49,381 nucleotides of DNA from an uncultured Deferribacterales bacterium (GTDB lineage: Bacteria; Chrysiogenota; Deferribacteres; Deferribacterales; Mucispirillaceae), in NCBI GenBank assembly GCA_947853665.1, contig CANTXF010000004.1, positions 1-49,381 of the forward strand. Direction: 5' to 3'. How positions within the stretch are numbered: the stretch's first letter is position 1; each line of letters begins with the position of its first letter. Position numbers and translations under genes: made by a program. The notes beneath the pieces are model-generated. The model did no database searches. It saw nothing but the letters and a program-made list of their open reading frames with translations, and was not told the origin of the DNA. Below are positions 1-49,381 of the stretch, one piece after another.

Positions 1-208
1 TTACGTAGATTAATAAAGTTATGGGAAATATTTATAATACGGAGGCTTGCTCCAGGGCAATGAATAATAAGACTAAAAAGCGATTGGCAAGGCGCTGTCT
101 AAAGGGGGCAAAGCCTTCGAGTTTGCCTTGCCTGAGCAGGTCTTATTACGAATGTTTTTGACGCCTTAAGAGCATTATTATATTTGCCATAACTATCTGC
201 GTTATGGG
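1..208 (+). repeat. Foldback intergenic repeat, copy A (cut by window edge)
   Basis: A roughly 200-base non-coding element with inverted ends. The left end reads GTTATGGGAAATATTTATAA from position 18, and its complement GCATTATTATATTTGCCATAAC-type end finishes at 193, with further CCCATAAC-like outer ends to about 208. Inside are complementary segments (GGCAAGGC near 88 and GCCTTGCC near 125), so the unit is a large imperfect palindrome. Inverted copy B lies at 2481 and a same-orientation copy C at 25092. No ORF is supported inside. It looks like a MITE or a REP-type foldback element; no transposase is in the window. Positions 209-345 hold only a terminator. Confidence 0.75.
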
Positions 209-251
209 AATAGCCGCCTGAAAAATTTCCAGGTTAATTTTCAAAAATATT

Positions 252-274
252 AAGGCCGCTTTTATGGCGGCCTT
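252..274. terminator. Bidirectional hairpin terminator after the chemoreceptor gene
   Basis: AAGGCCGC (252-259) pairs with GCGGCCTT (267-274) around a short T-rich loop. T-rich sequence follows on the + side and A/T-rich sequence on the other, so it can act in either direction. It lies about 70 bases past the stop of the minus-strand chemoreceptor gene. Confidence 0.7.
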
Positions 275-345
275 TGTTTTTATACTGTACGGGCGTTCCG
301 TAAAATATGTAAGGCCTGCGCTGCACCTTTATGCGGAGTCATTTA

Positions 346-2310
346 TTACACTTTAAAAAGATTTATTATCTGTTTAAGATCTTCCGTTCGTTTCTGAAGG
401 TGGGAAACGGTAGCAGTAACTTCGTTTACTGCCGCGTTGCTTTCTTCTATACCGGCGGCTATTACTTTGGCGCTGTCGCTTACGGACTGAACGGTGCCGT
501 ATTGCTCCTCCACGGATTTATACACATGGTCGGAGTCCGCTTTTACCGCCGTTACGCTTTCCACAACCCGTTTGAAGCCTTCCGTAGTTTCCGTTATGAT
601 TTCTACTCCGCGGCGTACGGAATCCGCCGCTCCGTTCATTTCTTTTGAAGCCGCTTTCGATTCGGACTGGAGGGATGTTATTATCTCGTCTATTTCTCCC
701 GTGGCTTTTTGTGTGCGCTCGGCCAGCTTTCTCACTTCGTCCGCAACCACGGCGAATCCGCGTCCGGCTTCTCCGGCTCTTGCCGCTTCTATGGCTGCGT
801 TCAGGGCGAGCAGGTTGGTTTGGTCCGCAATGTCGTTTATCGTTACCAGTATGTCGCTTATCCTGTGCGAGCTTTCCGAAAGATTACCTATGGTAACGGC
901 CAGAGCTTCGGCGCGGGTTTTTATGGCGTCCACGCTTTCTCTTGCGCAATCGAGCTGCTGCTGACCGGATACGGTTTCTTTTTCGGCAGACTGTAATGTG
1001 TCGTTGTTTTTATTCAGAGCCTCCGCCGCCGAACGGGATATCCCGCTTATATGCTCAGTATCTTCCGCTATTTGGCTTACCTGCTTTGCCTGGGAGTCGA
1101 AGGTTGTGGAAAGCTCCTCCATTGTGGCTGCCAGCTGGCTGTTAACGGAGGCCACTTCGTCGGTTGAGGATTTTACTTCTTTAACTATCATTTGCACGTT
1201 TTCTATAAATTTATTGAAATTCACCGCCAGCTCCGCAAGTTCGTCCCTGTTTTTGGCGGCTATTCGCTTAGTCAGATCCCCGTCTCCGCTGGTAAGGTTG
1301 CCTACTTCCAGTACGAATCGCTTAAGGGGTTTTGATATCGTCGTATAGTTGAATACCATTATAGCCGCGCCTATGATAAATATACATGCAAGAGTGAATA
1401 TCTGTATGCGCATACTGCTTATAAGGTTGCTGGTGGCGGTGGTTGTGGCCTCCATGGTCTTGCTCATTATTATATCTTCTATTTCCTGCGTCGTTTCGCG
1501 GAGCTTTTTTAAAACGTCCATTCTTATGTTTATTTTATCGTTCATAACGGATAGGGTTTTGAACGCTTCTTCCGCCGTTTTCCCCGATTGGTTTAGAGAT
1601 GATGCGATTGTTTCTATGATTTTTGCCGCATCTTCATTCGGAAATATTCTTTTAAGCACGTTTACGTCCTTTTCCGTTTCTTTGAGCCTTTTTATAAATT
1701 CCGAAATAGGCCCTTCCGCGTTTTTGGATGCGGAGGCTTTCGCATAAAGCTCTCTTAATTCATATATCCCGCCGGTTATATCAAATACTGCTGAGAAAGC
1801 TTCCGGCGTTTGAGAACCGTTTTGCCTGTATAATTGTTTTACGGCGGAAATCAGAGTTTCAGAGCCGTTGTAAAATTCTGAATTCTGTCTTTGGTAAGCT
1901 TTATATAATTTCATGCATTCCAGCGAAACTTCTTCATATCTGTAATAGTAATCTTTAAGAGCGGGAAAATGTTCCACAGCGTCCGGAATCAGCTCTTCGA
2001 AATTTTCCTGGTTTATAAGCTCTTCAAAGCTCCGCAGCGCGTCGTGCCCTTCCTTAAACTGCATCAGAGCATTTTCATAGTAGTCTTCGTTTCCTCCCGT
2101 CATTACCTGGAGTACATTATACATGGCGGTAAGAATATCATTGTATACGTCCACTATATCTCTTGTACCTGGAATAAGCGCTTCGCCTACCTTGCGCGAA
2201 TCGGATGAGGCCGAGCTTGATATACGTATTGAAGATATTCCCATTATTGCTGCCATCAGCATGAGAATAAGAGAAGCAAAGACTATTTTAACAGATATTG
2301 TCAGTTTCAT
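346..2310 (-). CDS. Methyl-accepting chemotaxis protein
   Basis: Transmembrane chemoreceptor of 654 residues that would pass a periplasmic or membrane signal to CheW/CheA. Visible parts in order are a membrane segment at about residues 8-27, a largely helical periplasmic domain of about 270 residues, a second membrane segment at about 302-324, a HAMP linker with the 'ISKPLKRF' start, and a long coiled-coil signalling domain. The hairpin tip is the classic conserved stretch ([16 protein letters not shown], then [18 protein letters not shown]). No CheB/CheR-docking pentapeptide is seen at the C-terminus, which ends LINLFKV. The ligand cannot be told. The gene stands alone, transcribed leftwards, with a hairpin terminator beyond its stop. 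Confidence 0.96.
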
Positions 2311-2480
2311 GTGTTATGCTCCATGTTTTGCAATATTTTTTTATGATAAATTTTAAAATATTTAAAGTCTAGTTAAAATTAATAAATAGTGAATTTAATA
2401 TGTTTATTATTTATCTGTATGGTTCAAATCCGTATATTAAATTAACGTGCTGTTTAATAATGAAAGAGTTTGGCGGCTAT

Positions 2481-2680
2481 CCCATAACGTAGATAGTTAT
2501 GGCAAATAATTATAATAATGCTCCATACCGTCAAAAACATTCATAATAAGACCTGCCCAGGCAAGGCAAACTCCGGGGCAAAAGCCCTTTCAGACAGTGC
2601 CTTGCCAATCGCTTCCGGTCTTATCATTCATTGCCCTGGAGCAAGCCGCCGTATTATAAATATTTTCCATATAGGTAAGG
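2481..2680 (-). repeat. Foldback intergenic repeat, copy B (inverted relative to A)
   Basis: Inverted copy of the element at 1-208. It begins CCCATAACGTAGATAGTTAT (2481-2500) and ends with the complement of the other terminus (GTATTATAAATATTTTCCAT, 2651-2670). The central GCCTTGCC/GGCAAGGC segments are present in opposite order. It fills much of the 2311-2921 gap between the chemoreceptor and the CHAD gene. The rest of that gap is A/T-rich and shows no gene; a promoter for the chemoreceptor is expected in 2311-2480 but none is clear. Confidence 0.75.
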
Positions 2681-2921
2681 GTATAGTTACGGATAGTTTT
2701 ATTTATCTTTGGCATGGTTTGCGGTATGTTAAGCGGCGCCCGCGTGGCAGCGGCGCAGTTTTTATGGTTATGGGCGGAACTGCCGTCCGGAAAGGCCGCC
2801 CATCCGTCCATATTTTTTTGAAAGCCTTTTCGTTTTTACGGCTTTTGATGTTAATTTGGCTTGACCGGGCGTTTCTTAGATGTAAAATCAAAATGATACT
2901 ATCCTTTAAGCGGGGTGCTTT

Positions 2922-3944
2922 ATGTCTATTGAGAATTACGCGGCGGAGCTGAAAACTGTTTTCCACTTTAACGATAAAAAGGACGAGCTGGGCCTTTATG
3001 AAGAATATATCGACGCGGACGCTTCATCGCTTGCCGTTGGCGTGAGAATACTTGCGGGGTACGCCGTTGAGCTGGCGGGGTACGTTTCGGCTCTGGATAA
3101 GCCTTACGACGCGGAGCGTGTGCATTGCCTCAGGATAGTTTTAAGGAAAATGAAGGCGGTAATAGGCGGCAGGCCGCGGCTTTTTTCTCCGGAGGATACT
3201 GAAAAAGCTCTGGAAATCCTTTCCGCCGCGGCTTTCCACACCGGCGAGGCAAGGGATACTGATATTCTGCTGTCTTCCGCAGAAAGCTATTTTCAGGAGC
3301 TTCCGGAATGTTTTGCCGGCGGGAGGAAAGGGGTCCTTTCCCTGCTTAAGAAAAGGGCTTCCGCAAAGCGCCGCGCTCTTAAAAAATATTTTAAAAGCGG
3401 CGGTTTTGAGCCTGCTTACGGCGAGCTGTGCGGCTTGCTTAAAAAATATTACGGCGATATGCCGGAGGAAACGGCAGAAACCGCCGGGATAAAAGCTTTT
3501 GCCGAAGCGCGCCTTGCCGACCGCTACGCTAAAGCTCTTGATTTTATTGAAATTACAGAAAAGCCCAACGACGCTCAGATTCACGAGTTAAGAATACTCT
3601 GTAAGAAGCTGAGATATAGTATAGAGATCTTCGGCTCTTTCGCGGAGATGAAGAAAGCAGGCAAGGCTGTTAATAAGCTGAAAGAGCTTCAGGACGTTCT
3701 TGGTTTTTATAACGACCTTTCCGTACAGACAGGCATACTAAGCTCTATGGCCGGCGGGGTTCAGGGAGCGGAACTTGGGGCTCTCGCGTCGGTTATGACG
3801 ATAATGGGAGCCCTTAAGGACGAGCTGACCGAAGAAGTACATGATATCTGCCGTTCCATGAGGAAAAAGGACAAAATTTTTGAGATAAAGAAAAAGCGTA
3901 TACGCAGATACGCGCCGGCTGGAAAAGAGGAGGAAACTGTTTAA
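2922..3944 (+). CDS. CHAD-domain protein
   Basis: A 340-residue soluble helical protein. It carries both halves of a CHAD (conserved histidine alpha-helical) domain: 'VHCLRIVLRKMKAVI' at about residues 68-82, 'ARDTDIL' at about 111, then 'IHELRILCKKLRYSIEIFG' and 'LQDVLGFYND' in the second half. The conserved His, Arg and Lys residues of the first and third motifs form the basic surface that in characterised members binds inorganic polyphosphate. There is no CYTH or polyphosphate-kinase domain attached, so it is a stand-alone CHAD protein. The ATG follows GGGGTG at a workable distance. The C-terminus is strongly basic. Role in polyphosphate granules is family inference. Confidence 0.9.
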   Translation: MSIENYAAELKTVFHFNDKKDELGLYEEYIDADASSLAVGVRILAGYAVELAGYVSALDKPYDAERVHCLRIVLRKMKAVIGGRPRLFSPEDTEKALEILSAAAFHTGEARDTDILLSSAESYFQELPECFAGGRKGVLSLLKKRASAKRRALKKYFKSGGFEPAYGELCGLLKKYYGDMPEETAETAGIKAFAEARLADRYAKALDFIEITEKPNDAQIHELRILCKKLRYSIEIFGSFAEMKKAGKAVNKLKELQDVLGFYNDLSVQTGILSSMAGGVQGAELGALASVMTIMGALKDELTEEVHDICRSMRKKDKIFEIKKKRIRRYAPAGKEEETV

Positions 3945-3964
3945 ATTATAAACAGGCTCCGTAA

Positions 3965-4110
3965 AAGGCTTTGCCGCGTATATTTTCAGGCCGCCGCGCT
4001 GGCTTGGGCATAGGGAGCTTTTACAAGCGGAATGGCTTTGCCTTGCCGTTTAAGCATTAATTTTTTGAAAGCGCTGCGCCGTTATTATAAATATCATGCG
4101 TTTTTATGGC
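3965..4110 (-). repeat. Degenerate piece of the foldback repeat (copy E)
   Basis: Contains the internal GGCTTTGCCTTGCC segment and an end-like GCCGTTATTATAAATAT stretch in the copy-B orientation, but the outer ends are lost. Boundaries are approximate. It lies in the 3945-4187 gap, where no gene is seen. Confidence 0.4.
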
Positions 4111-4187
4111 TGTCGGCCGATTGCCGCTCGTTAAAAAGCCGCTTGTTTTTTTCAGAAAATTAGTATAACGTATGCTTTCCTAAAAAT

Positions 4188-4260
4188 GCGGGTATAGCTC
4201 AGTTGGTAGAGCGCAAGCTTCCCAAGCTTGAGGTCGCGGGTTCGAGCCCCGTTGCCCGCT
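4188..4260 (+). tRNA. tRNA-Gly (anticodon CCC)
   Basis: A complete cloverleaf of 73 bases without an encoded CCA. The acceptor stem GCGGGTA pairs with TGCCCGC (one T-G pair). The D arm is GCTC/GAGC, the anticodon stem CAAGC/GCTTG encloses TTCCCAA with CCC at 4221-4223, and the T arm carries TTCGAGC. The discriminator base is T. It reads GGG codons. A strong terminator follows 15 bases later. Confidence 0.97.
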
Positions 4261-4274
4261 TTGATTATGGCAGG

Positions 4275-4309
4275 CCCGAAATTCAAGCATTCAGGAATTT
4301 CGGGTTTTT
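4275..4309 (+). terminator. Rho-independent terminator of the tRNA-Gly gene
   Basis: CCCGAAATTC (4275-4284) pairs perfectly with GAATTTCGGG (4295-4304) around a 10-base loop and is followed directly by five T. Confidence 0.92.
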
Positions 4310-4337
4310 CTATTTTCGGCTGTCTCCTCATAAAGAT

Positions 4338-4396
4338 TCGTATAAACTTATGGTAAATGTTTATAATATAGCGGCTTGAGCCGTTATTATAATCGC
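4338..4396 (+). repeat. Short end fragment of the foldback repeat (copy D)
   Basis: CTTATGGTAAATGTTTATAA followed by TATAGCGGCTTGAGCCG matches the left end of copy A (GTTATGGGAAATATTTATAA, then TACGGAGGCTTGCTCC). The remainder of the element is missing; the ends meet as a small foldback around GGCTTGAGCC. Confidence 0.55.
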
Positions 4397-4506
4397 TTTC
4401 GCCGCAGCGCCGTTCCGATATTTCTTTTATAATTCAAACCGCACTTATATATTTGACTGTTATTACCGGATAACTTATTTATATTACGTATTTTTTAAGT
4501 TTACTC

Positions 4507-4533
4507 TTGACATTCCCCCCCCCGTGATATTTT
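4507..4533 (+). promoter_or_regulatory. Promoter with C9 tract in the -35/-10 spacer
   Basis: A perfect -35 box TTGACA (4507-4512) is followed by TT, nine C (4515-4523), GTGA and a -10-like TATTTT (4528-4533). The spacer is 15 bases with nine C; 10 to 12 C would give 16-18 bases, around the sigma-70 optimum of 17. Spacer homopolymers that change length control phase-variable genes in other bacteria (for example porA of Neisseria). The start codon of the first lipoprotein gene is 30 bases downstream. Confidence 0.7.
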
Positions 4534-4562
4534 AGCGGTAAAATAAGCATGGGAGAAATATT

Positions 4563-4943
4563 GTGTTAATTAAGCGCGCTTTTTTTCTTTGCCTGCTGTG
4601 CTGCTGTTTTTACGGCTGCGCCGGTAAAGCTCCCGTAGCGCCGCCTTCCGCCGCTTCCGAAAATCCGGACGGCTTAATTAGATTTTCCATTCTTATTGAA
4701 GGCCTGGAAGCCGCCTATTATCCGGCGGTTACGGACGCCCTTAAGGAAATGGAATCCTATGTGCGCCATACCGTTTCGATAAGCAGAGACGGTATTTTTG
4801 AAGCCGCTTTCAGGTTTAAAAACGATTCAAAAGTTTACGACGAAGCCGTCGTAAGGCTTAATTCCCTTTTTATGGTTATGTTAAAGACTGCGGATATAAG
4901 GCGCGTTCCCGGCGCCTTAAAAATAAAAGTTACCGAATGGTAA
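4563..4943 (+). CDS. Small lipoprotein of unknown function
   Basis: A 126-residue lipoprotein. The signal peptide ends in a lipobox FYGC with the lipidated Cys at residue 19. The mature part has an alternating beta/alpha pattern ('LIRFSILIEGL', a helix, then 'VSISRDGIFEAAFRF' and a second helix) that suggests a small ferredoxin-like fold. The GTG start is chosen because GGGAG lies 7 bases upstream and the signal peptide begins there. It is the first gene behind the C9 promoter and is followed within 20 bases by a second lipoprotein gene. I do not recognise the family. A role in the envelope is inferred from the lipobox and neighbours. Confidence 0.75.
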   Translation: MLIKRAFFLCLLCCCFYGCAGKAPVAPPSAASENPDGLIRFSILIEGLEAAYYPAVTDALKEMESYVRHTVSISRDGIFEAAFRFKNDSKVYDEAVVRLNSLFMVMLKTADIRRVPGALKIKVTEW

Positions 4944-4960
4944 TAATTTATGGAGGATTT

Positions 4961-5635
4961 ATGAAGTTTCGTGTTTTAGCCCTTGCGGCGGCTCTTTTTT
5001 CCATCGTTTTCGCGGGATGCTCCGCTGTTTCCGTGCCTGGGGCGGGAGGCGGCTCGTCTTCCGGCACCGGCTCGCTTAAAACGCAGCAGGATGAAATTGT
5101 GCTTGTTTTTAGAAGCTCTCTGTCCGACATTCTGGAAGCCAAGGCTATATTATTGGAAGCTCTGGGTAAAAAGAATGAAAGCGATTTGTTGATAGCAACA
5201 GCTAAACAATTAAAGAGCGGCAATACCGACGAGGGAGATCTTAAGTCTGCAATGGATACTGACGGCGCAGTTACTAACGCTATAAAGGAAGCGTTAGCCA
5301 AAGCCGACATGCTTGACGCGGAAAAAGCCGCTATTGCTAAACAAGCCGTACTCCCTTTTATCAGCGGGAATGTCAAAATGGCTTCATCGCTTGTTGCCGC
5401 ATCGTCGTTTCTTAAGGACACGACCCAGGCCATACGCAACAACCCCATGTCCGCAGCTAAACTAAAGTCTGAATTTGCCGTAGGTATTTATGTAGCCAGC
5501 ACAATGCCTCCATATGTAAAAGCAAATGCGGAAGTGATATCCATCACCATAGATTTGCTTAAAAAATCCGGTATAGATACGGGAGATATGGAAAAGGCCA
5601 ATAAAGAAGCGGCGGATGCAGGCCCACAGGACTAA
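4961..5635 (+). CDS. Helical lipoprotein of unknown function
   Basis: A 224-residue lipoprotein with lipobox FAGC (Cys20), a Gly/Ser-rich linker at about residues 26-38 and then an almost entirely helical mature domain. There are no cysteines after the lipidated one and no recognisable catalytic motif. The ATG at 4961 is preferred over an in-frame codon eight residues upstream because GGAGG sits just before it and the signal peptide starts there. It is cotranscribed with the preceding small lipoprotein. A hairpin with a short T run after the stop may separate it from the next gene of the cluster. Function unknown. Confidence 0.75.
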   Translation: MKFRVLALAAALFSIVFAGCSAVSVPGAGGGSSSGTGSLKTQQDEIVLVFRSSLSDILEAKAILLEALGKKNESDLLIATAKQLKSGNTDEGDLKSAMDTDGAVTNAIKEALAKADMLDAEKAAIAKQAVLPFISGNVKMASSLVAASSFLKDTTQAIRNNPMSAAKLKSEFAVGIYVASTMPPYVKANAEVISITIDLLKKSGIDTGDMEKANKEAADAGPQD

Positions 5636-5684
5636 CTGCTTTTATTGCCGCTGCGCTGTTTAAACCCAGCGGTTTTCATTTTAT

Positions 5685-5718
5685 GCTCCGGGCCGTTCAG
5701 GCGGCCTTTCGGAGCTTT
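5685..5718 (+). terminator. Probable terminator inside the envelope cluster
   Basis: GCTCCG (5685-5690) pairs with CGGAGC (5710-5715), with inner GGCCG/CGGCC pairing, followed by TTT. The rest of the 5636-5891 gap shows a lone TTGACA at 5741 but no convincing -10 box, so a promoter for the next gene is uncertain. Confidence 0.55.
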
Positions 5719-5891
5719 AATGAATCCAGGCAAAGAATAATTGACAGTTTTTGCAAAAGCGAATTTCTTTTTTAGAGTATGCTTACTTATGTTTCTGCTG
5801 AAGCGGTTAAACAAGCGGGCGATATATGCCGGCAATAAGCAAATCAGATGAAGATAGCCGTACCATCAATAAAAAATAACCGGGTGTTTAA

Positions 5892-7124
5892 TTGAAAAGA
5901 GTTATAAATATATTTTTTTCCATATCTTTGTTAGTTCTTTTTTACGGATGCGCTGCGAAAGGACCTCAAATAAAAACAGACATGGCTCCAGGAGATAAAG
6001 AAGACGTATATTTTGCCGGTATTTCTTTTATGGGAAACAGCGGCGATATGGAATTAAATTATAAATATTCTTCGGAAATTATTAAAGAGTCGAAAGACGG
6101 AAGCGTAAGCTCCCTAAGGGCTTATTATGATAATCTGGTTAAATTGGCTAAACCGGAACATATACGCATAGTTAAGGACGAGAACGGCGAGTTTGCCAAA
6201 GCGGGCGTATACGGCGATAAAGTTGTTACCTTAGCCCTGGCTATAGACAGGGAAAGAGTATCGTTTATAAAACAGCCTAACGGAAAATACAAAACCGTTA
6301 CTCAAATAGGCGGTCAGATAGTAGCCATGGATTTTAACAGCTCCGCCCTTATCGCTACCGTGCCATTGGATGCAATATATATTGGAGAGAGCTATAACGC
6401 GCCTTCCAAAGGCAATCCTATGGAAAAGGAGAAAAAAGAACTTGTAAAAAAGGTTCTTTTTAAGACATTTGCCCGCGAATTCGTTAAAAAGCTCGAAGCT
6501 GTTGTAATTAAAAAGACTTATCGTAATCGTATTCAGGTAAAAAATATCGTTCTCGGTGAAAAATCCTTAAGGCGGCTTAAAGAGAGTGGAGAAAAACCGG
6601 ACGTTTATAAAGCCAGAGTTGCCGGAGTGTTTGCGCGCGGCATATCCGATACGCTTTTTGTTCCCATGTTGCCATATGCCGCGGACAACACTGCCGGGAC
6701 GATGTTCCTTGCCATGGAGAATGCAGATAAAGAGCTTAAAATCCCATCAGCCGATTACGAAATAAATATTACCGTTCAGGGATATAATGTAGCGGAGTCC
6801 GAACCTAATGGGCCGGAAAAAGCTGTAACGTTCGTATCGTATTTTAATATAACCGCCGAGGTTGCCGGAAGCGGCAGACCGTTTTTTAACGGGGATTTAA
6901 GGGGTATCGCCTCTAAACGGATACTTGTTTCTCAAGGAATAAAGGATCTGGACGTATGGACTTCCCTTTTCGATTCCACGCGGGAACTGGCGGACGGCTT
7001 TGCGGAAAACGTTTACAAACCGTCGTCCGAATGGCTCAAATTAGCTCTGGGCAAAGGGCAGGATAAAAAAGCCGTAAAGAAGGGACTGCGCGAGCTTGCC
7101 GAAGTGCTTGATAAATGCAGGTAG
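5892..7124 (+). CDS. Lipoprotein of unknown function
   Basis: A 410-residue lipoprotein with a hydrophobic leader and a lipobox FYGC (Cys20). The mature part is of mixed alpha/beta character with no motif I recognise; residues of about 175-200 form a very basic helix ('KEKKELVKKVLFKTFAREF'). The start is a TTG, accepted because it places the basic end of the signal peptide (MKRVIN) at the N-terminus. The ribosome binding site is weak (GGGTG), which could mean low expression. Its stop is 8 bases before the start of the next gene, so the two are surely cotranscribed. Function unknown; outer-membrane lipoprotein is inferred. Confidence 0.7.
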   Translation: MKRVINIFFSISLLVLFYGCAAKGPQIKTDMAPGDKEDVYFAGISFMGNSGDMELNYKYSSEIIKESKDGSVSSLRAYYDNLVKLAKPEHIRIVKDENGEFAKAGVYGDKVVTLALAIDRERVSFIKQPNGKYKTVTQIGGQIVAMDFNSSALIATVPLDAIYIGESYNAPSKGNPMEKEKKELVKKVLFKTFAREFVKKLEAVVIKKTYRNRIQVKNIVLGEKSLRRLKESGEKPDVYKARVAGVFARGISDTLFVPMLPYAADNTAGTMFLAMENADKELKIPSADYEINITVQGYNVAESEPNGPEKAVTFVSYFNITAEVAGSGRPFFNGDLRGIASKRILVSQGIKDLDVWTSLFDSTRELADGFAENVYKPSSEWLKLALGKGQDKKAVKKGLRELAEVLDKCR

Positions 7125-7132
7125 GAGAAAAA

Positions 7133-8239
7133 ATGAAAAACATATTTATCGTGTTTTTTACCGTGTGCGCTTTTGCCGCTTTTTCTTTCGCCGCTCCGGC
7201 GGAGTACCGGGGCAAAAGCTCTTTTGAGTATAAGGGAGGGATTACCGGCAAGCCCACGGTCGAGGAAATGCGTCAGGCTAAAGACGAGGCCGTTAAAACC
7301 GCCTGGAATAACTTTACCGCCGGTTTAGGAACAAGCAGAAAATCCAATTACGAAAAAAATAAACCGGCTTTGAATATTAATGATTTTGTACTTGAAACGT
7401 ATATTATCGACGAACGAATCGATAAAAAAATGAAAATATATGAAGTTACCGTGCGTATAAAAATAGACGAAACCGCTTTTGACAATAAGCTTAAGAGCTT
7501 TTCGCAGGCCATGAAAAGGGATTCCGATGAAAAAAGCTATATTCTGGCCGTGTTTGTAGGGCGGGAAGCCGCTTCGGAAACGAGATTCGACGATACAAAA
7601 ACAAGCGTCGGGCAGTATGAGGCTTCCGCGTCGGCGGCTTCCGGGAGGGCATCAGGCGTTTCGTACGGCGAAGGGGCGTCCGCTGCGGCTGAAATCCGCG
7701 GATCGGAGGTAAGCGTTAAGGAAAAAACCGTTTCAGGCGGCAGCTCGGAAAGCCGTAAGGTTCTGAGAAAATATAACGTAATGCCTGTTACCGATTTTTC
7801 CAACGCATTTAACAAGGTTCTTACGGAAAGCGGTTATGAGGCCGTGCAGTACGAAGAAGTGCTCGAATGCGGAGTGCCCGATATGGAGGAAATAAAAGCC
7901 CAATTCGCCGTGGGCGACGAGCTGGCTCCGGAGTTGAAAAGCAGGCTCAACCGTTCCGTTAAGGAATGTGACATTTCCTATATTATCGTTGGCTATGTGG
8001 ATATCGGCATGCCCAGAAACGACCCGGCCACAGGCTTGAAAGAGGTAACGTCTTCCGTTTCCGGAAGCGTGCTGGATTTGAGGCCGCGCTTTGCTAAAGT
8101 TATAGGTTCCGTAGGTTCCAATTCATTCAGAGGCAGGGGAGCGGACGATGGGGAAGCGGCGGATAAAGCCGTCGGCAAGGCGGCCGAGGCAGCCGCGAGG
8201 GTCATCGTCGATCAGCTCCATTCGAAGGGCGCTTATTGA
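7133..8239 (+). CDS. Exported protein with a CsgG/LPP20-like C-terminal pattern
   Basis: A 368-residue secreted protein. A signal peptide ends about SFA|AP. An N-terminal alpha/beta domain ('EEMRQAKDEAVKTAWNNF' then 'KIYEVTVRIKID') is followed by a low-complexity Ser/Ala/Gly segment at about residues 155-195. A C-terminal domain has the pattern 'ISYIIVGYVDIG' ... 'VSGSVLDL' ... 'ADKAVGKAAEAAARVIVDQL', as in CsgG, FlgT and LPP20 relatives that sit under outer-membrane assemblies. The start at 7133 is chosen over an ATG six codons upstream because GGAG precedes it and the leader begins there. The precise role is unknown; the superfamily assignment is by eye. Confidence 0.65.
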   Translation: MKNIFIVFFTVCAFAAFSFAAPAEYRGKSSFEYKGGITGKPTVEEMRQAKDEAVKTAWNNFTAGLGTSRKSNYEKNKPALNINDFVLETYIIDERIDKKMKIYEVTVRIKIDETAFDNKLKSFSQAMKRDSDEKSYILAVFVGREAASETRFDDTKTSVGQYEASASAASGRASGVSYGEGASAAAEIRGSEVSVKEKTVSGGSSESRKVLRKYNVMPVTDFSNAFNKVLTESGYEAVQYEEVLECGVPDMEEIKAQFAVGDELAPELKSRLNRSVKECDISYIIVGYVDIGMPRNDPATGLKEVTSSVSGSVLDLRPRFAKVIGSVGSNSFRGRGADDGEAADKAVGKAAEAAARVIVDQLHSKGAY

Positions 8240-8364
8240 TCATGCCGTTTGCCAGTTTCGTATTCCGCCGCCGGATTATACGGGCCTTCGCTGCTGCAAT
8301 ACGGTATTGCGGCAGCAAGCCCGCGGCCGCTGTTATGGGGGATGGCCGCTTTTAAAGGATATTT

Positions 8365-9576
8365 ATGGGTAAAATACTTTTTACGGCCGCAGCGGCGTTA
8401 TTATTTTACGGCGGCGCTTTTGCCGGTATTTCGGAAATTACCGCCGAGGGCATGGGGCTTTCCCGTTCTCTCGCGTTGAAAGACGCTTTCAGAAACGCCC
8501 TTGAAAAAGCTTACGGAACGTCCGTATTTACCGACAGCGTAATGATAAACAATAAAGTAGCCGCCGATAGAACGGCTTCCTATTCCTCCGGTTATATTAA
8601 AAGCTACGAACTTGTTTCGGAAAAGGCCGAGCCGCCCTACGTTTATATTGTTATCAGGGCGAAGGTCGCCGGTGGAGCTTCCTTAGGGGCCGAAGAACGT
8701 GATGGAGATGGTTTTATCGGTATCGGTTCTGCTAAAGAGCTTGAACAAAACAGGGCGGATAACCTTAAATCTCTTAAAAATATACTTTACAAAGGGCTTC
8801 CGGCCTATTTGGACGTTTTTGATAAGTGTATTAAATTCAGGCTTGATAATATAAGCCTTTCTGAATATTTTTCTGCCGATATTACCGCGGAGACCGATAC
8901 GGCGTGTTTTAAAAAATCGGCTGATTCTCTGGCTCTTTTCCTTAACGGTCTGGGTTTTCCGGCGGAAACGGCGGATAAAAACGGAAAAGAGATTCTTACC
9001 GTTTCCAAAAGGGATAAATATTCTTATGACGTTCTGCTTGACGCTTTAAAAAAATACTTAGCCGACTCAGGCGGGAAAAATATAATGCTTTCCTTTAAGG
9101 ACGCGGACGGAAAATATATAGACTCCTATAAAATCTGCTCTTATCGGGGGGTCGTTTACCTTGCCGGGGAGATAGTGATCTCCATCCTCGATTATAAGGA
9201 CTTTTATTTTCCTTTCAGCGGATATATCGGCGAGGCTGTTATAAAACGTGCGGCCTCAGCAGGCGCTGAAATATCCAAAATGCCGGATAAAGGATATAAG
9301 ATAGGGGTAGTAACCGTTTCTTCCGCCGTTTCCTTCGAAGGCCTTAAAGTTTTAAGCGTTTCAAAAGGGTCTCCCGCCGAAAAAGCCGGAATAATTCCCG
9401 GAGATCGTATTATTTCCGTAAACGGTGTTCCGGCCGGAACGCCGGAGGAAGCGGCAGGGATCATTAACGGGCAAGGCGTTTCAGAAATCGCGCTTGAGCT
9501 GTACAGGAAAGGCGTAAAGATTAGAGCCAGCCTTATTCCCCAGCGCGTGCGCTTTAAAAAGGAATGGGAAATTTAA
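8365..9576 (+). CDS. Exported FlgT/LPP20-like protein with C-terminal PDZ domain
   Basis: A 403-residue secreted protein. The signal peptide ends AFA|GI. Residues of about 22-95 ('ITAEGMGLSRSLALKDAFRN', 'ALEKAYGTSVFTDS', then 'SGYIKSYELVSE' and 'YVYIVIRAKV') follow the pattern of the FlgT N-terminal / LPP20 domain. A middle region contains another alpha/beta unit, and the last 85 residues are a PDZ domain ('VLSVSKGSPAEKAGIIPGDRIISVNG'). No protease domain is present, so the PDZ would bind a partner's C-terminus. It ends the cluster that begins at 4563. The ATG follows AAGGAT. A peptide-binding part of an envelope machine is inference. Confidence 0.7.
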   Translation: MGKILFTAAAALLFYGGAFAGISEITAEGMGLSRSLALKDAFRNALEKAYGTSVFTDSVMINNKVAADRTASYSSGYIKSYELVSEKAEPPYVYIVIRAKVAGGASLGAEERDGDGFIGIGSAKELEQNRADNLKSLKNILYKGLPAYLDVFDKCIKFRLDNISLSEYFSADITAETDTACFKKSADSLALFLNGLGFPAETADKNGKEILTVSKRDKYSYDVLLDALKKYLADSGGKNIMLSFKDADGKYIDSYKICSYRGVVYLAGEIVISILDYKDFYFPFSGYIGEAVIKRAASAGAEISKMPDKGYKIGVVTVSSAVSFEGLKVLSVSKGSPAEKAGIIPGDRIISVNGVPAGTPEEAAGIINGQGVSEIALELYRKGVKIRASLIPQRVRFKKEWEI

Positions 9577-9682
9577 CGGTTTTAGTTTGTAACGGCTTGA
9601 TATATTCCGCAATAAGGCAAATTTTTGTGATGCTTCTTTGTTTATTTTATTTTAATATCGGTAAAATACAAAGGGAGGCGTT

Positions 9683-10099
9683 ATGAAATCTTACAGAAAG
9701 GAGCTTAAAATAAAATATCCTGAGCGGAGAGGCTATGTAAATATCACTCCTCAGGTCGAAAAGGCTATAGAAGAAAGCGGAATAAAGGAGGGGCTTCTTC
9801 TCTGCAATTCCATGCACATAACGTCAAGCGTATTTATAAACGACGATGAAAGCGGCCTTCATGGGGATTTTGAAACGTGGCTGGAAAAGCTTGCTCCTGA
9901 AAAACCTCACAGCCAGTACAGGCACAACGGCTATGAAGATAACGCGGACGCTCATTTAAAGCGCCAGATAATGGGCAGGGAGGTTGTCGCCGCCGTTACG
10001 GGAGGCCGTCTTGATTTCGGCACGTGGGAGCAGATATTTTACGGAGAATACGACGGCATGCGCGAAAAGCGGGTTCTTATAAAAATTATCGGGGAATAG
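9683..10099 (+). CDS. YjbQ family (UPF0047) protein
   Basis: A 138-residue cytoplasmic protein of the YjbQ family, some members of which have weak thiamine-phosphate synthase activity; the physiological role is not settled. The family signature is clear: '[19 protein letters not shown]', '[19 protein letters not shown]' with clustered His/Asp/Asn residues near a proposed active site, and the ending '[19 protein letters not shown]'. Length is normal for the family. GGGAGG precedes the ATG. It stands between the envelope cluster and the cytochrome operon with its own gaps, so no functional link is suggested. Confidence 0.9.
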
Positions 10100-10305
10100 A
10101 TAACTGGCTGCGGTTATCTGCTTCGGGGGATAGCCTGTGTCGTTTTTACTGATTTGACGTCGTCTGCGTTTATTTCTATGCAAAATCCATGTTTTTGTCA
10201 AAATGAATATTATTTTATATTAATATAATTATAATTTAATATATTCTTGTAATATTGTTTGAATTAACCGCCCGCGACTGGTTTTTCGTTTCCTGGGATT
10301 GTTTA

Positions 10306-10322
10306 TATGAAATTGTTTCATA
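10306..10322. promoter_or_regulatory. Perfect 17-base palindrome upstream of the cytochrome operon
   Basis: TATGAAA (10306-10312), TTG, TTTCATA (10316-10322): seven-base inverted arms about 140 bases before the first start codon. It lies in the very A/T-rich gap 10100-10461, which has no gene and no clear sigma-70 promoter. It is a candidate operator for the electron-conduit operon. Confidence 0.4.
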
Positions 10323-10461
10323 ATTTTTTTATGTTTTTTATTAGTTTGTTATGTTGTTTTTATCTTTATAATACACATCGTTTCTGTTTTTTATATTGCA
10401 ATAAATATAAATTATGATAATAATTCCGATATATTTAGTTTAAAATCAACCAGGAGGGGAT

Positions 10462-11579
10462 ATGCTGGGGGATGCGGTGCACGCCTTGAACCGGTTAAAA
10501 GGTTCTGAACATGGGGGGGGGTACCTTTTCCCTGCCTTGCGGTAGCGTTTTTATTAATTGTTCTTTCTTTCTCTGATTTTTCTTACGGCGCGGATCAGGA
10601 GAATTGCCTTTTCTGCCATCAATATCCTCTTTTAGGCACTGTAGACGATAACGGAACTTATAATTCTTATTATGTGGACGAGAACCATTATATGGGTTCG
10701 GTCCACGCCGATTTGCAGTGTTCCGAATGTCATACCGGTATTTCAAAAGTTCCTCATGAAAGAAATCTTGAAGTAAATTGCACCAATCAATGCCACATGG
10801 ACGAACCGGCCGTAGGCCGCAAATATTCCCATAAAAATATCGAAGAGACCATAAAAGATTCCGCTCACAGCCCCTTATATAAGTATGTGCGGGCAAAAGG
10901 CGACGCTTCCGATTTTCCCACCTGCGTTTCGTGTCATAAAAACGAAGAAAATAAAGTTGTCATAACCTCCCGCAGAAATCTCGAACATGTTGTCATGGAG
11001 GAGGCCAGGGGAAAGTGCTTCGACTGCCATACGGATTTAAACAGCTTCGTAAGTAAGAATCTGGTGCACGTTCTCAGGATGACGGAGGGCACTTATTCCC
11101 AAAAGGAAATAATGGATATGTGCGTATCCTGTCATAACGACAAGGCTCTGAACGAACGGCATAAAATGGTTAACGCCATATATTCCTATCTTGAAAATTA
11201 TCACGGCAAAACCATGGTGCTGGGTCTTCCCGATGCGCCTTCATGTATTGACTGCCACGTTAAGCTTGGCGAGTCCGCCCATTCGATAAAAAGCTCCGCC
11301 GATCCGGACAGCGCGACTAACGCGGCAAACAGGGGGCTTACGTGCGTGCGCGCGGATTGCCACCCGAACGCCAGCACCGGTCTTGGTAAAAGCTATATTC
11401 ATGTGGTTCCGACGGACAGGGAGAGATTTCCCATACAGTTTTTTCTGCTGGCGTTTTTTACAGTTCTTACGGTGGTGTCTTTCGTATCTCTTATGCTCGT
11501 GCTGATACTTGAGCTTATAAGGATGATTTTTCCTAATTTTACAATATTCAGAAAGCCGGAGGAAAAGGATGAGCACTAA
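10462..11579 (+). CDS. Inner-membrane multiheme cytochrome c; start out of frame at a G9 tract
   Basis: First gene of the electron-conduit operon. The main frame is open from 10509 to 11579 and encodes a hydrophobic export signal, six CXXCH hemes (the first at 10605-10619), one CX3CH and one CX4CH motif, and a C-terminal membrane helix. The best start is ATG 10462, with AGGAGGGG just upstream, but as sequenced it reads into a stop at 10543. The nine G at 10513-10521 cause this: ten or seven G would join ATG 10462 in frame to the signal and hemes. Within the main frame the first usual start is GTG 10674, which would lose the signal and the first heme. It is probably a phase-variable gene in the OFF state, or a homopolymer sequencing error. 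Likely role: taking quinol electrons from the adjacent cytochrome b. Confidence 0.8.
10513..10521 (+). repeat. G9 homopolymer in the start region of the cytochrome gene
   Basis: Nine consecutive G lie between the ribosome-bound start (ATG 10462) and the hydrophobic signal segment. A second ATG (10511) abuts the tract and would be in frame with eight or eleven G. Outside this run and the C9 at 4515, the longest G or C run I found in the window is six. Confidence 0.9.
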
Positions 11580-12468
11580 CGGAAAGCCTCTGATAAAAAT
11601 AAAAAACGGCAAAAAGTATTATCTTAAACTGACGGGCAACCAGAGAGCGCAGCACTTTGTGCTTCTGGTCACGTTCATTACCTGTGTTCTTACCGGAATG
11701 CCCCTCAAATATTATTACTATCCATGGGCTGAAACCCTGCTGGGCTTTTTCGGCGGAGTTTCCGGAGCCGCCATAGTGCACCGTATAAGCGGCGTTATTA
11801 TGGTGTGCCTGTTTATTTATCATATTTTTTATATTTATAAACAGCTTAACCGCTATTATATACGCCCGGCAAAAACTGTCGGAGAGTTTTCCTTTAAAGG
11901 CCTTCTTAAATATATTTATCTGTCTCCGGTGTTCCCCCGTTACAAGGACCTTATAGATATGAAGGATATGATGAAGTATTACCTGTTCCTTTCAAATAAG
12001 CCTCCGCGCCACGAGCGTTTTTACTGGCGGGAAAAGCTGGATTATCTGGCTGTTTTCTGGGGGATAAACGTGCTTGGCATTACGGGAGCCATTCTCTGGT
12101 ATAAAGGCTTTTTTATGGAGTATCTTCCCGGCTGGGCCGTAAGCGTGGCGACTATCGCCCACTCTTTCGAGGCTCTCCTTGCCACTGCCGACATACTTAT
12201 ATGGCACATGTATAACGCCCATGTGAATTACGATAAATTTCCCGCTTCCGATTTGTTTCTTACCGGCTATCTGCCGGAGAATATAATGCGCCACGAATAT
12301 GTGTTGGAGTGGAAGCGTATAAACCGTATAGCCGAGGAAGACCCGTCGGTGATTTTTAATAAGGACGAATGGGACCTGCGTCAAAAAGAACGTGAGGCCG
12401 AACAGTATAAAGACACTATGGATTATATGGCGGCAGCAGCGGCCGCATCCAAGGGGGAAACCCTATGA
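11569..12468 (+). CDS. Membrane cytochrome b of the electron-conduit operon
   Basis: A 299-residue integral membrane protein with four main hydrophobic helices (about residues 30-48, 63-90, 155-180 and 200-220). It carries His residues suited to two b hemes: 'QRAQHFVLL', 'AAIVHRISG' and 'FIYHIFYIY' in the first half, 'ATIAHSFEALLA' and 'LIWHMYNAH' in the second. This is the pattern of the cytochrome b subunit paired with multiheme cytochromes in quinol:cytochrome systems such as the Cbc complexes of Geobacter. The gene overlaps the first cytochrome by 11 bases and has GGAGG upstream. It would oxidise menaquinol and pass electrons to the neighbouring c hemes. The C-terminus is a charged tail with an Ala run. 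Confidence 0.85.
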   Translation: MSTNGKPLIKIKNGKKYYLKLTGNQRAQHFVLLVTFITCVLTGMPLKYYYYPWAETLLGFFGGVSGAAIVHRISGVIMVCLFIYHIFYIYKQLNRYYIRPAKTVGEFSFKGLLKYIYLSPVFPRYKDLIDMKDMMKYYLFLSNKPPRHERFYWREKLDYLAVFWGINVLGITGAILWYKGFFMEYLPGWAVSVATIAHSFEALLATADILIWHMYNAHVNYDKFPASDLFLTGYLPENIMRHEYVLEWKRINRIAEEDPSVIFNKDEWDLRQKEREAEQYKDTMDYMAAAAAASKGETL

Positions 12469-13310
12469 GCGGAGGCCGCAATCCCATACTTACCAGGGTG
12501 TTCGCGGTAGTCGGTATCGCCGTGGTCACCTTGGGTACTTTAGTTACCCTGATGCTTATTTACGATATATGGAACCCGCCTTTTTTCAGGACGGCGGAAA
12601 AGCCGGTAGATCCGAGGTTCATTCAGATGAGAGTCCTTGCCGAGGGGATACAGCCAGATAATTTTACGGTAGCTTACCGTTCTCCGGCTGCGCTTTCTGC
12701 AAAGGATGATTTCCATAAGATAAAACTGCCGGGTGAAAACGACAAGGTAAGCCTCTGTATAACGTGTCACGGTTATCTGCCCCACGCCAGGGAAATCGAA
12801 ACCCGTTCTTTCCTCAATAAGCACAGCGCGGATATAGCCTGCGAAACCTGCCACGCGGGAGGGGAGGGACAGCCCTATTTCCGCTGGTATAACGTTTCCA
12901 CCGGCGATCTTGTGAAAAGTATAAAAATAACGGAAACCCTTACTCTGCCCGACTATAAGATAATAGCTCTATACGGGCCGGAAGTAACCAGCTACGACCG
13001 GAGGGACCGGATAAAGGAGGCCGAAGCGCTGCTCAGTAAAGCGTCCGCGTATTCCGCTTCCGAGCGCAGGGAAGCTATAAAGCCTTTCCACGGCAGTTTG
13101 AAAAAAACGGACGAAGCCCTTAAATGCGAAGCCTGCCACACCGCCGAAGGCCGGCCGTTTCTCCCTCTGGCGTCTTTAGGATATCCTGAAAGGCGCATAC
13201 AGCTTTTGATGACCTCCGAGATCATAGGCATGCTTACCAAATATAAGGAGTTTTACCTGCCGTCTTTCCTTTACAATAAAAATGCGGAGGAAGGAGCGGA
13301 GGCGAAATGA
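12465..13310 (+). CDS. Membrane-anchored triheme cytochrome c
   Basis: A 281-residue protein with an uncleaved N-terminal membrane helix (about residues 12-33) and a periplasmic part carrying three CXXCH motifs: CITCH at 98-102, CETCH at 126-130 and CEACH at about 222. Between the second and third is a helical, charged, heme-free region. The start overlaps the cytochrome b stop as ATGA, so the two are translationally coupled. It is the likely third subunit of the inner-membrane quinol-oxidising complex and hands electrons to periplasmic cytochromes. I do not recognise a narrower family. Confidence 0.85.
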   Translation: MSGGRNPILTRVFAVVGIAVVTLGTLVTLMLIYDIWNPPFFRTAEKPVDPRFIQMRVLAEGIQPDNFTVAYRSPAALSAKDDFHKIKLPGENDKVSLCITCHGYLPHAREIETRSFLNKHSADIACETCHAGGEGQPYFRWYNVSTGDLVKSIKITETLTLPDYKIIALYGPEVTSYDRRDRIKEAEALLSKASAYSASERREAIKPFHGSLKKTDEALKCEACHTAEGRPFLPLASLGYPERRIQLLMTSEIIGMLTKYKEFYLPSFLYNKNAEEGAEAK

Positions 13311-14188
13311 AAACCGCTGCCGCTTCCCTGCTTTTTATGGCCCTCCTGGCTTCAAGTGGCTGGTGCCTGGATATATTTAAAACGGAGACCGTATTTCTTG
13401 AGCGTTACGACAACGCTTCCATGCCCGCGGACATAGCGATGAATGGCAAAGGCGATTTTGTCATATACGACGCCATGAAGGGCGGTATGCAGGCTTATAA
13501 GGCTTATAAAGCCAGGGGGGACGGCTATTACGACGGGCTTTTTAAGGGCGGCGTCTGTCTCGTGGCTCAGGATAAGCTTTATTACCTGTGCGATTCGCCC
13601 GGAAAGAGGGTTCTTATCCTCGATAAAAATTTTAAACCTTCCGGCGAGATAAAAGACGGGCCTAAATTCGACCCGACTGACGCGGTAAAATATAAAAACC
13701 GGCTTTTTATCGTCGATAATGATAATCACCGGCTGGTTATTTTCGATATGAAAAACAAATCCGTGTCAGGTTCCTTCGGAAAACGCGGTTCAGAATTGGG
13801 TTCGTTCAGCTATCCGTTTTCCATAGCCGTCGATAACGACGGTTATGTATTTGTGTCGGAAGTGATAAATACGCGCCTCCAGATGATAACTCCAGCCATG
13901 AAGGGCACTTATTCAATCGGCAAATGGGGAGTCGAGGCGGGGCAGCTTTACAGGCCTAAAGGAGTCGCGATTTATAAGAATAAATATCTGATAGTGTCCG
14001 ACGGTTATCTAGGCGTTCTCCAGATTTTTGATATGAACGGAAATTTTGTGGGCGCTTTGGGCGACGCTTCAGGCGGTATAAAACGCTACGAATCCCCCAC
14101 AAGGATAAGGATATACGGCGATGATCTGGCCGTTGTGGACCCTTACGGCAGGCTTGTTGAAATACTGCGTATCGGAGGCCTGGAATGA
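13307..14188 (+). CDS. Exported NHL-repeat beta-propeller protein
   Basis: A 293-residue secreted protein with an N-terminal signal ending near SGWC|LD and a run of about six NHL-type blades. Typical blade pieces are 'PTDAVKYKNRLFIVDNDNHR', 'YPFSIAVDNDGYVFVSEVIN' and 'PKGVAIYKNKYLIVSDGY'. It has no heme motif. Proteins of this kind are often encoded among porin-cytochrome loci in metal-reducing bacteria, where a scaffold or assembly role is suspected but unproven. The start and stop overlap the neighbours by ATGA-like junctions, so it is made in step with the cytochromes. The Cys at the end of the leader does not form a good lipobox. Confidence 0.85.
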   Translation: MKTAAASLLFMALLASSGWCLDIFKTETVFLERYDNASMPADIAMNGKGDFVIYDAMKGGMQAYKAYKARGDGYYDGLFKGGVCLVAQDKLYYLCDSPGKRVLILDKNFKPSGEIKDGPKFDPTDAVKYKNRLFIVDNDNHRLVIFDMKNKSVSGSFGKRGSELGSFSYPFSIAVDNDGYVFVSEVINTRLQMITPAMKGTYSIGKWGVEAGQLYRPKGVAIYKNKYLIVSDGYLGVLQIFDMNGNFVGALGDASGGIKRYESPTRIRIYGDDLAVVDPYGRLVEILRIGGLE

Positions 14189-17100
14189 AGCCCTTGATCA
14201 CTGTTTTTTCAACACTGTGTCTCCTTGCAGTTACGGTTATATACGCAAATTCCCAGGCCCTGACGTTTAAACGCCAGCCTAACTCGGCCAAGGAATGCGC
14301 CATTTGCCATTATGAAATGATGGAAGTCTTTATTTTCGATAATAAAAGCACTGAGATCGCGCCTTATCCCATTACTAAAGAGGTATCATCGGAAAGGATG
14401 TGCTTTTCATGCCATGACGGTTCCGTAGGCGACAGCAGGCTGCGGGTCTGGGATGTTGCCGGTATGGCTCATAAAACGGGCACGCCTTTAAAGGAAGGTA
14501 TGCAAAAGCTCAGCGAGCTGCCCCTCTCCGATGGGAAAATCACCTGTATGACATGCCACACCGCCCACGGTGAACAGAATAACGGAACGGGGCTTACGGA
14601 TATATCCAACAGCCTTTTCCTGCGTATGCCGAACGATACCTCGCAGTTATGCAAAAGTTGCCATACGGATAAAGACGGCAAAGACAGCCACTCTATGAAA
14701 ACCCTTAATAAGGATCTGGTTCCGGGTGTGGTTTCAAAAGATGGAATGGTCGGTTCAGGCGGCAATATGGCGTGCACCTCCTGCCATACTGTCCACGGGG
14801 CCGGCGTTAAAGAGCTGACCATTGCGGACGGCGGCGATATGTCCCTTTGCAGAGTTTGTCACGAAGATTTATTTTCCGATAAAAAAACGGGGGAGGAACA
14901 TTTTACGCCCCATGTGGCTTATAAGCTGCCGCTTACTTCCGACGCTGAAAACGCGATAAAGGCTGGGGGCGGCCTGCTCGGTCCCGACGGCGGCCTTGTA
15001 TGCTATTCGTGCCATAAGGTGCACAGCGCCAAGGGCCAGTCCATACTTATTTTTCCGGAAAAAGGCGAAGCATTATGCGGCGAATGCCATAAAGGGTTTG
15101 AAAAAGTATCCGGCGGCTCCCACGATATGAGGCGGGCGAAAGGGTTTAAAACTCCCGACGGCAGGACGGCGGAAGAAGCGGGGGTTTGCGGCTCCTGCCA
15201 CGGCGGCCACACGTGGCGGCTGGGAGAAAAAAGCGTTTCCTCAGATAAAATTACGGATATGTGCATGACTTGCCACAGTAAGGACGGCCCCGCCGCCGGG
15301 AAAGCCATAAACCTTAATATGTATAACCACTTTACCGGGGATATAGACGCACAGTTTTTCTCAAAAAATATGAAAGCGCCGGGGAACGCTGCCGAGCTGA
15401 GCAAATCTGCCGGAAGATTCCTGACGGCTTTCCTTTCCGACAAGCGGGCGTTAAAAACCGTGTTCGCGGATAAACGCATGACGTGCGTAACGTGCCACGA
15501 CGTACACTCGGACGGCAGGATGATGGTCCGTGAGGACGCGAAAAGCGGCAAACTGTGCGTTTCATGCCATGAAGAAAAGGCAGGAACCTTATCTACGCCC
15601 CACGGCGACAGTAAGGTGGACGGCACATGCCTGGGCTGTCACGACATACACAATTCGAAAGATAAGGGCCTTGTGCGCGGAGGCGCGTCCGACGACGGTT
15701 GCCTTACCTGCCACGGAGAGCAAAGCGTTAAGTCCGCTGAAATGCCGCGCGGTATGGTAAAATCCATGCCGGCGGAGCTTGTCTATAAAGGGCATAATCA
15801 CCCTACGGGTATAGGACGGCCTGAGCCTTTTCCCGCCCCGATGAATAATAAAGCCGACGGCAAACTCAGCTGCGTATCGTGCCATGACCCCCATATTTCT
15901 GATAAAAACGGAGTTATGGGCGGCAGTTTCGTAAGGACGGATTCCAGAATGAAATCCCCCGACGATTTCTGCGCGCTCTGCCACGATAAGGAGAAGGCCG
16001 TGGCGGCCACGTCCCATGGGCCGGATATTAAAAAGGCTCCGTTAGCCAATAAGCGTACAGGAAGGGTCGCCGGGACGTGCGACGGATGCCATAAAGTCCA
16101 TAACGCATACTCTTCCGAAGGAATACCGTCCGTCGACGCTGTCTACGGTTCTCCCGACAGCCTGTGCCTTAACTGCCACAGCGATACGGGCTCGGCGAAA
16201 GATAAAAAAATAGACGTGTCGCTGGGGCATAAAACAGGCCTGCTTGATAAAGAGCCCAAGGACGCGCCTCTTGATTATTTTACGCAGGAAAACGGCAAAT
16301 ATTATTTAAGATGTTCCACGTGCCACGATCCTCATTTAAACGGCCCTAAGCCTGGAGCGGAAGGCAATATTTCCGACAGTTTTCTAAAAAAACTGGATAA
16401 CCAGGTAAATATATGCGTTTCCTGCCATGAGGATAAGGGCAGGGTAAGTACCGGCGGCCACGGAGTGGCCAACTTTCAGAGGAAGACAGCAGATATTGAG
16501 GCAAGGGTTAAAACCGGCGATATTTGCGGTTCCTGTCATACTATGCATAACAGCAAACCGAAATATCTTATGGACGGGGATACCGACAGCGACCGCTGCA
16601 TGGTATGCCACGATAAGGATAAAATGTCCGTAAAATACGTGGGGATGACGCACAGAACGGACGTGGATATAAAACCGGAACTTGCGGATAAGCTGCCCCT
16701 TATCGACGGCAGGATTTCATGCAAAACCTGCCATATGGTCCATAACGCCACTCCCGGTCTTATCAGAGGTAAATCCGGCAGGGGAGAGGATCTGTGCGGC
16801 GTTTGCCATGAGGATAAAGGGACCGTCCTTCAGTCCAAGCATAATATGCGCATAAACGGCATAAAAGACCGGGATATAAAGAAAATGGCGGCTGAAAACG
16901 GGTGCGAACCGTGTCACGCCTCCCACGACCCCGACAGGAAAACAAGCGTGGCCATAGGTAAAGTAGCTTCCGGCGGTTTTGCCATAGAGAGCCACTGCGT
17001 CAGCTGCCATACTAAAAACGGGCTGGCTTCAGATTCCGTGCCGGAAAGCCTCAGGCATTCTTCGGTAATGAAAACCCTTAAATCCATAGAAAAGCTGGCG

Positions 17101-17412
17101 CCGTATATTTACGACGCTTCCGGCAGAAAATCCGCTTTGGGAGATATAGATTGTTCTACCTGTCACGATCCGCACAAATGGAGCGCGGACCCGGCTAAAG
17201 CAGGCCAGTTTTATAAAGAGGGGCTGAAAATCCAGTCGGACAATACTACCAGCTTTCTCAAAAAAGGCGTTCCCGGGGAATTCTGCATAGTGTGCCATGA
17301 AGACCCGCAGGAGTGGTTTAACAATTTCCATTCGGAAAAATACCGTGCCGAAAGGGAAGGGGCCAAAAAGCCTTCTACTCTGCTCGACAGGGTAATAAAG
17401 CTGTTTGACTAG
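14185..17412 (+). CDS. Giant periplasmic cytochrome c with 28 heme-binding motifs
   Basis: A 1075-residue secreted protein with a signal peptide ending about NSQA|LTF and 28 CXXCH motifs spread evenly to the C-terminus, about one per 38 residues. Many are in the doubled form 'C-x-x-C-H-x-x-H' (for example 'CHTVHG', 'CHDPHL', 'CHMVHN'), where the second His can be the distal ligand of a neighbouring heme. The motif-spacer pattern recurs as tandem paired-CXXCH units. There is no lipobox or membrane helix, so it should be soluble in the periplasm or threaded into the barrel encoded next. Its size would let a linear heme chain span the periplasm. It overlaps the NHL gene by 4 bases. Confidence 0.92.
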   Translation: MKPLITVFSTLCLLAVTVIYANSQALTFKRQPNSAKECAICHYEMMEVFIFDNKSTEIAPYPITKEVSSERMCFSCHDGSVGDSRLRVWDVAGMAHKTGTPLKEGMQKLSELPLSDGKITCMTCHTAHGEQNNGTGLTDISNSLFLRMPNDTSQLCKSCHTDKDGKDSHSMKTLNKDLVPGVVSKDGMVGSGGNMACTSCHTVHGAGVKELTIADGGDMSLCRVCHEDLFSDKKTGEEHFTPHVAYKLPLTSDAENAIKAGGGLLGPDGGLVCYSCHKVHSAKGQSILIFPEKGEALCGECHKGFEKVSGGSHDMRRAKGFKTPDGRTAEEAGVCGSCHGGHTWRLGEKSVSSDKITDMCMTCHSKDGPAAGKAINLNMYNHFTGDIDAQFFSKNMKAPGNAAELSKSAGRFLTAFLSDKRALKTVFADKRMTCVTCHDVHSDGRMMVREDAKSGKLCVSCHEEKAGTLSTPHGDSKVDGTCLGCHDIHNSKDKGLVRGGASDDGCLTCHGEQSVKSAEMPRGMVKSMPAELVYKGHNHPTGIGRPEPFPAPMNNKADGKLSCVSCHDPHISDKNGVMGGSFVRTDSRMKSPDDFCALCHDKEKAVAATSHGPDIKKAPLANKRTGRVAGTCDGCHKVHNAYSSEGIPSVDAVYGSPDSLCLNCHSDTGSAKDKKIDVSLGHKTGLLDKEPKDAPLDYFTQENGKYYLRCSTCHDPHLNGPKPGAEGNISDSFLKKLDNQVNICVSCHEDKGRVSTGGHGVANFQRKTADIEARVKTGDICGSCHTMHNSKPKYLMDGDTDSDRCMVCHDKDKMSVKYVGMTHRTDVDIKPELADKLPLIDGRISCKTCHMVHNATPGLIRGKSGRGEDLCGVCHEDKGTVLQSKHNMRINGIKDRDIKKMAAENGCEPCHASHDPDRKTSVAIGKVASGGFAIESHCVSCHTKNGLASDSVPESLRHSSVMKTLKSIEKLAPYIYDASGRKSALGDIDCSTCHDPHKWSADPAKAGQFYKEGLKIQSDNTTSFLKKGVPGEFCIVCHEDPQEWFNNFHSEKYRAEREGAKKPSTLLDRVIKLFD

Positions 17413-17422
17413 AGGAAGCTTT

Positions 17423-18814
17423 ATGAAAACGGGTTTTAAGTTTATATGCGCCGTAATTTTGGTTTTCCTTGCGTCGAACGTTTATCCTGCGTCTATTGAT
17501 GAAAGAGTGGCGGAGCAGAGGAAGCGCGACGTTATAACCGGGGATAACGAAACCGTGAGCCGGGAGCATTTAAGGCGCTTCGCCGAGCGTGATCACACTC
17601 CTTTTACGGTAGGTTCTTTCGTATTCGACGGGTTTCTGAGGTTCAAATACGAGAACGCGAAAACCTATGACGGCGTGAAATACTCTTTCCTCAGAACGTA
17701 CCTTAACCTGAACATGCTGAATGTCGGCGTTACCGGCCTTTCCCTGCATTTCTACGGCGATATGCAGAACAGCCTTAAAAATGCCGATGAGGACCTGGAT
17801 CTTTATTACGGATACATCAGGTACAAAACTTTTCAGAATGCCGTTGATATAAAGGCCGGGCGTTTTGAGCTTATCAATAACAACTTTATGACAGTAGACG
17901 GCGGTCAGGTTACTTTTATAACCCCGGCGTATTTCGGCGTTACTTTATACGGCGGCGTTCCCTATTACAAAAACTTTGAAGACAGAAAAGAGGTTTTCAG
18001 AGACACTGGCGACCTTATATACGGGGGCCGCGTGTTTTTAAGCGGTATCGAATCCGTAAGCGCTTATATCGGTTATTCCAGGGAAACGGGCAAAAACAGC
18101 GAAGGCCGTTACGGTGTTTTCAGCGAAATCTTAAGCGCGGGCGGTTATTACGTTTATGATATGTCCTCAGACGGTGTTGAATCCTACGCCAGCGTAAACG
18201 CCGTTGCGGAGTACGACCCTTTCCACGGAGCCTTATCCAGGCTTTCCGGTAAAGCCAACTATCGCCGCGGTATGTTTGAGCTGGTGGCTTTCGGCGATAT
18301 TTTCGACATAAGGGACCAATACCCGAAAGGGCGCGAGCTTATAATCAGGCTTCTTTCCACCGGTAAGGAAATGCGTTACGGAGGCGACGCGGCCTTTAAC
18401 CCGGCGGACTGGATTTCGATTTACGGCGGAGTTTACGGCACCACGGTTGAAGTAAACAGCGGAAGCAATATTTACGGTGCGGTTTATAAAGCCGGTTTCG
18501 ACCTTTACTTTATGAAATATGCAGGGCTTATGTTTGCGGGCGAGTTTTACTATTACGACACCGGCCGTTACGATGCCCTTGGCGGGGCTCTTTCCGGCGA
18601 ATGGCGCGTAACCCAGGATTTATCTTTTATTCTTTCCGGAGAGCTGGCGAGCCTTAAAGACGGCGTAGATACCATAAACGCCTACGCCGTGAACGCGGAG
18701 CTGACACTGCATATTACAAGGTTCCTTACAGCTTCCGTTTTTTATGAAAAAGGCGAAAAAAACCGCTTTATAGACGATATGCGCTGCGGAGCTACGGTGA
18801 AATATGATTTCTGA
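17423..18814 (+). CDS. Predicted outer-membrane beta-barrel of the conduit
   Basis: A 463-residue protein with a signal peptide ending about VYPA|SID, a short soluble N-terminal segment, then about 20 amphipathic strands rich in Tyr, Phe and Gly ('AGLMFAGEFYYYDTGRY', 'GVYGTTVEVNSGSNIYGAV'). It ends in Phe ('VKYDF'), the usual insertion signal of outer-membrane barrels. The start at 17423 is preferred over one six codons upstream because AGAGGAAG precedes it. It lies between the 28-heme cytochrome and three heme lipoproteins, which makes it the likely porin of a porin-cytochrome complex, like MtrB or OmbB in function although sequence similarity is not claimed. Confidence 0.85.
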   Translation: MKTGFKFICAVILVFLASNVYPASIDERVAEQRKRDVITGDNETVSREHLRRFAERDHTPFTVGSFVFDGFLRFKYENAKTYDGVKYSFLRTYLNLNMLNVGVTGLSLHFYGDMQNSLKNADEDLDLYYGYIRYKTFQNAVDIKAGRFELINNNFMTVDGGQVTFITPAYFGVTLYGGVPYYKNFEDRKEVFRDTGDLIYGGRVFLSGIESVSAYIGYSRETGKNSEGRYGVFSEILSAGGYYVYDMSSDGVESYASVNAVAEYDPFHGALSRLSGKANYRRGMFELVAFGDIFDIRDQYPKGRELIIRLLSTGKEMRYGGDAAFNPADWISIYGGVYGTTVEVNSGSNIYGAVYKAGFDLYFMKYAGLMFAGEFYYYDTGRYDALGGALSGEWRVTQDLSFILSGELASLKDGVDTINAYAVNAELTLHITRFLTASVFYEKGEKNRFIDDMRCGATVKYDF

Positions 18815-19412
18815 AAAAAATAAGAAAAGACCTGCTGTTTTTATCCTGCTTGCTGCGGTTTCGCTGTGTGTCCTGTGCGGCTGCGTGGCTTACCGCTATG
18901 TTACCCCATATAATACCTATAATCACGAGCAGCATGAGGATGCCCTTCTTGCGAGGGATATGGACTGTTTTTCATGCCATATCGTGGACGTGGACGAACC
19001 TGACCCCTTAAAGCGTCTCCAGAAATTGAAAGAGATGCTGAAGGAGGACGACCATAAAAAATTTGACACCGAGCTTTGCCATCAATGCCACATAGAGGAA
19101 AAAACAAAGCAGGAGGAGGCGCCCACGCGCTGCCGCCTCTGCCATGAAAACCTGAACGAGATACTGCCTTCCGACCACCAGGGTTTTTGGAAAAGCACCC
19201 ACGCCGTTGCGGCGCAGGTATCCGACGCAAAATGTCTCGAATGCCACGACAGATGGTATTGCGCCGATTGCCATACGGCCAGGGATCTGAGCGTCTCCAG
19301 AATGCATCCCAGGGCTTTCAGGATAGCCCATGTGGCCGCGGCCGTGGCCGACCCGGCTTCGTGCAGCTCCTGTCACAGTTCGGCGTTCTGCCGCGACTGC
19401 CACACGAGGTAA
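18804..19412 (+). CDS. Seven-heme outer-membrane lipoprotein cytochrome
   Basis: A 202-residue lipoprotein with lipobox LCGC (Cys27) and seven CXXCH motifs (CFSCH, CHQCH, CRLCH, CLECH, CADCH, CSSCH, CRDCH). The last two pairs are closely spaced near the C-terminus, where the motif 'CHSSAFCRDCHTR' ends the protein. The start overlaps the end of the barrel gene by 11 bases. It is likely lipid-anchored at the outer membrane and in contact with the barrel, but which face cannot be told from sequence. Confidence 0.85.
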   Translation: MISEKNKKRPAVFILLAAVSLCVLCGCVAYRYVTPYNTYNHEQHEDALLARDMDCFSCHIVDVDEPDPLKRLQKLKEMLKEDDHKKFDTELCHQCHIEEKTKQEEAPTRCRLCHENLNEILPSDHQGFWKSTHAVAAQVSDAKCLECHDRWYCADCHTARDLSVSRMHPRAFRIAHVAAAVADPASCSSCHSSAFCRDCHTR

Positions 19413-19418
19413 ACTATT

Positions 19419-20033
19419 ATGAACAGTAAGAGCAGTTTTAACGCGGCAGTTTTCATTTGCCTTGCCTTCGCTCTGGCAGTTGCCGGATGTATGGACGATG
19501 CGAATACGAAAGTTACCGACAGCGACGGATACACCCTTAATTTGCGCCATACGGGGTGGGGTTCTTCCGACTGCGCGGCCTGTCATCCAAAATCGACCTT
19601 CCTTGAAACCGGCACCGCTGCGGATGAAATCCACAGTATATTAAAATTTTCGGATGATGAAGTTTATTATGGCGGCTGCCGCTCGTGTCACGGGGAAAAC
19701 GGGGAAGCCATGGACAACTCCGGCCTGACCGCCTGCGTGCTTTGCCATTCTGATTCCGTCCGTTTTATCGGCATAAACGGCAGGTTTACTTTTACCCATT
19801 CAAAATCGGCCGATTTGACGTGGCCTGGGGACGATTGCCGCGTATGCCATAATGTGGAGTTCCACCCGTCTAAAAACACGTCTTTATACACGATGCCTGA
19901 CTCCGCCTGTCTTAACTGCCATTCCGACCACGGCGAAGGCCTTGGCTGCGCCGGATGCCACAGTCAGGACGGCGGATTTTACAGAGATACCGATGGAAAT
20001 ATAAGGGGCCATAAAGCCGGTTATCAAAACTGA
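19419..20033 (+). CDS. Six-heme lipoprotein cytochrome
   Basis: A 204-residue lipoprotein with lipobox VAGC (Cys24) and six CXXCH motifs (CAACH, CRSCH, CVLCH, CRVCH, CLNCH, CAGCH). Extra His residues ('HSKSADLTW', 'EFHPSKN', 'HSDHGEG') could serve as distal ligands. It starts 6 bases after the seven-heme gene stops, so it belongs to the same operon. Its position between the barrel and the large 13-heme lipoprotein suggests a surface or barrel-associated electron relay. Confidence 0.85.
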   Translation: MNSKSSFNAAVFICLAFALAVAGCMDDANTKVTDSDGYTLNLRHTGWGSSDCAACHPKSTFLETGTAADEIHSILKFSDDEVYYGGCRSCHGENGEAMDNSGLTACVLCHSDSVRFIGINGRFTFTHSKSADLTWPGDDCRVCHNVEFHPSKNTSLYTMPDSACLNCHSDHGEGLGCAGCHSQDGGFYRDTDGNIRGHKAGYQN

Positions 20034-20111
20034 AAACGGCTGCCCGCCTCGTATTGAATTTAGCGTCCGGGTGAGTTTCTACTGCACGCTTAAAATAAAG
20101 GAGGAAAGTGT

Positions 20112-22415
20112 ATGCGAAGAAGTATTCTTTTCATTTTTGGTCTTACTCTTTCCGTTTTCCTGCTGTCGTCGTGTTCCGACGGCAAAGACGGCAGGGACGG
20201 TATAGACCTGACCAAAGAGCCTGAAATTGCCATGTCGACCAAGGGCTGCGTTACCTGTCACTCGCAGGAGCAGCATCTCGTTGCGGCAAGCAAGCATATT
20301 TATCCGTCGTCTGTTTATTATGTGCCGTCCGGCGCAGATTGCGACAGATGCCATAATCCCGATCTCGATTATTCTTATGTTGACCCTACCGCGAAAGGCG
20401 GCCTTTCATGCACCAGCTGTCACGAGCTTGACGGCTCCGTTAAAAATAATCCCATGCACTCGTCCTACGCGTCCAATACGGACAACTGCATAAAATGCCA
20501 CGAAGATTTAACGGTGCACGGCTCCCACGGTTCTCAGTACGCGCATTACTTCCCGTACAGCAACAATATCGCCAAAGTTTTCGGTTCGGTTGAAGAAAGC
20601 TATCCCGGGCACGGCAACTCAAGCGGAAAGGCTATACGAGAAGGCGACCCCAGAGCCTGCGGCCTTTGCCACTCCGGCCCGGTATTTGCCAATATCACTC
20701 TAAAAATTGCAAAAAGAGGCGTAACGGAGGTGGCCCTTCCCGAAGGCGGGAAAGTATACCGTACTAACGGAGGCGCCAATGAAGCTGTATACGCCAATTT
20801 CGACCAATACGCTGAAAACGCTAAAAATCTGCACCTGGAGCTTGCCGGTTCGGACAGCATCGGCTGCGATTCCTGCCACGATTCCCACAGCCTGCCGGGA
20901 GACAGGAGCCTTCGTTCCGCCGACGTTAAAAACGGTGACATGGTTGTGGCGTCTTCGGAATTTATGCTCTGTACGTCCTGCCACGTGGCCAATGTGGATA
21001 TAGCCGAGAATGGAAAATCGGCCGTTATCAGCGCGCTTTTCACCGGCACTCCTACGTCTGATGGTTTTCTGCCTGACGCGGACGCGTCGCTTATCGAGCA
21101 CCACGGTAAGGATTTTTCCAAATCCGCCACACATTCCATACTTGATACCCACTTTGCGGGAACCCTGTACGCTAAATATTCCGTTACCGAAGACGGAAAA
21201 GTTAAAGTCGAGGATAATACCATAGTAACCGTAAAAGGCTACGGTGTGGACCCGTCGGCAAGAAACGCCTGCACCGGATGCCATGACGCTCACGGAAGCT
21301 CCATATTCGCTCCAGCTAAGGACAGCACGGAATACGCTTCTGCGGCTCAGACTTGGGGGCAGTCCAAACACGCGGCCGACAGCCATGTAAGCGCAAGCTG
21401 CGCTCCTTGCCACGTAAACCGTTCCCATGCCACGGCCGTTAAAGGCAACGACGAGTATATAACTGCGCAGGTGCAGAACGTGCCGCCTTCCGCACAGATT
21501 GCGTGCCTTACGTGCCATGAGGGCAGCTCTGAAATTATCGACAACGCCAGCATCATTACAGGTGAAAATCTTAAAAAACTCCGTGTTATCGAAAGCGCCG
21601 GCACATTCAAATACGCTTTTGAATTTGATATGACGGACGAACAGTTTAACGCTATCAAGGCCAAATATCCTACTGACGATATTATGCTCTGCGGAGGCTG
21701 CCACGCAGGCGGCCATGGCGGCGGTACGGTTCCCCAGGCGTTTCAGGATTCGGACGGCACTTCCGACGTTAAATATAATACCGGCCATTATCCTTCCTTC
21801 GGCACTTTTACTGGGGTTATTTTCGACCTTACGACCAACGCTCGCGGAACCTATGAAGCGGCCGGGCCTCTTGGAAGCCACATCCAGTATGTAGAGCAGG
21901 ACGGATGCCTGTCATGCCATGCCACGGATAAGGATAATCACGGTTTTGCCGTTTACAGCGACGAGCCTTCCATGACTCTCGTCAGAAAAGACTGCGTTCC
22001 GTGCCATACGGACGGCGTTATGTTCGAGGGCGGCGAAAACACCAGAAACCAGGTAAAATCCCTGCAAAAAGTTATTACGGCGATTTTGCCGGCTAGGGGA
22101 GTAAGTATCAATCTTACTACTTCGACCGTCCCGGACGAGTCTGAAAGGTATAAACTTGCCATGGCTCTGGGCAATCTGGCTGTGGTGAAAGCCGACAGCG
22201 GCCTTTACGCGCACACTAATAAAAAGCTGATTAAGCAGATAGTGTATGACAATATGATGGCGATTAAGGATTATATCAATCTTATAAGCCTTGACGCGAC
22301 TATGGACTTAAATGGAGCCACCAAGTTTAACGGCGGTAAATCCGGAGAAGCGGCCAATCTTGATTCCGCTGATATCGCTAATGTTAAGAGATTTTTTGAC
22401 GGCTTTACCCGCTGA
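20112..22415 (+). CDS. Thirteen-heme lipoprotein cytochrome, probable extracellular terminal reductase
   Basis: A 767-residue lipoprotein with lipobox LSSC (Cys21) and a Gly-x-x run (DGKDGRDGID) right after it. It has 13 CXXCH motifs between about residues 46 and 635, separated by long heme-free stretches as in MtrC/OmcA/OmcB-type surface cytochromes. The last 110 residues have no heme and look like a helical bundle ('LIKQIVYDNMMAIKDYINL'). AAGGAGG precedes the ATG. It is the last and largest lipoprotein of the operon, so it is the best candidate for the outer-face cytochrome that touches minerals, electrodes or partner cells. Substrate is unknown. Confidence 0.88.
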   Translation: MRRSILFIFGLTLSVFLLSSCSDGKDGRDGIDLTKEPEIAMSTKGCVTCHSQEQHLVAASKHIYPSSVYYVPSGADCDRCHNPDLDYSYVDPTAKGGLSCTSCHELDGSVKNNPMHSSYASNTDNCIKCHEDLTVHGSHGSQYAHYFPYSNNIAKVFGSVEESYPGHGNSSGKAIREGDPRACGLCHSGPVFANITLKIAKRGVTEVALPEGGKVYRTNGGANEAVYANFDQYAENAKNLHLELAGSDSIGCDSCHDSHSLPGDRSLRSADVKNGDMVVASSEFMLCTSCHVANVDIAENGKSAVISALFTGTPTSDGFLPDADASLIEHHGKDFSKSATHSILDTHFAGTLYAKYSVTEDGKVKVEDNTIVTVKGYGVDPSARNACTGCHDAHGSSIFAPAKDSTEYASAAQTWGQSKHAADSHVSASCAPCHVNRSHATAVKGNDEYITAQVQNVPPSAQIACLTCHEGSSEIIDNASIITGENLKKLRVIESAGTFKYAFEFDMTDEQFNAIKAKYPTDDIMLCGGCHAGGHGGGTVPQAFQDSDGTSDVKYNTGHYPSFGTFTGVIFDLTTNARGTYEAAGPLGSHIQYVEQDGCLSCHATDKDNHGFAVYSDEPSMTLVRKDCVPCHTDGVMFEGGENTRNQVKSLQKVITAILPARGVSINLTTSTVPDESERYKLAMALGNLAVVKADSGLYAHTNKKLIKQIVYDNMMAIKDYINLISLDATMDLNGATKFNGGKSGEAANLDSADIANVKRFFDGFTR

Positions 22416-22432
22416 TACGGAGTAAAGACGCC

Positions 22433-22509
22433 CCGCGGGCGGCCAATGCCCGCGGAGCTTTATAGGATGCGGCCCGCAGGGGAAACTCTGCGGGTTCCTT
22501 TTATTTTAT
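22433..22509 (+). terminator. Double hairpin terminator of the electron-conduit operon
   Basis: A first hairpin pairs CCGCGGGC (22433-22440) with GCCCGCGG (22448-22455). A second pairs CCCGCAG (22473-22479) with CTGCGGG (22488-22494) and is followed by TTCCTTTTATTTTAT, which overlaps the last codons of the convergent thioredoxin-fold gene. The operon therefore ends here. Confidence 0.8.
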
Positions 22510-22905
22510 CATATCCATTATTTTAGGGTCGGCTCCGTTTACAGTCTCGCCGTTTATACGGAATGACGGCACGCTGCTTACGCCCGCTTTATCGCCCTGG
22601 GCCACATGGCGCATCAGGGCCTGCCTGCCTTTTTCGCAGTCTTTAAATTCTTTTACCTGGTCGTGCATTACCTTTTCAAATTCTTCCGCCGGATCGTCAG
22701 AACACAATATATGTATGGACCAGGCCGTTGCGTGGGGATGTATGGAATCGAGCGGATATAAAAATACGTATCTCGTTACGTCCGCGTCTTTAAAAAAGTT
22801 TTCCGCGCGTCTGCAGAAGGGACATTCCACATCCGCGAACTCTATCACTTCCTTTTTGCCGCTGCCTATTTTTATGGCTATGCTTTTGTCGATATTTTCC
22901 GTCAT
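22501..22905 (-). CDS. DsbC-like thioredoxin-fold protein without a signal peptide
   Basis: A 134-residue protein with the thioredoxin-fold active site CPFC in 'VEFADVECPFCRRAENFF'-type context near residues 25-34, and the cis-Pro loop 'VSSVPSFRINGETVNGAD' near the end. It matches the catalytic domain of DsbC/DsbG disulfide isomerases but lacks the dimerisation domain and any export signal; the ATG with GGAGG upstream fixes the start. It would therefore act in the cytoplasm unless exported another way. It is convergent with the cytochrome operon and divergent from the encapsulin genes. A link to cytochrome cysteine handling is tempting but unsupported. Confidence 0.8.
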   Translation of the reverse strand: MTENIDKSIAIKIGSGKKEVIEFADVECPFCRRAENFFKDADVTRYVFLYPLDSIHPHATAWSIHILCSDDPAEEFEKVMHDQVKEFKDCEKGRQALMRHVAQGDKAGVSSVPSFRINGETVNGADPKIMDMIK

Positions 22906-23125
22906 TTTATTTACCTCCGGTTGTTTTGCGGTTTGCCGCTTTTTAAATTGTAGCTTTCAGGCTCGTCCATTACAAGAGTTCGCTGCGTACTATTGAAAAT
23001 TTTTAAGGAAAGACGGTTAAGCCTTTTACCGCGGATTGCGTTCTCCCCTCCGCGTGAAAAGCCCAGCTAAGGCCGGAATAGGGCGCTTAAGCGGTTTTTG
23101 CCGCACTAATACGCCGCGGTATTTA

Positions 23126-23154
23126 TTGACTAACCTTCGGGGCGCGTATATTAT
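23126..23154 (+). promoter_or_regulatory. Sigma-70 promoter of the encapsulin operon
   Basis: TTGACT (23126-23131), a 17-base spacer, and TATTAT (23149-23154), 36 bases before the first start codon. No separate operator is clear in the 22906-23189 gap. Confidence 0.65.
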
Positions 23155-23189
23155 AAACCTATGTATGACAATTAAAAGGAGTTGAATAT

Positions 23190-23579
23190 ATGCCAAGTTT
23201 CGCAAACCCCTTCGCGGGGAACGTAAGCCGCAAAATAACCAAGGCGGAGCTGATTCAGGCCATAAGGCTCGATATTGCCGGAGAGCTTGAAGCCATATTT
23301 CTTTACGACGCTCATGTGCTTGCGACCGACGATATAGTGGCCAAAACCGTCCTCAGCGACATCAGAGACGAGGAAAAAGCCCATATCGGCGAGCTTATGA
23401 CGCTTTTAAGATACCTCGACCCGGCAGAGGCGGAGCATTTTGCTTCCGGCGAAGGCGAGGTCAAGGAAATGATGGCCAAGCTGGGTATCGAAGAGCCCAG
23501 CCTTGAAAGCGTAATGGGCAAATCTTATGTCTCCGGTCTTACCGTGGGCAGTCTCATAAAAGACAAGGAAGGCAAATAA
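23190..23579 (+). CDS. Encapsulated ferritin-like cargo protein
   Basis: A 129-residue EncFtn-type ferroxidase that is packaged inside encapsulin and oxidises Fe(II) for storage. The ferroxidase ligands are in place: Glu32 ('AGELEAIFLYDAH'), Glu62 and His65 ('RDEEKAHIGEL'), the same positions as in the characterised EncFtn proteins. The last residues (LTVGSLIKDKEGK) contain the encapsulin targeting motif LTVGSL. GGAG lies before the ATG. The stop overlaps the start of the encapsulin gene (TAATG), so cargo and shell are translationally coupled. Iron storage is well supported for the family. Confidence 0.95.
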   Translation: MPSFANPFAGNVSRKITKAELIQAIRLDIAGELEAIFLYDAHVLATDDIVAKTVLSDIRDEEKAHIGELMTLLRYLDPAEAEHFASGEGEVKEMMAKLGIEEPSLESVMGKSYVSGLTVGSLIKDKEGK

Positions 23580-24388
23580 TGGATTATCTGTCCAGGGATA
23601 GCGCCCCTTTCAGCGAAGAATTCTGGCAAAAAATCACCGAAGCGGCTCTTGAGAGCACCCGCAGCCATCTTGTTGGGCGTAAGTTTCTCACTATATACGG
23701 CCCTCTGGGTTCCGGAGCGTCCTGCGTAGTTTGCGACAGAGGCCCCGTGTCCGAGGAAAGCAAAGACGGCGTGGTAAAAACCGCCGGCCGTTCTTTTGCG
23801 GAGCTTCCCCAGATTTATCAGGATTTTATGATATCATGGCGGGATATGGAGGCAAGCGGCCAGACGGGAGCTCCTATGGATATGTCTCCCGTATGGGCAG
23901 CCGCCCATGGGCTTGCCAATAAAGAGGACAGGCTTATTTTTTACGGAAACGAGTTTACCGGCACGGAAGGCCTTATGAACGTTTCCGGAGCCGCTAAAAT
24001 GAAGCTCTCGGACTGGAAAACCGGAGAGAATGCCTTTACGGATGTGGTTACGGGGATTATGAGCCTCCAGCAGAAGGGCATAACCGGCCGTTATGTCCTA
24101 TGCGTTAGCCCGGCTGTTTATATTGAGCTGCAAAGGATACAGCCCGGCACCGGCATGCTTGAGAAAGACCGCATAGCCAGCCAGCTTTTCGGCCTTTTCG
24201 CCGTGCCTGTGCTTAAGGGCCGTCAGGCGGTGCTTTTAAGCGCCGAGCCTCAGTACGCTGATCTTGCGGTCGGTATAGATATGGCGGTAGCTTATCTTGA
24301 GCTTAAAGACCTTAACCATAACTGCCGTATCCTCGAAACAGTGATGCCCCGCATAAAAAGGCCGGAAGCCATAGTTGTTTACGAATAA
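23579..24388 (+). CDS. Encapsulin shell protein
   Basis: A 269-residue HK97-fold encapsulin (linocin/bacteriocin-like family), normal length for a shell that self-assembles into a nanocompartment. Family features are the N-terminal 'SRDSAPFSEEFWQKI', the 'VGRKFLTIYGPLG' segment, the 'FYGNEFTGTEGLMN' loop, 'GRYVLCVSPAVYIEL' and the C-terminal 'DMAVAYLELKDLN'. It is coupled directly to its ferritin cargo upstream. A terminator follows at 24458. There is no sign of phage structural neighbours, so it is a true cellular compartment. Confidence 0.96.
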   Translation: MDYLSRDSAPFSEEFWQKITEAALESTRSHLVGRKFLTIYGPLGSGASCVVCDRGPVSEESKDGVVKTAGRSFAELPQIYQDFMISWRDMEASGQTGAPMDMSPVWAAAHGLANKEDRLIFYGNEFTGTEGLMNVSGAAKMKLSDWKTGENAFTDVVTGIMSLQQKGITGRYVLCVSPAVYIELQRIQPGTGMLEKDRIASQLFGLFAVPVLKGRQAVLLSAEPQYADLAVGIDMAVAYLELKDLNHNCRILETVMPRIKRPEAIVVYE

Positions 24389-24457
24389 CCGCTGCCGTTT
24401 GCTCTGGCATTTGAAGCCTCGGTTTTCGGTTTTTACATTTTGATATGAAACAGACTT

Positions 24458-24500
24458 CCCCGGTATGATTATTTTATTGATAATCGTCCGGGGTTCTTTT
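24458..24500 (+). terminator. Terminator of the encapsulin operon
   Basis: CCCCGG...ATTAT pairs with ATAAT...CCGGGG (24458-24472 with 24480-24493, one bulge and a G-T pair) and is followed by TTCTTTTATTAT. Confidence 0.7.
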
Positions 24501-24513
24501 ATTATACGGATAA

Positions 24514-24531
24514 CGGTTCCACGAGGAACCG
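24514..24531. promoter_or_regulatory. Palindromic operator candidate before the MarR gene
   Basis: CGGTTCC, ACGA, GGAACCG: perfect seven-base inverted arms ending at the ribosome binding site of the MarR gene. The position suits autorepression. Confidence 0.55.
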
Positions 24532-24542
24532 GGGAGGCTGCC

Positions 24543-24995
24543 GTGGCAAGATATGAAAAGGTGCTGAAAGCTATCGAAAGGCTTATGCTCACCCATGAAA
24601 TCAAAAATAAAGAACGCTATACCGTCGGAATGTCCGACGCGGATTCCGACAGCGTTACCGCCTGGAATATTACTCAGCTCCATACGGTAGGCCTTCTGCG
24701 GGATATGGGGCCTCTTAATAACTCGTCCCTTTCGGAATATCTTGGCATCTCGAAGGCCGCCGTCACGAAAATCACGAAAAAACTTACCGCCGAAAAAATA
24801 ATAACGGAAGACGGGGATAAGGGTAATAAAAAGGAAAAATACTTTATCCTGACCGAGGACGGCGAAAGGCTGGCCGGGCTGCACGGCGAGATAAAAGAAA
24901 AGGCTATAAACAAATATATAGAAGTATGCGAGGAATTTACCGACGCAGAGCTGGACACTGTCGCCGATTTTATCAATAAAATGACGGCGGGCTGA
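24543..24995 (+). CDS. MarR-family transcriptional regulator
   Basis: A 150-residue winged-helix regulator. The recognition region 'LSEYLGISKAAVTKITKKL' is followed by the wing 'KYFILTEDGERL', both typical of MarR, with flanking dimerisation helices. The GTG at 24543 is chosen because GGGGAGG lies five bases upstream; an in-frame ATG further up would add 26 residues that run through the encapsulin terminator. A perfect palindrome just upstream may be its operator. It follows the encapsulin genes, so it may respond to iron or redox state, but the ligand cannot be told. Confidence 0.88.
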   Translation: MARYEKVLKAIERLMLTHEIKNKERYTVGMSDADSDSVTAWNITQLHTVGLLRDMGPLNNSSLSEYLGISKAAVTKITKKLTAEKIITEDGDKGNKKEKYFILTEDGERLAGLHGEIKEKAINKYIEVCEEFTDAELDTVADFINKMTAG

Positions 24996-25091
24996 TTTTT
25001 TTTGGCCGCCGTAAGGCCGGCACGGCGCGGTAATTTTTCCGGATTTTTCCTCAAACGGTGCTTTCGTATTTTTCGGATAGTATTCTTTGCA

Positions 25092-25305
25092 GCTATCTCT
25101 TTACACAGATTAATGTAATGTTATGGAAAATATTTATAACACAGCGACTTGCAGCGGCAATGAATAATAATGCCGAAGCGTTTGGCAAGGCGCTGCTTAA
25201 AGGGGGGCCTTAAGTTTGCCTTGCCGCGCGGGCCTTATTATGAATGTTTTTAAAGCCTGAAAAGCATTATTATAATCATTTGCCATAACTGTCTTCGTTA
25301 GGTAA
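25092..25305 (+). repeat. Foldback intergenic repeat, copy C
   Basis: Same orientation and organisation as copy A: GTTATGGAAAATATTTATAA on the left (from about 25119), the inner GGCAAGGC and TTGCCTTGCC segments, and the complementary right end ATTTGCCATAAC near 25278-25289. It occupies the centre of the 24996-25497 gap between the MarR and nikA genes, which has no other gene. Confidence 0.7.
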
Positions 25306-25410
25306 TGGTCACCGTGTTCTTTATTGCCGCCGCAAGTATTCATGTTTCAAATATCTGCCGTAATTTATTCTATAATCCGCCTAAATAGAAGTTTTTATAT
25401 CTTTTTCAGA

Positions 25411-25439
25411 TTGACATTAATGTATTTGAGTATTACATA
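25411..25439 (+). promoter_or_regulatory. Possible promoter of the nik operon
   Basis: TTGACA (25411-25416), 17 bases, then a weak TACATA (25434-25439). ATGTA and TACAT in the spacer form a small inverted repeat. It does not match the E. coli NikR operator well. Confidence 0.4.
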
Positions 25440-25497
25440 TTTACTTAATCGTGCTACCTATTTTCGGCAGCGTTTCTTTATTTTACGAGGATATGTT

Positions 25498-27060
25498 ATG
25501 AGGAAAATGCTTTCGTTTTTTATCGTCTTTTTTCTCCTTCCATTTTTTACGGCGTATGCGGAGGATCTTATTATAGCCTGGCCTGTAAACGCAGGACCTC
25601 TTAACCCGCATACTTACGCTCCCAATCAGATGTATGCTCAGGTGCTTGTTTATGATGCCCTTGTAAGGTACGGCGCAAACGGGGTTATCGAACCGTCCCT
25701 CGCAGAAAGCTGGAGCGTTTCGGACGACGGCAGAATATACAGTTTTCGTATGAGGAAAAACGCCAGATTTTCCGATGGAACCCCGGTAAATGCCGAAGCC
25801 GTTGTTATGAATTTCGATGCGGTTATGAGCAACAAAGCCCGCCATGCTTGGGTCGGCCTTACGGAAAAAATAGACTCCTACCGGGCGGCTGGTTCGGATA
25901 CCTTTGTACTTATCCTTAAATCGCCTTATGCGGCCGCTCTTGAGGAATTAAGTCTTCCCCGGCCTTTCAGGATACTCGCCCCTTCCGGTTTCGATTCCGT
26001 GAGTACCTATAAAGGTATAAAAAAACCGGTCGGTTCCGGCCCATGGAAGATAGAAGAATCCAGGCTGGGCGAATACGATATATTTGCCCGCAATGAATTT
26101 TACTGGGGAGAAAAGCCCGCCTTTGACAGGCTTATTGTAAAAGTTCTGCCGGATCCTAATTCCAGAGTTCTTGCCCTTGAGACCGGAGCGGTAGACATGC
26201 TTATAGGCGAAGGCGTTATTTCCCTTGAAAATTTTGTACGCCTGGGAAAAAATGATAAGTTCGAAGCGGTCAAATCCGGGCCGCAGCAGTCGAACGTTAT
26301 AGTGATAAACGCCGGAGCGGATAAATTGACGGGAGATAAAGCCGTCAGGAAGGCTTTGCTTCACGCAGTAAACAGGCAGGTTGTGGTAAAAGGGGTTCTT
26401 CTTGACGTCGAAGCTCCGGCGGAAACGCTTTTCAGGCCGGGGCTTAAATTTTGCGGAACGAAGCTTGAGCCGTACGGTTTCGACCCGGCCCTGTCTGAAA
26501 AGCTTTTAGATGAAGCCGGTTGGAAAAAAGACGGTAATATAAGAAAGAAAAACGGCAGACCTCTTGAAATATCTCTTTATTACATAGGAACAGACCCCAG
26601 GCAGAAAGCCGTGGGAGAGGTTATTCAGGGCGATCTTGCCAAAATAGGCGTTAAACTTCTTCTGAAAGCCCAGGAGGAGGTTTCATTTTATCAGGCGCAG
26701 AAAACGGGTGCTTTCGACCTTATTTTCAACAGCACATGGGGAGCGCCTTTCGACCCTCACTCGTTTCTTTCTTCCATGAGGGCCAGTTCTCACGCCGATT
26801 ATGCTGCCCAGAAAGACCTGCCCGAAAAAGCTGCCGTTGATAAAGCCATAAATAGTATTCTGGGAACTTCTGACGAGACCGCCCTTAAGAAATATTACGA
26901 TTACGTTCTGACGGCGCTCCATGAAAGCGGCGTTTATATGCCTATAAGCTATGGCGTAAATACGGCGGTTTACAATAAATCCAGAGTAGCTGGGTTTACC
27001 TTCGGTGAAATGAAAACGGAGTTTATGTTCCATAAAATGAAGCCGGCGGAGGTAAAATAA
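25498..27060 (+). CDS. nikA: Nickel-binding periplasmic protein NikA
   Basis: A 520-residue solute-binding protein of the oligopeptide/nickel family. The signal peptide ends TAYA|EDL. The early segment 'NPHTYAPNQMYAQVLVYDAL' and 'ARHAWVGLTEKI' (as RHAW in E. coli NikA) followed by 'LSLPRPFRILAPS' are diagnostic of NikA rather than of peptide binders. Start at 25498 is chosen because GAGG is 7 bases upstream and the leader begins there; the longer open frame adds 58 hydrophobic residues through the promoter and is rejected. First gene of nikABCDE. It should deliver nickel, perhaps as a chelate, to the NikBC channel. Confidence 0.92.
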   Translation: MRKMLSFFIVFFLLPFFTAYAEDLIIAWPVNAGPLNPHTYAPNQMYAQVLVYDALVRYGANGVIEPSLAESWSVSDDGRIYSFRMRKNARFSDGTPVNAEAVVMNFDAVMSNKARHAWVGLTEKIDSYRAAGSDTFVLILKSPYAAALEELSLPRPFRILAPSGFDSVSTYKGIKKPVGSGPWKIEESRLGEYDIFARNEFYWGEKPAFDRLIVKVLPDPNSRVLALETGAVDMLIGEGVISLENFVRLGKNDKFEAVKSGPQQSNVIVINAGADKLTGDKAVRKALLHAVNRQVVVKGVLLDVEAPAETLFRPGLKFCGTKLEPYGFDPALSEKLLDEAGWKKDGNIRKKNGRPLEISLYYIGTDPRQKAVGEVIQGDLAKIGVKLLLKAQEEVSFYQAQKTGAFDLIFNSTWGAPFDPHSFLSSMRASSHADYAAQKDLPEKAAVDKAINSILGTSDETALKKYYDYVLTALHESGVYMPISYGVNTAVYNKSRVAGFTFGEMKTEFMFHKMKPAEVK

Positions 27061-27062
27061 GA

Positions 27063-28001
27063 ATGGCTTATTTTATTATAAAACGCCTTCTCCTGCTTAT
27101 ACCGATACTTCTGGCAGTTTCTTTCATTGTGTTTTTTCTGCTGCGTTTCGGCCCGGTCGACCCGGCTTACGCCTATCTTACCCAATCCCAGATACCTCCT
27201 ACGGAGGAGGCTCTCGCCCAAACTAGAATTGAGTTGGGCCTTGACAGGCCGTTTCCTGAGCAGTATCTGTCCTGGTTAAAAAAGGCGGTTACTATGGATT
27301 TCGGAATTTCATACGTTACGAAGCGGCCCGTTCTTGATGATGTGCTGTATTATCTGCCGGTAACTCTGAAACTTACGGGGCTTTCCATGCTTTTTATTGT
27401 TTTTTTCAGCGTTCCTCTGGGAGTTTATTCTGCTTTGCACAGGGACGGACCGTGGGACAGGGGGCTTAGCCTGCTGTCATTTGCCGGAGTATCTTTTCCC
27501 AGTTTCTGGCTGGGTTTTCTGCTCATATACGTTCTTTCCCTAAAACTTGGCTGGCTGGCGCCCTTCGGCATATCTTCCCCGTCAGGTTATGTAATGCCCG
27601 TTCTTACTCTTTCCTTTATGTCATTTGCTATCAACATGCGCCTTACCAGAACGAGCGTTCTGGAGCATATGGGTGCAAGGAGCGTGGTTTACGCGAGAGC
27701 CAGAGGGCTTTCTGAAAGGAACGTCATAGGAAAGCACGTTCTGAAAAATTCAATGATACCCATAGTAACATCCTTGGGTATGCATTTCGGTGAGCTTCTT
27801 GGAGGAGCGGTTATAGTGGAGACGCTCTTTGCCCTTCCGGGATTGGGCAGATATGCGGTAGGTTCTATTTACAGCCACGATTACCCTGTTATACAGTGCT
27901 TTATGCTTCTTATGACGGCAGTTTTTATTCTTGTGAATCTGGCGGCCGATATAATATATGCCTGGCTTAACCCTAAAATAAGATACGGAGAAGCCGGATG
28001 A
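27063..28001 (+). CDS. nikB: Nickel ABC transporter permease NikB
   Basis: A 312-residue inner-membrane permease with six hydrophobic helices, an N-terminal TM1 ('RLLLLIPILLAVSFIVFFLL') and the ATPase-contacting EAA loop 'YARARGLSERNVIGKHVLKN'. It follows nikA by two bases and overlaps nikC by four. The DppB/NikB family identity is certain; nickel specificity comes from nikA. Confidence 0.92.
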   Translation: MAYFIIKRLLLLIPILLAVSFIVFFLLRFGPVDPAYAYLTQSQIPPTEEALAQTRIELGLDRPFPEQYLSWLKKAVTMDFGISYVTKRPVLDDVLYYLPVTLKLTGLSMLFIVFFSVPLGVYSALHRDGPWDRGLSLLSFAGVSFPSFWLGFLLIYVLSLKLGWLAPFGISSPSGYVMPVLTLSFMSFAINMRLTRTSVLEHMGARSVVYARARGLSERNVIGKHVLKNSMIPIVTSLGMHFGELLGGAVIVETLFALPGLGRYAVGSIYSHDYPVIQCFMLLMTAVFILVNLAADIIYAWLNPKIRYGEAG

Positions 28002-28858
28002 ACCCTGATAAACGTATTAAGGCGGCTCTTATTTTTATATGCATTATGGTTCTCGCGGCGGTTTTCGCCGGCTTTATTTCACCGTGGAACCCTCTTGAAA
28101 CGGATGTGCTTAATAAATTCGCTCCGGCGAGCCTGTCTCATCCTCTGGGAACCGACCATCTTGGCAGGGACGAGCTTTCAAGGCTGCTTTACGGAATACG
28201 CATGTCCCTGCTCTCCGTTTTGCTTATAAGCGCCTCCGTAGTAGCTCTTTCTTTTGCCGTTGGCCTTGCGGCCGGATACAGAGGAGGTATTTTCGACGCC
28301 GTTTTCATGCGTATATGCGATGTTTTCCTTACCTTTCCCACATTTATTCTGGCTCTTTTTCTTATAGGCATACTGGGCGTGGGCCTTCTTAATGTGGTTA
28401 TCGCCATTGTTCTTACGCATTGGGCATGGTACGCGCGTATGGTAAGGGGGCTTGTGCTCGAATATAAGGGGCAGGGCTGGGTAACGGCTTCCAGATCTCT
28501 GGGCACGGGCAAGCTTGCCGTTGTGATAAGGCATATACTTCCTTCGGTATTCGTGCAGATGATAATACTTATAACGCTTGATTTGGGCCATATGCTGCTG
28601 CATGTTTCCGGCCTTTCTTTTCTCGGTTTGGGAGTGCAGGCGCCTACTCCTGAGTGGGGTGTTATGATAAGCGATGCGGCGCCTTTTATAAGGGAGCACC
28701 CTATGCTTATAATATATCCCGGACTCTGTATTTTTATTACGGTAGCAGTATTTAATATTCTCGGCGAAGCGCTGCGGGATAAGCTTGACCCGTCTTACGT
28801 TTACCGCGGGAGCGGCTGCGACGGCCCCGCGTCCGCAGTAGAACCGGAGGCGCGATAA
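27998..28858 (+). CDS. nikC: Nickel ABC transporter permease NikC
   Basis: A 286-residue DppC/NikC-type permease. The periplasmic motif 'HPLGTDHLGRDELSRLLYG' near residues 50-68 and the EAA loop 'VTASRSLGTGKLAVVIRHIL' are classic. The pairing with NikB forms the channel. Start and stop overlap both neighbours (ATGA and TAATG), showing tight translational coupling. Confidence 0.92.
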   Translation: MNPDKRIKAALIFICIMVLAAVFAGFISPWNPLETDVLNKFAPASLSHPLGTDHLGRDELSRLLYGIRMSLLSVLLISASVVALSFAVGLAAGYRGGIFDAVFMRICDVFLTFPTFILALFLIGILGVGLLNVVIAIVLTHWAWYARMVRGLVLEYKGQGWVTASRSLGTGKLAVVIRHILPSVFVQMIILITLDLGHMLLHVSGLSFLGLGVQAPTPEWGVMISDAAPFIREHPMLIIYPGLCIFITVAVFNILGEALRDKLDPSYVYRGSGCDGPASAVEPEAR

Positions 28859-29637
28859 TGGCGGATTTTCTTAAAGCGGAAAACCTTACGGTGAAAGCCG
28901 GTTCCAAAACGATAACCTGCGGCGTATCCGTTTCCGTGAGCCGCGGGGAAACGGCTGTCCTTATAGGTGAGAGCGGCTGCGGCAAAAGCGTTACCGCGGC
29001 GGCTCTTGCGGGTCTGCTTCCTTCTTCCCTGAAGGTTGCGTCTGGCGTAATAACGGGCGGAGGCCGCGGCAAGGTTGGTATGATAATGCAGAATCCGGCT
29101 TCCTGCTTCGACCCTGTTTTTACGATACGGGATCATTTTGAGGAAACCTTTAAGTCGGCTGGAGGCGGCAAACCTTCCGAATCTTTTTTGAAGGAGCTTA
29201 TCTTTACCGTTGGACTGGACGCTTCCGGCGTGCTGGAGGCCTATCCCTTTCAGTTAAGCGGAGGGACTCTCCAGAGGCTTATGACGGCTATTGCTATCGC
29301 TATGGACACGAGTTTCATAATCGCGGACGAACCTTCTTCCGATTTGGACGTCCTGGGGCAGAAAGAACTGCTTGCGCTGATAAAAAAAGTAAAAAAAGAA
29401 AGAGATTTAGGCATACTTTTTATAACGCACGATCTGGCTTTGGCTTCCCGCGCGGCGGATAACATCTTCGTTATGAAGGACGGTAAAATAATAGAAAAAG
29501 GTTCTCCGGAAATTATATTGAAAAACCCGTCGTCCGAGTATGCCAAAGCTCTGGTTAAAGCAAATAGCGCTCTCTACGACACGCCATGGACAGATTTCCG
29601 AAAGGAGGCGGCCGGTGAAGACGCTGCTGGAATGTAA
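28858..29637 (+). CDS. nikD: Nickel ABC transporter ATPase NikD
   Basis: A 259-residue ATPase with Walker A GESGCGKS (about residues 38-45), signature LSGGTLQR, Walker B 'FIIADEPSSDLD' and the switch His in 'ILFITHDLALA'. One of two unlike ATPases expected for nikABCDE-type importers. Its end overlaps the next gene by 23 bases. It lacks the C-terminal Fe-S cysteines of some DppD relatives. Confidence 0.9.
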   Translation: MADFLKAENLTVKAGSKTITCGVSVSVSRGETAVLIGESGCGKSVTAAALAGLLPSSLKVASGVITGGGRGKVGMIMQNPASCFDPVFTIRDHFEETFKSAGGGKPSESFLKELIFTVGLDASGVLEAYPFQLSGGTLQRLMTAIAIAMDTSFIIADEPSSDLDVLGQKELLALIKKVKKERDLGILFITHDLALASRAADNIFVMKDGKIIEKGSPEIILKNPSSEYAKALVKANSALYDTPWTDFRKEAAGEDAAGM

Positions 29638-30400
29638 AAATATTTCAAAGACTTATAAGAAGGGCGGTTTTTTCTCATCGTCAGCGCCTGTGAAAGTTCT
29701 GGACGAAGTATGCTTTTCAATTAAGGAAGGCCGCAGCTTCGGTCTTCTGGGCCGCAACGGTTCCGGAAAGAGTACGCTTACGAGGATAATTCTGGGTCTC
29801 GAAAAGGCTGATTCCGGGGAAGTGCTTTTAAACTCACGCAATGTGGCGGAGCTTGTCGCCAGAGGGGATAAGGGCTTCAGAAAAGATATGCAGGCGGTTT
29901 TTCAGGACGCCGTAAGCTCCCTTAATCCCAGATGGACGGCGCTAAAAGCTATAACGGAGCCTTTGCGCAACTTTGAGAAACTTTCCGGGGAAATCCTCAG
30001 GGAAACGGCCTGCGGTCTTGCGGAAACCGTTGGGCTGGATCCGGCGTCTCTTGATAAGAAAACGTGCTTTTTCAGCGGCGGGCAGCAGCAGAGGATATGT
30101 ATCGCCAGGGCTCTGGCGCTGAAGCCGTCTTTTCTGATTCTGGACGAAGCCGTAAGCAGCCTCGATATGCTGATACAGTACAAAATCATAGACCTTTTCA
30201 AAAGCCTGCGGCAAAAGCTGGGGCTTACCTATCTGGTAATTTCCCACGATATGCGAGTTGTTTTCAATCTGTGCGAGGATATAGCCGTTCTGGACGAAGG
30301 CAGAATAACTGAAACCCTTTCTCTGGAAAAGGGGCTTTCCGGAAAGCACAGCGCAGCTTTCGTCAGGCTTATGGATTCCGTTCTTCCGCCGGTTTTATGA
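29615..30400 (+). CDS. nikE: Nickel ABC transporter ATPase NikE
   Basis: A 261-residue ATPase with Walker A GRNGSGKS, signature 'FSGGQQQRICIARAL', Walker B 'FLILDEAVSSLD' and 'YLVISHDMRVV'. The GTG at 29615 is used because AAAGGAGG lies six bases before it; an earlier in-frame start would lie deep inside nikD. It ends the nik operon. A separate promoter for the next genes begins three bases after its stop. Confidence 0.9.
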   Translation: MKTLLECKNISKTYKKGGFFSSSAPVKVLDEVCFSIKEGRSFGLLGRNGSGKSTLTRIILGLEKADSGEVLLNSRNVAELVARGDKGFRKDMQAVFQDAVSSLNPRWTALKAITEPLRNFEKLSGEILRETACGLAETVGLDPASLDKKTCFFSGGQQQRICIARALALKPSFLILDEAVSSLDMLIQYKIIDLFKSLRQKLGLTYLVISHDMRVVFNLCEDIAVLDEGRITETLSLEKGLSGKHSAAFVRLMDSVLPPVL

Positions 30401-30402
30401 GC

Positions 30403-30455
30403 TTGACACGTAATCAAATAAAAGCTATCAATAACACACAAATAATGATCTGTGT
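30403..30455 (+). promoter_or_regulatory. Promoter and possible operator of the second metal-uptake operon
   Basis: TTGACA (30403-30408), exactly 17 bases, then TATCAA (30426-30431). An inverted repeat ACACA (30436-30440) / TGTGT (30451-30455) lies where the transcript would start, suiting a repressor. GGAGGG for the following gene is at 30464. Confidence 0.65.
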
Positions 30456-30473
30456 CACTGTTCGGAGGGCCTT

Positions 30474-30992
30474 ATGACGGAAAACGATTTGTGGAAGCAG
30501 ACGGTCCGCTTTCACGGCCATGAATGTCCGGGGCTTGCCATAGGTTTCAAAGCGGCTATGCTTGCCGGGGAGCTTCTTTCCGGCTCAGGGGATAGGGGAG
30601 ACGAAGACATCGTGTGCCTTGCCGAAACCGACGCCTGCGGTATAGACGCTTTTCAGGTAATTCTTAAAACTACCGTAGGCAGCGGCTCCATGCGGATAAA
30701 ATATAAGGGAAAAAACGCTTTTTCCGTGTACGACCGCGTAAGCGGCGCGTCTTTCCGCCTGGTATGGAAAAATGATATTAAAGCCCTTTCCCGCGCCGAT
30801 AAAATAAGACTTATTCTCGAATCTGGCGGCAGGGAGCTTTTTGATATTAAGGAAACGGCGGAGCCTTTTCCCGACAGGGCTTCCGTTTACCCGTCGGCCG
30901 TATGCTCCGTCTGCGGAGAGGTTACGGCGGAAAACGCTTTAAAATATTCGGCCGGGAAAGCGTATTGCCCGGACTGCGGAGGCGGGATATGA
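30474..30992 (+). CDS. FmdE-family protein with C-terminal zinc ribbon
   Basis: A 172-residue protein of the FmdE family (named after formylmethanofuran dehydrogenase subunit E). The family start 'VRFHGHECPGLAIGFKAAM' and 'AETDACGIDAFQVILKTTVG' supply conserved His and Cys residues able to bind metal. The C-terminus adds a zinc-ribbon-like C-x2-C...C-x2-C (CSVCGE ... CPDCGG). In bacteria without methanofuran such proteins often stand beside metal ABC importers, as here. It overlaps the binding-protein gene by ATGA. A metal chaperone or sensor role is inference. Confidence 0.85.
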   Translation: MTENDLWKQTVRFHGHECPGLAIGFKAAMLAGELLSGSGDRGDEDIVCLAETDACGIDAFQVILKTTVGSGSMRIKYKGKNAFSVYDRVSGASFRLVWKNDIKALSRADKIRLILESGGRELFDIKETAEPFPDRASVYPSAVCSVCGEVTAENALKYSAGKAYCPDCGGGI

Positions 30993-32164
30993 AAAAGATA
31001 TTTTTTCTGTTTTTCCTTTTTGCTTGGGCGTCTTTTGCCTTTTCATCCGATACTTTTATCGTAAAGGATATGCGCGGCAAAGAAATCCCGGTTCCCAAAA
31101 ACCTTGAGCGCGTCGCCACCATAGACGACGGCTTTGTGGAAGGCGTTATGACCCACCTGGGAGTTATAGATAAGGTTAAAGCCATAGGTTCCTGGTCCAT
31201 GAAGAGGGACTATAAATATGATTTTACCACCGTCGGAGGAGAAAAATACACCCTTCGCGGCTGGAACACCATGAAATACCTGCACCCGTGGCTTAACGAG
31301 CTTCCCTGCGTCAATTCGCCCCAGGGAGACATAATCAATTACGAAACTCTGGCTAAGGCCGCTCCTCAGCTCGTAATACTTAGAATAGGCGACTGTACCG
31401 TAAGAGGCGGCAATAAAGAAGCGGCGGAAAAAACCGTAAGCACTATCGAAGCCCTGGGTATTCCGCTTGTTGTGATATATTCTCCAACTTATTACGGCAG
31501 GGCGGAGCTTTCTTCCATACGCGAGGAAATGCGCGTGCTGGGCGATATTTTTTCCCAAAGGGAAAAAGCCCTTAAACTATACGATTATCTTAATTCTACG
31601 GAAGCCATGATACGGGAGCGCACTAAAGGAATAAAGGATAAAGACCGGGTAAGCGTGCTTTATATTGGCCTTAATCCTGCGGCCAGAAATAAGGGCGGGG
31701 CGGGAAACGTTTTCGGCGTGAACACTCCGGAATCCTATATGATAGAAAAAATAGCCGGTGCTAAAAACGCCTTTTCTTCCGGCGGGGCTAACGTGATAAT
31801 GAGCGCTGAGCAGATTTACGCAGCCGACCCGGACGTTATAATACTGCCTACCTCCAACGGATACCATCCGCCCAGGGAGCTTTACGAATCGCCGGATTTT
31901 ACCGTGCTAAAGGAGCTTAGGGCCGTTAAAAACAAGCGGGTATATTCTATGCCATGGTCTCCCATGAACTGCTCCCGCAGGGTGGAGTACCCCATAGATA
32001 TGCTTATAATAGCCAAAGCCGCCTATCCTGAGCTTTTTAAGGATATAAAGGTGCACGAATACGTCCTTAAATTTTATAAGGACGTTTACGGCGCGGACGA
32101 TGAAACGGCTAAGGCTTTAAGAAGCCAGCAGATACTGGACTGGACTGCGGAATATGATTTTTAG
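30989..32164 (+). CDS. Periplasmic binding protein of a FecBCD/BtuF-type importer
   Basis: A 391-residue exported binding protein of the cobalamin/siderophore class. A signal peptide (ending near FAFS|SD) is followed by 'VKDMRGKEIPVPKNLERVAT', the usual start of this fold, and by 'YAADPDVIILPTSNGY'. The start at 30989 overlaps the FmdE stop; the longer frame upstream is only a shadow of that gene. The substrate could be nickel-, cobalt- or iron-chelate, or tungstate/molybdate; the FmdE partner and the nik genes favour a transition metal, but this is inference. It overlaps the permease gene by 11 bases. Confidence 0.85.
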   Translation: MKKIFFLFFLFAWASFAFSSDTFIVKDMRGKEIPVPKNLERVATIDDGFVEGVMTHLGVIDKVKAIGSWSMKRDYKYDFTTVGGEKYTLRGWNTMKYLHPWLNELPCVNSPQGDIINYETLAKAAPQLVILRIGDCTVRGGNKEAAEKTVSTIEALGIPLVVIYSPTYYGRAELSSIREEMRVLGDIFSQREKALKLYDYLNSTEAMIRERTKGIKDKDRVSVLYIGLNPAARNKGGAGNVFGVNTPESYMIEKIAGAKNAFSSGGANVIMSAEQIYAADPDVIILPTSNGYHPPRELYESPDFTVLKELRAVKNKRVYSMPWSPMNCSRRVEYPIDMLIIAKAAYPELFKDIKVHEYVLKFYKDVYGADDETAKALRSQQILDWTAEYDF

Positions 32165-33179
32165 CCGCCCGGGGAAACGGGCCGCTTCCGCAGCTCTTCT
32201 TTTTGTTCTGCTCTGCGCTGTTTCCGTTTATGCTTTTACGGCGGGTAATTACGATATTTCCGCAGGAAGGGTATTTGCCGTCATATTTGAGAAAATAACC
32301 GGCGTAAGCTTTGCCGAAACTCAGAATATGGACAGGGTTATAATCTGGAACATACGCGCTCCCAGGGTCATTATGGCGGTCCTTGCCGGAATATCCCTTG
32401 CTTCCGCCGGAGCTGCCTATCAGGGCTGTTTCAGAAATCCTCTTGTGGAGCCTTTTATTTTAGGGGCGTCTTCGGGGGCCGCTTTCGGGGCGGCTCTCGG
32501 CATCGTTTTCCCGGAGGCTTTTCTTGCCGTGCAGGCAAGCGCTTTCGTTTTCTCCCTTGCGGCTGTGTCCCTTTCTTATTTTCTGGCTAAAAATAAAGGC
32601 GAAGCTCCCGCCGTGAGCCTTATTCTTTCCGGAGTGATTGTAGGCTCCATATTTTCCGCAATGGTTTCCATTCTTAAATATGTGTCAGAAGATACCCAGC
32701 TCAGGGAGATAACTTTCTGGATGATGGGCGGCCTGTATTATTCCACCTGGGGCGATATTCCTGTAAACGCCGCCGTTACGGCGTTTTGCTTTATGGCCGT
32801 ATGGGGGCTTGCCTGGAAGCTGAACGTTCTTTCCATGGGCGACGACGAAGCCAGAAGCCTTGGCGTGAATCCGGAAAAATATAAGCTTATATTTATAGTG
32901 GCGGCAACCCTTATGACCTCCGTATGCGTGGCCACGGTGGGTATAATAGCGTGGGTGGGGCTTATGATGCCTCACGCGGCCAGGCTTTTAATGGGGCCTG
33001 ACAACAGGTTCGTGATACCTGTCGCCGCCATGATGGGCGCCGTCTATCTCATATTCTGCGATACTGTGGCGAGAACCCTTACTCCGGCTGAAATACCAAT
33101 AGGAATAATAACGTCCGTTGTGGGAGCGCCTTTTCTTATATGGCTTTTAAGGTCAAGAAGCAGAGGAATGTTCTCATGA
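32154..33179 (+). CDS. FecCD-type ABC permease
   Basis: A 341-residue permease with about ten membrane helices. Family landmarks are 'IWNIRAPRVIMAVLAGISLA' early, 'QGCFRNPLVEPFILGASSGA', 'SLGVNPEKYKL' and 'VGIIAWVGLMMPHAARLL'. These are the FecCD/BtuC signatures. It forms the channel for the binding protein upstream and overlaps the ATPase gene by 4 bases. Confidence 0.92.
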   Translation: MIFSRPGKRAASAALLFVLLCAVSVYAFTAGNYDISAGRVFAVIFEKITGVSFAETQNMDRVIIWNIRAPRVIMAVLAGISLASAGAAYQGCFRNPLVEPFILGASSGAAFGAALGIVFPEAFLAVQASAFVFSLAAVSLSYFLAKNKGEAPAVSLILSGVIVGSIFSAMVSILKYVSEDTQLREITFWMMGGLYYSTWGDIPVNAAVTAFCFMAVWGLAWKLNVLSMGDDEARSLGVNPEKYKLIFIVAATLMTSVCVATVGIIAWVGLMMPHAARLLMGPDNRFVIPVAAMMGAVYLIFCDTVARTLTPAEIPIGIITSVVGAPFLIWLLRSRSRGMFS

Positions 33180-33949
33180 AAAAAGCCTTTCTGGAAGTAA
33201 GGGACCTTTTTTTCGGATACGGCTCAAAGGAAGTTCTTAAAGGCGTGTCCTTCGATACGGAGGGCGGCCGGGTGTGCGGTATTTTCGGGCCGAACGGCGG
33301 CGGCAAAAGCACTCTTTTTAAATGCTGCCTTAATTTTCTTTCCCCGTCTTCCGGCTCCGTCGCTTTTAACGGAGCGGATTCCAGAGGCTTCGGCGTTTCG
33401 AAAATGGCCAGAACAGTATCGTACGTGCCTCAGGAGCATAAGCCCCTTTTTCCTTTTACCGTAAGGGAGATCGTATTAATGGGCCGCTCGCCCAGAATGG
33501 GCGGTATTTTCGGCCTTAGCGCCAAAGATATGGACGCGGCCGAGCGGGCGATGGATATCCTGGGCATAAGTTTCCTGGCGGATATCCCAGTTACCCAGCT
33601 CAGCGGAGGCCAGAGGCAGCTTGCTTTTATCGCCAGGGCAGTGGCTCAGGAAGCGCCTTTCATGTTTCTTGACGAACCTACCAGCGCACTTGATTTCAGC
33701 AATCAGATAATGATCTGGAATACTCTTAAAAAAATAGCCGGTGCCGGAGCCGCCGTGCTTGTATGCAGCCACGACCCTAACCATATATTATGGTTCTGCG
33801 ATACCGCTGTGGCCGTATCCGAGGGGCGGGTGGCGGCAAAGGGCGCCGCGGAGGACGTGCTTACGGGGCCGCTTCTTTCCAGCGTGTACGGAGGCCGTTA
33901 TAAGGTCGCGGAAACGGAAGGCAGGAAAATAATATGCCCGGAGTTTTAA
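33176..33949 (+). CDS. FecE/BtuD-type ABC ATPase
   Basis: A 257-residue ATPase with Walker A GPNGGGKS, signature 'LSGGQRQLAFIARAV', Walker B '[12 protein letters not shown]' and the switch 'VLVCSHDPNHI'. The Q-loop 'VPQEHKPLFPFTVREIVLMG' is typical of iron/cobalamin importers. The start at 33176 is chosen because it overlaps the permease stop; an earlier in-frame ATG lies inside the permease. It is the last gene of the FmdE-importer operon. No terminator is evident. Confidence 0.9.
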   Translation: MKKAFLEVRDLFFGYGSKEVLKGVSFDTEGGRVCGIFGPNGGGKSTLFKCCLNFLSPSSGSVAFNGADSRGFGVSKMARTVSYVPQEHKPLFPFTVREIVLMGRSPRMGGIFGLSAKDMDAAERAMDILGISFLADIPVTQLSGGQRQLAFIARAVAQEAPFMFLDEPTSALDFSNQIMIWNTLKKIAGAGAAVLVCSHDPNHILWFCDTAVAVSEGRVAAKGAAEDVLTGPLLSSVYGGRYKVAETEGRKIICPEF

Positions 33950-34046
33950 ACAACAGCCGCTTCGCCTTTCGTCTTTTCTATTGCCTCTTTCCTTTTTTGG
34001 CGCGCCGTGTTAATAAATATCTCTAAATTTTTATCAGGAGAGGAGT

Positions 34047-34790
34047 ATGCGTAAGTTTATCGGAAGCGTCCTTTGCGCCGCTCTGGCCGTTTTTGCGGTT
34101 CTTGGAGTTTCGGGGTGCAAAAAGAGCGGGGGCGATAGCCTGTATGTGGGCACCAACGCGGAATTCGCGCCTTTTGAATATCTTGATAACGGCACTATCG
34201 TCGGATTCGACATAGAGCTTATAAACGAAATTGGCAGGCTTATAGGCAAAGAAATCGTTATAAAGAATATGGCCTTCGACGGCCTTCTTCCCGCCATGCA
34301 GGCTAAAAAGATAGATATAATAATCGCCGGCATGACTGCCGACGACGAACGCAGAAAGTCCGTCAATTTTACCGACCCTTATTTTACTTCCAAGCAGGCT
34401 ATATTAATCGATAGCGGCACGGAGGATATAAAGACTTTCGAAGATCTGCCGGGCCGCGATGTGGGCGTCGTTTTGGGATATACCGGAGATATGGTGGTCA
34501 CGGATATTCCGGAAGTCAAGGTTCAGCGTTACAACGCCACTTCCGAAGCGATAATGGCTCTTAACGCCAAAAAGGTGGACGCGGTGGTTCTTGACTACGA
34601 GCCAGCCAAAAATTACGCCAAATATAACGAAAACCTTAAGCTCATTGAAACCGACCTTGCAAGGGAAGAGTATTCCATAGCCGTGCCTAAGGACCAGGGC
34701 GAGCTTTTGGGGCAGATAAACAAGGCCCTTGAAACCATTAAGGGCAACGGCACTTACGACAGGCTCATGTCAAAATATTTTAACGAATAG
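34047..34790 (+). CDS. Polar amino acid-binding lipoprotein (first of a tandem pair)
   Basis: A 247-residue lipoprotein (lipobox VSGC, Cys24) of the family-3 solute-binding proteins. The fold signature 'YVGTNAEFAPFEYLDNGTIV' leads to 'GFDIELINEIGRLIG' and 'FTDPYFTSKQAIL'. It should capture an amino acid for the ABC importer encoded at 37820-39254 on the other strand. Tandem with a close paralogue 21 bases downstream. AGGAGAGGAG precedes the ATG. Substrate unknown. Confidence 0.92.
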   Translation: MRKFIGSVLCAALAVFAVLGVSGCKKSGGDSLYVGTNAEFAPFEYLDNGTIVGFDIELINEIGRLIGKEIVIKNMAFDGLLPAMQAKKIDIIIAGMTADDERRKSVNFTDPYFTSKQAILIDSGTEDIKTFEDLPGRDVGVVLGYTGDMVVTDIPEVKVQRYNATSEAIMALNAKKVDAVVLDYEPAKNYAKYNENLKLIETDLAREEYSIAVPKDQGELLGQINKALETIKGNGTYDRLMSKYFNE

Positions 34791-34811
34791 ATTTAAGCGG
34801 GAGAGAAAAAA

Positions 34812-35576
34812 ATGTCTTTAAAAGCGGTTAAATACACGTTTTCCCTGCTGCTCGTGCTTGCCGCCGCGCTGGGCGCGTACGGGTGCAAAAAAAGCGAGAA
34901 CGCCGGAGCCGAAAATGGCGGGGAAATTATCTATGTGGGCACCAATGCGGAATTTCCGCCTTTCGGATACCTTGAAAACGGCACGATGACGGGCTTCGAT
35001 ATAGACTTGATAAACGAAGTGGCCAAAACCGCCGGCAAAAAAATAGAAATAAAAAATATGGCTTTCGACGGGCTTCTTCCGGCTTTGCAGGTAGGTAAAA
35101 TAGACGTTATCATATCTGGAATGACGGTTACGGAGGAGAGGAAAAAATCGGTGGATTTTTCGGACCCTTATTTCGTATCAAAACAGGCAATACTGATAAA
35201 TTCCGACAACGATAAGATAAAATCTTTCGAGGATCTGCCAAAATATAACGTGGGCGTGGTTTTAGGCTATACGGGAGATATAATAGTAACGGAGCTTGGA
35301 GGGTCGATAGTGCGCTATAACGGCGACAGCCAGGCGATAGTGGGGCTTAAAGGCAAAAAAATAGACGCGGTTGTTATCGACAGCGAGCCTGCCAGAAACT
35401 ATGTAAAATATAACGAAGGCCTTAAAATGATAGAAACCGACCTGGCGGAGGAAGAATACGCCATAGCCGTTACCAAAAAAAGGCCGGAGCTTCTCAAGGA
35501 TATAAACGACGCTTTAAGGACGCTTAAAGAAAACGGCGGTTACGATAACCTTACGAAAAAATATTTCGGAAACTGA
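34812..35576 (+). CDS. Polar amino acid-binding lipoprotein (second of a tandem pair)
   Basis: A 254-residue lipoprotein (lipobox AYGC, Cys25), clearly a duplicate of the preceding gene: 'YVGTNAEFPPFGYLENGTMT', 'NMAFDGLLPALQ', 'DFSDPYFVSKQAIL' and 'VVLGYTGDI' align throughout. The differences are concentrated in the C-terminal lobe and linker, so the two may bind different amino acids for one permease. It ends with a strong terminator. Confidence 0.92.
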   Translation: MSLKAVKYTFSLLLVLAAALGAYGCKKSENAGAENGGEIIYVGTNAEFPPFGYLENGTMTGFDIDLINEVAKTAGKKIEIKNMAFDGLLPALQVGKIDVIISGMTVTEERKKSVDFSDPYFVSKQAILINSDNDKIKSFEDLPKYNVGVVLGYTGDIIVTELGGSIVRYNGDSQAIVGLKGKKIDAVVIDSEPARNYVKYNEGLKMIETDLAEEEYAIAVTKKRPELLKDINDALRTLKENGGYDNLTKKYFGN

Positions 35577-35582
35577 TTTCTT

Positions 35583-35609
35583 GCGGGGAGGGCTGCCTCC
35601 CCGCTTTTT
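35583..35609 (+). terminator. Terminator after the tandem binding-protein genes
   Basis: GCGGGGAGG (35583-35591) pairs perfectly with CCTCCCCGC (35596-35604) around GCTG, followed by five T. Confidence 0.92.
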
Positions 35610-35619
35610 ATCCCGGCTT

Positions 35620-36018
35620 CTAAGGGTTCGTTTTTTTGCGGTGTATGTCTTCCGTTCCCGCTTCCAGAGCCGTTTTTAAATATACGATTTTATTTTCTAT
35701 CGTTTCCATGAACGAGTTCATTTCCTCAATTTTTTCTTCAAGGGCCTTTTTCTGATTAACGATTATCTCAAGACGGGCTTCAAGGGTTTCGTCTCCTTTC
35801 ATGGCAAGGTCTATATATTCTTTAATGCGTTTAATGGGCATATCGGTTTTTTTCATGCATGTAATGGTTTTCAGCCATCCGAAGTCGCTTTCCTTAAAGC
35901 TTCTTATGCCGGAGGACGTTCTCTCCACAAAGGGAAGTAGTCCTTCCTTATCGTAATATCGCAGTGTGTGTACGCCTATGCCGGTTCGTTTCGACACCTG
36001 TGCTATTGTGTAGCGCAT
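35620..36018 (-). CDS. MerR-family transcriptional regulator
   Basis: A 132-residue MerR regulator: 'YTIAQVSKRTGIGVHTLRYY' is the DNA-binding helix-turn-helix, 'EGLLPFVERTSSGIRSF' the wing, followed by a long coiled coil. A single Cys lies at residue 54 ('ITCMKKTDMPIKRI'), the place of the sensing Cys in NmlR/AdhR-type members. The start at 36018 has GGGAGG about eight bases upstream. It lies downstream of larB-larC on the same strand. A MerR-type dyad sits at the larB promoter (37722-37741), so it is a candidate regulator of these genes. Confidence 0.9.
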   Translation of the reverse strand: MRYTIAQVSKRTGIGVHTLRYYDKEGLLPFVERTSSGIRSFKESDFGWLKTITCMKKTDMPIKRIKEYIDLAMKGDETLEARLEIIVNQKKALEEKIEEMNSFMETIENKIVYLKTALEAGTEDIHRKKTNP

Positions 36019-36159
36019 AAATACCACCTCCCGGTTTCATAATAAGCGCGTTTACAGTTTTTATTCTTTAAAGCGGCCGAAACGGCAAAAATTTTCAGCA
36101 TGGTTTTGCTGTTTTCTGCCGTAGGGCTTATTCCGCCTTATACTTTTTTTCATACCGGA

Positions 36160-36918
36160 TTAAAACTCTTCTCCCAGAATTGCCCTGAAAATATTTGCCC
36201 GCCCTATATCTCTTGTGCCCATTCCGTTTCCGTCTGCTTTCGGGATAATTTTAGGCATATCGGTAAATTCTGTGGTAAAGTGTTTAAGCAGGGCTATTCC
36301 GGTCGGCGTGGCCAGTTCGGTTCGCGTTCCGTCGGAAAAAGAAGGAATGCCGTAAAGCAGCTTCAGCGACGCAGGCGCAGGCACCGGAAGCACGCCGTGC
36401 TGGCATTTTACGGTTCCCGAGCCGGTATTGACCGGCGAGGAATATACTTTTTCCGGGGAAAACTGGCGAAAAGCGCTTACCGAAGCCACAATATCCCCGA
36501 TAGAATCGAGAGCGCCCACTTCGTGGAAATGCACGCTTTCCGCGTCAGTTCCGTGTACTTCCGCTTCCGCTTCGGCTATAAGGGTAAAAACTGACAGGGA
36601 GTCGTTTTTTACGTCACAGCTCAGCGCCGAATTTTCCAGTATTTTTTTTATATCGCTTAAATGCCTGTGGCAGTGGCGGTGTTCCTCCGCGCCGCTTTCG
36701 TTGTCCGCTTCTTTGCCTGTGGAAATATCCATTACCGTAAAGCTGCCTGCGGAAATGCCGTATGTGGCGCTTTTTTCATATTTTAACTCTATGCCTATGC
36801 CCAGACTTTCCACGTCCCTGCGTATTTTTTCGAAATCCGCTCCCATATCTATCAGGGCTCCTGCGAACATGTTGCCGGACACGCCGCACGAAGCGTCGAA
36901 ATATATAACGCTTTTCAC
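36160..36918 (-). CDS. larC: LarC, N-terminal (LarC1-like) part only: nickel insertion into the pincer nucleotide
   Basis: A 252-residue protein matching the N-terminal domain of LarC, which inserts nickel into the pyridinium thioacid mononucleotide. Landmarks are 'YFDASCGVSGNMFAGALIDM', a His-rich loop 'EEHRHCHRHLSDI' for metal, 'HFHEVGALDSIGDIV' and 'ELATPTGIALLKHF'. It stops right after 'RANIFRAILGEEF', at the boundary where full LarC (about 400 residues) continues into the nucleotide-binding C-terminal domain. In Lactobacillus the two parts are joined by ribosomal frameshifting, but only about 140 bases follow before the MerR gene and no second part is seen. GTG start with AAGGAG. Confidence 0.88.
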   Translation of the reverse strand: MKSVIYFDASCGVSGNMFAGALIDMGADFEKIRRDVESLGIGIELKYEKSATYGISAGSFTVMDISTGKEADNESGAEEHRHCHRHLSDIKKILENSALSCDVKNDSLSVFTLIAEAEAEVHGTDAESVHFHEVGALDSIGDIVASVSAFRQFSPEKVYSSPVNTGSGTVKCQHGVLPVPAPASLKLLYGIPSFSDGTRTELATPTGIALLKHFTTEFTDMPKIIPKADGNGMGTRDIGRANIFRAILGEEF

Positions 36919-36932
36919 CTTAAATCTCCTTT

Positions 36933-37619
36933 TTATTTGTTGCGCGCCGCTCCTCTTACGGCCAGCTTGTTTATCATGTCCGCCTGATAGGCGGCTCCGA
37001 ATCCGTTGTCTATATTTACCACGCTTATTCCGGCGGCGCAGGAATTAAGCATTGCCAGAAGAGCCGTTATCCCGCCGAAGCTGGTTCCATAGCCTACGCT
37101 TGTCGGCACGGCTATTACAGGCACTTTTACAAGGCCTCCTATGACGGAAGGCAGGGCGCCTTCCATTCCCGCTGCCGCAACGACGCAGTTTGCGCGCTGT
37201 AAAATGCCGTTATTATCAAGCAGCCTGTGGAGCCCGGCTACGCCTACGTCGTAAAGGCGCTCGACCCTTGAGCCGAAGGTCTCGAGAACCACCGCCGCTT
37301 CCTCTCCTACCGAAATATCGCTTGTGCCTCCGGTGGCTACAACCACGCAGCCTTCAGGCTCTCCTGCGTTTCTTCTGAGCGTTATTACGCGGCACTCTTT
37401 GTGATATACCGCCTCCGGAACCAGCTCCGCCACAGCCGATGCCATCCTTTCTCCGGCCCTCGTGCATATTACTGCGTCGTTTCTTTCCGCAAGACTTTTG
37501 AATATGGCGGCGGCCTGTTCGGGGGTTTTCCCCTCTCCGTATATTACTTCGGGGTAGCCGTTTCTTTCTTTACGGTCATGGTCTATTTTTACGAACCCCA
37601 GATCCTCGTATTCTTTCAT
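36933..37619 (-). CDS. larB: LarB, pyridinium-3,5-biscarboxylic acid mononucleotide synthase
   Basis: A 228-residue enzyme of the LarB/PurE-like family that makes the first intermediate of the nickel-pincer nucleotide from nicotinic acid adenine dinucleotide and CO2. The early 'RNGYPEVIYGEGKTPEQAA' and the core 'VVVATGGTSDISVGEEAAVV', 'VVAAAGMEGALPSVIGGLV' and 'VAVPTSVGYG' are diagnostic. It is followed by larC after 14 bases. larE and the target racemase larA are not in the window. The nearby nikABCDE genes fit the nickel need. Confidence 0.93.
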   Translation of the reverse strand: MKEYEDLGFVKIDHDRKERNGYPEVIYGEGKTPEQAAAIFKSLAERNDAVICTRAGERMASAVAELVPEAVYHKECRVITLRRNAGEPEGCVVVATGGTSDISVGEEAAVVLETFGSRVERLYDVGVAGLHRLLDNNGILQRANCVVAAAGMEGALPSVIGGLVKVPVIAVPTSVGYGTSFGGITALLAMLNSCAAGISVVNIDNGFGAAYQADMINKLAVRGAARNK

Positions 37620-37716
37620 CGTTCACCTTATGGAGTTTCGGATACGTTTGGAGCGGGCGGCTTAAAGCCGCCCTCCTCACGTCTCACAGTCAAAGGGTCT
37701 TATCCCTTGGGAAAGG
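37620..37716 (-). promoter_or_regulatory. Structured leader of the larB-larC transcript
   Basis: The roughly 100-base untranslated region can form an AAGGG/CCCTT hairpin, then a strong GGGCGGC/GCCGCCC hairpin extended below by GGAG/CTCC and ACG/CGT pairing. The strong hairpin has no T run after it, so it is not a plain terminator. I do not recognise a known riboswitch class in it. Confidence 0.4.
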
Positions 37717-37744
37717 CTAATACTTAGATATAACTCTAAGTCAA
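37717..37744 (-). promoter_or_regulatory. larB promoter with MerR-type operator dyad
   Basis: On the minus strand TTGACT (complement of 37739-37744) is followed by the dyad ACTTAGA, six bases, TCTAAGT (37722-37741) lying across the spacer, with TATTAG (37717-37722) as a -10 candidate. A dyad inside the spacer is the mark of MerR-activated promoters. Confidence 0.65.
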
Positions 37745-37819
37745 GCGTTTTTTATGAAAAAGCCGGAGCGCCCGGCCGTTTTCCGGTCTGACCGCCGGAT
37801 ATTGGGGATACGGCTTGCG

Positions 37820-38548
37820 TTATTTATTGAGGACTTTATACAGAAAATCCTTCGTTCTGGCGTTTTGCGGGTTTTCAAAAAGGTCTTTCGGCCGGGCGTC
37901 CTCAAGGATGGTTCCTTCGTTCATAAAAAGAACCCTCGTAGCCACATTTTTCGCAAAACCCATTTCGTGGGTAACTATGAGCATAGTCATGCCTTCTTTG
38001 GCCAGATCTATCATAACGTCCAGAACTTCTTTTATCATTTCCGGGTCCAGAGCGGAGGTAGGCTCGTCGAAAAGCATTACCTCCGGCTCCATGGCAAGGG
38101 CTCTCGCGATAGCTATTCTCTGTTTCTGGCCGCCGGAGAGCTTGCTTGGATATACCTGGCTTTTATCCTCAAGTCCTACGCGCTTAAGAAGGGCGAAGGC
38201 TCTTTTTTCCGCCTGCTCTTTAGTGAGGCCTTTAAGTTTTAACGGGGCGAGGGTTATATTCTCAAGCACGGTCTTATTGGGAAAAAGATTAAAATGCTGA
38301 AAAACCATGCCCACCTTTTCCCTTATTTTATTAATATCGATTTTGGAATCCATTATATCCTCTCCGTCGATATACACGTGGCCGCTGGTAGGCTCTTCAA
38401 GACGGTTGAGGCAGCGCAGGAAGGTGGATTTTCCGCTTCCGGAGGGGCCTATTATCGCGATTATTTCGCCTTTTTCCACGTTAAGGCTTATGTCTTTCAA
38501 TACCTTCAGGCTGCCGAAGTTTTTATAAAGATGTTTGGCTTCAATCAC
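37820..38548 (-). CDS. Polar amino acid ABC transporter ATPase
   Basis: A 242-residue ATPase of the GlnQ/HisP/ArtP type: Walker A GPSGSGKS, '[18 protein letters not shown]' Q-loop, signature '[17 protein letters not shown]', Walker B '[12 protein letters not shown]' and '[13 protein letters not shown]'. Length and ending (residues after 'GTILEDARP') are standard. It overlaps the permease gene by 8 bases and is the second gene of a two-gene operon. The partners are most likely the tandem binding lipoproteins at 34047-35576. Confidence 0.94.
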
Positions 38549-39254
38549 GTTCTCTAAGACCTCTTTCGATTTTTCTCATAAACACGGCGAACGCCGAGGT
38601 AAGTATAAGATATATTACGCCTACGGCCAGAAGCGGCTCCACGCCGCGGTACGTCTGGCTGGTTATTATATTGGCGGATCTGAGCAAATCTATCCCGCCT
38701 ATGAATCCCACTATCGAGGTTTCTTTAAGAAGCACTATAAATTCGCTTACCAGGGTAGGCAGTATTTTTTTTACCGCCTGGGGTATTATTATTTCTTTCA
38801 TGGATAGGGAGTAGGGCATACCCAGCGCTCTTGCCGCTTCCATCTGGCCTTTATCCAGGCCTTCTATACCGGCGCGTATTATTTCCGCCACATATGCGCT
38901 GGAATTGATACCGAATGCCAGGCTTGCGATAACGAGTATCGGCGTATCCCTGAGATAGCCTACGAATATCACGTTGGCGAATATCATAAGCTGCACTACC
39001 GCGGGCGTACCGCGTATAACGTTGATATATGCGAAGGCAAGCTTTGAAAGAGGGTTAAATTTTTCCCATCCTTTTTTATGCTTGAAGGGGTAAAAATGCG
39101 ATATGGCCAGAAGGGCGAGCAGTATACCCAGCACCAGACCTATGACCGCCGCGGCAAGAGTAGTGGCAAGGGAAAATAAAAGGCCGTCCAAAATATAAAC
39201 GTATCTGTTCTGGTCGAAGAATATCCACTTTAAAAATTCTAAGTATTCAAGCAT
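38541..39254 (-). CDS. Polar amino acid ABC transporter permease
   Basis: A 237-residue permease of the HisM/GlnP family with five or six membrane helices and the ATPase-contact loop '[20 protein letters not shown]'. The pattern '[16 protein letters not shown]' is typical of this family. As only one permease is encoded, the channel would be a homodimer. AAGGTAGG precedes the ATG. The binding proteins lie 3 kb away on the other strand, separated by the MerR-larCB genes. Confidence 0.93.
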
Positions 39255-39404
39255 TGGCCTACCTTATTAAATATAAATCGGGAATACCGTTCAGAAAATT
39301 ATTCCGTCACTATAATATAATATTCTTCCGATGTCATTAATCATATTTTATGTATGCTTGTATTTGAATCTTAAAACGGTTATTCTTTTCCGGGAGGGAT
39401 AATA

Positions 39405-40778
39405 ATGGCTGTTCTTATCGTTGTCTTTATTACTGCCGGTATCGTTTATCTTATCCTTTCTGGTTATAGCCCGCAGATAGTGCTTATTATTGCGGGTATC
39501 GCCCTTATGTGCTGCGCCGTGTTTTCCGACGCTTCTCTGAATTTTGTAACGGACGGTTATCTTCCTGCTAAGTATGCCACCAATTCGAAAGTTCTTGATA
39601 TTTTTGCGGTTATCGGCTATCTGTTTTCCTCCCGTACGGCGGATTTCGGTATCAATGTAATGGCAATAGCCGGCTTTGCCAGATATATGAACCATATCGG
39701 AGCCAGCAGGGCCCTGGCGGAGCTGGCGGTAAAGCCTCTTTCCGGGATAGGTTCTCCTTATATCGTAATGGCAATGGCTTTTATAACCGGCCAGGCTCTT
39801 TCCATGATAATCCCCAGTGCGTCAGGTCTGGGCCTTCTTTTAATGGTGACTCTCTATCCGGTTCTCGTAAGCGTCGGCGTAAGCCCCCTGTCCGCCACGG
39901 CTGTTATAGGCACGACAAGCGCAATAGGTTTGGGGCCTGCCTCCACTTACTCTATCATAGCAGCTGAAAACGCCGGTATAAATATAATGGATTATTTCCT
40001 GCATTACCAGCTTCCCGTAGGGATACCCATTATTCTGACGGCTGCGGCGGCCCATTATTTTATTCAGAAATATTTTGACGCGAGGGAAGGGTTTAAAGCG
40101 GTGGAAAGCCCTTTGCCGGATCTTTGCGGATCCGGGAAAAAGCCGGTTTATTACGCGGCGCTGCCTTTTCTTCCTCTTGTGCTGCTGCTTGTTTTCAGGG
40201 GAGCAGGAGCTGGCGGAGTACGGATAAATATAGTTACTGCGGTCATAATCTCCGTCACGGTGTCCGTGATATGCCAGATGTTGTGGAGCCGCGAGCCTAA
40301 AACGTCCTGCAATCAGCTGAAAAGTTTTTTTGACGGCATGGGAACCCAGTTTGCGAATGTTATCACTCTTATCGTCGCCGGAGAAGTATTCGCCAACGGT
40401 TTGAAAATGATGGGCACAGTCGGTTCTCTCATCGACTGGACAGCTTCGGTAAATGCCGGAAGCGGCGTTATGACGATAGTAATGACCTGTGTTACCGGGC
40501 TTTTTGCCGTTATTTTAGGTTCAGGTCACGCGCCTTTTATAGCTTTTTCAAGCCTTATACCGGAAATCGCTTCCGGTGTAGGTATAAATGCCGCGGCAAT
40601 GGTGCTGCCTATGCAGTTCGCCTCCGGAATAATGCGCTCCGTATCGCCAATATCTGGTGTTATAGTAGCGGTTTCGGGAGTAGGCGGCGTTTCTCCAGTT
40701 GCCGTTGTAAAAAGGACGGCTTTACCTATGATAGCGGCCTTTATTGTCAATATATTCCTTTCCGCGTTTATTTTCTGA
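39405..40778 (+). CDS. DcuC-family C4-dicarboxylate transporter
   Basis: A 457-residue inner-membrane carrier with about 12 helices of the DcuC family (anaerobic dicarboxylate carriers, succinate efflux or exchange). Matching stretches include 'GYSPQIVLIIAGIALM', 'FITGQALSMIIPSASGLGLL', 'VIGTTSAIGLGPASTYSII' and the C-terminal 'LGSGHAPFIAFSSLIPE'. GGGAGGG precedes the ATG. It is convergent with the MocR regulator gene and close to the flavoprotein reductase, so it may carry the reductase's substrate or product. Confidence 0.88.
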   Translation: MAVLIVVFITAGIVYLILSGYSPQIVLIIAGIALMCCAVFSDASLNFVTDGYLPAKYATNSKVLDIFAVIGYLFSSRTADFGINVMAIAGFARYMNHIGASRALAELAVKPLSGIGSPYIVMAMAFITGQALSMIIPSASGLGLLLMVTLYPVLVSVGVSPLSATAVIGTTSAIGLGPASTYSIIAAENAGINIMDYFLHYQLPVGIPIILTAAAAHYFIQKYFDAREGFKAVESPLPDLCGSGKKPVYYAALPFLPLVLLLVFRGAGAGGVRINIVTAVIISVTVSVICQMLWSREPKTSCNQLKSFFDGMGTQFANVITLIVAGEVFANGLKMMGTVGSLIDWTASVNAGSGVMTIVMTCVTGLFAVILGSGHAPFIAFSSLIPEIASGVGINAAAMVLPMQFASGIMRSVSPISGVIVAVSGVGGVSPVAVVKRTALPMIAAFIVNIFLSAFIF

Positions 40779-40782
40779 CCGT

Positions 40783-42231
40783 TTACAGGCCTCCTTTGGT
40801 TTTTAGAATGGAAACTGCCGCTTTTTTTACTTCCGCCGCAGCTGTTTCAAACTTTTCGGGCGGCAGTGAAAGAGTGCATATCGAAAGATGGGCCGTGTCG
40901 TCTGGGTCGTAATATTTGCCCGGATAAAAGGTTACTCCCCGGCATTTTTTAAGCAGCGCGGCCGTGTTTATTTCTTTTACGAATTCCGGCCAGAAATAAT
41001 AGCTGCTTCTCGTGGGATGCCAGGAGGCGATGTCCGATAGATGTTTGTGCATTATTTCATTATACGCGTCGCGTCTGTCAATAAGGAATTTTCTGAAATA
41101 ATCCATGTATTCGTAATAAAATCCCGTGCGGAAAGCCAGTTCGGAAGCCATTTGCACAAAAGTGTTCAGGTGTTTGTCCTGCTGGGTCTTTATTGCGGCA
41201 AGATTGTTTACCACGTATTCGTCGGCCACTACCCATGCTATGCTTATGTCTTCCGATGTTGCTTTCGCCAGGTTTCCAACAAATATAACCGAATTGTTTT
41301 TATCCATTGATTTTATGGGAGGCGGAGGCGGGGAATCCGCCCAAATATCTATCATTGAATCCAGCTCGATAACTGGTATTCTGTTTCCGCAGAATAAAGC
41401 GGCTACTTCCTTGCGCCTGCTTTCCGACATGGTTATACCCGTGGGATGCTGATTTGAAGGCTGTACGTGCAGCACGGCTTTTTTATTAAACATGGCCTGA
41501 AATTTCTGCCTGTCCACTGAAATTCCCTCGTCGTCCATGTTCAGGCGTATGTTGTTTGACATGGCCGAGGCCAATATTCCTCTTAAATTAATATATCCGG
41601 ACGTTTCATAATAAAAATTAACCCCCGCTCCGAGAAAGGCTTCCGCCAGTATCTTTATTGTTTGGTTAGTGCTTGAAAGCAGGAGAATTTCTTCCGGTTT
41701 TGCGGAAATGCCGTAGTTTTTCAGATGTTTCGCTATGGCCTCGCGCAGGGTATGGGAGCCGAGGGCAGATTTGGCGTCGTCGGCATACAGGCATTTTATA
41801 TCGAATTTTGATATTGGTATTTCGTCAAGAAAACGTTTTAAAAAACTGTGCTGTTCCCCCGGCCTTCTCGCTGAAATATTTAAAAGGCCTTCCGGTGTCG
41901 CTCCTTTTTCGTCATGACCGGCCGGCACGCTACGGCCCATTGAAAATATTTTCGGCCAGTCCACCGAGGTTTTCGGAACAGCTTTTTTCCAGGAAGACAC
42001 AAAAGTGCCCGATTGAGGTTTTGTTATAAGCAGACCTTCCACTATTAACTGTTCTATGGCTGTTTTTACAGTATTTCTGCTTATACCGAGCTTCTGGGCC
42101 AGGCTGCGTTCGGAAGGCAGTTTTTCTCCCGTTTTTACGGTTCCCAGGCGTATCTGTCTGCGCAGATACTCGGCAAGCTGCATAAAAACGGGAGTATGCG
42201 TATCTTTATAAGGAAACCAGTCTTTTATCAT
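40783..42231 (-). CDS. MocR/GntR-type regulator with aminotransferase-like domain
   Basis: A 482-residue MocR-type protein. An N-terminal GntR winged helix ('MQLAEYLRRQIRLGTVKTGE', 'LAQKLGISRNTVKTAIEQL') is joined to a fold-type I aminotransferase domain. The likely PLP Lys is in 'VGNLAKATSEDISIAWV'. Such proteins sense PLP, amino acids or related compounds. It is divergent from the flavoprotein gene, with direct repeats in between, so it probably controls that gene, with DcuC as a possible further target. Effector unknown. Confidence 0.9.
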   Translation of the reverse strand: MIKDWFPYKDTHTPVFMQLAEYLRRQIRLGTVKTGEKLPSERSLAQKLGISRNTVKTAIEQLIVEGLLITKPQSGTFVSSWKKAVPKTSVDWPKIFSMGRSVPAGHDEKGATPEGLLNISARRPGEQHSFLKRFLDEIPISKFDIKCLYADDAKSALGSHTLREAIAKHLKNYGISAKPEEILLLSSTNQTIKILAEAFLGAGVNFYYETSGYINLRGILASAMSNNIRLNMDDEGISVDRQKFQAMFNKKAVLHVQPSNQHPTGITMSESRRKEVAALFCGNRIPVIELDSMIDIWADSPPPPPIKSMDKNNSVIFVGNLAKATSEDISIAWVVADEYVVNNLAAIKTQQDKHLNTFVQMASELAFRTGFYYEYMDYFRKFLIDRRDAYNEIMHKHLSDIASWHPTRSSYYFWPEFVKEINTAALLKKCRGVTFYPGKYYDPDDTAHLSICTLSLPPEKFETAAAEVKKAAVSILKTKGGL

Positions 42232-42336
42232 ATATGCCTCAAATATAATATATATTGGAAATTAAATCATCTTCTGTCGTCAAGTTCAATAAAAATAACG
42301 TATATATGAATGCCTTACATTGAAAATGGGTATTAA

Positions 42337-42366
42337 ACTGGTTGTTATTCTTTTTTCCTGACTGGT
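42337..42366. promoter_or_regulatory. Direct repeat in the MocR-flavoprotein intergenic region
   Basis: ACTGGT occurs at 42337-42342 and again at 42361-42366, 24 bases apart in the same orientation. MocR proteins commonly bind direct repeats, so this is a weak operator candidate. Confidence 0.3.
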
Positions 42367-42441
42367 ACTTTTCAACTTTCATCAAAAGTATATTATCTGT
42401 TCGGCAGCAGAAAATATATAGTTATATAACGGAGGCTGATT

Positions 42442-43944
42442 ATGAGCATTAAAAACGGATTATCCAGAAGAGACATTTTAAAGGGCAGTATACTTACTGC
42501 CGGAGCAGGCGCAGTGGCTATGCTTTCCGCAGGTGTTACAAATGCCGAAGCCGCTCCCAAGGCTAAACCGGCGGAAGAATACGACCTTGTTATTGTAGGA
42601 GCCGGGTGCGCGGGTCTTGTATGCGCCATAAGGGCGGCGGAGCTTGGCCTTAAACCGGTGCTGCTTGAAAAAATGCCGCGCCCGGCTGGTAATACGGTTT
42701 TTGCAGGCGGCCATCTGCTTGCTCTCCACTCAAAAACCCAGAAAGCTCAAGGGATAAATGAAGACGACTCCGCCGAACTGTTTTATGAAGATATGATGGC
42801 CGTTTCCCAGCAGAGGGGAGACAAAGTGATCACAAAATTTTTCGTTGAAAATTCGTCTGAAACTATAGACTGGCTGTCAGACAGCGTCGGCATAAAATGG
42901 AAAAAAATAGTCCGCGAAGTTTATCCCGCCAGGGGAAGGAGCCACGTTGTGGACGGCCCCTCTAAACCCGGCGGCGCTCAGCTTTCAAAACAGCTTGTAG
43001 AGTGCGCCCAGAGTAAAAACGTGCCTATGCTTTTCAATACTAAGGTAATCGAGCTTTTAACGAACGACATGCTCGCGGTTACCGGAGTGAAAGCCGTTAC
43101 TAAAGAAGGCGCCAAAGATTTTATGGGAAAATACGGAGTGGTCATTGCTACTGGCGGCTTCCATGCAAACAACGAAATGGTAACTTCGCTTATGGGCGGG
43201 TGGGCGGCCAATATGCCCATACGCGGTTCCAGAATAATCGCAGGGGAAAACTTTATCCTTACAAGGCCCCTTTTTCCTAAATTCGTTAATGTTGATCAGT
43301 TCCACGCAGGCCCTATTCACGGTCCGACCGGAGCCAACCCCTCCATTATGGTAAACTACGGGATACTAGTTACCGACGACGGCAAACGCTATATTGACGA
43401 GGTAAACACATATGTCCGTGTTGCGAAGGAAACTGCCAAACTTACTAAAGACAACTGGGCCTTTATTATTCTTGACAGCGAACCGAGAGGCATAAGCACC
43501 GTTGAAGAAAGATTCGAAAGGTATAAAAGGGCGAAAGCTCCCATATACGAAGGAAACACTATAGCGGAGCTGGCGAAAAATGCTAAAATAGACCCGGTTC
43601 AGCTTGAAAAAACGGTTAAAGAGTATAACGATGCCGTTAAAAAAGGCGCTGCCGGTAAACTGACGCCTCCGAATACCCTTGAAAACCCCAGAGCAATTCT
43701 TAAAGCGCCTTTTTACGCCGTACCTTACCAGGGTGGCATGACCGCGACTTTCGGCGGCCCTCAGGTAAACGTGAAAGCCCAGGTGATAAATGCGGAGAAC
43801 AAGCCGGTGGAAGGTCTGTACGCTATCGGTAACTCGGTTGGCGGAATATTTTACGACGATTACATCGTAGGGGCGCAGCTTACGTCCGCCGCTATTTTTG
43901 GCCGCGTGGCTGCTCAGGAAATCGCAAAAAGAAAGCAGGCGTAA
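42442..43944 (+). CDS. Tat-exported FAD-dependent reductase (flavocytochrome c/fumarate reductase family)
   Basis: A 500-residue periplasmic flavoprotein. The Tat signal has 'LSRRDILKG' at residues 7-15 and the FAD-binding 'YDLVIVGAGCAGLVCAIRAA' at about 47-66. It belongs to the flavocytochrome c/urocanate reductase/3-ketosteroid dehydrogenase superfamily. By eye, two Arg residues essential in fumarate reductase are not where expected: 'DEVNTYVRV' replaces the usual 'NE-x-TTRD', and 'GGIFYDDYIVGAQLTSA' replaces 'GGVHGYNRLGGNA'. The substrate is therefore probably not fumarate. No heme domain is attached; a tetraheme cytochrome is encoded 3 bases later. GGAGG precedes the ATG. Confidence 0.87.
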   Translation: MSIKNGLSRRDILKGSILTAGAGAVAMLSAGVTNAEAAPKAKPAEEYDLVIVGAGCAGLVCAIRAAELGLKPVLLEKMPRPAGNTVFAGGHLLALHSKTQKAQGINEDDSAELFYEDMMAVSQQRGDKVITKFFVENSSETIDWLSDSVGIKWKKIVREVYPARGRSHVVDGPSKPGGAQLSKQLVECAQSKNVPMLFNTKVIELLTNDMLAVTGVKAVTKEGAKDFMGKYGVVIATGGFHANNEMVTSLMGGWAANMPIRGSRIIAGENFILTRPLFPKFVNVDQFHAGPIHGPTGANPSIMVNYGILVTDDGKRYIDEVNTYVRVAKETAKLTKDNWAFIILDSEPRGISTVEERFERYKRAKAPIYEGNTIAELAKNAKIDPVQLEKTVKEYNDAVKKGAAGKLTPPNTLENPRAILKAPFYAVPYQGGMTATFGGPQVNVKAQVINAENKPVEGLYAIGNSVGGIFYDDYIVGAQLTSAAIFGRVAAQEIAKRKQA

Positions 43945-43947
43945 ATT

Positions 43948-44292
43948 ATGACGGGCAGTATGTTTAAAATATTTATTGCGGTTTTCATTGTTGCGATGAC
44001 GGCGGTTTCTTATGCGGCTTCCGTTAAACAGCCGAAAATGCATCATAAGGAAGGCGGTGTTTCCTGCGTTGATTGCCATGAAACGGACAATCCGCTTAAA
44101 GGGGCGGAGGAAACGGCCTGCCTTAACTGCCACGGAAGCAGGGAGGATATAACCGCTCTTACTGAAAAGGTTGACCCAAATCCCCATTTCGGCCATGAAG
44201 ACGGTCTTACATGCGACAGCTGCCACAGGGAGCATGAAGATTCGGTGCTTTACTGCGACGATTGCCACCAATGGGGTCTCATAACGCCTTAA
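43948..44292 (+). CDS. Small periplasmic tetraheme cytochrome c
   Basis: A 114-residue exported cytochrome with four CXXCH motifs (CVDCH, CLNCH, CDSCH, CDDCH) and surplus His residues ('KMHHKEG', 'NPHFGHED') for bis-His ligation. Size and spacing resemble the heme domain of flavocytochrome c fumarate reductase and the small tetraheme cytochromes of Shewanella. It starts three bases after the flavoprotein stop, so it is the expected electron donor to that enzyme. The signal peptide ends about SYAA|SV. A second in-frame ATG four codons in is also possible as a start. Confidence 0.9.
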   Translation: MTGSMFKIFIAVFIVAMTAVSYAASVKQPKMHHKEGGVSCVDCHETDNPLKGAEETACLNCHGSREDITALTEKVDPNPHFGHEDGLTCDSCHREHEDSVLYCDDCHQWGLITP

Positions 44293-44314
44293 CCCCCACT
44301 CGTTTATTATATAT

Positions 44315-44340
44315 AAAAAGCGGCTTTTAAGCCGCTTTTT
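44315..44340. terminator. Bidirectional terminator between the cytochrome and hsp20 genes
   Basis: AAAAAGCGGCTT (44315-44326) and AAGCCGCTTTTT (44329-44340) form a perfect hairpin with T runs on both strands, serving both convergent genes. Confidence 0.92.
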
Positions 44341-44364
44341 ATATTTTTTACAGTAAAATTAACG

Positions 44365-44787
44365 TTATTCGATAGGAATAGCCTTTTTGGATTCAAGTTC
44401 ACCGGCGTCTATTTTAGGAAAAGCTATATGCAGGATTCCGTCTTTATAAGACGCCTTTATATCTTTTTGAGAAAGCCCTTCTCCTATATAGAATGACCTG
44501 GAGCAGCTTCCGGAATGTCTTTCCCGGTAAATATAGCCTCCGTTGTCATCCTTTTCCTCTCTGGAAGAGCCGCTGCCGGCGCTTATTGTGAGATACCCGT
44601 TTTCAAGCTCGGCTCGTATGTTCTCCTTTTTAATGCCCGGCATATCTATATCCATTACATAGCCGCCGTCTTTTTCCATAATGTCCGTTTTCATAACGGC
44701 TGAGGCGGATCTGCCGGAGAAAAACGGGTCCCTGAACATTTCCTCAAATAAATCTGCTCCGCAGCGGTTTTTAGGCAGCATAAACAT
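44365..44787 (-). CDS. Hsp20 small heat shock protein
   Basis: A 140-residue alpha-crystallin-type chaperone that holds unfolding proteins. The domain runs from 'VMKTDIMEKDGGYVMDIDMP' to the end. It contains 'IKASYKDGILHIAFPK', where the usual G-V-L motif is present as G-I-L, and a C-terminal 'AIPIE' with the I-x-I motif that docks neighbouring subunits. GGAG precedes the ATG. The promoter carries a CIRCE element, so HrcA control is expected. Confidence 0.95.
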   Translation of the reverse strand: MFMLPKNRCGADLFEEMFRDPFFSGRSASAVMKTDIMEKDGGYVMDIDMPGIKKENIRAELENGYLTISAGSGSSREEKDDNGGYIYRERHSGSCSRSFYIGEGLSQKDIKASYKDGILHIAFPKIDAGELESKKAIPIE

Positions 44788-44822
44788 AATCGTTACTCCT
44801 TTTCATTTATTATTTTACTTAA

Positions 44823-44864
44823 AATATATGCCGCCTTTTAGCACTGTCAAGCCCCGAGTGCTAA
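44823..44864 (-). promoter_or_regulatory. hsp20 promoter with CIRCE (HrcA) operator
   Basis: TTAGCACTG (44838-44846), nine bases, GAGTGCTAA (44856-44864) matches the CIRCE consensus except for one base. On the minus strand a perfect -35 TTGACA (complement of 44845-44850) and -10 TATATT (complement of 44823-44828), 16 bases apart, overlap it, so bound HrcA would block polymerase. Confidence 0.9.
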
Positions 44865-44936
44865 AATATTTATAAATATCCTTAATTATAAACATATTAT
44901 GGGGCATTTTACAGATACAACCTTTGGCAAATAATT

Positions 44937-44964
44937 ATACCCATTTATAATCATTTATGGGTAT
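44937..44964. promoter_or_regulatory. Inverted-repeat operator candidate upstream of the molybdenum enzyme
   Basis: ATACCCAT (44937-44944) and ATGGGTAT (44957-44964) are perfect eight-base inverted arms around 12 A/T-rich bases. A further half-site ATACCCA occurs at 45071-45077, about 100 bases before the start codon. The rest of the 44865-45179 gap has no gene and no obvious sigma-70 promoter. Confidence 0.5.
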
Positions 44965-45179
44965 GTATATTTTATTAACCTTTGATTTTATAATAATATA
45001 TTGTTTTATTTATCTTTAAAAGGTGCTTTTAAGGCTTGTTAGAAGGGGTTAAATATAAATATATAGGTTTATACCCAATATTTCAGTCTTACGGCTTTGC
45101 CTGCGCTGCTATATTTTAGCTCTGTTAAAGACGGCATTTTAAAATTATGCCGCTAAGGTATTGTATGGGAGGACTGTAA

Positions 45180-47996
45180 ATGAGTTGGAAAGAACTTTCT
45201 GAAAAAGCAAAAAAAGGCTGTTCCAGACGTACGTTTATGAAAGGCACCGCCGCTGCGGCCGCCGCCGTTACCCTGGCCGGCTGCTCAAAAGACGACGATG
45301 ATGTAAGCTACCTGCCAGGTCAGGCGGGGAACGCCCCCGATTTAAGGGAAGTGCGCAAGGTATATTCCACCTGCCCGGTAGAATGTCTTACTCACAGCCT
45401 TAACTGCCAGCTTGTGGGAGACGAGGTCGTCAGGGTTGAGCCTACGCAAAAGCCCGGCGATATGTATTTTACCACCGCATGCGCCAGAGGCATGAGCCGT
45501 ATGCAGTTTCTCACGGAGAACAGAGCCCTTACCCCTATGAAAAGGATAAAAATGGGCACGGAAGTTTCTGAGCTTGGCGTACAGCTTAAAAATAACGATG
45601 TGGACCAGTGGGTGTCCATATCCTGGCAGCAGGCCATAAGTGAGATAGGCGCGAAGCTCAGAGAACTGCGGGAAGCCGGAGAGACCGGTATAATGCTTTG
45701 GACCGGTTCCGGCAACATGGGGCCCATAGCCAATACTCTTATAGGCAATTTTTTTGACCATGTAAGCCCTAACAGAACGTCCAAACTGGGCAACTCCTGC
45801 TGCGCGGGCGTTGACGCCGGTATGGTGCCCGTTTACGGCGTAAGGGGCATAGACACACGCGATACCATACGCTATTCCAAATGTATAATAAACTGGGGCA
45901 ATAACCCGGCGGAAACTTCCAATACCTACTGGAAATTCGTTGTAGACGCGAAAATTAACGGAGCTAAGGTAATCACCATAGACCCCCGTTACAGCGGCTC
46001 TGCGGAAAAATCCGATATATGGGTGCCTATAAAACCGGGAACGGACGTGCTTTTCGGCATAGGCATGCTGCGCCATATATTTGAATCGGACGTCAGCAAC
46101 GGCGGGAGCCAAAACTGGGTCGATATGGATATGCTGAAGTACCGTTCCAACGCTCCTTATCTTATCGACATATCAGAGATAGTTGAAAACGGAAAACTTA
46201 AAGAAAAAGCCTACAATGAGCTTTATAAAGTGACCCTCCTCGGTAATAAGCCTCAGATATACAACAAAAATACGCTTTCAATCGAAGACGCTGAGAATAA
46301 TAACGGTATAGAAGGAGCTCATACTCAGGAGCCAGATCTTTATCATACCGATATGGCTGAAAATATTACCACCGCTTATCAGCTTATGCGCGCCCTTTAT
46401 GCAGGCGATCTTCTTCAGACCGGAAGAGAAGAATGGGTTAATGACGATCTTGCGCTTCTTCACGACCCTAATTATGAGGAAGGTTACATCGTATCGACAA
46501 CCGGGACGACGCAAGAAATCATAAAAGAAGTTGCCGCCGCTTATGCAGGCTCCGGTAAAAAATCCATGATAATAGAAAATATGGGCGGCGCCCAGCGTAC
46601 CGAAAGCGCTGGCCACGAATGCGCGATGCACTGCATACTTTCCGTTATTACTGGCAACGTGGGAAATCCGGGCAGCGGCGTTGACGATACTTCCGGCTGG
46701 TCTTCTGCCGCCAGCGGGCTTCAAAGCGGTGATAAGCCTGCTCCGGGAACTGCTATCCCCGGTCTTAAAAATGTGTCTGGAAAAGTTTATCATGATATAC
46801 CTTTCGGCACTTTGGGCACGAGAGCCCTTGCAGCCGCTAAAGGAGAGCCTTACGACACATATAAGAAAAAAGATGGTAATGCCGAAAAAGACCCGTATAT
46901 AAAATTCTGGTATTTGTCCACAAGCAATCTGCTTACCCAGTTTCCTAACACCAACGCTCTTAAAGAAGCATTAAGGCGTTCCGAGTGCGTTGTAACTGCC
47001 AAACCTACATGGAATACTGACGCTGATTATTCCGACTATTTCCTGCCTGTGACCACTCCTTTCGAATACGAGGATATAGGAGCGGCCAACAGAAATAAGT
47101 ATATCCAGGTAATGGAGCCGGGTGTTAAACCCTACGGTCAGGCCCGTTCTGATATGCAGATACTCAGGGACCTTGCTAAAATAGTTTTCGACGATCCGGA
47201 AGTTATAGCAAACTTTGACCACGAAGACGGATATTATCCGAAAGCGCTGGTGGAAAACCCTGCTAATAATCTGGCAGAGAACGGTCTTTTAAGCTACGAC
47301 CAGCTTAAAGCTGAAAAAGTATTCCGTCCCGCAGCCTATCCTCTGCCTTTCGTGCCTCTGCGCAAGCTGGAATTTAAAAATGATCTTGCGAGAGCTCACA
47401 TATTTATTGCCGACTGGAATAAAGACGACGGAAAGGTTTCCGGCTGCAAATCCAATATAGACCGTTCCCCGAACCCGGCCAGAGACCTTTACCGCGGGCC
47501 TTTCCCCAGGTATGTGCCGGCTCTCCAGAGCCATCTGCCCTGGCTTTCCGATTTTCCGTGGCTGGGGGTAAATAAGCTGCTTGACGTTCCCAAAGATATG
47601 GATCAGGACTATCAGGCTATCAGAAACGCTTATCCTCTCTGCAACGTACAATTTAAAGTGCTCAGAACGGTGCACGCTTCCTTTACCGGCCTTCCCTGGA
47701 TACGTGAAGCCTTCGGCGAGCGCGGCGTAGTTCTTATGCATCCGAATGACGCTTGGGAGCGTGGCATTTCCGATGGAGACACCGTTACAGTAAAAAGCTG
47801 GATAGGAGCGGTGGAAAGGGTGGCCAGAGTTACGGAATTTATTATGGAAGGCGTTACCGCCATTGAAAACGGATGGTGGGATAAATACGGCAAGGTAAGC
47901 TCCAGCACGGTAGGTGTTGAACTTCCCGGTGCCCTTAACAACGCCCATACCCATAACAACACCCTTGTGGAAATCACTAAAGGAGGTATGAAATAA
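45180..47996 (+). CDS. Tat-lipoprotein molybdopterin oxidoreductase, catalytic subunit
   Basis: A 938-residue DMSO-reductase-family enzyme binding bis-MGD molybdenum (or tungsten). A Tat signal 'CSRRTFMKG' at residues 14-22 runs into a lipobox LAGC (Cys35), so it is probably a lipid-anchored periplasmic protein. Fe-S cysteines follow in 'CPVECLTHSLNC' and 'CARG'; the spacing C-x3-C-x6-C-x24-C is odd for the family. 'SKLGNSCCAGVDAGM' supplies a Cys where the metal ligand is expected, as in polysulfide, thiosulfate, arsenate and nitrate (Nap) enzymes. Downstream come an Fe-S subunit and a chaperone. The substrate cannot be told. GGGAGG precedes the ATG. Confidence 0.88.
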   Translation: MSWKELSEKAKKGCSRRTFMKGTAAAAAAVTLAGCSKDDDDVSYLPGQAGNAPDLREVRKVYSTCPVECLTHSLNCQLVGDEVVRVEPTQKPGDMYFTTACARGMSRMQFLTENRALTPMKRIKMGTEVSELGVQLKNNDVDQWVSISWQQAISEIGAKLRELREAGETGIMLWTGSGNMGPIANTLIGNFFDHVSPNRTSKLGNSCCAGVDAGMVPVYGVRGIDTRDTIRYSKCIINWGNNPAETSNTYWKFVVDAKINGAKVITIDPRYSGSAEKSDIWVPIKPGTDVLFGIGMLRHIFESDVSNGGSQNWVDMDMLKYRSNAPYLIDISEIVENGKLKEKAYNELYKVTLLGNKPQIYNKNTLSIEDAENNNGIEGAHTQEPDLYHTDMAENITTAYQLMRALYAGDLLQTGREEWVNDDLALLHDPNYEEGYIVSTTGTTQEIIKEVAAAYAGSGKKSMIIENMGGAQRTESAGHECAMHCILSVITGNVGNPGSGVDDTSGWSSAASGLQSGDKPAPGTAIPGLKNVSGKVYHDIPFGTLGTRALAAAKGEPYDTYKKKDGNAEKDPYIKFWYLSTSNLLTQFPNTNALKEALRRSECVVTAKPTWNTDADYSDYFLPVTTPFEYEDIGAANRNKYIQVMEPGVKPYGQARSDMQILRDLAKIVFDDPEVIANFDHEDGYYPKALVENPANNLAENGLLSYDQLKAEKVFRPAAYPLPFVPLRKLEFKNDLARAHIFIADWNKDDGKVSGCKSNIDRSPNPARDLYRGPFPRYVPALQSHLPWLSDFPWLGVNKLLDVPKDMDQDYQAIRNAYPLCNVQFKVLRTVHASFTGLPWIREAFGERGVVLMHPNDAWERGISDGDTVTVKSWIGAVERVARVTEFIMEGVTAIENGWWDKYGKVSSSTVGVELPGALNNAHTHNNTLVEITKGGMK

Positions 47997-48571
47997 TGAA
48001 TAAGCGTTTAGCTTTTTTAATAGATACGAGATACTGCAATAACTGCAAAACCTGCGAAATAGCCTGCAAAATGGAGAGGAAGCTTCCCACCGGCCAGCGT
48101 TGGAGGGTCGTGCGCAGGCTTGAAGCAATCAGACAATCGGGAGACCATAACGATTTTACCGTATATAATATTCCTATGAGCTGCAACCACTGCGAAGAAC
48201 CGGCCTGCGTCCAGATATGCCCTCAAAACGCTTATAGAAAAATGCCCGACGGTCCCGTCGTGCAGATACAGAGCCTTTGCATAGGGTGTACCAAATGCGT
48301 CAGCGCGTGCCCTTACAGCGCGCCCGTCTACAACCCGGACGTATTTATGACGGGAAAATGCGATATGTGCTACGACAGGCTGAAAGCCGGTATGCTTCCA
48401 TACTGCGTACAGTGCTGCCCCAACAATGCGCTTAAAGTAGGCTACTACGAAGATCTTGTTGCCGAATACGGAGCCCATCAGGAGCTTGAGATAGAAAACA
48501 CTGTGATTCCTAACGGCGACACAAACCCATCCATAGTCATCGTTACGATGAAAAACCAGGAACAGCCTTAA
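47996..48571 (+). CDS. Four-cluster ferredoxin subunit (DmsB/PhsB type)
   Basis: A 191-residue protein with four [4Fe-4S] binding motifs: CNNCKTCEIAC, CNHCEEPACVQIC, CIGCTKCVSAC and CDMC...CVQCC. This is the electron-transfer subunit paired with the catalytic subunit upstream, whose stop it overlaps by one base. It has no signal peptide and should be carried out with the Tat partner. No membrane quinol-oxidising subunit (DmsC/NrfD) is encoded next, so the electron donor may be a cytochrome. Confidence 0.93.
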   Translation: MNKRLAFLIDTRYCNNCKTCEIACKMERKLPTGQRWRVVRRLEAIRQSGDHNDFTVYNIPMSCNHCEEPACVQICPQNAYRKMPDGPVVQIQSLCIGCTKCVSACPYSAPVYNPDVFMTGKCDMCYDRLKAGMLPYCVQCCPNNALKVGYYEDLVAEYGAHQELEIENTVIPNGDTNPSIVIVTMKNQEQP

Positions 48572-48585
48572 AAGGTGATGATAAA

Positions 48586-48613
48586 GGCCGCCGTTTTTTA
48601 CGGCGGCCCTTTT
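48586..48613 (+). terminator. Hairpin terminator or attenuator between the Fe-S subunit and chaperone genes
   Basis: GGCCGCCGT (48586-48594) pairs perfectly with ACGGCGGCC (48600-48608), followed by CTTTT. It would reduce but perhaps not abolish transcription of the downstream chaperone gene. Confidence 0.7.
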
Positions 48614-48624
48614 AAGGTGAAATT

Positions 48625-49260
48625 ATGAGCGAAGAAATATCCGAAAATACACTTAAAGGCCGCGCAGCAGTTTACGAATATCTTTTCAGAGCTTTTTACA
48701 AAGTTCCTGACGGAGATTTTCTTAAAATTACCGAAAATTTTAAAGATATATCGCTTTCCATAGCGGCCGTCAGCGATTCGGCCCTTATGAAAGACGGCGC
48801 CGCAATGATTAAATCCTTTTCCGTTTCCGAGATTCTCGCAGATAAAGACAGGCTCGATTTGCTTAACGCGGTTTATACCGGTCTCTTTGTGTCCGCAAAA
48901 AGGATAGACGACAGGGAAAGCCGCAGATGCGGCTCTGAAAAAAGCCGCAATGATATAATCCTGTCCGTCTCAAAATATTTTGCCGACGCGGAAATAGTAA
49001 AACCATCCCTGATAAATATGCCTGTAGATTCTTTTTCCATGGAGCTTTTTTATATGTTTAAAACGGCGTGGCCTTTTAATGATAGGCAGGCCGCCTTTAT
49101 GGAAGACCATCTTGGGCAGTGGCAGGGTGCATATTTGCGGGAAGTGGCCGAAGCGGCGGGCGATAAAGATTATGGAGTTTTTTACTGCGGACTGGCCAAA
49201 TTTTGTTCGGGATTTCTGGAGGACGATGGTATTTGGTTGAAACAGTTTATTGAGAGGTAA
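48625..49260 (+). CDS. TorD/DmsD-family molybdoenzyme chaperone
   Basis: A 211-residue helical cytoplasmic protein resembling the TorD/DmsD/NarJ family, which binds the Tat signal of a molybdoenzyme and helps cofactor loading. The pattern 'AAVYEYLFRAFYKVPDGDFL' early, 'LLNAVYTGLFV' in the middle and 'MEDHLGQWQGAYLREVAEAA' towards the end is typical, with 'EDHLGQW' standing for the family's E-P-x-D-H motif in changed form. The context (four-cluster and catalytic subunits just upstream) supports it. AAGGTG precedes the ATG. Confidence 0.85.
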   Translation: MSEEISENTLKGRAAVYEYLFRAFYKVPDGDFLKITENFKDISLSIAAVSDSALMKDGAAMIKSFSVSEILADKDRLDLLNAVYTGLFVSAKRIDDRESRRCGSEKSRNDIILSVSKYFADAEIVKPSLINMPVDSFSMELFYMFKTAWPFNDRQAAFMEDHLGQWQGAYLREVAEAAGDKDYGVFYCGLAKFCSGFLEDDGIWLKQFIER

Positions 49261-49262
49261 TT

Positions 49263-49381
49263 ATGAGGCATATTATATGCGCCTTTTTTATATCGCTATT
49301 GTTCTGCTCTGCTGCCTTTGCGCAGAACGCAGCGTACGTAACGCCGGACAGCTGGAGCAAGCACATAACGGCAAACGGAGT
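49263..49381 (+). CDS. Exported protein, truncated by the window end
   Basis: The first 39 codons of a gene starting two bases after the chaperone stop. A clear signal peptide (ending about AAFA|QN) is followed by 'YVTPDSWSKHITANG'. It could be a cytochrome or other periplasmic partner of the molybdenum enzyme, but too little is present to say. Confidence 0.7.
   Translation, partial: MRHIICAFFISLLFCSAAFAQNAAYVTPDSWSKHITANG

Follow-up and report, generated by a model that had tools for sequence, protein, structure and literature searches.

The window analysed here, a 49,381-nucleotide stretch of DNA from an uncultured Deferribacterales bacterium, is one contig of a 2.43-Mb, 97% complete genome that is fragmented into 68 contigs and MAG-like (G000; genus g1, family f1). 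Its forward strand carries an operon of nine genes, w1–w9. The first, w1 (10524–11579), is a multiheme cytochrome frame with a signal peptide, six CXXCH and two CX3-4CH motifs and a C-terminal membrane anchor, and is present as a single copy in the genome. It is followed by w2, a cytochrome b561/formate dehydrogenase gamma-like membrane protein gene with its own GGAGG (11569–12468), the triheme cytochrome w3 (12465–13310), the NHL-repeat protein w4 (13307–14188) and the 28-heme cytochrome w5 (14185–17412). The distal part encodes a predicted 22-strand outer-membrane beta-barrel, w6 (17405–18814), and three lipoproteins: the heptaheme w7 (18804–19412), a relative of the pentaheme cytochromes in the putatively phase-variable dmsA-like cassettes described below, the hexaheme w8 (19419–20033) and the 13-heme w9 (20112–22415), a possible outer-surface cytochrome.

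The barrel prediction for w6 comes from an AlphaFold model built on 12 sequences (mean pLDDT 79.7, 22 strands), used in place of an earlier three-sequence model that was too weak (pLDDT 41). With full probability and moderate TM-scores (0.3–0.5), Foldseek matched it to porins of the outer membrane and to other barrels; w6 matched no Pfam or NCBIfam family, and sequence searches of the PDB returned no match. The 28-heme cytochrome w5 scored 143.4 bits against TIGR03508, under the cut-off of 192.2, and the sequence models placed none of the operon proteins in the MtrA/DmsE or MtrB families. The operon does combine a barrel with periplasmic and lipoprotein multiheme cytochromes, which is the Mtr-type architecture. 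Because no part of it falls inside a curated Mtr/Dms family, we use “electron conduit” as a functional reading of this architecture. The order of w1–w5 (6–8-heme cytochrome, b561, triheme, NHL, 28-heme) is kept in members of families f3, f6, f7 and f8, and the barrel, 7-heme and 6-heme genes w6–w8 have counterparts in two f6 loci.

Upstream of w1, a strong Shine–Dalgarno sequence (AGGAGGGG, 10452–10459) precedes an ATG at 10462, whose frame of 27 codons ends at TAG 10543–10545 owing to a tract of exactly nine G at 10513–10521. The frame that carries the signal peptide and first CXXCH and runs on into the cytochrome (from 10524) contains no ATG, GTG or TTG before GTG 10674, and the latter was rejected as a start, since it lacks a Shine–Dalgarno sequence and would cost the protein its signal peptide along with one heme site, the first CXXCH. 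A second ATG (10511–10513), close to the start position of w1 orthologs, lies 8 nt downstream of the weak Shine–Dalgarno AAAAGG (10497–10502). When the tract length was changed in silico, ten or seven G let ATG 10462 run into the cytochrome (372 or 371 aa), eight or eleven G let ATG 10511 open a 355- or 356-aa product, and nine (or six, or twelve) G left no usable cytochrome start, that is, an OFF state. The gene is thus ON in two length classes out of three, because the second ATG takes its own G from the first position of the tract. The signal peptide obtained at eight G lacks a positive N-region, which counts against a switch. The tract is a G/C homopolymer above the PhasomeIt cut-off of at least 7 (PMC6321876), and a one-unit change in its length would switch the gene, as required of a phase-variable locus.

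The first-pass annotation had described the stop at 10543, the other, signal-bearing frame and GTG 10674 as the only standard in-frame start, and all three are borne out. Its proposal that ten or seven G would restore the gene applies to ATG 10462 and misses the eight- and eleven-G products of ATG 10511. It had further suggested that downstream translation is coupled to w1 by overlapping starts and stops and is possibly switched with it; since ATG 11569 of w2 has its own GGAGG, an OFF w1 need not silence the later genes, although the ~1 kb of untranslated message in that state could exert polarity on them. Its phase-variable interpretation accordingly holds for ON/OFF switching, which is well supported by the genome-wide and comparative evidence below, and is incomplete in the length rule and weak in the coupling.

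Sixteen w1 orthologs from other families were examined. Their likely start lies 23–39 codons before the first CXXCH, at the signal peptide, and none has a long G run there, from which it appears that the tract was added at an ordinary start in the lineage of the window genome. The first-pass annotation had named in-frame relatives without a G tract as evidence against a switch. The 16 orthologs are such relatives, yet they do not refute it, because w1 itself is conserved and acquired its tract in this lineage, in whose genome further tracts shift other genes likewise. No close w1 ortholog was found in the other 14 genomes of family f1, and among the genomes examined w1 and the tract occur together only in the window genome, which counts against the switch; a same-species genome with a different w1 tract length was looked for and none was found. 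A related gene also occurs in a Seleniivibrio MAG (Deferribacterota).

A pattern search of the whole genome identified 63 G/C runs of at least nine bases, 59 of them exactly nine long. These tracts comprise 69 overlapping nine-base G/C windows, as against ~0.3–2 per genome expected under order-4/5 Markov models. We retrieved ±2 kb around each tract (266 kb in total); as these stretches were picked around runs of nine or more, the counts of shorter runs are the unbiased part. In this DNA, runs of 4, 5, 6, 7, 8, 9, 10 and 11 bases numbered 1018, 200, 20, 0, 2, 59, 3 and 1, so the peak at nine is isolated and lengths 7–8 are nearly missing. The complete, single-contig genome G002 (2,347,083 bp, 31.2% GC), which belongs to family f1, gave 2, 1, 31, 8 and 2 runs of 7, 8, 9, 10 and 11 bases in its fetched stretches. 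We infer that f1 corresponds to Mucispirillaceae, that G002 is Mucispirillum schaedleri or very close kin, and that the window genome represents another genus of the family. Within f1, genomes of genus g3 with a completeness of at least 90% have 16–55 nine-base windows and those of genus g2 few; other families of the order mostly show 0–9 per genome, with some f4 and f9 genomes higher. The raw G9 counts of G037, G024 and G046/G047 were left out of the evidence, some of them resembling poly-G sequencing artefacts, as were the long contig-end G runs of G005, which inflate its count. Campylobacter poly-G/C tracts peak at 9 (53%) and 10 (26%) (PMC6321876); the concentration of 59 of the 63 tracts at exactly nine is sharper, and this counts against the switch reading. 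The window genome and nearly all its relatives encode MutS and MutL, which rules out mismatch-repair loss as the cause of the tracts and also weighs against switching.

We applied one classifier to every G/C run in the sampled DNA. Runs of at least nine that split an open frame were in frame in 13 cases and out of frame in 18, as opposed to ratios of 87:6 at length 5 and 433:54 at length 4 (Fisher p = 6e-9 for runs of at least nine versus runs of 5). The G-rich strand was the coding strand in a ratio of 40:5 for long tracts and 68:52 for runs of 5, and 31% of long tracts, against 11% of runs of 5, lay 10–80 codons after the start of a long frame. Tracts also occupied promoter spacers: nine placements had at least 10 of 12 hexamer matches, compared with a mean of 0.9 in shuffled flanks. 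About eight loci have TTGAC(A/T) a few bases or less away from the tract. With nine G most of their spacers measure 15 bp, which one or two extra G would lengthen to 16–17 bp. In G002, tract-bearing spacers between perfect TTGACA and TATAAT hexamers measured 15, 16 and 17 bp at tract lengths of 9, 10 and 11. Both an excess over chance and a placement at functional positions, the marks of phase-variable loci, are thus found in this genome. The window holds a tract of the promoter type (4507–4533, forward strand) with the arrangement TTGACA, TT-C9-GTGA (15 bp) and TATTTT, in which the C9 run at 4515–4523 fills the –35/–10 spacer ahead of a small lipoprotein ORF at 4563; it is a probable second phase switch. 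Near it, at 4188–4260, lies a gene for tRNA-Gly(CCC), the reader of the GGG codons of such tracts.

The commonest tract targets are Tat-signal, lipobox-bearing DmsA-like molybdopterin oxidoreductases, with the N-terminal pattern SRRxFxKG...YGCSKDDGGEIIY-G9. Twelve such genes with a tract occur in the window genome, six in frame and six out of frame, alongside five paralogs and the DmsA-like Tat-lipoprotein gene at 45180–47993 of the window that have none. A dmsA-like paralog (L130, G000:C47) carries the interrupted glycine linker IIYGGGGGN where the tract would be; its frame is open, and it looks like a switch locked ON. By the curated models the enzymes of the cassettes described next resemble DmsA and DmsB and are not members of either family, scoring 255.9 bits against a cut-off of 777.7 for TIGR02166 and 126.4 against 214.1 for TIGR02951.

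G002 contains four complete cassettes (L217, L218, L219 and L220), each consisting of a dmsA-like gene with G9, dmsB-like and torD-like genes, and genes for a 513-aa protein and a 166-aa pentaheme cytochrome. The last two genes are 96–100% identical between the copies and the reductases differ, which suggests that the output part they share undergoes recombination or gene conversion. The cassette pentaheme cytochrome matches w7 (E about 4e-8), and the 513-aa protein has a local match to w6 (36% over 67 aa, E 2e-7), on account of which we presume it to be a barrel. In the window genome the cassette contigs C7, C18, C46, C56, C57, C58 and C62 have fragments of the 513-aa gene at their ends, so the cassette repeat probably broke the assembly.

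Both length and phase vary between related genomes at the dmsA-like loci, a further property of phase-variable loci. One orthologous tract is nine long and OFF in G002, G008, G011, G012 and the window genome and ten long and ON in G010; other dmsA-like tracts have 8, 9 or 10 G across species and are ON or OFF. In related enzymes of genus g2 an ordinary linker replaces the tract, and the frame is open in all copies examined; this is the natural contrast expected if a switch can be either retained or lost. M. schaedleri was reported to up-regulate in inflammation a reductase system homologous to DMSO, tetrathionate and TMAO reductases (PMC5285517), and this system may be one of the dmsA-like cassettes.

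Taken together, these data make it likely that slipped-strand phase variation of the G9 tract switches w1, the first cytochrome of the conduit, at its translation start. Since the window belongs to a fragmented, MAG-like assembly and homopolymers concentrate errors, the consensus could instead be wrong, with a true tract of eight or ten G and w1 simply ON. We regard this as improbable: runs of 4–6 in this assembly seldom fall out of frame, indicating a low indel error rate, whereas among tracts of nine or more the in-frame and out-of-frame states are about equally common, and the same holds in the single-contig, complete G002. Even if the length were wrong, eight to ten G at a start would stay prone to slippage.

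The missing start at nine G would also be explained if w1 were a fixed, frameshifted pseudogene in a conduit that is now unused, and the 14 family genomes lacking a close ortholog indicate that conduit loss has occurred in the family. Against this, w1 retains every heme motif and the membrane anchor over 351 open codons, none of the eight genes after it is disrupted, and the sole lesion is a tract length reversible by a one-base slip, which leaves decay a very small chance. RNA polymerase slippage on homopolymers is established, and a +1 or –1 slip on the G run by polymerase or ribosome would join a start to the cytochrome frame. Such programmed slippage or frameshifting would yield a constant full-length fraction from unchanged DNA. 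It leaves unexplained both the promoter-spacer tracts and the fact that orthologous tracts differ from species to species in DNA length and phase, and we therefore hold it to be a poor candidate for the main mechanism; it may coexist with the switch as leakiness.

Under the slipped-strand switch, replication slippage would add or drop a G in the w1 tract, and a population with a consensus of nine would consist mostly of OFF cells with an ON minority. Expression would be strong at ten G and probably weaker at eight. As the putative inner-membrane or periplasmic first cytochrome of a conserved Deferribacterales conduit, w1 would, when lost, cut electron flow from the quinone pool to the 28-heme/barrel conduit. 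Given that the bacterium and its relatives carry dozens of tracts, many of them within genes of respiration on external electron acceptors, cells probably turn this respiration on and off at random. The same phasome would switch about a dozen DmsA-like molybdoenzyme lipoproteins, many with their own presumed barrel and pentaheme genes, so that it would be the choice of outside acceptors that is randomised, and the trunk conduit may be linked to the reductase cassettes. We lean slightly towards a broader interpretation, in which a gut Deferribacterota lineage, probably including M. schaedleri, possesses a poly-G phasome that acts mainly on extracellular respiration, with the trunk conduit of the window genome and about a dozen surface-directed DmsA-like reductase cassettes switched independently and each cell receiving a random combination of acceptors, as bet-hedging or division of labour.

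The poly-G phasome of Campylobacter and Helicobacter (PMC6321876) is similar in its G/C homopolymers in N-terminal coding or promoter positions with a modal length of nine, in its mixed ON/OFF states and in its tens of loci per genome. The present case differs in phylum (Deferribacterota), in the sharper length peak and in its top target class, extracellular respiration (dmsA-like cassettes and a cytochrome conduit) in place of surface glycans, flagella and restriction-modification. Neisseria porA/opc and Bordetella fim are promoter-spacer poly-C/G switches. They share with the window's C9 tract a homopolymer between –35 and –10, where spacer length would set promoter strength; the conduit switch, in contrast, would be translational, the promoter type being represented by the neighbouring tract.

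In Shewanella, DmsEFABGH mediates extracellular DMSO respiration and Mtr systems are porin–cytochrome conduits. The reductase cassettes resemble the former in bringing together DmsA/DmsB-like subunits, a TorD-like chaperone, a presumed barrel and a multiheme cytochrome, and the window operon resembles the latter in its barrel and its periplasmic and lipoprotein multiheme cytochromes. Unlike the Shewanella proteins, those described here match NCBIfam models under the curated cut-offs, their barrels match no Pfam or NCBIfam family, and the 28-heme and NHL subunits have no equivalent in Mtr/Dms. In Haemophilus influenzae, dmsABC expression is under the ModA phasevarion (PMC8340005), so that there too phase variation affects a respiratory sulfoxide reductase; the effect is indirect, through a phase-variable methyltransferase, whereas here the tracts lie within the respiratory genes. 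A literature search, with most subscription papers outside its reach, found no publication that connects phase variation to extracellular electron transfer or to multiheme cytochromes, or relevantly to Mucispirillum, in agreement with the first-pass annotation, which knew of no phase-variable operon of this kind.

Phase variation is mostly known from pathogens, where it affects genes for surface antigens, adhesins and restriction-modification. If the broader interpretation is correct, a gut symbiont gambles on its electron acceptors beyond regulating them, and a respiratory phasome could explain how clonal populations meet fluctuating sets of acceptors. Should G002 indeed be M. schaedleri, a strain in standard use in gnotobiotic mice would be available as a test system.

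Tract targets outside the reductases include chemoreceptors, sulfatase-domain proteins, a GGDEF-EAL protein, and Ig-like and acyltransferase genes. G9 runs lie in or just before the sulfatase-domain genes L045 and L052, the GGDEF-EAL gene L069 and the chemoreceptor genes L022, L028 and L032. In G002, a ~510-aa protein that weakly matches the conduit barrel has an in-frame G9 near its midpoint (L106, G002:C1:1548466). At L030 (positions 2001–2009; G000:C10:113565), G9 separates an upstream 263-codon frame that looks nicotinamidase-like from a nicotinate phosphoribosyltransferase frame; the two would fuse upon loss of one G, giving a possible phase-variable NAD-salvage fusion.
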